Source: Enteropsectra breve (lineage: Eukaryota > Microsporidia). Taken from it: DNA of 26,072 bases. Below the pieces are notes generated by a model. The model worked only from the letters and a program-made list of their open reading frames with translations. It did no database searches and was not told where the DNA came from. Position 1 is the stretch's first letter. Each line of letters opens with the position of its first letter. The DNA is taken from assembly GCA_024243835.1 (NCBI GenBank), contig JALPMN010000601.1:2641-28712 (forward strand). The letters are read 5' to 3'. The translations under genes were made by a program, and so were the position numbers. Below, one piece after another: positions 1-26,072 of the stretch.

Positions 1-408
1 AATTACTTTCGTTGAGTCTGTTTTATCGATGGTTTATTATAGTAAGAGTCTCGACATATTTTTTAGAAAATGCAGTTTTATCTTTGATTGAACATTTTAG
101 AGTAATGCTTTACTGCGTTTAAAGTAATTGATAGCCAAGTTTCATGATGCCTTTACTCTCGTTTTTAATATAATGCTTTATTTTTTTACGACTAAAATCA
201 ATGATCTTCATCTTTCCTCCGAATAAAATGTTTGGCATCTGATTACTAGGAAAACAGTAGAAATCACATTGCTGCAAGAATCAAGTTGAGTAAAAGGGGC
301 AATGTTTAAAACCCCAGCCCCCTTTCTGGTACATATTGGATTCCCCCTTTATTTATTTGCAAAATCATTTGTAAGTTGCAATATTAATTTTTTCCGAAAG
401 TTGCCATA
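1..408. other. AT-rich intergenic leader of the first gene
   Basis: No gene is visible on either strand. From about 236 onward the sequence resembles the block at 2395-2580 that precedes the second paralogue, so this half is part of a duplicated unit and probably holds the promoter. Bases 1-235 show only AT-rich sequence. Confidence 0.5.
236..408 (+). repeat. Duplicated upstream block, copy 1
   Basis: This stretch matches 2395-2580 in order. Both start near GCATCTGATT, both have a C-rich patch followed by a nearly identical TATTTATTTGCAAAATCATTT, and both end with TTTTCC plus an A-rich stretch just before the ATG. The match shows that the gene duplication carried its promoter and leader, and it marks the homologous start codons at 409 and 2581. 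Confidence 0.7.
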
Positions 409-1668
409 ATGCTCAGATTAGCAGGTATTGGACTTGCAACAGCTCTCGCATACTTGGATCTTGCATGGGAATATTATTATCAAAAATATCGATTTAACGT
501 TGATGATGAAATAGCACTACTTCCAAAGAATATAAACCAGGCTTTTATTGGTGACGCATTGGAAGACTACAATAAGCATTGGGTAAGCCATCTATCGCAT
601 CATATGCTGCTGCCTTTACAAAATCTGATAGTCGTAATTGTTATGACATATTTTCCAAAATATCTGGCATTTATTTGCAACAAGTGTGGAAAGGTGTGCA
701 CTGTGTTGTTCCCCGCTTACAGGGGAATAAATTCTCATGAAATACTGCTGCTCCACTTACAGCAGTTCATGATTATTTCCACAGAATGCCTTAATACATT
801 TAATAAGATATACTATATTACAGTTCTAAAATATTCGAAGCCCTTACACAAATATATTACGGTAGCAACTTTGTGGAGAATATTAGTATTAGTATTAGTT
901 GCACCGGTGATGGTCAGGTATAAAATACTAATAGAGAAGAAATTTCATACCAAAGCCCCACTGGTTTTCGCAGCACTTAATACCTTTATAGCACTCGCAG
1001 CCCCATTTGTTCTTTTTGGTATTCATTTTCTTACTGGAGATGTGTTCCCTGCAATAAAACTAAAACCTGATTTTGAATGGTCTCAGATGATAAGAGAGGC
1101 CAGTCCTTACGAAGTTTATGTATTTAGGGGGCTGAAAGCACCCACATTGCACTACAGCATTCTCAAAACTCCGTTTGATCCGTTTCTAATAGTCTCTGAT
1201 CGATCAATTAGGTTGCAAACTCGGTTTAAAAGCATCCGTGAACTGGCACTTATCGAATACAAAAATACATACTACGCTCTGGATGCCTTGATGGTCTTGG
1301 GAAACAACTTTATTTTTGCCATTTTGTTCATGATTTTCGATAGATTTTGTGTAGAATCATTCTGCAGCAAATTCATTCAGCATACAACGGCACATCTTAT
1401 ACTTGAAGAGTTTGCGCATATCGGATTGTTTAAATATTCATCCTTTGGCTATACCTTCTACAACAGGGCTGTTACACAGAAAATAAACCAAATCATTGCC
1501 TCTGAAGGTAACTGCCTAGAAATCTGCCAATCGCTGGTGAATATACATCTCGATTTCTACAATAGACAGGACTTAGCATATTCCAGATTGTATGAGTTTA
1601 TAAATGGCAAGGAAGGGATATTCAGGCGGATAACCGCTATTCTCGAAATGAATAAGAAGACCGGTTAG
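409..1668 (+). CDS. Multi-spanning membrane protein, Ste24-like but lacking the zinc site (copy 1)
   Basis: The protein has 419 residues with hydrophobic segments near 66-84, 154-170, 187-208 and 298-312. By eye its order of blocks follows the CAAX protease Ste24 (M48A): a Tyr-rich first helix end (EYYYQKY, 21-27), an ILIEKKF motif (173-179) where Ste24 has a vIEEKfGF motif, PFDPFL (255-260) where it has LFDTLL, the helix NNFIFAILF, and a C-terminal LVNIHLD...RRITAILE (377-413) like the Ste24 tail. The zinc site is absent: LALIE (279-283) sits where HExxH is expected and FYNRAV (350-355) where FEFQAD is expected. If this is right, it is a membrane pseudoprotease of the ER or nuclear envelope that could bind but not cut its substrate. 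Length is close to Ste24 (about 450). The start is chosen because an in-frame TAA lies at 385 and no earlier ATG is in frame. Family assignment is inference; the alternative is a lineage-specific membrane family. Confidence 0.6.
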   Translation: MLRLAGIGLATALAYLDLAWEYYYQKYRFNVDDEIALLPKNINQAFIGDALEDYNKHWVSHLSHHMLLPLQNLIVVIVMTYFPKYLAFICNKCGKVCTVLFPAYRGINSHEILLLHLQQFMIISTECLNTFNKIYYITVLKYSKPLHKYITVATLWRILVLVLVAPVMVRYKILIEKKFHTKAPLVFAALNTFIALAAPFVLFGIHFLTGDVFPAIKLKPDFEWSQMIREASPYEVYVFRGLKAPTLHYSILKTPFDPFLIVSDRSIRLQTRFKSIRELALIEYKNTYYALDALMVLGNNFIFAILFMIFDRFCVESFCSKFIQHTTAHLILEEFAHIGLFKYSSFGYTFYNRAVTQKINQIIASEGNCLEICQSLVNIHLDFYNRQDLAYSRLYEFINGKEGIFRRITAILEMNKKTG

Positions 1669-2394
1669 AAATCATTTCTTTATTTATTTAAAGTTAAATT
1701 TTTTGAAGTACAAAAAACATTCTATACTCTTAATTTAATGCACTTTTGATTTAATGCATCGATGTAAAGCTATGGTCATCTCACATTTAGAATAAAACGG
1801 TAAAATTTAAAGCGAAGGCAAATTTATTTTTTAATTTCCATGATATTCTGAATGATGAAATGCTTGTAGCATAGTGGTGAAAGCCGCAAGCTTATATTTT
1901 CTGCCCACAAAATTGGTCAAATGGGCTAATGCTTGTTTTTCTGGAAAAGGGTGACTTTTCTTGTTATGTGCTGTTCTTTTAGCTGCACATGTCTGGTATC
2001 TTGTAAAACAGAAGAAGTTTTACTTGTGCTCAGTATATTTTCCCTTTTCAAGGCATTTTTGTCAAACCAAATGCAGCAAAGCTGTGGCATTGGATATTTT
2101 TGCTGAGTGCAATGAAAGATTATGACCGATTTATTGGATATAGGCCCATAAATATAACATATTTAGCAAATTTTGGTAAAAGTAAGTTAATTATGTCCTT
2201 GTATGAACAAAATTTGCATTATGCCAAGGTTCAGATACTAACACTCTATTAATGTTTCAGCAAGTTACACAGCATTCAAAAAGTGAAATCAAATTTACTA
2301 ATGCACTGGATTATCAATGCGCATTCGTGCTTTTAAATGTTCTTAGACCACTGATATATTATTTTGTCTTGATGATGTGATTGAATGACTATTA
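1669..2394. other. Intergenic region between the tandem paralogues
   Basis: No convincing gene was found. The part at about 1850-2110 is less AT-rich than its surroundings and carries a 46-codon ATG frame rich in Cys and Phe, but without start context or resemblance to a known family. It may be decayed coding sequence or chance. Confidence 0.35.
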
Positions 2395-2580
2395 GCATCT
2401 GATTGTTGGAAGAAGTAGTGGAAATTAAATTACTAAGAGCAATGTTAATAATTGGCTTGATGGAAAACATTATATTTAATGCGCCAAGCCCCCCTTCTGA
2501 TACATATTGGTTTTCCCCTCTATTTATTTGCAAAATCATTTTTAAATAGCAATATTAAAATTTTTCCAAAATTTACCACT
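2395..2580 (+). repeat. Duplicated upstream block, copy 2
   Basis: Homologous to 236-408 through to the start codon. Because copy 1 is non-coding and contains an in-frame stop at 385, the in-frame ATG at 2479 here is most likely a chance extension and not the true start of the second gene. Confidence 0.7.
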
Positions 2581-3816
2581 ATGCTTCGATTAGCTGGAAT
2601 TGGAGTCTCAACAGCTCTTGCATGCTTAGATTATGTGTGGGAATACTATTACCAGAGGTATAAGTTTAATGCTGTCAATGAAATGGCACTGATCCCGAAA
2701 GATATGACAACTGACCATACGCACGAAGCTTTAGATAAATGTAGCAAGGAATTAATGATAGATATCAAGCACCATTTGGTATTTATTTTATCACAATCAA
2801 TAGTTATCTCTGTCATGGCATTGGTTCCGCGATATTTAACCTCTATTTGCAACACGCTGGGAAAACTTTCCGCCACGATATTCCCTTCATATAGGGGAAT
2901 AGGTTCTCATGAAATACTGTTACTTCATTTACAACAGTATATGATTATCAAGGCAGAATACAAACATATCTATGACAAATTATATGATCTAATAATTGAA
3001 AAGAATGTTGGGTTCATGAAAAATGAAATTATAAAACATATTGTCTGGAACTTACTAATTCTTGTAATAATAGCGCCACTAGTAGTCAGGTTTAAAATAC
3101 TAATAGAAAAGAAATTCCATGCCAAGGCACCACTAGTTTTTGCAGCTCTCAGTACCATTATATCGCTCGCATCCCCCTTGGCCCTCTTTTATATTAATTT
3201 GCTTAGAGCTATTACGAAGCAAGCCCATGAGCAGGCCCATGGTGAGGTTAAGCCATTCAAACTTTATATAATCAATTCTTTAGCATCAGCTCAATCGTTT
3301 TACAATATTATCAAAACTCCTTTTGATCCGCTGCTTATTCTTTCTAAACAGTTATTTATGAACAATAAAGAATTTAAAAGCATCTACGAACTGGCACTGA
3401 TCGAATGCAATAATAGTCACTACGCCCTGAATGCCCTTATGGTCCTAGGAAACAATTTTATTTTTGCCATTTTGTTCATGATTTTTGACAAATATTGCGT
3501 CAAATCGTTCTGCAGCAAACACATTCAGCACACAACAGCACATCTTGTTCTTGAAGAATTTGCACATATCGGACTATTTAAATATGCATCTATTGGCTCT
3601 ACCTTCTACGGCCAGGCTGTTAGACAGAAAATAAATCAGGATATCGCTTCTAATGAAAAATGTGCCGAGTTCTGTCAATTGATGCTAAATAAGCATATCA
3701 CAGGTAGTAAACCATACGGCCTGTCACACTCCAGATTATATGAGTTCATTAATGGCAAAGCGGGAATTTTAAAGCGGATAAGCAGTATCCTCGCAATGAA
3801 TAAGAAGAATGAATAA
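2581..3816 (+). CDS. Multi-spanning membrane protein, Ste24-like but lacking the zinc site (copy 2)
   Basis: A clear paralogue of the gene at 409-1668: 411 residues, with long near-identical blocks such as the first 30 residues, RGI.SHEILLLHLQQ, FKILIEKKFHAKAPLVFAAL and ALMVLGNNFIFAILF. The central loop (about 205-240) has diverged most. The Ste24-like layout is the same, with LALIE (271-275) in place of HExxH and FYGQAV (342-347) in place of FEFQAD; here the Gln of the Ste24 motif remains while the zinc-binding Glu and the Asp are gone. Conservation of the reading frame and of the altered motif in both copies argues for a retained non-catalytic role and against decay. An in-frame ATG at 2479 would add 34 residues, but that part corresponds to non-coding leader in copy 1. 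The stop codon lies within an AATAAA at 3812-3817. Confidence 0.6.
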   Translation: MLRLAGIGVSTALACLDYVWEYYYQRYKFNAVNEMALIPKDMTTDHTHEALDKCSKELMIDIKHHLVFILSQSIVISVMALVPRYLTSICNTLGKLSATIFPSYRGIGSHEILLLHLQQYMIIKAEYKHIYDKLYDLIIEKNVGFMKNEIIKHIVWNLLILVIIAPLVVRFKILIEKKFHAKAPLVFAALSTIISLASPLALFYINLLRAITKQAHEQAHGEVKPFKLYIINSLASAQSFYNIIKTPFDPLLILSKQLFMNNKEFKSIYELALIECNNSHYALNALMVLGNNFIFAILFMIFDKYCVKSFCSKHIQHTTAHLVLEEFAHIGLFKYASIGSTFYGQAVRQKINQDIASNEKCAEFCQLMLNKHITGSKPYGLSHSRLYEFINGKAGILKRISSILAMNKKNE

Positions 3817-4233
3817 ATATTCTAATTATTAATAAAGCCTAGTATTTTAAACCTGATGTTGCGTTCTTGTGTATCAAAATACATACAATCGTTTATTACA
3901 TGTTCTAAAAACTTACAGATGAAGCAAATGCAACTCAAGTTTTGCTATTAATAGTCATTATTATTTTTAGAAATATTATTCATGGAAAATTAATCCAATT
4001 ACTAAACTCAATAGAGTATTTTTAAATATGCTTGTATACAACTTTATAGTTTGTAGCTTTAATACTCGTTTAAAGTTAAGGTATAAAAGTATTCCATTGT
4101 ATGCAAGATCAGCATGCTTTTTTAAAAGTTCCGCCTATTATTTATAGAGATTATAAAAACAGTTTTCTTTAGCACAATAAGGTTTCTGATACGATTTAAA
4201 TGTTTTATTTTATTAAAATCAATTAAACTTAGC
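3817..4233. other. Convergent 3' intergenic region
   Basis: AT-rich spacer between two converging genes. An AATAAA-like signal overlaps the upstream stop codon. No gene, RNA or strong repeat is visible. Confidence 0.5.
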
Positions 4234-5694
4234 TCATACCGATTCAAACAAAAATATAGTCCCATTTTCCATTTCTTTCTCATTACATTCCTTTATTAAA
4301 CTGTCACTGATACAGTAGCAGCTGCTGCCTTCCTTGATGCACCATGTGTAGTGCCCCATGCTTGTTGTTGCGCCAGCATGGCATATCGCCCCCTTGGGAA
4401 GATATTTTTTCCCGCCTACCGTAATCTCGCCCATTTTGATTGGATCACTAACTTTCTCTTCAGCGCCCTCATTAAATCTATATCTCTTTGAAATGACGAC
4501 CAGATACTTCCCACTGCCTGAAATTTTATTTTTCATCGTCTTCATTTTCTTGCACTCGCATTTTACCTCAGTCGATGTTTCTAGCTCTTCAATACTCTCT
4601 GCGATTGTTTCTTTAACTTCAACAAAAAGCAATTTGCTTTTAACGGTATTTTCACTTTTTTCATTGCAGTGCGAGCACTCAATGGTGTTCGTTGTTTTGT
4701 ATTCAAAGGACTCAGTGCATGCGGGAAGGAGACCAGCATCTTCGTAGAACTCGAGTCGCTCTACTAAAATAGAAAGAAATTCAGAAGCATCGCCTTGAAC
4801 ATTCGGGTAGAATCCGTCCATGTCCATAAAAACAGTCTCAATAAATTCAGGGATAGAAATGCAGGATATTGGCTTTGTGTTTGTTCTCAGCTCGTTCATA
4901 ATTCGCACGTACTGGCAGCAGATACAATAAACAGGGTTATTTTCACACAACTGAAAATGAACGGTTAGATCCTTTTCTGACAGAATAGTGCCGAGCATCT
5001 GCAGCACCGAAGAGATAAAGCATGTTTGTCCCTCGTTGCGGATGCCTGTAAAAAGAGAGGGGTCGCTTTCGAGCACAGGATCATTTTCTTTAGCCTCGAT
5101 ATTTTCCTGAAATTCCTTTGAGTTATCTGTTGCCACTTCACTAAGGCGCTTGTCGAAGGATACAAAATCTTTGCATTTGTAGCAAAAAACCTGTTCATTC
5201 GAACCTCCAAGAGAAGAGATGTAAGCAACCTGTGCGTGTTCCTCCCTTGTAGAATTGCAGTGATCCTCTGCGTGCCCATTGCCCTTCATTCCGTACTGCA
5301 GCCTTCCGCATCCAACATAGCCACAATCGAGGCAGATCCAAAGATTATCTGTCATTCCGCACTCTCCGCATTTGGGAATCGTGTCTTTCAGATCCTTGAG
5401 GTAAATTTGCTCTTTCTGGTGCGGACATGCCTTTTTTTGCTCTTTTGTAGCATTTTCTGCAGCTTTACAGAGCTCATTTCGTATCTCTTCCGGATTGTCA
5501 CAGCTTGTTACTTCTAAATTGTTGTTGTCATCTTTGAAAACGATGAACTGGCACTCACAGCCGAACTTGTCCTCATGGAACTCTCGGTGCTCGATGCATG
5601 TTGAAAGGCCACAGGTGCAGAAGCAGATGCCTGCCTTAATATCTGTAAAGCAGTAGCAGCACGTATTTTTGAAGTCGGAAAGGTTTAACGCCAT
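4234..5694 (-). CDS. Ubiquitin carboxyl-terminal hydrolase, USP5/Ubp14 type
   Basis: A cysteine protease that would disassemble free, unanchored polyubiquitin chains and recycle ubiquitin. The 486 residues contain an N-terminal Cys/His-rich finger (about 12-45), as in the USP5 variant finger; a ZnF-UBP domain (about 105-175; CGECG, CLDCG, VGCGR, GNGHAEDH) that in the family reads the free ubiquitin C-terminus; and a USP catalytic domain. The Cys box is GIRNEGQTCFISSVLQ with Cys225, followed by GDASEFL and CxxC pairs; the His box is MGHYTW with His448. Only about 220 residues separate Cys and His, so the two UBA domains that USP5 carries inside its catalytic domain are missing, making this a minimal version. 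The first ATG in frame (5694) is used, preceded by a GCGCCCCA patch; the frame stays open a few codons upstream without an ATG. Confidence 0.88.
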   Translation of the reverse strand: MALNLSDFKNTCCYCFTDIKAGICFCTCGLSTCIEHREFHEDKFGCECQFIVFKDDNNNLEVTSCDNPEEIRNELCKAAENATKEQKKACPHQKEQIYLKDLKDTIPKCGECGMTDNLWICLDCGYVGCGRLQYGMKGNGHAEDHCNSTREEHAQVAYISSLGGSNEQVFCYKCKDFVSFDKRLSEVATDNSKEFQENIEAKENDPVLESDPSLFTGIRNEGQTCFISSVLQMLGTILSEKDLTVHFQLCENNPVYCICCQYVRIMNELRTNTKPISCISIPEFIETVFMDMDGFYPNVQGDASEFLSILVERLEFYEDAGLLPACTESFEYKTTNTIECSHCNEKSENTVKSKLLFVEVKETIAESIEELETSTEVKCECKKMKTMKNKISGSGKYLVVISKRYRFNEGAEEKVSDPIKMGEITVGGKKYLPKGAICHAGATTSMGHYTWCIKEGSSCYCISDSLIKECNEKEMENGTIFLFESV

Positions 5695-6135
5695 TGGGGC
5701 GCTAAACAAAAGAATTATTTCAAAGAAACCATAGAACCACTATTTATATTACTGAAATACTTGATTCAATTAAGAAAAACACCATTAAAATATTCTTACG
5801 TTTAAAAGAGGTGTTTTAATTAATCGTTGACTATGTCCATTAAATATTGAAGCTCAAGTGACTTTAATACAATGAATTCAAGTGAAGCAATATTATTTAC
5901 AAAAAGTTAAAATGATAAGTCATTCTGTTTAATAATATTAACCTGTACATAACATTTGCTTGTGTCATGCTCTGTTTAATACGTTACAAGTACTATTGAA
6001 ATACAGTTCATAAGCATCAACTCTTTTATACTAAAACATTTACGAATCTTGTTAGCATATAGCTGTATAAGCAATTATATTTATTGAATTACCCCTATGT
6101 TTACTTTGTCTTGTGTTAACAAATCTGTTTGTTTT
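5695..6135. other. Intergenic region upstream of the deubiquitinase
   Basis: AT-rich spacer holding the deubiquitinase leader (minus strand) and the 3' flank of the next minus-strand gene. No gene or RNA is seen; short open frames around 6081-6291 are shadows of the neighbouring gene. Confidence 0.45.
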
Positions 6136-7461
6136 TCAGGCCGAGTTGCTAAGTTGGTTTGCTCTATCGACTCGCGTAACATAGCTGGGCAAGTTGTAAA
6201 AAATACAGTTGAACATTTCAAGATTAAAATTGTCGGTAGATCCATAGCTGTAGAATTTTTGTACATCATCTGCCATAAGACAACTTTTTAGCATCTCAAT
6301 GTCATCCTTGGCCATTACTTTATCAATATGCAGCGTATAAAAGAATTGTAGGGCGTTTTGCACCATGCTAGAAAGTGATACGGAAAGAAGAGTAACCACA
6401 GTGGCTTGAAGATATCCATGCCCCAAATTATTAGCATCTTTTTTGTATGTAATTAAGAAAAGAACAAATATCGTAAGAAGTGACACCACGGCTATGTTGA
6501 TAGCTAAGATGATATTGTGGTAATTGCTCTGGCACAAAAGCGCCTGTTGAAGAATGAGTCCACACCACTCGCTTACCCTATTTGCATCTCTTAATATGCT
6601 AAGCTCAGATCCAATAAATATTGCCTTTCTTTTCCACGTGTGTACCGTAAAGGCTTGCTCTGGGCTGCATAGTATGAAATACTCATAAGTAAAAATATTC
6701 TTCGAGCTAATTATAAAATTATACTTATCAACCATCATTTTCATACATTTTCGCATCGCGCTAATTGTTTCTCCATCTAAAGAGAATCTATCTATAACTC
6801 TTGGCACATCATTAATCTCTATATGGGACCTTACTGTGTAAGCTAGAACGATGTCGTCGGATAGTCCCAGGAATTGAAAATGCTGATGGCAGCAATAAAA
6901 TATGAGCAGAAGGAAAAATACCATGAATTTCATTGATGCAGAGTTTTTCACAGCCAGTTCTGTGTAAAATAGGCATATAATAGCATATACAACATAAATT
7001 AGTGTCACACGCATCTGAATGAGCTTTGTTATAAACTCCCATACAAGGATAAAACAAGCAATTGATACCGGTATAGAAACTAATGCCGCGACAAGATATT
7101 TGATAAGCCCTGGACTTTGGTACACTAAGAGAGACCAAAAGTCTTCTTCATATTTCGAAAAGGAACAAAGAAGAACGAAGGCAATAATAAGAGGCAAAGC
7201 CACCTTCATGGCTATTTTGGTATAATCTCTTATGCAATGCACGAGAAAAAATTTACCAACATCCAGAGCTCTGGACTTGTAGCTTTCAAGCTTAACGCAA
7301 AAGAGAATTATCTGCACGGACATGAGCCCCAGAACTATTCCCAATATGACCAAGACTATCAGGAAGAGTGTTCTGTTGATAGTTCTATTTCCCTTTGGCG
7401 TGTTGAATAAGCGGTATAATGAAGAGTTGCAGAGCTCTTTCCCCTTTGCTTCAGTTTCCAT
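6136..7461 (-). CDS. Multi-spanning membrane protein, divergent Ste24-like without the zinc site
   Basis: The protein has 441 residues with hydrophobic helices near 32-55, 85-100, 120-145, 153-170, 178-195, 316-338 and 350-372. It shares little obvious identity with the tandem pair at 0.4-3.8 kb but also follows Ste24 by eye. SYKSRALDVGKF (60-71) fits the loop after helix 1. RVIDRFSLDGETISAMRKCM (221-240) fits the PLFNKFTPLPEGELREKI region. KRKAIFIGSELSIL (277-290) fits KRIVLFDTLL. NALQFFYTLHID (369-380) fits NALSRRFEYQAD, and NLEMFNCIFYNLPSYVTRV (413-431) fits the conserved C-terminal YSAFHYSHPTLVERI. No HExxH is present anywhere and the third ligand is missing, so protease activity is not expected. 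The ATG at 7461 follows a strong TATAAAATTTTAATCC leader. Family assignment is inference; it could be an unrelated membrane protein. Confidence 0.55.
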   Translation of the reverse strand: METEAKGKELCNSSLYRLFNTPKGNRTINRTLFLIVLVILGIVLGLMSVQIILFCVKLESYKSRALDVGKFFLVHCIRDYTKIAMKVALPLIIAFVLLCSFSKYEEDFWSLLVYQSPGLIKYLVAALVSIPVSIACFILVWEFITKLIQMRVTLIYVVYAIICLFYTELAVKNSASMKFMVFFLLLIFYCCHQHFQFLGLSDDIVLAYTVRSHIEINDVPRVIDRFSLDGETISAMRKCMKMMVDKYNFIISSKNIFTYEYFILCSPEQAFTVHTWKRKAIFIGSELSILRDANRVSEWCGLILQQALLCQSNYHNIILAINIAVVSLLTIFVLFLITYKKDANNLGHGYLQATVVTLLSVSLSSMVQNALQFFYTLHIDKVMAKDDIEMLKSCLMADDVQKFYSYGSTDNFNLEMFNCIFYNLPSYVTRVDRANQLSNSA

Positions 7462-7495
7462 GGATTAAAATTTTATAAAATTGAAAAGGGGAATC
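7462..7495 (-). promoter_or_regulatory. AAAATTTT box and C-rich patch before a minus-strand ATG
   Basis: Read on the minus strand, the leader has CCCCTTTTCAATTTTATAAA followed by ATTTTAATCC and then the ATG. The same combination of an AAAATTTT-like box and CC next to the ATG occurs before several other genes here and is typical of microsporidian start regions. Confidence 0.5.
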
Positions 7496-7905
7496 AGCGA
7501 TTGCGGATTAACAATATTTTCAACTCTTTGCTGTTGCAAATATTATTTAAAATCTATTAAAGTTAGTTAATTCTGCACTGTGTATTAAAAACGATTAAAG
7601 TTTTAGTATGCAAAATACCATGCTTATTAGAATCTCTGCCTATATTTGATGTCTTCTTTTTTGATTTTACAATCTCATTATAAACATCTTAGAAATTTAG
7701 AGTGTTAAAGTGTTTTCAGAATTAATTCTCAACTGAACTGTTTCTATTGATTTACAGGCAGAATAAAAATGTTCTCTTTGATATTTACAGGATCTTCTAC
7801 CAGCTAAATAAAATATACAGTGATTCGATACTACAACTAAATATATATTCCTACTGTCAAAGGATATTTGCTCGTTTAAATATTTTCATCGTTTCCCTGA
7901 TAGCA
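7462..7905. other. Divergent intergenic region
   Basis: This spacer lies between the 5' ends of a minus-strand and a plus-strand gene, so it should contain both promoters. The frame of the downstream RNase H2 gene is open back to 7747 but has no ATG before 7906. The phrase ATTTACAGG occurs twice (near 7750 and 7784), but no convincing intron was found. Confidence 0.4.
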
Positions 7906-8694
7906 ATGGGTATAAGAAAGTTTACTGCCAAGAAGAAGCCGGCAGTAGAGAAGAAAGTACAGGCAGATATGAGCCATTTGGATGCACTAAATGAATTTTA
8001 CACACAGATCAACAAGACTAGCAAAAGGGTGGTGGCAGGAATTGACGAGGCAGGCCGTGGGCCAGTGATTGGGCCAATGGTCTACGGCCTTTATGTTATG
8101 GAGCATGATGCAGTAACAAAATACAAGGACTCGAAGATTTTAAGCAAAGAGGCACGGGAAGGGCACTTTTCAGGCATGGCCAGCTATGCGTATTATGCCA
8201 TTGATCCCCAATACATCACGGCCCATATGAATGGTGGGACAAAGAATTTGAACGAAATAGCACGGGGTGCTGTTATTACGCTGCTTAATGAGCTTAAGGA
8301 AAAGTGCAGCAACGTCGATACCGTTTATATCGATGGCCTGGGGAACAATGCCTCCTACAAGACCTATTTACAGCGCTTCTTTGACTTTAATTTTGTAATT
8401 GAAAACAAGGCGGATTCTCTCTACCAGCCGGTAAGCGGTGCCAGCATCGTTGCAAAAGTAACACGCGACCGCATTGTGGAGAGCTATGGCTATGACTGTG
8501 GAAGTGGCTATCCAGGCGATCCCAGAACAGTGGCCTGGCTGGGAAGGTACAAAAATAACCCGTCTGAGCTGCCCAAGGAAGTACGCAAAAGCTGGGCCAC
8601 AGTTAAGAACATGCTTGGCAATCCTGTTGTTAAGGCAACATTCAAAAGCAGTTACTTCAGCAAATATAAAACTAAACAGCACAAGGAGATATAA
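7906..8694 (+). CDS. Ribonuclease H2 catalytic subunit (RNase HII family)
   Basis: Cuts the RNA strand of RNA-DNA hybrids and removes single ribonucleotides misincorporated into nuclear DNA. The 262 residues (human subunit A has 299) carry all expected motifs: AGIDEAGRGPVIGP with Asp47 and Glu48, the YIDG motif with Asp143, and NKADSLYQPVSGASIVAKVTRD with Asp170, which make the usual four-acid metal site together with the DEAGRG Gly-Arg. SGYPGDPRT (200-208) holds the Tyr that in this family senses the ribonucleotide. The Lys-rich N-terminus (2-17) is short and variable. The ATG at 7906 is the first in frame. In most eukaryotes the enzyme works with subunits B and C; neither is visible here. 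Confidence 0.92.
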   Translation: MGIRKFTAKKKPAVEKKVQADMSHLDALNEFYTQINKTSKRVVAGIDEAGRGPVIGPMVYGLYVMEHDAVTKYKDSKILSKEAREGHFSGMASYAYYAIDPQYITAHMNGGTKNLNEIARGAVITLLNELKEKCSNVDTVYIDGLGNNASYKTYLQRFFDFNFVIENKADSLYQPVSGASIVAKVTRDRIVESYGYDCGSGYPGDPRTVAWLGRYKNNPSELPKEVRKSWATVKNMLGNPVVKATFKSSYFSKYKTKQHKEI

Positions 8695-8780
8695 ACAGAA
8701 GTACTTTCATTCAAAAGCATAAGCCTATGTTATACATAATTATTAAACTCTATGATCCCATTGTAGCAATATTATTTGTC

Positions 8781-8822
8781 ATAATTATTTTCATGCTACC
8801 TATAATTATTTTCATGCTACCT
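8781..8822 (+). repeat. Tandem repeat, 21 bp x 2
   Basis: Two identical 21-bp units beginning ATAATTATTTTCATGCTACC lie head to tail. A third partial copy (ATAATTATT) leads straight into the 18-bp repeat that begins the phosphofructokinase frame, so the two repeats look like one evolving minisatellite. Confidence 0.85.
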
Positions 8823-8833
8823 ATAATTATTGT

Positions 8834-8941
8834 ATGCTTAAAGTATATTGTATGCTTAAAGTATATTGTCTGCTTAAAGTATATTGTCTGCTTAAAGTGA
8901 ATTGTCTGCTTAAAGTGAGTTGCATGCTTGAAGCTAATTGC
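8834..8941 (+). repeat. In-frame 18-bp minisatellite, six units
   Basis: Six 18-bp units, the first ATGCTTAAAGTATATTGT, run without a break from 8834. The first two are identical and later ones drift progressively. Translated, they give six-residue units MLKVYC, MLKVYC, LLKVYC, LLKVNC, LLKVSC, MLEANC. The unit length is a multiple of three, so the phosphofructokinase frame stays open, but such a Cys-rich leader is not known for the enzyme and may be untranslated. Confidence 0.85.
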
Positions 8942-11572
8942 TATAAGTTTTATTATGATTGTTTTAATTGGATGTTCTTAAGATTTCGATGCCGGCTATT
9001 GGTGCGAATGTTCCATAAAATAAATCGTGTTTTAGAGCAAATGAATGTTGCAATCAGCGAGCTTAAAATAGCGGGTAAAAGCGTAAACAGCAGAACTGCT
9101 GAGTTTTACAGAAAGCTTGGCCTTGCTGTTCATCTCTCATACAACGAGTTATCTGTCAGCAGCACCGAAAAGTGCCGTATTTTAAGACAAGAGAATTCAG
9201 CCATTTACCTGTGTGTTTCAAAACGCAAATACAGAAAGCTGCTGAAGAGCGGCTTTATTTTAGAGCCCAATACTTCAGCCAGCGCTTTTACCGACTGTGA
9301 CGATGGCGCAGGGAATACCGTTAAAATATCTGTGCGCTCTTTCCATTCGTTGTCTATTGCGGTATTAACAAGTGGTGGTGATTCTCCAGGCATGAATGCC
9401 TCCCTCAAAAGCATTCTGCGTGCAGCAGATGCACAGAACATCCGTGTCTATGGAATCTATGAGGGCTATGAAGGTCTTATTGAGAATAAAATACGGAGGC
9501 TTTCCTACCGCTCTTTCTCAGCACGCGAGTCAGAGGGAGGCACAAAGCTGTTTTCCAAAAGATCTGAGCTTTTTACCACTGAAGAGGGCAGACAGTCTGC
9601 AGCCTTCAATTTAATAAAAAGACAGATAAACAGTCTGATTGTTTTGGGAGGAGATGGCAGTTTGTCCGGAGCAGAGCTGCTCCAACAAGAGTTTTCTAAA
9701 TACCAAGCTGAATATGCAAATAGCACAAGCCAAGAAATAACTAGTGAATCAACAAACAAGCAGCTTAAGATTGTGGGTATTCCGGGAACAATTGACAACG
9801 ACATGTTCGGACTGGACACAACGCTCGGTGCTGATTCAGCACTCCACAGGGTGACGGAAGTGATAGACAAACTTTCATCAACTATGCGCTCACACCACCG
9901 GATCTTCGTGATTCAGTGCATGGGACGAGACTGCGGTTGGATTACAATGATGGCCGCTGCTGCTTCAGATGGTGATTTTGTTTTAGTTCCTGAATCTCCC
10001 GTTGACAACTGGACTGAAGAAATGCTATTAACAGTTGAAACAGCATATAACAACCGTAAGGGAAACATTCTGGTATTTCTGAGTGAAGGAGCGATTGATA
10101 CTGATGGAAAGAATATCAGTGCTACTCACATAGAAAAGGTACTAACAGAAAATGGCTATGAATCAAGAGTGTTGGAAATAGGCCATTTGCAGCGGGCAGG
10201 GCCAACATCAGCAATAGATCGCCTTTTGGGCGCTGAGGCTGGTGCTATGGCTGTTGAATATCTTCTTTCTAACAGAGAAGATCCAGTTTTAATGGGCTTT
10301 AGAGGAATGAGGTGCCTGGAAATGCCACTTGCATCTGCGATATCAGAAACACAGGAAAATAGAAAGCTATTTGCCAGTAGGGATTTTAAAGCCTTGTTTT
10401 CCAGAAGAGATCCGCTATTTCAAATTATATACAAAAGCTTTGAGAGGCATCGTGTAAATAAGATAAAAAATATAAACGGGGAAATGAAGGATGTTGTTGA
10501 AAATGATTTGTGCATGGAGGCCAAGGAGTCCAAGAGAGACGGCATTTCAGAATCCAAATGCAAACTATCAGGACCTAAAGAATGCGAAAAAGAAGTGCAG
10601 GCAAAAGGAACAGTTGGTATTCTGCATGCCGGCGAAAAGTCATCAGGTGTAAACGCCTGTCTTAATATGCTAGTTCAAACAGCCATGGCTGAAAAGTACA
10701 AGGTAAAGTACTTTGTGGATAGCAGCAAGGCACAGGAGGCCATAAAATATGAGTTTATGGAGCATCACAAGGAGGCAGGCTCTTCAATCGGAGTTGTTGA
10801 AAATAAATCGATAGATTCAGCTTCATTAGAGAAACGCATGGATAGAGAGGAAATAGACTTTTTGGTTGTTATTGGGAACGGAGAGAGTCTGGGATGGAGC
10901 AAGAATCTCAAGAACATAATTTTTATACCCTGCACAGCCAGGAATGACATAATTGATAATTCAGATAGCGCTGTTAATAAAGACATAAATTTTATACAGC
11001 CAAGATACGATCATTCCTGCTGTATCGGTGCGGATACCGCCTTAAACAGCCTGGCCAAGCTTTCTGATATCTGCAAAATAAATGCACACGCCGAGAAAAG
11101 AACAATCACACTGCTGGAAACAGGAAAAGACAACAGTTTTCTTTCCACAGTTGGAAGCAGAGTGGTTGATGCATTTGAGGCGTTCGGTGAAAGTGGCAAA
11201 AGCAGCTGCAACATGGTGAAGCTAAGTAAAACAATACAGCGGCTGAGTGAGCATTTTAAGAAGAGGGGAAGAGACAGCCTTGTTGTGTTAAGAGACAAAT
11301 GCGCCTTTAAGGGTATCGCATCAGAGGCACTGGCCACAATCATAGCAAAAGAAAGCAAAACTAATGTGGTCTGCCAGAAACTGGGCGCAATGCAAAACGG
11401 TGCTGTGTCTTCTCCAATGGACAGAATTTACGCCTGCCTGTACGCCTATGAAGCGGTGCAGTGCATTGCAGAGAACAAAGCTGGAGTTGTGCTGTCATAT
11501 GAAGATGGAGAGATAAAAAGAAGGGATCTCCTGGAAGTATACGGGAGATATGCATTCAAAAATATTGACTGA
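8834..11572 (+). CDS. ATP-dependent 6-phosphofructokinase, eukaryotic double-domain type
   Basis: Phosphorylates fructose 6-phosphate to fructose 1,6-bisphosphate, the committed step of glycolysis. The N-terminal catalytic half (about 172-540) is intact: SGGDSPGMN (180-188), GGDGS (272-276), PGTIDND (317-323) with the catalytic Asp321, MGRDCG (363-368) and GHLQRAGPTSAIDR (450-463). After a charged linker (about 545-592) comes a second PFK-like half (593-912) whose motifs have decayed: HAGEKSSGVN for GGDxxGMN, GNGES for GGDGS, TARND for TIDND and QNGAVSSPMDR for the QRGG motif. In fungal and animal enzymes that half is regulatory. About 110 residues precede the catalytic half even without the repeats. 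The longest frame is given, but residues 1-36 come from an 18-bp minisatellite; translation may really begin at an internal ATG such as 8972 or 9008. Confidence 0.88.
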   Translation: MLKVYCMLKVYCLLKVYCLLKVNCLLKVSCMLEANCYKFYYDCFNWMFLRFRCRLLVRMFHKINRVLEQMNVAISELKIAGKSVNSRTAEFYRKLGLAVHLSYNELSVSSTEKCRILRQENSAIYLCVSKRKYRKLLKSGFILEPNTSASAFTDCDDGAGNTVKISVRSFHSLSIAVLTSGGDSPGMNASLKSILRAADAQNIRVYGIYEGYEGLIENKIRRLSYRSFSARESEGGTKLFSKRSELFTTEEGRQSAAFNLIKRQINSLIVLGGDGSLSGAELLQQEFSKYQAEYANSTSQEITSESTNKQLKIVGIPGTIDNDMFGLDTTLGADSALHRVTEVIDKLSSTMRSHHRIFVIQCMGRDCGWITMMAAAASDGDFVLVPESPVDNWTEEMLLTVETAYNNRKGNILVFLSEGAIDTDGKNISATHIEKVLTENGYESRVLEIGHLQRAGPTSAIDRLLGAEAGAMAVEYLLSNREDPVLMGFRGMRCLEMPLASAISETQENRKLFASRDFKALFSRRDPLFQIIYKSFERHRVNKIKNINGEMKDVVENDLCMEAKESKRDGISESKCKLSGPKECEKEVQAKGTVGILHAGEKSSGVNACLNMLVQTAMAEKYKVKYFVDSSKAQEAIKYEFMEHHKEAGSSIGVVENKSIDSASLEKRMDREEIDFLVVIGNGESLGWSKNLKNIIFIPCTARNDIIDNSDSAVNKDINFIQPRYDHSCCIGADTALNSLAKLSDICKINAHAEKRTITLLETGKDNSFLSTVGSRVVDAFEAFGESGKSSCNMVKLSKTIQRLSEHFKKRGRDSLVVLRDKCAFKGIASEALATIIAKESKTNVVCQKLGAMQNGAVSSPMDRIYACLYAYEAVQCIAENKAGVVLSYEDGEIKRRDLLEVYGRYAFKNID

Positions 11573-12435
11573 ATCTTTTAAGTCTCTTTTGCTCTCGTAG
11601 GCATAGCATGGTTTATGCAGTTTACAATAAAATGCTTATTTATAAACAAAATTGGGGAATTTGTTGGCTTTTTGAAATATAAAATGATATGTATAAAATA
11701 CTATATATAAAATGATATATGTGTGCTTGTTTTGTGGTTAACATACATGTGTCTACGCTATTTTTAAGTATTTTAATATTTTCTGTCATTCTAAAGATTA
11801 ATTTATACTTAAAAAGGATGTTTAATTATACATACCAAAAACATTGCTGTCTTTCTTAATTTGTAAACCATAAGGATATTCTATGCTGCTGACAAGTAGT
11901 ACTTAATCAAGCATCCAGTTTTAAAATAGGAATGCATTCTACAGTGCTTCACAAGGTCTTTCGCTAAAAATAAAGTTGTTCTACCTTACTATTGTTGATC
12001 TTAACAACCCATGCAATAAATTAAGCTTATTTTATTGAATTGTACCCTGCGCTCCTGTCTTTGTAAAAAAGAGCTCTTTCGCAAAAAATAAGATCAGGGG
12101 ATTACAGATCGATCTATCTCTAAAAATGCTGCTGTTTTTGATCTTTTTTATTTCTTGTTCTAGAATTTTTTAATCCTATGATGAAAAATAAAATATTAGA
12201 TAAAAATGATACAATAAAAGTGATAAGATCTTTTTACAGGGGGAAAAGGCGCTTATAATAAAGGGTCGCAAAAATCAAAACAGTGCAAATAAACACCAAT
12301 GCATGCGCAGTATCGCGTGCTTTTTCTCAGTAGAGCGCCTGTATCGACGCACTGGGATATCTTTGTTTGTTGACCTTTCATTAATAAATATTTGATCAAA
12401 TTTTAAAAGTCTTAAAGTTCTAGTAGGCCCCATTG
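11573..12435. other. Long intergenic region with GC-raised islands
   Basis: No protein gene was found. Two phrases resemble each other (CTTTCGCTAAAAATAAAG near 11960 and CTCTTTCGCAAAAAATAAG near 12073). Two patches are less AT-rich than the rest, near 12045-12140 and 12235-12360. The second includes a hairpin followed by five T. Either patch could hide a non-coding RNA or promoter elements. Confidence 0.35.
12301..12325 (+). other. GC-rich hairpin followed by TTTTT
   Basis: GCATGC pairs with GCGTGC (one G-U pair) around an 8-base loop, directly followed by five T. This looks like the 3' end of a pol III transcript, but no family of RNA upstream of it is recognisable and internal A/B boxes are not apparent. 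Chance is possible. Confidence 0.3.
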
Positions 12436-14052
12436 ATGGATTCGCAGCGAGGCTTTGCAAAGAAGGATGTTGAGGATGCAGCTCTGTTCAGTGATTTTGT
12501 GCGTGTAGTAAATGTGAAGAAGAGCGAGGGCCAGCCCCGTGCGCAGATGCGCATGAGTGAAAGATTTTCAGGTTCTGTGGCAAATTCTGTATTTAATGTG
12601 CCGTATATCGCTCCCTACAGCAGTGAATACAGCAGTGCGTGTGAGAGCATTGGAAGTGTCCAGAAAACGAGCCAGAGGAGTGCATATTTAGCCAGTGAAA
12701 ATTACATCAATGGGCACAATTTTAAAATAAACAAAGAAGACGGGCGCATGAATGTTTATGCAGGGCGTGAGCGCAGCCACGGAGAGATGAAGCATCGCAG
12801 TGAGGAGTGGCACAGCAGGCATCGACACCACGGCCACCGGTCGCACGCCTCGGCTCATCACAGGCTCTCTGAGCATCGCCAGGTAAAAAATTATCTGAGG
12901 AATGAAAATTTTCCGAGAAACGAGAACTTTCCGAGAGGCGAGAACTTTCCGAGAAGCGAGAACTTTTCGAGAGGCGACAATTTCCCAAGGCACGAAGGCA
13001 TAAATAATGCATCCATGAGCTATGAATTTGCCAGGGCTGAAGGCTTTGCAGGCGATGAGCGGGACTTTGTGTCTGGTGATGGGAACTATTCTGTCCATCA
13101 ACACAAGAGCAGATACCCACCAGGCTTCGCTGATAAAATTTATCCCCATAACTCACATGAGCCAAGCTATTCTGCCGATGAGAATACTTTTCCAGTTGAG
13201 AATAGCTTTCCAAGTGCGAACAATTTCTCAAATGAAACTGAACGTACCAACACCTTTGCAGCACACAGGTCTCCCGTCATTCCCCATAGAAGTATTTCCG
13301 TAAGCGATGTATACGAGGCGGAGGAAAAGCCTGTTTATATGGAGAACAACGGGCAGACGGTACCTGGCGCAGAACAGCAGACGGACATGATTTCACCAAG
13401 TAAAAAGCATATTTCTGCGGTTGAATATGAAGAAACGCTTTATTTTGAGCAGAGCAGGCAGCACCACAAGCACTATAAGAACAACAGCAATGAAAAAAAT
13501 AGCGTTATGAATTTTGAGAACGATGAATATGTTGATGTACAAGAGGAAATGAATACTGGCGATAAGGGCTGTAAAGCAGAAGAAGTAGCAGGCACCAATT
13601 TCCATCCCAGAGGAAGCTGCATGTCCAGCGGATGCATCAAGCGCGAGTGCCAGCCAGGGGACGGTGTTTACCGTATAAACACAGTTGAGGAAAATACCGT
13701 TGAAGTAGTGAGTGAAGAAAACTATAAGACAAGCTATGGCTATGAAGAGCAGTATGTGCATCAAAGCAAAGAAGAAGGCCACAAATACGGCCCAGGCAGC
13801 TTAAACAGCAGCAATATGCACAGAGGCGTGCTGCCTGCACAGCCGGGGATGCTCCCACAGCAGCGAACAAGATTTAGAAGTTTGGATGAATCGATTGACC
13901 ATCTGATGGCCCTGAGAAAGGACCCGTTTGATGCCACAAATGCAGAGGGCAACATGTTTGTCTGTAGCTACTGCGATGCCAAGTACATTTACAAGCGATG
14001 TTTGGTAAATCATTTGATAAAGACACACAGGAAGTTAATTAAAATGTTATGA
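12436..14052 (+). CDS. Low-complexity protein with a C-terminal C2H2 zinc finger
   Basis: The protein has 538 residues. Its only clear fold is one C2H2 finger at the extreme C-terminus: Cys510-x2-Cys513-x12-His526-x4-His531, followed by a basic tail. The rest appears disordered: a His/Arg-rich stretch (about 115-150), five hexapeptide units of the type RxENFP (155-184) and further degenerate ENxFP motifs up to about 270. A conserved-looking segment RFRSLDESIDHLMALRKDPFD lies just before the finger. A lone finger with a long disordered arm suggests a nuclear nucleic-acid-binding or transcription-related protein, but its target is unknown. The ATG at 12436 is preceded in frame by a TAG at 12424 and by TAGGCCCCATTG, which fits the C-rich start context of this genome. 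No known orthologue was recognised. Confidence 0.75.
   Translation: MDSQRGFAKKDVEDAALFSDFVRVVNVKKSEGQPRAQMRMSERFSGSVANSVFNVPYIAPYSSEYSSACESIGSVQKTSQRSAYLASENYINGHNFKINKEDGRMNVYAGRERSHGEMKHRSEEWHSRHRHHGHRSHASAHHRLSEHRQVKNYLRNENFPRNENFPRGENFPRSENFSRGDNFPRHEGINNASMSYEFARAEGFAGDERDFVSGDGNYSVHQHKSRYPPGFADKIYPHNSHEPSYSADENTFPVENSFPSANNFSNETERTNTFAAHRSPVIPHRSISVSDVYEAEEKPVYMENNGQTVPGAEQQTDMISPSKKHISAVEYEETLYFEQSRQHHKHYKNNSNEKNSVMNFENDEYVDVQEEMNTGDKGCKAEEVAGTNFHPRGSCMSSGCIKRECQPGDGVYRINTVEENTVEVVSEENYKTSYGYEEQYVHQSKEEGHKYGPGSLNSSNMHRGVLPAQPGMLPQQRTRFRSLDESIDHLMALRKDPFDATNAEGNMFVCSYCDAKYIYKRCLVNHLIKTHRKLIKML
12898..12987 (+). repeat. Coding 18-bp repeat, five units (RxENFP)
   Basis: Five head-to-tail 18-bp units encode RNENFP, RNENFP, RGENFP, RSENFS and RGDNFP. 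Synonymous and mild changes between units show that the motif drifted under some constraint on the peptide. Confidence 0.8.
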
Positions 14053-14111
14053 TGGAATTTGTATTAATATGCTCCTATTATACTTTATTATGTGATAAAT
14101 TAAATAATTTA

Positions 14112-14154
14112 GTATATTTCTCTTAAATAACAGCGTATATTTCTCTTAAATAAC
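14112..14154 (+). repeat. Direct repeat, 20 bp x 2
   Basis: GTATATTTCTCTTAAATAAC occurs at 14112-14131 and again at 14135-14154, three bases apart, without mismatches. Confidence 0.85.
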
Positions 14155-14207
14155 CATTCTTAATGGATGAATAATCATTAGTATAAAATATATGTATAAA
14201 AGTCTTT

Positions 14208-14259
14208 TAATGCACTATAGTAATGCACTATAATAATGCTCTATAGTAATGCTCTATAA
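14208..14259 (+). repeat. Tandem repeat, 13 bp x 4 with alternating variants
   Basis: Units TAATGCACTATAG, TAATGCACTATAA, TAATGCTCTATAG, TAATGCTCTATAA follow each other, then TAATGCG. The last base alternates G/A while an internal base changes A to T after the second unit, so the array grew through a 26-bp dimer. Confidence 0.85.
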
Positions 14260-14480
14260 TAATGCGTTTTATCACTGGTTTGTATAGTTTCTTCTCTCGT
14301 GTCTGTAAAATTTTTTTAATTAAAGAAATGATAAACAGCGACTGTTGAAAAGATTTAGAGTTTAATAAAGCAGTATGTGACAAAATAATCTCACTTCATT
14401 ACAACGGATGCTAAACACACATAAAGCCATGTTTAGTGCTGTGAATTATTCTGCGTTGCTTCTATATCAATTTAATAATT

Positions 14481-14523
14481 TAAATTAAAATTTTATCGAT
14501 GTTGAAAAATTTTAGTCCTTCTA
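14481..14523 (+). promoter_or_regulatory. Double AAAATTTT start-region motif
   Basis: TTAAAATTTTATCG at about 14485 and GAAAAATTTTAGTCC at about 14504 precede the ATG at 14524, with the CC-containing patch six bases before it. This agrees with the start context of other genes in the window. Confidence 0.5.
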
Positions 14524-15660
14524 ATGGTTTACTTAAGTAGTCTATTTCTTGGATTCAGCAGCGGTGCTTCAAGTAAACGGCCATTCCTGAATAGAATCTG
14601 GCTTGTCTCATTCTTCATCGGGAGCGCCTTTGGGGATGATATCGATAATACTTCAACCGATGCAGGCACATGTGTTAACAGCATGTGGATTGGTTTAAAT
14701 GACAGTAAGCAGTCGAATAAAGGCTATTCTGAACAAAACCAGTCCATATCGCCACCAAATGATAAAGAGACTGCTTCTCCCGCAAAATCTCAAAGCTGCA
14801 CCCCTGAAAGTAATTCTTCACAGAATCTCGCTCTTAGTGGTGACAATAGTGTTTCAGCAGATTTTGTGAAGATTGATAATCCTTTGCCTTTTGCAACCAT
14901 TGAACTGGAGAATGGATTTTCCTACGGTCTTCACAAAAGTATAAAGCAGGGATCTTTGCACGCCTGTGCTATACATTTTGCTGTGATTATCGTCTATGGG
15001 TCATATGAGGATCTTATGTCACTTGAAAAACTAATCAATAAATCAAATCTTGAAATAAATCTTGATCTGATGATATATGCGCTGTACAAGACAGGGCTAA
15101 TTCATGGGGACAAATCTAGCGACATTGAATACAGTTTGACTATGGACATTATGGATGAGCATATCCCAGAATTCAAAGATACAATAACTATTGAACACAT
15201 AAAGGATGGGCTATTAGACCTTGTTCGAGCTGATATTAGTGGGAAAGATATCAAAGAAAAACAAGCCCTGAAGAAGAAGCTTGAAAATATTCTTGATTTC
15301 TTAGAGAAAAATGATCCTACGAGTGAAAGTATTAAAAATCTAGAAATAAAAGCGATATCAAGCGATGATCTCCCGTATTTTATGCTTCCCCTATCTGCAT
15401 TCGAATCTCCAGCATTGATTCTGAATTTTACCCAAAAAATCGTTTCTGACAAAAGCTATGCGGACTGTGTTGCAGAGCTTCTTTTCAGCAGGCTGGAGAG
15501 CTGTAAACACTTTCCTCTGGTCAAAAAACTGTGCTTCAAACTAATATGTGGCTTTTACAAGATGCATCCAAGAGAGGCAAACAGACGAGTGATTCGGTAT
15601 TTGGAGGAAGGTGGGTGTCGAGGCCTCAGTTATATTCGCACCTGTTGCGGAATTCAATAA
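14524..15660 (+). CDS. Hypothetical protein with hydrophobic N-terminus, possibly secreted
   Basis: The protein has 378 residues and no recognised domain. Residues 1-37 are hydrophobic with a basic interruption (KRPFLNR, 18-24) and a second apolar stretch IWLVSFFIGSAFG ending in small residues, which could be a signal peptide or anchor. Residues 38-118 are Ser/Asn/Gln-rich and look disordered. The C-terminal 260 residues look helical, with a Lys/Glu-rich helix near 238-262 and a Cys-rich end (CRGLSYIRTCCGIQ). Such a layout is common for lineage-specific microsporidian proteins exported to spore wall or host, but that is inference. The ATG at 14524 follows two AAAATTTT boxes. The stop codon is embedded in an AATAAA at 15656-15661. 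Confidence 0.7.
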   Translation: MVYLSSLFLGFSSGASSKRPFLNRIWLVSFFIGSAFGDDIDNTSTDAGTCVNSMWIGLNDSKQSNKGYSEQNQSISPPNDKETASPAKSQSCTPESNSSQNLALSGDNSVSADFVKIDNPLPFATIELENGFSYGLHKSIKQGSLHACAIHFAVIIVYGSYEDLMSLEKLINKSNLEINLDLMIYALYKTGLIHGDKSSDIEYSLTMDIMDEHIPEFKDTITIEHIKDGLLDLVRADISGKDIKEKQALKKKLENILDFLEKNDPTSESIKNLEIKAISSDDLPYFMLPLSAFESPALILNFTQKIVSDKSYADCVAELLFSRLESCKHFPLVKKLCFKLICGFYKMHPREANRRVIRYLEEGGCRGLSYIRTCCGIQ

Positions 15661-15762
15661 AATGCCTATCACAAAGAGTTTATTTTTGTTTAACACAAAA
15701 CTAATTTATTAATAAGAATTTTATAGATGTAAATCACGGCATTTTTAATGCTTCTGAAATTT

Positions 15763-16121
15763 TATACTATTTTTCGGATACAACCTATAGCTGTCTAGAT
15801 ATTAATAACATCTGACCTTTTTAAATGAATAATTTTTAAATGATTTTTTTAAAAGGCCTAATAATTTTCGGATACAAACTATAGTTGTTATACTATTTTT
15901 CAGATACAAACTATAGTTGTTATACTATTTTTCGGATACAAACTATAGTTGTTATACTATTTTTCGGATACAAACTATAGTTGTTATACTATTTTTCAGA
16001 TACAAACTATAGTTGTTATACTATTTTTCGGATACAAACTATAGTTGTATCGATTTTTACAACATCTGAACTTTTTAAATGAATAATTCCTAAAAGATTT
16101 TTTAAAAAGACTTAATTTTAT
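15763..16121 (+). repeat. 32-bp tandem array with duplicated flanking element
   Basis: Five complete 32-bp units fill 15889-16048, preceded by a partial unit ending at 15888. Each has TATACTATTTTTC, GGATACAAA or AGATACAAA, and the palindrome AACTATAGTT. A lone diverged unit lies at 15763-15794. After that unit, and again after the array, comes a related element of about 70 bp (15795-15866 and 16049-16121) sharing AACATCTGA and CTTTTTAAATGAATAATT. The arrangement A-B-A6-B suggests an A-B duplication followed by expansion of A. There are no unique spacers, so it is not CRISPR. Confidence 0.85.
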
Positions 16122-16216
16122 TACTTCCAATAAACACTGCATCTATTAATAATACCGTTACATCTAAACACCTATCTTCATAGCAAAATAATATCTCTCT
16201 CTTTTATTTAAATTCC

Positions 16217-16242
16217 TAAAATTTTAACTGCAAAATTTGGCC
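16217..16242 (+). promoter_or_regulatory. AAAATTTT box and CC patch before Rrp44
   Basis: TAAAATTTTAACTG and CAAAATTTGGCC abut the ATG at 16243, with CC directly next to the start codon. The context supports this ATG as the true start. Confidence 0.5.
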
Positions 16243-19131
16243 ATGTTTAGAGGGACACAGAAAAAGATAAAGCTAAACAGCCAGTATCAGCTCGCAAGAA
16301 ACGTAAGCGAAATATATGTGCACAGCAACATGCCGGTATTTCCAGCAGACTATGACTTCAGCAAGCCCATTCTTTTCCCTGCAGAGTCTCTGCTTCTGAC
16401 GCACAGCACCTTGCTTCTTCTGAAGAACTACAACTTTGTAATAAACCAGTCTTTCATCAGCAAGCTGGAGACCAACCAGAACAAAAGCCTGAAAATAAAA
16501 AATCTGCTGAGCCTGATAAGAAAGAACAACACAGACAACAAATACACGATATTCAAGGACTGCTTTTGTGCCGAAACAGCCGGCTCGTCTGAACTAGAGA
16601 AGTTTGAATACTGCTCCAGCAAATATACAGAGATTCAGATGATATTTCTTACTCAGGACAACATGAAGCAATACATCGATGCAGACATCTGCCTGGGGGA
16701 TAAAACAGAGATACCGATCGATATAAACAGCCTTGATGCGTCAATCGATATGAAGAGCCCATTCTCCAAAATACACGACTTAAAGAGCCAAAAGCAAGAA
16801 ACTGACATTTACAGCGAATACATCGATGATCTTGAGGGGCACTACCGACAGGGCACCATTTCCAAGGGAACATTGGGAGTGTCTCCACTGGACAGCAATG
16901 CTGCTGAAATACTCGGAACAAATGAGAGGATCCATCTGACTGGAACAGAAATGAACAGAGCAATGCATGGAGATGAGGTATATTTTAAGGACGGGCGTGT
17001 TGTTGGTATTCAAAAGACAAAAACAAGGACAGTTGTTGGCACGCTCTACCGCCTGTATCAGTTTGATTCTTCCAATATTAATATTAAAAGCACTAAAGAC
17101 AAGCCCCTCGGAGTTGCATTCATAAAACCCATTGATAAAAAACTGCCTGTGATTTTTGCTTTAACTTTCCTGGACGAGTCATTTATCAACCGCAAGGTTG
17201 TGGTGCATCTGAGCCACTGGGAGCGAACCAGCAAATATCCACAGGGCACCATTTTTAAAATACTGGGAACAAATGGAAATGTGGAGGATGAAATAGAGGC
17301 AGCCTTCTATCATTTTAATATTGAGTATTTTAAGGACAGCTGGAGTAAAACAGTAGCAAAGCTGGAGAAAGCCAAGAATCTGTCTGAGCTGCGGACATGT
17401 GCTGATGATAAACGATTTTTTGCGCTTTTAGAAAGTACCGTTAGTAAAAATAATACTAAAAGTGCTCTTAGTGACTATACAGCTCATATTAAACATAATA
17501 ACGATAGCTCATATCAAGCCAATGAAGAGGCTATAGAAACGCTAGAAAAGAATATAAAAGATATTAATGATAAAAATAAAAATAATTATAAAGATAAAAA
17601 TATTGATAATGATAAACAGGATCTCCTTGGATTCGACAGCTACGCTTTCAGCATCGAGCCAGCATATGAAGAGCTGCGAAAGGGAAAGAGAAGAGACCTG
17701 AGAGACTTAGAAATATGTTCCATCGATCCGGTGGGATGCACAGATATCGATGATGCTCTGCACTGTCGTGTTCTTCCCAACGGATGCATTGAAATTGGCG
17801 TTCATATTGCTGATGTGAGTTTCTATGTGAAGGAAAAGAGTGTTTTGGATGTTGAGGCACAGAAGCGCTCAACAACTGTTTATTTGCCAGACCGGCGCGT
17901 GGACATGCTCCCGCCGTTCCTATCGGCAGATCTTTGTTCTCTGCACGAGAACAGGGACCGTGCAGCATTCAGCTGTGTGTGGGTGTTTGACAGAAGCTAC
18001 CAGATAGTTTCCCGGGATATTTTCAGGTCTGTGATACGCAGCAGGAAGGCCTTTTCCTATGAGGAGGCCTATTCTGTCATACAGCGCATTTCTAATAATT
18101 CCAATATAAGTAAAGATATGAATAATAATTCCAGTAGTAATATGAATAATAATTCCAGTAGTAATATGAATAATAATTCCAGTAGTAATATGAATAATAA
18201 TTCCAGTAGTAATATGAATAATAATTCCAGTAGTAATATGAATAATAATTCCAATAATATAAAAAATGATTATAATAATAGTATTGATGAATACAAAAAA
18301 CTCAATCTCGATATTCTCATGGATGTCGCCCAGTTCCTGCGCAGAAGAATCGCGGAAAAGGGTGCTCTGGCCCTGAGTGCAAACGAGATATACATCGACA
18401 GAGATAAGAAAATACGCATCAAGGACTCAATTCCAACACACTACCTGGTGGAGGAGTTCATGCTGCTTGCAAACATCACCGTGGCTGAGTACATTTTGAA
18501 GCATGTGCCTGACTATGCACTGCTCAGAAAGCATCCACTGCCATCTGCCATTGATGTCCCAGGAATAGACAGCACATCAAGCCACACAATAAACAAGTCG
18601 CTGGAACTGCTCGATGACGAGAGAAAGGCAGTCGTGAAGAGAATGATAACACGCTCGTTGCAGCAGGCCATTTACTTCGTGAGTGGAGACTCAGCCGACT
18701 ACTTCCACTACGGACTGGCTACCCCTGTTTATACGCACTTTACATCGCCTATCAGAAGATACCCAGACATTATTGTGCATCGCACTCTCTCGTACATCAT
18801 TGAGGGAGACTACGAGAGCATCGATGGGCTTTCAGAGGTTGCAACAACAAAGACAACCAGCCAGATGAACTTCAGCAACAGAAATGCCAGAAATATCGGG
18901 TGGATGATTTCTGAGATGTTTCTGTATCTGAATATTGTGGAGAAGGATCTGGATGGCGTTGTTGTGAGGAAAGAGAGAAATGGATACCATGTGTTTATCC
19001 AGGAGTATGGGCTGGAGGAGTATGTTGAGAGTGATGGGGAATACAAACTATTTGATAAAATTAAGGTCAAGATCATCAAGAACTTCGAGGAGTACTGTAT
19101 AACGAGGAAGATGGTGTTAGTAGAGGTGTAA
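16243..19131 (+). CDS. DIS3: Exosome exoribonuclease Rrp44/Dis3
   Basis: Processive 3'-5' exoribonuclease subunit of the RNA exosome, acting in RNA decay and rRNA maturation. The 962 residues follow the family order. VSEIYVHSNMP (21-31) matches the family start. A PIN domain (about 40-145) is followed by cold-shock modules, the RNB domain and a C-terminal S1-like segment. The RNB site is intact: SIDPVGCTDIDDALH with Asp495, Asp501, Asp503 and Asp504, then VHIADVSFYV, DMLPPFLSADLCSL and HFTSPIRRYPDIIVHR (832-847). The PIN domain appears inactive: of the four acidic residues in yeast Rrp44 (D91, E120, D171, D198) Thr53 and Lys74 replace two, a third has no match, and only Asp139 remains. Two linkers are swollen with Asn/Lys/Asp, one around 430-465 and one an 8-residue tandem repeat from 626. 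The ATG at 16243 directly follows the start motif. Confidence 0.92.
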   Translation: MFRGTQKKIKLNSQYQLARNVSEIYVHSNMPVFPADYDFSKPILFPAESLLLTHSTLLLLKNYNFVINQSFISKLETNQNKSLKIKNLLSLIRKNNTDNKYTIFKDCFCAETAGSSELEKFEYCSSKYTEIQMIFLTQDNMKQYIDADICLGDKTEIPIDINSLDASIDMKSPFSKIHDLKSQKQETDIYSEYIDDLEGHYRQGTISKGTLGVSPLDSNAAEILGTNERIHLTGTEMNRAMHGDEVYFKDGRVVGIQKTKTRTVVGTLYRLYQFDSSNINIKSTKDKPLGVAFIKPIDKKLPVIFALTFLDESFINRKVVVHLSHWERTSKYPQGTIFKILGTNGNVEDEIEAAFYHFNIEYFKDSWSKTVAKLEKAKNLSELRTCADDKRFFALLESTVSKNNTKSALSDYTAHIKHNNDSSYQANEEAIETLEKNIKDINDKNKNNYKDKNIDNDKQDLLGFDSYAFSIEPAYEELRKGKRRDLRDLEICSIDPVGCTDIDDALHCRVLPNGCIEIGVHIADVSFYVKEKSVLDVEAQKRSTTVYLPDRRVDMLPPFLSADLCSLHENRDRAAFSCVWVFDRSYQIVSRDIFRSVIRSRKAFSYEEAYSVIQRISNNSNISKDMNNNSSSNMNNNSSSNMNNNSSSNMNNNSSSNMNNNSSSNMNNNSNNIKNDYNNSIDEYKKLNLDILMDVAQFLRRRIAEKGALALSANEIYIDRDKKIRIKDSIPTHYLVEEFMLLANITVAEYILKHVPDYALLRKHPLPSAIDVPGIDSTSSHTINKSLELLDDERKAVVKRMITRSLQQAIYFVSGDSADYFHYGLATPVYTHFTSPIRRYPDIIVHRTLSYIIEGDYESIDGLSEVATTKTTSQMNFSNRNARNIGWMISEMFLYLNIVEKDLDGVVVRKERNGYHVFIQEYGLEEYVESDGEYKLFDKIKVKIIKNFEEYCITRKMVLVEV
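18118..18258 (+). repeat. Coding 24-bp repeat (MNNNSSSN) inside the RNB domain
   Basis: Five identical 24-bp units (18118-18237) encode MNNNSSSN, followed by a degenerate sixth. The repeat replaces the linker between AFSYEEAY and the helix before RRRIAEKGALAL. The lack of any nucleotide difference between units points to recent expansion. Confidence 0.9.
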
Positions 19132-19171
19132 GGATTTATAAATTAAAATATTATAGTCTTTATTGCTTATT

Positions 19172-19264
19172 ATTATTCATAAAATAGGTATTTAAGTATT
19201 AAAATATAAGTTTTAAGATTAGAATGTGTTAATAACAGAAGGATTATTCATAAAATAGGTATTT
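19172..19264 (+). repeat. Direct repeat, 22 bp, 71 bp apart
   Basis: The 22 bases starting ATTATTCATAAAATAGG at 19172-19193 recur exactly at 19243-19264. Sequence after each copy is loosely similar (TAAGTTTTAAGA against TGATGTTTTAAGA), so this may be an old duplication of about 70 bp. Confidence 0.8.
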
Positions 19265-19493
19265 CATTGTTAAACTTGATGTTTTAAGAACACTGTGTAG
19301 TAAATGGGTCATTGATTAAGTGAAATGAACTGTGTCTGATAGCATTGTAAAATAAGCTTCCTTTCTTGGAAAGACAACCAATACAACGATATAAATATGT
19401 TAGAATAATGTATGGATGCATCAGTAAAGTTGAACGTTCTGCATATACATATCGTAATTCATTAATGTAATTTTAATTATTTTAGACAAGTTT

Positions 19494-19635
19494 ATAATGC
19501 CTGTCATAAAACACATGAAAATAAAGAGCCCACGTAGAGCAAAGCTAGAAATAGTGTGCCAGGGTGAAGCCCCAAAAGTTAATTATGAAACATGATTAAA
19601 CTAAGTTTTTTAATAATGCCTGTCATAAAACACAT
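19494..19635 (+). repeat. Direct repeat, 23 bp, flanking a GC-raised insert
   Basis: Identical 23-base copies (beginning ATAATGCCTGTCATAAAA) lie at 19494-19516 and 19613-19635. Between them, 19527-19573 holds an unusually GC-rich stretch including GTGTGCCAGGGTGAAGCCCC, which can form a GGG/CCC hairpin. The origin could be tandem duplication, a target-site-like duplication or a small RNA locus; nothing in the sequence decides. Confidence 0.7.
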
Positions 19636-19849
19636 AGTACATAATAAATTAAGAATGCCTAAAAACGTAGCTAACTATGTGCAGAAACAGAACTATTTAA
19701 GATAAATATGCACTGGATCAATATTTTATTGGATACAAAATAGTGCATGTGCTTTTGTTTTTATGTATACCTTTACAGGACTTTATTTATTTATGTTTTA
19801 ATTTTAAATCAGATTTTAAAAGTATAAATAAACTTATAAAACACACTCT

Positions 19850-21064
19850 ATGCACGTGAGTTCATTTAAAGACCTGATACTGTCTCTGCCCATGTTTACC
19901 AAAAAAAAGAAAGTACGCTTCCAGCTGCCATCAACTCCAAGTGTTAAGATCGAGATGTTGAAAACGGGCTGTGGCTTGAACTGCCAGGGCATGAAAGAGC
20001 AAGAGACTAAAATATCGGCTGTAAGAGATGTGGTATTGATGACGCAGGACATGCAGGATCTGGTTTTGAGGACTTATTTGAACGTTGATAAATTATTTGG
20101 CACAACGGAAGAGCCGGTCATGACACGGCTAAGATTATCCGCGCCAGTTATTCAAGCTTCAACAACAGAAATACCTGATCCTGAAAGGCCTATAAATTTC
20201 ATTAAAAAAATCGAGTACCTAGAAGGAACAAGCAGCGTTATGACTGTGTTGCAAGTCATTGCTGGAACAATGCCTGAGCTACTGGAGAGTTATACATTTG
20301 ATTCCAATGAGAAGAACTTAAAAATACAGCAAATGGGACTGGTTCTCAAGTCCTTTGAGCAGTTTTACAAATATACTTCGTCCAAAGTAGTTACAAAACA
20401 GGTGGCGGAAATTACGAAATGGCTTTTAAACGACTTTTATACCACTCATTTAAAATCTCCTGTTCAGGCTATTTTCAACGATATTCTCATAGAGATGGCC
20501 AAAGAAAATGAAAATTTCGGTACTTTTATCAGCGAACTATTCAATCTTCACTGTACTGGTGAGGGACCTAATAAACATCCAGACTTATTTTACCACACAA
20601 TTGAAAAGTACGATAGCTACAGTGACCCTGTTTGCTTTGAAAATGAGCTTAATAAGTATTTCAGTATTCATCCTACAAAGGAAACACAATGGGATGATGA
20701 AAATCAAAAACATATGGCCAGATACCTTCCAATTTTCATTCAGAATATAAAAGGAAAGAAAAATGGTTCATTCATCGATGACGGAAGCGTATCAGATGGT
20801 TCTGAAGAAACTGTCCATAATCATCTTATATTTGAAGAGACTTATAAAATAAGCACTAATAGCAAAAAGCCACTACAATATGCCGTGGACAGCATTATTT
20901 GCGAAACTGAGAATTCAATTGCTAAGACCAGATATAATGTCTATGTGTACAAGGAAGGAAAATACTACAGAAATGACAGTGGAGCCATTTCATATTCATG
21001 GGCTGAAATTAAAAAGGATATTGAGGCCAAGGCGATATTTACAATCCTGCGCCGATGTGATTAA
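19850..21064 (+). CDS. Probable catalytically dead USP-fold (pseudo-deubiquitinase)
   Basis: The protein has 404 residues and no intact signature. By eye it has the skeleton of a USP domain. YLEGTSSVMTVLQVIAGTMP (123-142) fits the Cys box GNTCYMNSVLQ, with Ser128 where the nucleophilic Cys belongs. ENELNKYF and ARYLPIFIQNIKGKK (290-304) fit the later family blocks that end in a LP..liihLKRF motif. YAVDSIICE...TRYNVYVYKEGKYYRND (344-376) fits the His box GHYvaYV..gkWY.fDD, with Arg361 for the catalytic His and Asp376 kept. Such proteins usually serve as ubiquitin readers or scaffolds; Usp39/Sad1 in the spliceosome and PAN2 in deadenylation are known dead relatives. No ZnF-UBP is visible, so Sad1 identity is not supported. 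The ATG at 19850 is the first in frame; another Met lies at residue 15. Assignment is inference. Confidence 0.5.
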   Translation: MHVSSFKDLILSLPMFTKKKKVRFQLPSTPSVKIEMLKTGCGLNCQGMKEQETKISAVRDVVLMTQDMQDLVLRTYLNVDKLFGTTEEPVMTRLRLSAPVIQASTTEIPDPERPINFIKKIEYLEGTSSVMTVLQVIAGTMPELLESYTFDSNEKNLKIQQMGLVLKSFEQFYKYTSSKVVTKQVAEITKWLLNDFYTTHLKSPVQAIFNDILIEMAKENENFGTFISELFNLHCTGEGPNKHPDLFYHTIEKYDSYSDPVCFENELNKYFSIHPTKETQWDDENQKHMARYLPIFIQNIKGKKNGSFIDDGSVSDGSEETVHNHLIFEETYKISTNSKKPLQYAVDSIICETENSIAKTRYNVYVYKEGKYYRNDSGAISYSWAEIKKDIEAKAIFTILRRCD

Positions 21065-21223
21065 AATATGACATGTATTTTATTATTGCTAAAATTTAAT
21101 TGCTTATTTGTGTCAAATAGTATGAATCTTTAATATCCATGAGTAAAAATTTATTAATAATAGACAACAAAAAGTAATTTAGATTTAAATTTTAGCACTA
21201 TTAAAATACATGTCATATTTTAA
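21061..21223. repeat. 39-bp inverted repeat with 85-bp spacer
   Basis: Bases 21061-21099 are the reverse complement of 21185-21223 with 37 of 39 positions matching. The left arm begins at the last base of the final sense codon of the upstream gene and contains its stop codon. Transcribed RNA could fold into a long hairpin, which may serve as 3' end signal or double-stranded RNA. Confidence 0.9.
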
Positions 21224-21325
21224 GCATGTTTTTGAGGTAAACATGGGTTTTTATTTATCAAAAAATATACATCTAACTTATTTGATGTTCTTCCATAAAT
21301 CTTGTCTAGAAAATTGGCACATTCA

Positions 21326-22249
21326 ATGGGTCCTTCAATTGGCCAAGACATGAAAGAAGATGAAGAGAAAAAAATGCTTTTCAAGGAGTTGGTACAGATC
21401 AAAGCACAGCTGTCACTCACACAGAACAAGCTCAAGACAGCCGAGGGTGAAAATGTCGGGCTGCGGCAGCTGCAGTCGGACACACAGAAAAGACGCATAG
21501 AGGAGGAAGAGAAGCTGAAGAGGCGACTAAAGATGTACGAAAATGAGTATCGTCTGCGGCAGGCGAATATTGAAAGCGAAAAATACTTCAAGGAGCAGAA
21601 TGAGGCAAAGAGGCCACCGTCGCAGCCGAGCTGCAGCAACACGCCAGTTTTTATTGATAGCAAAATTGATGCCAGGCATGCGCTTAAAAACAGCATCGAT
21701 CTGAAAAATATGGCAGACGAGCATGAGATTGAGAAAATACGCTTTTTTAGGGACTATTTTTTTGATGATTTTTACTCGTTGGATGCAGAGCAAATAAAAG
21801 AAGGGCTGAAGGCAATTCCTATGGGGAAGGAGCGAAACTTTGTGGAACTTTTCTCCATTTTCGCCTGCAAAAAAGAGGTGTTTGATGTCTTTTTGCTCAG
21901 GTGCTTCGAAATACCCGGATACATCGAGCGAAAATGCTACATTCTCACAAATGTTCCGAGTGAGTGGCTAGTTGCGCATGACAAGCAGATTCCTTCAGTT
22001 ATACAGGCATTCATATCGTCCCATCTGTGCTCATTGCTCCAGCTTTTCATAAAAATAACTGAGACGCGTCCATCAATCTTGTCGATGGTGCTTTCCCAGA
22101 GCCAGTTTGATTCGCTGATAAAAATAGATTCAGCAGAAGCGTCACACTTTGTTTCAGCAATCTGCCGAAGAAGGGGGCTTGGGTTTATTAACGAGAGCAA
22201 TTTTCACTTCCTTAGCCCGGAAGAACAGCAAGTGTGCTGTAATGAATAA
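21326..22249 (+). CDS. Hypothetical coiled-coil protein
   Basis: The protein has 307 residues. Residues 10-90 form a strongly charged Glu/Lys/Gln/Arg-rich coiled coil. A short linker with Pro and Ser (about 87-105) follows, then about 200 residues of likely helical globular domain without a recognised motif (blocks such as FFRDYFFDDFYSL and ISSHLCSLLQLFIKI). The shape would suit a scaffold, tether or checkpoint/spindle component, but no family can be named. The first in-frame ATG is 21326; a second is at 21350. The frame is open upstream to at least 21302 without an ATG. The gene begins about 100 bp after the right arm of the inverted repeat that ends the preceding gene. Confidence 0.7.
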   Translation: MGPSIGQDMKEDEEKKMLFKELVQIKAQLSLTQNKLKTAEGENVGLRQLQSDTQKRRIEEEEKLKRRLKMYENEYRLRQANIESEKYFKEQNEAKRPPSQPSCSNTPVFIDSKIDARHALKNSIDLKNMADEHEIEKIRFFRDYFFDDFYSLDAEQIKEGLKAIPMGKERNFVELFSIFACKKEVFDVFLLRCFEIPGYIERKCYILTNVPSEWLVAHDKQIPSVIQAFISSHLCSLLQLFIKITETRPSILSMVLSQSQFDSLIKIDSAEASHFVSAICRRRGLGFINESNFHFLSPEEQQVCCNE

Positions 22250-22567
22250 CAATTATCGATTAAATGGATTATTCTCTGTCACCTTATGATAAATAAAATT
22301 TACATGTAACTTTTGAATAACATTATATTTTAGCATTTATGCAAATATATATTTCAAGTAGATATTTACCGTCTAGCATCACCAGCTTTTAGTTATATAA
22401 AGCTTATTCACCAGCTTTTAGTAATATAAAGCTTATACACCAGCTTTTAATTATATAAAGCTTATACGAATAAAGAAGAAGAAAAACGATTTTATTGATT
22501 AAGGATAATATAAACTTTGACAATATTTAGTCTCAAAATAGTATATTACGGGAGACTCTACATGCAT
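22250..22567. other. Convergent 3' intergenic region
   Basis: Spacer between two converging genes. It holds a three-unit tandem repeat that contains inverted AGCTTTA/TAAAGCT arms, and otherwise AT-rich sequence. No gene was found. Confidence 0.5.
22380..22466 (+). repeat. Tandem repeat, 29 bp x 3
   Basis: Three 29-bp units start at 22380, 22409 and 22438, each with CACCAGCTTTTA and ATATAAAGCTTAT. Differences are limited to three or four positions. Each unit has imperfect inverted arms (AGCTTTTA and TATAAAGCT), so the RNA could form a row of small hairpins from either strand. Confidence 0.85.
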
Positions 22568-22957
22568 CTATTCTTTACCAATTGAAATATCAAGTATCTT
22601 TTGACCAATCTCATCTATTTTTATTTTCTCTATTCTGGATTTTATGTATTTAGAGAGCGCACTCTCCTTTGGCACCCCAAGCAGTTTTGCGTATGAAAAG
22701 CGGCCGATAATTTCAATTTGATCCTCTTTTGCAACTTTAAAGAGCGCAATTTTGAAATGCATGCAGAAGGCCACTAGGCTGGGTACATACGCCTCCTCAG
22801 TGTCAAAGACAAACAGGAAGTCAATGTCGCCCTCGTGCTTCATAAGCTGATTGTAGGTGTAAAGCGCATTGTCTGCCTTCAGTTCTGGAGCGATATGCAG
22901 CGGGCCATAAAGCTCTCTGATTTTGAAAAATGGCGATCCGTACGCTTTATTCTGCAT
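22568..22957 (-). CDS. Small protein, possibly of the L7Ae/L30e fold
   Basis: The protein has 129 residues. The middle part, DIDFLFVFDTEEAYVPSLVAFCMHFKIALFKVAKEDQIEIIGRF (45-88), has the strand-helix-strand pattern of the L7Ae/L30e RNA-binding fold, where a VviA.D..P..lv..lP.lC....VP y pattern is usual. The Asp/Glu motif after the strand, the helix ending in a Cys and the following apolar strand agree. The N-terminal RNA-binding helix motif is not clear, so it could be a diverged RNase P/MRP subunit (Rpp38/Pop3 type), a snoRNP or ribosomal protein, or something unrelated. The ATG at 22957 is preceded on the minus strand by TTTCCC directly next to the start codon, matching the C-rich start context. 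Confidence 0.5.
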   Translation of the reverse strand: MQNKAYGSPFFKIRELYGPLHIAPELKADNALYTYNQLMKHEGDIDFLFVFDTEEAYVPSLVAFCMHFKIALFKVAKEDQIEIIGRFSYAKLLGVPKESALSKYIKSRIEKIKIDEIGQKILDISIGKE

Positions 22958-23329
22958 GGGAAACTTGTGTAGAAAATAATTATTAAAAAAGATTAAAAAG
23001 AACTTTTAGTTTGACAAATTAGATGCAAGATGCCCACATGTAATGTGTAGCATTAGTTGTGGAAGAAGTTATATTGAAGTTTCTTCCAACACTATCTTTG
23101 TTCTCTAACATGTAGAAGAATAAAGAACTGTATTTAGTTTCACCGGCAGGGAGATTTATTAAAATAAACTTAGCCACAGCGGCATGAAGCAAGTCTTACT
23201 CATAAGCATTTCTACATTAAAAATAAAGCTTCTTCCTCCCAATAAGAAATTTTAATAGAAAAATATATACTTCAATTTCTTTAATTTAGAGGAGCACAGA
23301 TCATACAGCTTTAAAACACTTATCGTTCA
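22958..23329. other. Intergenic region between two small minus-strand genes
   Basis: No gene was found. A perfect 8-bp inverted repeat (TGGAAGAA at 23060, TTCTTCCA at 23081) is the only structure noted; it is short enough to be chance. Confidence 0.4.
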
Positions 23330-23605
23330 CTACTTAACACCCATGCATCTAGCGATATCTTCAAAATCCATAATGTTAAAAAGAGACTCATATATCTCCA
23401 TAAAACTAGCACATCCGAGTGATGCACTGTCCCTCTCAATTCCTTTTTTAATAAAGCTGACCTCAGCCAAGAAAGAGTCGGTGGGCTCTTCATAGTTCAT
23501 TATATCAACAATGTCATCATGCGTATCGTCTATTTTCTCATATTTTTCAATAATTCTCTTTATGTTGTCTTTGTACTTTTGTATTACTTTGCTTCCTTCT
23601 TCCAT
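23330..23605 (-). CDS. Small hypothetical protein, 5' end uncertain
   Basis: From the first in-frame ATG (23605) the product has 91 residues, acidic and helical (EEGSKVIQKYKDNIKRIIEKY..., ending FMEIYESLFNIMDFEDIARCMGVK). The reading frame, however, stays open to 23710 and the extra 35 codons read like real protein (YWLDDASLLKCTRN, then SLLYELGHKDFYLVNFSALL) without an ATG. The true N-terminus may therefore come from a short upstream exon, a non-ATG start or a sequencing error. An ATG at 23773 followed by CCACAA could be joined to 23710 by a 54-bp intron running GT to AG, but its 5' site (GTGTAA) is poor. No family was recognised. Confidence 0.5.
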   Translation of the reverse strand: MEEGSKVIQKYKDNIKRIIEKYEKIDDTHDDIVDIMNYEEPTDSFLAEVSFIKKGIERDSASLGCASFMEIYESLFNIMDFEDIARCMGVK

Positions 23606-23944
23606 CAGAAGAGCTGAAAAATTAACCAAATAAAAATCTTTATGGCCCAGCTCATAAAGAAGAGAGTTTCTTGTACATTTCAATAGCGATGCATCATCTA
23701 ACCAATACAGCTATTTAATTATGTCTAAGATGTTGTAACACTATTAGAAATTACAATTTTACACTTGTGGCATGGTAATGACAAAACAAAATGTAAATCT
23801 ATTTACTATAGCTTTAATACTTTCAATATATAAAGATTGTATAATTTAATTCAAATAGCCTAGCTTACATATATCTTTAAACATTTAACAAGTGTTCAAT
23901 ATGAATTTCTCAAGACAGTAAAAATATTTTATTTCCAAAAATAA

Positions 23945-23977
23945 AAATTTTTAAAAAAAATTATTCAACCCGTTAGA
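23945..23977 (+). promoter_or_regulatory. A/T-rich box and CCC patch before the Nsr1-like gene
   Basis: AAATTTTTAAAAAAAATTAT and then CAACCCGTTAGA precede the ATG at 23978. This again shows the A/T-rich box followed by a C-rich patch near the start. Confidence 0.45.
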
Positions 23978-24925
23978 ATGTCAAGCAGATCCGAAGAATT
24001 ATCTAACAACATTGAACACAGCAGCACAGAATCTGAGCTCAACGAGCAGGAGAAGACCGAGATTATGGACGCAGTGGAGGAACTGGAAGTCACCGAGACT
24101 GAGTCTGAGGAAGAGACTAGCTCTGAGGAGGCAGTAAATTCAGAAAATCTCGATGACATCGAGGAAGTCACCGGAAGCGGCGATGCTGAGGAGGAAGATC
24201 TTGATGAGGAGACCAGAAGAACAATTTTCATCAAGGGACTTGACTACGACAACCGCGAGTCTGACATCAGAGAGCAGATGGAGAAGATCGGTGAAGTCAC
24301 AAGGATTTACATGCCACTGACACACGACGGCAGAAGAAACAAGGGATTTGTTTATGTTGCGTTTAAGAAGCTGATGGATGCCCAGAAGGGTCTGAAGCTC
24401 AATGACACGATGTTCCTTGGCCGTAAGGTTCTGGTTGACCAGGCCAAGCCAAAGACGAACTACAAGATCTACACAGTTTTCGTGAAGAATCTCAGCTTCA
24501 CTGTCAAGCGTGAGGAGCTTCTTGAGTTTTTCAACAAGTTTGGAAAGGTCTACAATCTTTCTCTTCCAATTGACACTGAGAACGAGGGCCGCAACAGAGG
24601 CTTCTGCTTTGTGGAGTACAACGATGAGGAGCTTGCCAACAAGGTCGCAGACATGAAGCTCAAGTTCCAGGGCAGACCACTTTTTATGAATCTTGGAAAC
24701 AAGAACGAGGAGCGCAACGAGCGCCGTGGATCTGACCGTCTGTACGGAAGAAAGAACGAAAGCAACGGTGGCTTTAGAAACAGAAATGACCGAAACGACA
24801 GGAGCGACAGAAATGACAATAACGGTGGCTACAGAAACAGAAATGAAAATGATAGAAATTCCAAAAGAATTAAGACAGATGACGGAGCAAAGAAATCTAA
24901 CAAGATTGTATTTGATGACGAGTAA
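23978..24925 (+). CDS. Nucleolin/Nsr1-like protein with two RRMs
   Basis: A likely nucleolar RNA-binding protein for pre-rRNA processing and ribosome assembly. The 315 residues comprise an acidic Glu/Ser-rich N-terminus (1-78) and RRM1 (about 82-156), with RNP2 TIFIKGL and RNP1 KGFVYVAF. RRM2 (about 164-240) follows, with RNP2 TVFVKNL and RNP1 RGFCFVEY. The tail (245-300) is rich in Arg/Asn/Gly/Asp, with RNRNDRNDR-type repeats where yeast Nsr1 and nucleolin have an RGG tail. A basic KRIK motif near 297 could be a nuclear signal. Length is below yeast Nsr1 (414). Codon choice is biased to AAG, GAG and CTC/CTT, unlike the AT-rich neighbours, suggesting strong expression. A poly(A)-binding or other two-RRM protein is possible, but the acidic head and Arg-rich tail favour nucleolin. 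Confidence 0.82.
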   Translation: MSSRSEELSNNIEHSSTESELNEQEKTEIMDAVEELEVTETESEEETSSEEAVNSENLDDIEEVTGSGDAEEEDLDEETRRTIFIKGLDYDNRESDIREQMEKIGEVTRIYMPLTHDGRRNKGFVYVAFKKLMDAQKGLKLNDTMFLGRKVLVDQAKPKTNYKIYTVFVKNLSFTVKREELLEFFNKFGKVYNLSLPIDTENEGRNRGFCFVEYNDEELANKVADMKLKFQGRPLFMNLGNKNEERNERRGSDRLYGRKNESNGGFRNRNDRNDRSDRNDNNGGYRNRNENDRNSKRIKTDDGAKKSNKIVFDDE

Positions 24926-25441
24926 TTAAATAGTTTTTATTTAAAGTAATTTTTTGCTATTTTTATTATTATGTGAAAGTTTACAATAAATCTTTTGGGT
25001 TTAGTTCTTTGGTGTTAGAAATAATAAACTTTCAAAGAGTAATATTCTGGATATTTTATTAGTATTTGGTTGTTAGAGTTATAAAGTTACTATCATTTTC
25101 TTATAAGATGTTTTTAATATTTGACGTTTAAATGTCAATAAATGATATTCATTGATTAGAAATTAGTTATGGATTCTATTGTATATCCTGTATCTTCTCT
25201 GATATTTTTATTATAGGATTTTATGTTGTGTATTTTTGTAATTTTAATCCTTTGGAGGAATTGGTACTAAGCTTTCATCAACTGCTACTTAAAGGTTTGT
25301 TTTATGAAAATGATTAATTCTACAAAATGAAATATTTATGACTACTGCTAATTCCATTTTTATAAAAGAGTTGCTATTGCACTAACAAGCACTTTATTTT
25401 AACAAGTTGTGTGAGATTGAATTAGGCTCAGTAGAAGACAA

Positions 25442-25555
25442 TCATAATGATAATACTCTTATAAGAAGTGCTATGCCAAATATAATGTGCCCCAATACTA
25501 TGTCTGAGATAGAGGAGGATTCTTCACCAAAGTTATTCTGGAAAAATTCGCGCAT
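25442..25555 (-). CDS. Possible 37-residue tail-anchored membrane peptide
   Basis: An ATG at 25555 opens 37 codons ending with TGA. The peptide has a polar, acidic first half (MREFFQNNFGEESSSISD) and a hydrophobic second half (IVLGHIIFGIALLIRVLSL) that could span a membrane. The sequence is less AT-rich than its flanks, which supports coding. Tiny single-span subunits of ER or mitosome complexes have this shape, but no match to any (Ost4, Sec61 gamma, Tom5/7) was recognised. Chance is a real possibility. Confidence 0.3.
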   Translation of the reverse strand: MREFFQNNFGEESSSISDIVLGHIIFGIALLIRVLSL

Positions 25556-25683
25556 ATAATAGATATTGTGAGTTTATTGCCTTTTTAGCTTAATTTCTTC
25601 TATAACAAAATGAACCACGCTAAGTTAAATAACTCCTTTCTTAAATCCTCCTTTGATTGTTTGACTGTAGCTGAATTTTTATT

Positions 25684-25716
25684 CTAAAATTTTGAAAAAA
25701 ATTTTTAAGCCCTTCA
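25684..25716 (+). promoter_or_regulatory. AAAATTTT box and CCC patch before eL34
   Basis: TAAAATTTTGAAAAAAATTT is followed by AAGCCCTTCA and the ATG at 25717. It is the cleanest example of the start-region motif here, as expected for a highly expressed ribosomal protein gene. Confidence 0.6.
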
Positions 25717-26031
25717 ATGCAACCAGTTCTTATACATAGAGGAAACACCTATAAAACGGCAAGCAACCAGAGAGTGCGCACAGTAACACCATCCGGAAAG
25801 GTAAAAAACATCAAGGTTGCCAAAAAGGCCAAAAAGCATAGATGCCACGGCTGCAACAAGCTTATGCTCAGTATCGCTTCTCTCAGACCAGCTGCTTTTT
25901 CTAGACTCACACTCTCCAGCAGAAGAGTAACAAGACCATACGGTACCACACACTGCGGCAAATGTGTTTCTAAAAAGATTGTATCTTCATTTTTAGTTGA
26001 GGAAGAGAAGCTTCTCCACAAGTCTGAATAA
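25717..26031 (+). CDS. RPL34: 60S ribosomal protein eL34
   Basis: Structural protein of the large ribosomal subunit. The 104 residues match the family pattern: the N-terminal NTYKTASNQRVR (10-21) corresponds to the usual RRxSYNTxSNK motif. A four-Cys zinc site is formed by CHGC (Cys43, Cys46) and CGKC (Cys80, Cys83), with RPYGTTHCGKCV matching RAYGGSMCAKCV. The C-terminal helix IVSSFLVEEEKLLHK matches IKRAFLIEEQKIV. It is slightly shorter than animal and fungal eL34 (about 115-121), as is common for microsporidian ribosomal proteins. The stop codon lies within an AATAAA at 26027-26032, so the 3' untranslated region is probably very short. Confidence 0.93.
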   Translation: MQPVLIHRGNTYKTASNQRVRTVTPSGKVKNIKVAKKAKKHRCHGCNKLMLSIASLRPAAFSRLTLSSRRVTRPYGTTHCGKCVSKKIVSSFLVEEEKLLHKSE

Positions 26032-26072
26032 AATATTTGGTTACAAAAATATTTAAAATTTTAATTAGTTTT

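Follow-up and report, generated by a model that had tools for sequence, protein, structure and literature searches.

Gene content of the locus

The DNA analysed here (the window, 26,072 nucleotides) belongs to Enteropsectra breve, a microsporidian parasite of nematodes and the one species sampled. Long open frames at 409-1668 (+), 2479-3816 (+) and 6136-7461 (-) encode three full-length membrane proteins (W1, W2 and W3). The 2,640 bases directly upstream of the window are all N. The features of the locus are the following:

313-402, + strand: 5' flank of W1, C-rich at its beginning and duplicated upstream of W2 (84% DNA identity)
409-1668, + strand: W1, 419-aa multi-TM protein lacking HExxH, first gene of the tandem pair
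1237-1269, + strand: RELALIEYKNT of W1, which stands in for the HExxH helix of Ste24 when the proteins are aligned by hydropathy only
1474-1488, + strand: TQKIN of W1 (RQKIN in W2), where hydropathy placement alone puts the EKQAD ligand block of Ste24
2484-2573, + strand: 5' flank of W2, a duplicate of 313-402 that can be read, though probably wrongly, as the N-terminus of W2
2581-3816, + strand: W2, 411-aa second copy; the frame opens at 2479, with a probable start at 2581
3226-3240, + strand: HEQAH of W2, which fits HExxH to the letter and sits in a variable loop (long-frame residue 250)
6136-7461, - strand: W3, 441-aa multi-TM protein, paralogue of C14 (ENBRE01_1064)
6169-6231, - strand: C-terminal tail of W3, NFNLEMFNCIFYNLPSYVTRV, matching NYDFNITNCILLTHISNKHRI of the HExxH-bearing C103 and also the tails of C14 and C53
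6322-6342, - strand: FYTLHID of W3, at the ExxxD ligand block
6535-6549, - strand: QQALL of W3 (HNILF in C14), near the HExxH place, in uncertain register

The W1 and W2 proteins are tandem paralogues (54-55% identity) and have LALIE in common, as the preliminary description had proposed. The true start of W2 is probably 2581, which gives 411 aa, because the flank conserved at the DNA level (313-402) is out of frame with the W1 ATG and the database entry P0002 corresponds to W2 from 2581 onward. W3 shows no sequence relation to W1/W2. Its homology to C14 is clear (E 2.7e-27), and both frames are open at 25% identity.

An intact Ste24 was found elsewhere in the same genome; it has both M48 domains of Pfam as well as the motifs HEFGH and RRNEKQAD and matches PDB chain 4il3 at 1.7e-58. 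Three divergent M48 genes with HExxH (C108, C53 and C103) are also present. C53 (ENBRE01_0948) keeps HEIQH and C103 keeps HESGH, both with the ExxAD block. Two copies were found for W1/W2 and two for the W3 line; these are lower bounds drawn from the best candidates only, over 3.96 Mb of an assembly reported at ~6.0 Mb, parts of which read N.

Residues at the zinc site

The HExxH motif is absent along the entire sequences of W1, W3 and C14, and the conserved helix of active M48 proteins (PF01435) does not carry it in W2, whose only HExxH is the loop HEQAH. The earlier statement that none of the three genes has HExxH is therefore right for W1 and W3 and has to be amended for W2, where the motif does not stand at the Ste24 site. 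The ExxxD glutamate is gone as well. In W3 (TLHID) and C14 (VLSID) the aspartate of the block is kept and the glutamate is replaced by threonine and valine, respectively; for W1/W2 its loss is read from the hydropathy placement only. The replacements proposed for FEFQAD, FYNRAV and FYGQAV, are present in W1 and W2, but the hydropathy alignment puts the EKQAD place five residues further on (TQKIN/RQKIN).

Relationship of W3 and C14 to M48 proteins

The joint profile of W3 and C14 matches the profile of C53 and C103 in local hhalign (P 1.9e-4, score 39.9) over the C-terminal ~95 residues, and 60 local column shuffles gave a mean of 16.1 and a maximum of 23.7. The local mode was used instead of the global one (P 8.6e-5 for W3/C14), because the latter missed the true paralogue C103. 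Against C53, C103, C108 and Ste24 the score was 37.4 (shuffle maximum 31.4, n=60), and against a large M48 alignment including the divergent genes 35.6 (shuffle maximum 27.5, n=60). Descent from M48 is thus indicated for the joint profile in three tests, with 0/60 shuffles as high in each. The alignment follows the diagonal and spans the ExxxD block and the tail, in which C103, C14 and W3 share NxxxxxxNC(I/L).

C14 alone scored 40.4, the best of 95 decoy ORFs 23.9, and W3 alone 23.5, below that decoy. The 95 decoys, comprising ORFs from the E. breve stretches L090-L109 and bacterial ORFs with ≥3 predicted TM, were scored out of 251 ORFs (≥200 aa) that remained once sequences combining HE..H with E..AD, sequences containing X and sequences of ≥900 aa had been removed. 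The hydropathy of W3 and C14 also resembles that of C53/C103 (z 4.6 and 3.2; 0/48 decoys as high). Compared with the canonical M48A mean, the layouts of W3, C14 and C103 are not clear of the decoys (z 1.3-2.6, 0-3/48 as high), and a canonical M48A profile built without the divergent members does not detect W3/C14. In the combined hydropathy and residue score, 181/200 shuffles were as high for C14 alone against four M48 genes and 131/200 for W3/C14 against M48A. A homologue search with W3 and C14 returned only these two among the best 7999 scored candidates, which had to share 5-residue words, and a PDB search with their sequence profile gave no Ste24 chain. Altogether, the profile matches support, with moderate strength, an origin of W3/C14 in M48, on the C53/C103 branch.

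Relationship of W1 and W2 to M48 proteins

The hydropathy layout of W1/W2 over the full length is of the Ste24 type. Compared with M48A, z was 3.4 to 4.4 in five settings, and none of 48 multi-TM decoys scored as high; these were kept from 68 after removal of near-identical sequences and are mostly bacterial transporters of 330-520 aa. The scores of W1 and W2 exceed those of the true paralogues C108, C53 and C103, and in the first setting they reached 0.494 and 0.489, compared with 0.512 for the lowest of the 40 bacterial M48A proteins scored (of 77). Reversed or rotated W1/W2 hydropathy scored <=0.259, and the natural order came top among 1000 draws from the 120 five-segment orders.

On the other hand, the residue similarity of W1/W2 to M48 is at chance. 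Their profile, built from two sequences only, scored 18.8, 16.8 and 12.4 against M48, no better than shuffles (17/60, 38/60 and 58/60 as high). The M48A profile had 85 rows, from 79 of 80 bacterial loci (one of >600 aa was excluded), P0007-P0011 and the E. breve Ste24. The residue score along the hydropathy path gave p 0.15 for W1 and p 0.45 for W2, in a test so insensitive that the true paralogue C108 has p 0.16. A PDB search with the W1/W2 sequence profile gave no Ste24 chain, whereas the profile of four M48 genes does find Ste24. The combined hydropathy and residue score against M48A was reached by 9/200 shuffles. A homologue search with W1, in which 6623 candidates sharing 5-residue words were scored, found only W2 besides W1.

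For W1/W2, the likeness to Ste24 asserted in the preliminary description is seen in the membrane layout and was not detected at the level of residues. Its view of the three genes as one family is not supported, given that W1/W2 are laid out like canonical Ste24 and W3/C14 like the C53/C103 branch. It had also expected profile similarity to M48A, the lack of which would count as refutation. W3 joined with C14 does match the divergent M48 genes; W1/W2 match none of the M48 profiles tried and so fail by this rule, but with a two-sequence profile and a good hydropathy fit to Ste24.

These results leave room for a narrower explanation, possible although less probable than the one favoured below, in which only W3/C14 are M48-derived and W1/W2 form an unrelated lineage-specific multi-TM family, similar in helix layout and adjacent to W3 by coincidence. 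The lack of a residue-level M48 signal in the profile tests and in Pfam is what this would predict. In addition, lineage-specific TM families are many in microsporidia and often adjacent, according to two reports (PMC5423893, PMC10393165), and E. breve has a second multi-TM tandem pair (L106, 65% identical). However, coincidence has to account for a layout that beats 48/48 decoys (z about 4, mostly bacterial transporters) as well as the true paralogues, and for a pair that adjoins a second M48-derived gene, W3. Furthermore, LIIEKNVGF of W2 aligns with FVIEHKFGF of Ste24 in the TM3-TM4 interval, although weakly (hhalign P 0.034). An M48 origin of W1/W2, from a canonical-type Ste24, is considered likely though unproven, as judged from the membrane layout.

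Other tests applied to both lines

Pfam and NCBIfam scans of W1, W2, W3 and C14 gave no M48 match. A block PSSM test was at chance for W1 (p 0.65) and W3 (p 0.56) and marginal for W2 (0.017) and C14 (0.027). It is not decisive, with a decoy ORF (L098, 739 aa) scoring 24.5, above C103 (16.5), W2 (14.2) and C14 (9.7). AlphaFold models from two-sequence alignments had pLDDT of 36.1 (W1) and 41.9 (W3), too poor to decide the fold, and Foldseek with these models gave best E of 1.3 and 0.17, with no Ste24 among the matches listed. Shuffles numbered 60 per profile test, in which hmmsearch contributed at most 12 rows per profile, and 200 per combined-score test.

Interpretation

The explanation favoured, with moderate confidence, is that E. 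breve has an enlarged Ste24/M48A family in which some copies are full-length pseudoproteases, namely W3/C14 and probably W1/W2. The family would have grown beyond the intact Ste24 and the three divergent HExxH copies. After loss of the zinc site they would have survived, W3/C14 as derivatives of the C53/C103 branch, which the profile match shows with moderate strength, and W1/W2 probably as derivatives of a canonical-type Ste24, to which the membrane layout points. Since HExxH and the ExxxD glutamate are missing, these copies should not bind the catalytic zinc, by established M48 chemistry. The helical barrel may be retained as a binding chamber for Ste24-type clients or partner membrane proteins, both of which it might hold, sort or shield, or it might regulate the active paralogues; prenylated or translocon-clogged proteins are the possible ligands suggested in the preliminary description. 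If both lines are M48-derived, the zinc site would have been lost at least twice, because W1/W2 and W3/C14 resemble different branches. More tentatively, and with somewhat less than even confidence, we propose two separately arisen Ste24-derived pseudoprotease lines beside active paralogues, so that half of a family of at least eight genes would be substrate-holding barrels and not proteases.

Pseudoproteases are known among rhomboids. Microsporidian gene sets are very small, and the retention of full-length inactive copies beside active ones would therefore suggest that the barrel does something other than catalysis. Searches of one open-access library revealed no account of naturally occurring Ste24 pseudoproteases as a family. 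The W1/W2 proteins are like the CAAX protease Ste24/ZMPSTE24 (M48A; yeast 4il3, human 4aw6/5syt) in length and hydropathy layout; unlike it, the copies lack HExxH at the site, the ExxxD glutamate and a Pfam match, and in W1/W2 residue similarity is undetectable. W3 and C14 resemble C53/C103 in the last ~95 residues (profile) and in layout and differ from them in lacking HEIQH/HESGH and the ExxAD block.

Expansion and strong divergence of Ste24 in microsporidia have been described, with the statement that all microsporidian homologues share HEXXH (Nakjang et al. 2013, PMC3879972). The C108, C53 and C103 genes fit the description of its divergent Ste24 clade, whereas HEXXH is missing in W3 and C14 and at the expected place in W1/W2. 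Relative to this published expansion, every member of which is reported to carry HEXXH, branches without activity would be new. A precedent for function without catalysis comes from human cells, in which the inactive mutant ZMPSTE24-E336A is no less effective than the wild-type protein in restricting virus entry and is more effective in pulling down IFITM3 (PMC9601121). The likeness would be a Ste24 barrel that works without catalysis and binds a membrane partner; the difference is that E336A is an engineered point mutant and not a natural pseudoprotease gene. A non-catalytic role of the Ste24 barrel is already an open question for ZMPSTE24 in virus restriction, and the E. breve copies, if correctly read, would provide inactive barrels of natural origin with which to study the ligands of the chamber.

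Selection on the genes and the HEQAH motif of W2

The loss of the catalytic residues, and the restriction of W1 and W3/C14 homologues to this genome in a search that needs shared 5-residue words, would also suit functionless, decaying pseudogenes of Ste24 paralogues. This is improbable, given that frames of 411-441 codons are open, that W3 and C14 are both still open at 25% identity, and that W1/W2 are under purifying selection (dN 0.33-0.37, dS 0.88-1.15, dN/dS about 0.3-0.4). The W1/W2 differences are mostly third-position, and dN/dS is lowest in the C-terminal third (0.16-0.22); RELALIEYKNT falls within the slowest-evolving block (residues 276-330, dN/dS 0.16).

A relocated active site in one of the genes, such as the HEQAH that W2 does carry, is very improbable, and a catalytic role of this motif was considered and rejected: HEQAH is not present in W1, lies inside a QAHEQAH stretch in the W1/W2 block of highest dN/dS (W1 residues 221-275, 0.54) and stands 57 residues ahead of the HEFGH place in the hydropathy alignment, so not at the Ste24 catalytic position, for which reasons it is treated as a chance occurrence.

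Gene models and the tandem duplication

The three membrane-protein genes of the window are:

409-1668, plus strand: W1, 419 aa, frame open throughout
2479-3816, plus strand: W2, frame open throughout, with a second ATG at 2581 that gives 411 aa
6136-7461, minus strand: W3, 441 aa, frame open throughout

The retention of full-length frames noted in the preliminary description is confirmed for all three, as is the paralogy of W1 and W2, which share 55% amino-acid identity across 411 aligned codons. The 0.8-kb spacer of the pair (1669-2478) lacks an ORF of 100 codons. The 5' flank is part of the duplicated unit: positions 313-402 and 2484-2573 are 84% identical in DNA, above the 72-80% of the coding blocks listed. 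Both flanks open with a C-rich stretch, a feature of microsporidian promoters. The match before W1 (C122:2954-3043 on the contig, window 314-403) starts 95 bases from the W1 ATG and is out of frame relative to it, which makes translation of the first 34 codons of the W2 frame unlikely. W2 read from the second ATG is identical to the database entry P0002 (411 aa).

Identity between W1 and W2 at the three codon positions is 0.686, 0.752 and 0.552, with dN 0.33 and dS 1.15 (NG86) or dN 0.37 and dS 0.88 (YN00). The blockwise dN/dS (NG86; dS undefined in the first block) reaches its minimum at residues 276-330 (0.16), stays low at 331-419 (0.22) and peaks at residues 221-275 (0.54). The pair is under purifying selection, strongest in the C-terminal third.

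M48 peptidases in the genome

Enteropsectra breve is a microsporidian that infects the nematode Oscheius (PMC5179134). The assembly analysed, in which the window is G000:C122:2641-28712, comprises 3.96 Mb in 155 contigs, parts of which read N, and the genome is reported as ~6.0 Mb (PMC10393165); gene counts are therefore lower bounds. The PF01435 search retrieved four genes. One is the intact Ste24 whose presence elsewhere in the genome had been in question (L001, 398 aa), with HEFGH, both M48 domains (E 5e-32 and 6e-32) and a match to yeast Ste24 4il3 at 1.7e-58. The other three are divergent and carry HEIQH (C53, ENBRE01_0948), HESGH (C103) and HEIGH (C108, which contains P0005, a database entry named STE24 endopeptidase). 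W1, W2 and W3 are not among the four, and have no Pfam M48 match even at an E cutoff of 10. The single relative of W3 in the genome is C14 (ENBRE01_1064; E 2.7e-27, 25% identity; phmmer 9.6e-31), likewise devoid of a Pfam M48 match. The ORF directly upstream of C14 (L009:47-1195, plus strand; 382 aa) includes several hydrophobic stretches, and its best Pfam E is 0.16.

Probable descent of W3 and C14 from M48

In local hhalign comparisons, the joint profile of W3 and C14 scored 39.9 against C53 and C103 (P 1.9e-4), following the diagonal across 99 columns (336-434 to 336-436), 37.4 against a profile of the four M48 genes, and 35.6 against a large M48 alignment including these four, where the 211 matched columns run from the soluble domain through to the end. 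The maxima of 60 local column shuffles were 23.7, 31.4 and 27.5, respectively, and repetition with the tool's own alignments gave P 2e-4. C14 alone scored 40.4 and W3 alone 23.5, against 23.9 for the best of 95 decoy ORFs, which W3 does not exceed. When the four-gene profile was used in hmmsearch, C14 ranked first after the profile's own members (E 0.015), followed by a decoy at 0.17. Hydropathy relative to C53/C103 gave z 4.6 for W3 and 3.2 for C14, values that none of 48 decoys reached.

Neither W3 nor C14 was retrieved by the canonical M48A profile when the divergent members were left out of it. The block test placed W3 at chance and C14 as marginal. In the combined test, W3/C14 was equalled or exceeded by 2 of 200 shuffles against C53/C103 and by 131 of 200 against M48A, and C14 alone was at chance against the four M48 genes (181 of 200 as high).

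HExxH is absent from the whole of W3 and of C14. The ExxxD block is aligned with TLHID in W3 and VLSID in C14, the Asp being retained and the Glu gone. The place of the HExxH helix falls near QQALL (W3) and HNILF (C14) in an uncertain register, since one alignment shifts it a few residues further on and the hydropathy path gives another place in C14. The clearest common signature is found in the tails: NFNLEMFNCIF (W3), NFDYEFFNCLF (C14) and NYDFNITNCIL (C103). Together, these comparisons support W3 and C14, with moderate strength, as an M48-derived pseudoprotease line.

Membrane layout of W1 and W2

The expected profile similarity to M48, which W3 and C14 display jointly, falls within the shuffles for W1/W2: scores against canonical and divergent M48 were 16.8, 18.8 and 12.4, values equalled or exceeded by 38, 17 and 58 of 60 shuffles. 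The best single hint comes from W2 alone, where LIIEKNVGFMKNE aligned to the FVIEHKFGFNKKS motif between TM3 and TM4 (P 0.034); W1 lacks this stretch.

The membrane layout is nearer to Ste24. Global alignment of smoothed hydropathy to the M48A mean scored 0.494 for W1 and 0.489 for W2, above C108 (0.432), C53 (0.365) and C103 (0.273), and between the best of 48 multi-TM decoys (0.300) and the lowest of 40 bacterial M48A proteins (0.512). Over five parameter settings z ranged from 3.4 to 4.4, and none of the 48 decoys came as high in any of them. Reversed or rotated sequences scored at most 0.259, and among 1000 random reorderings of the five segments of the pair none exceeded the natural order and 8 equalled it, presumably being that order itself. 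With residue scores included, the comparison with M48A was equalled or exceeded by 9 of 200 shuffles and the comparisons with the divergent genes by 52 and 50 of 200.

When aligned by hydropathy only, W1 has LIEYK where Ste24 has HEFGH, and TQKIN (RQKIN in W2) in place of EKQAD; the zinc ligand set is absent in this register. The preliminary statement that none of the genes has HExxH fails for W2, which carries HEQAH at residue 250 of the long frame (3226-3240). As an active site it was rejected, because it sits in a variable loop after TM5 and is missing in W1.

The order of elements in Ste24 is a loop-5 helix, three strands, the HExxH helix, TM6 and TM7. The AlphaFold model of W1 has a helix at 222-230, strands at 235-241, 248-253 and 260-263, and helices at 264-269, 276-285, 291-313 and 321-340. 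This predicted order matches that of Ste24 and is given little weight because the pLDDT is 36; Foldseek with the same model returned no significant match. The hydropathy layout suggests that W1/W2 are a second pseudoprotease line. The proposal of three Ste24-like genes without the zinc site holds at moderate strength for W3, and for W1/W2 is suggested by layout only.

Origin and possible role

The two types differ, W1/W2 being nearer the canonical Ste24 layout and W3/C14 nearer that of C53/C103, so at least two losses of the zinc site would be needed. In microsporidia, genes of one family often lie side by side, which has been read as local duplication (PMC5423893), and the position of W1/W2 and W3 inside 7 kb therefore lends some support to a common origin.

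The seven helices of Ste24 form a very large cavity, whose fenestrations may let membrane proteins in (PMC10456885). Without its activity, ZMPSTE24 continues to restrict virus entry and shows improved binding of IFITM3 (PMC9601121), a precedent for an inactive Ste24 barrel that works without catalysis. By analogy with both, the putative barrels of W1/W2 and W3/C14 may act through binding.

Several independent Ste24 expansions and one very divergent clade are described in microsporidia, where all members carry HEXXH and may act on spore chitin or host proteins (Nakjang et al. 2013, PMC3879972); a later transcriptome paper (PMC4654818) cites this work. In its main text, the genome paper covering E. 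breve does not contain 'protease', 'Ste24' or 'M48', and flags some large families with a peptidase Pfam domain (PMC10393165). Babesia Ste24 is listed together with its catalytic and metal residues (PMC8621943). Among titles and abstract openings of mainly open-access literature, no earlier account of a natural Ste24/M48 pseudoprotease was found.

Neighbouring genes

The remaining Pfam-matched genes of the window encode a ubiquitin hydrolase with zf-UBP, RNase HII, phosphofructokinase, Dis3/RNB, an RRM protein and ribosomal L34e, and fit a eukaryote of the microsporidian kind. The Dis3/RNB gene (16237-19131) has a run of NMNNNSSS repeats within the RNB-matched stretch. A 539-aa ORF at 12433-14052, with no Pfam match at 0.01, contains NENFPR/SENFPR repeats; towards its C-terminus a motif that resembles C2H2 by eye reads CSYCDAKYIYKRCLVNHLIKTH. 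A second case of duplicated membrane-protein genes in the genome occurs on L106 (G000:C80:1-10000), where two minus-strand 420-aa ORFs form a multi-TM pair with 65% identity.
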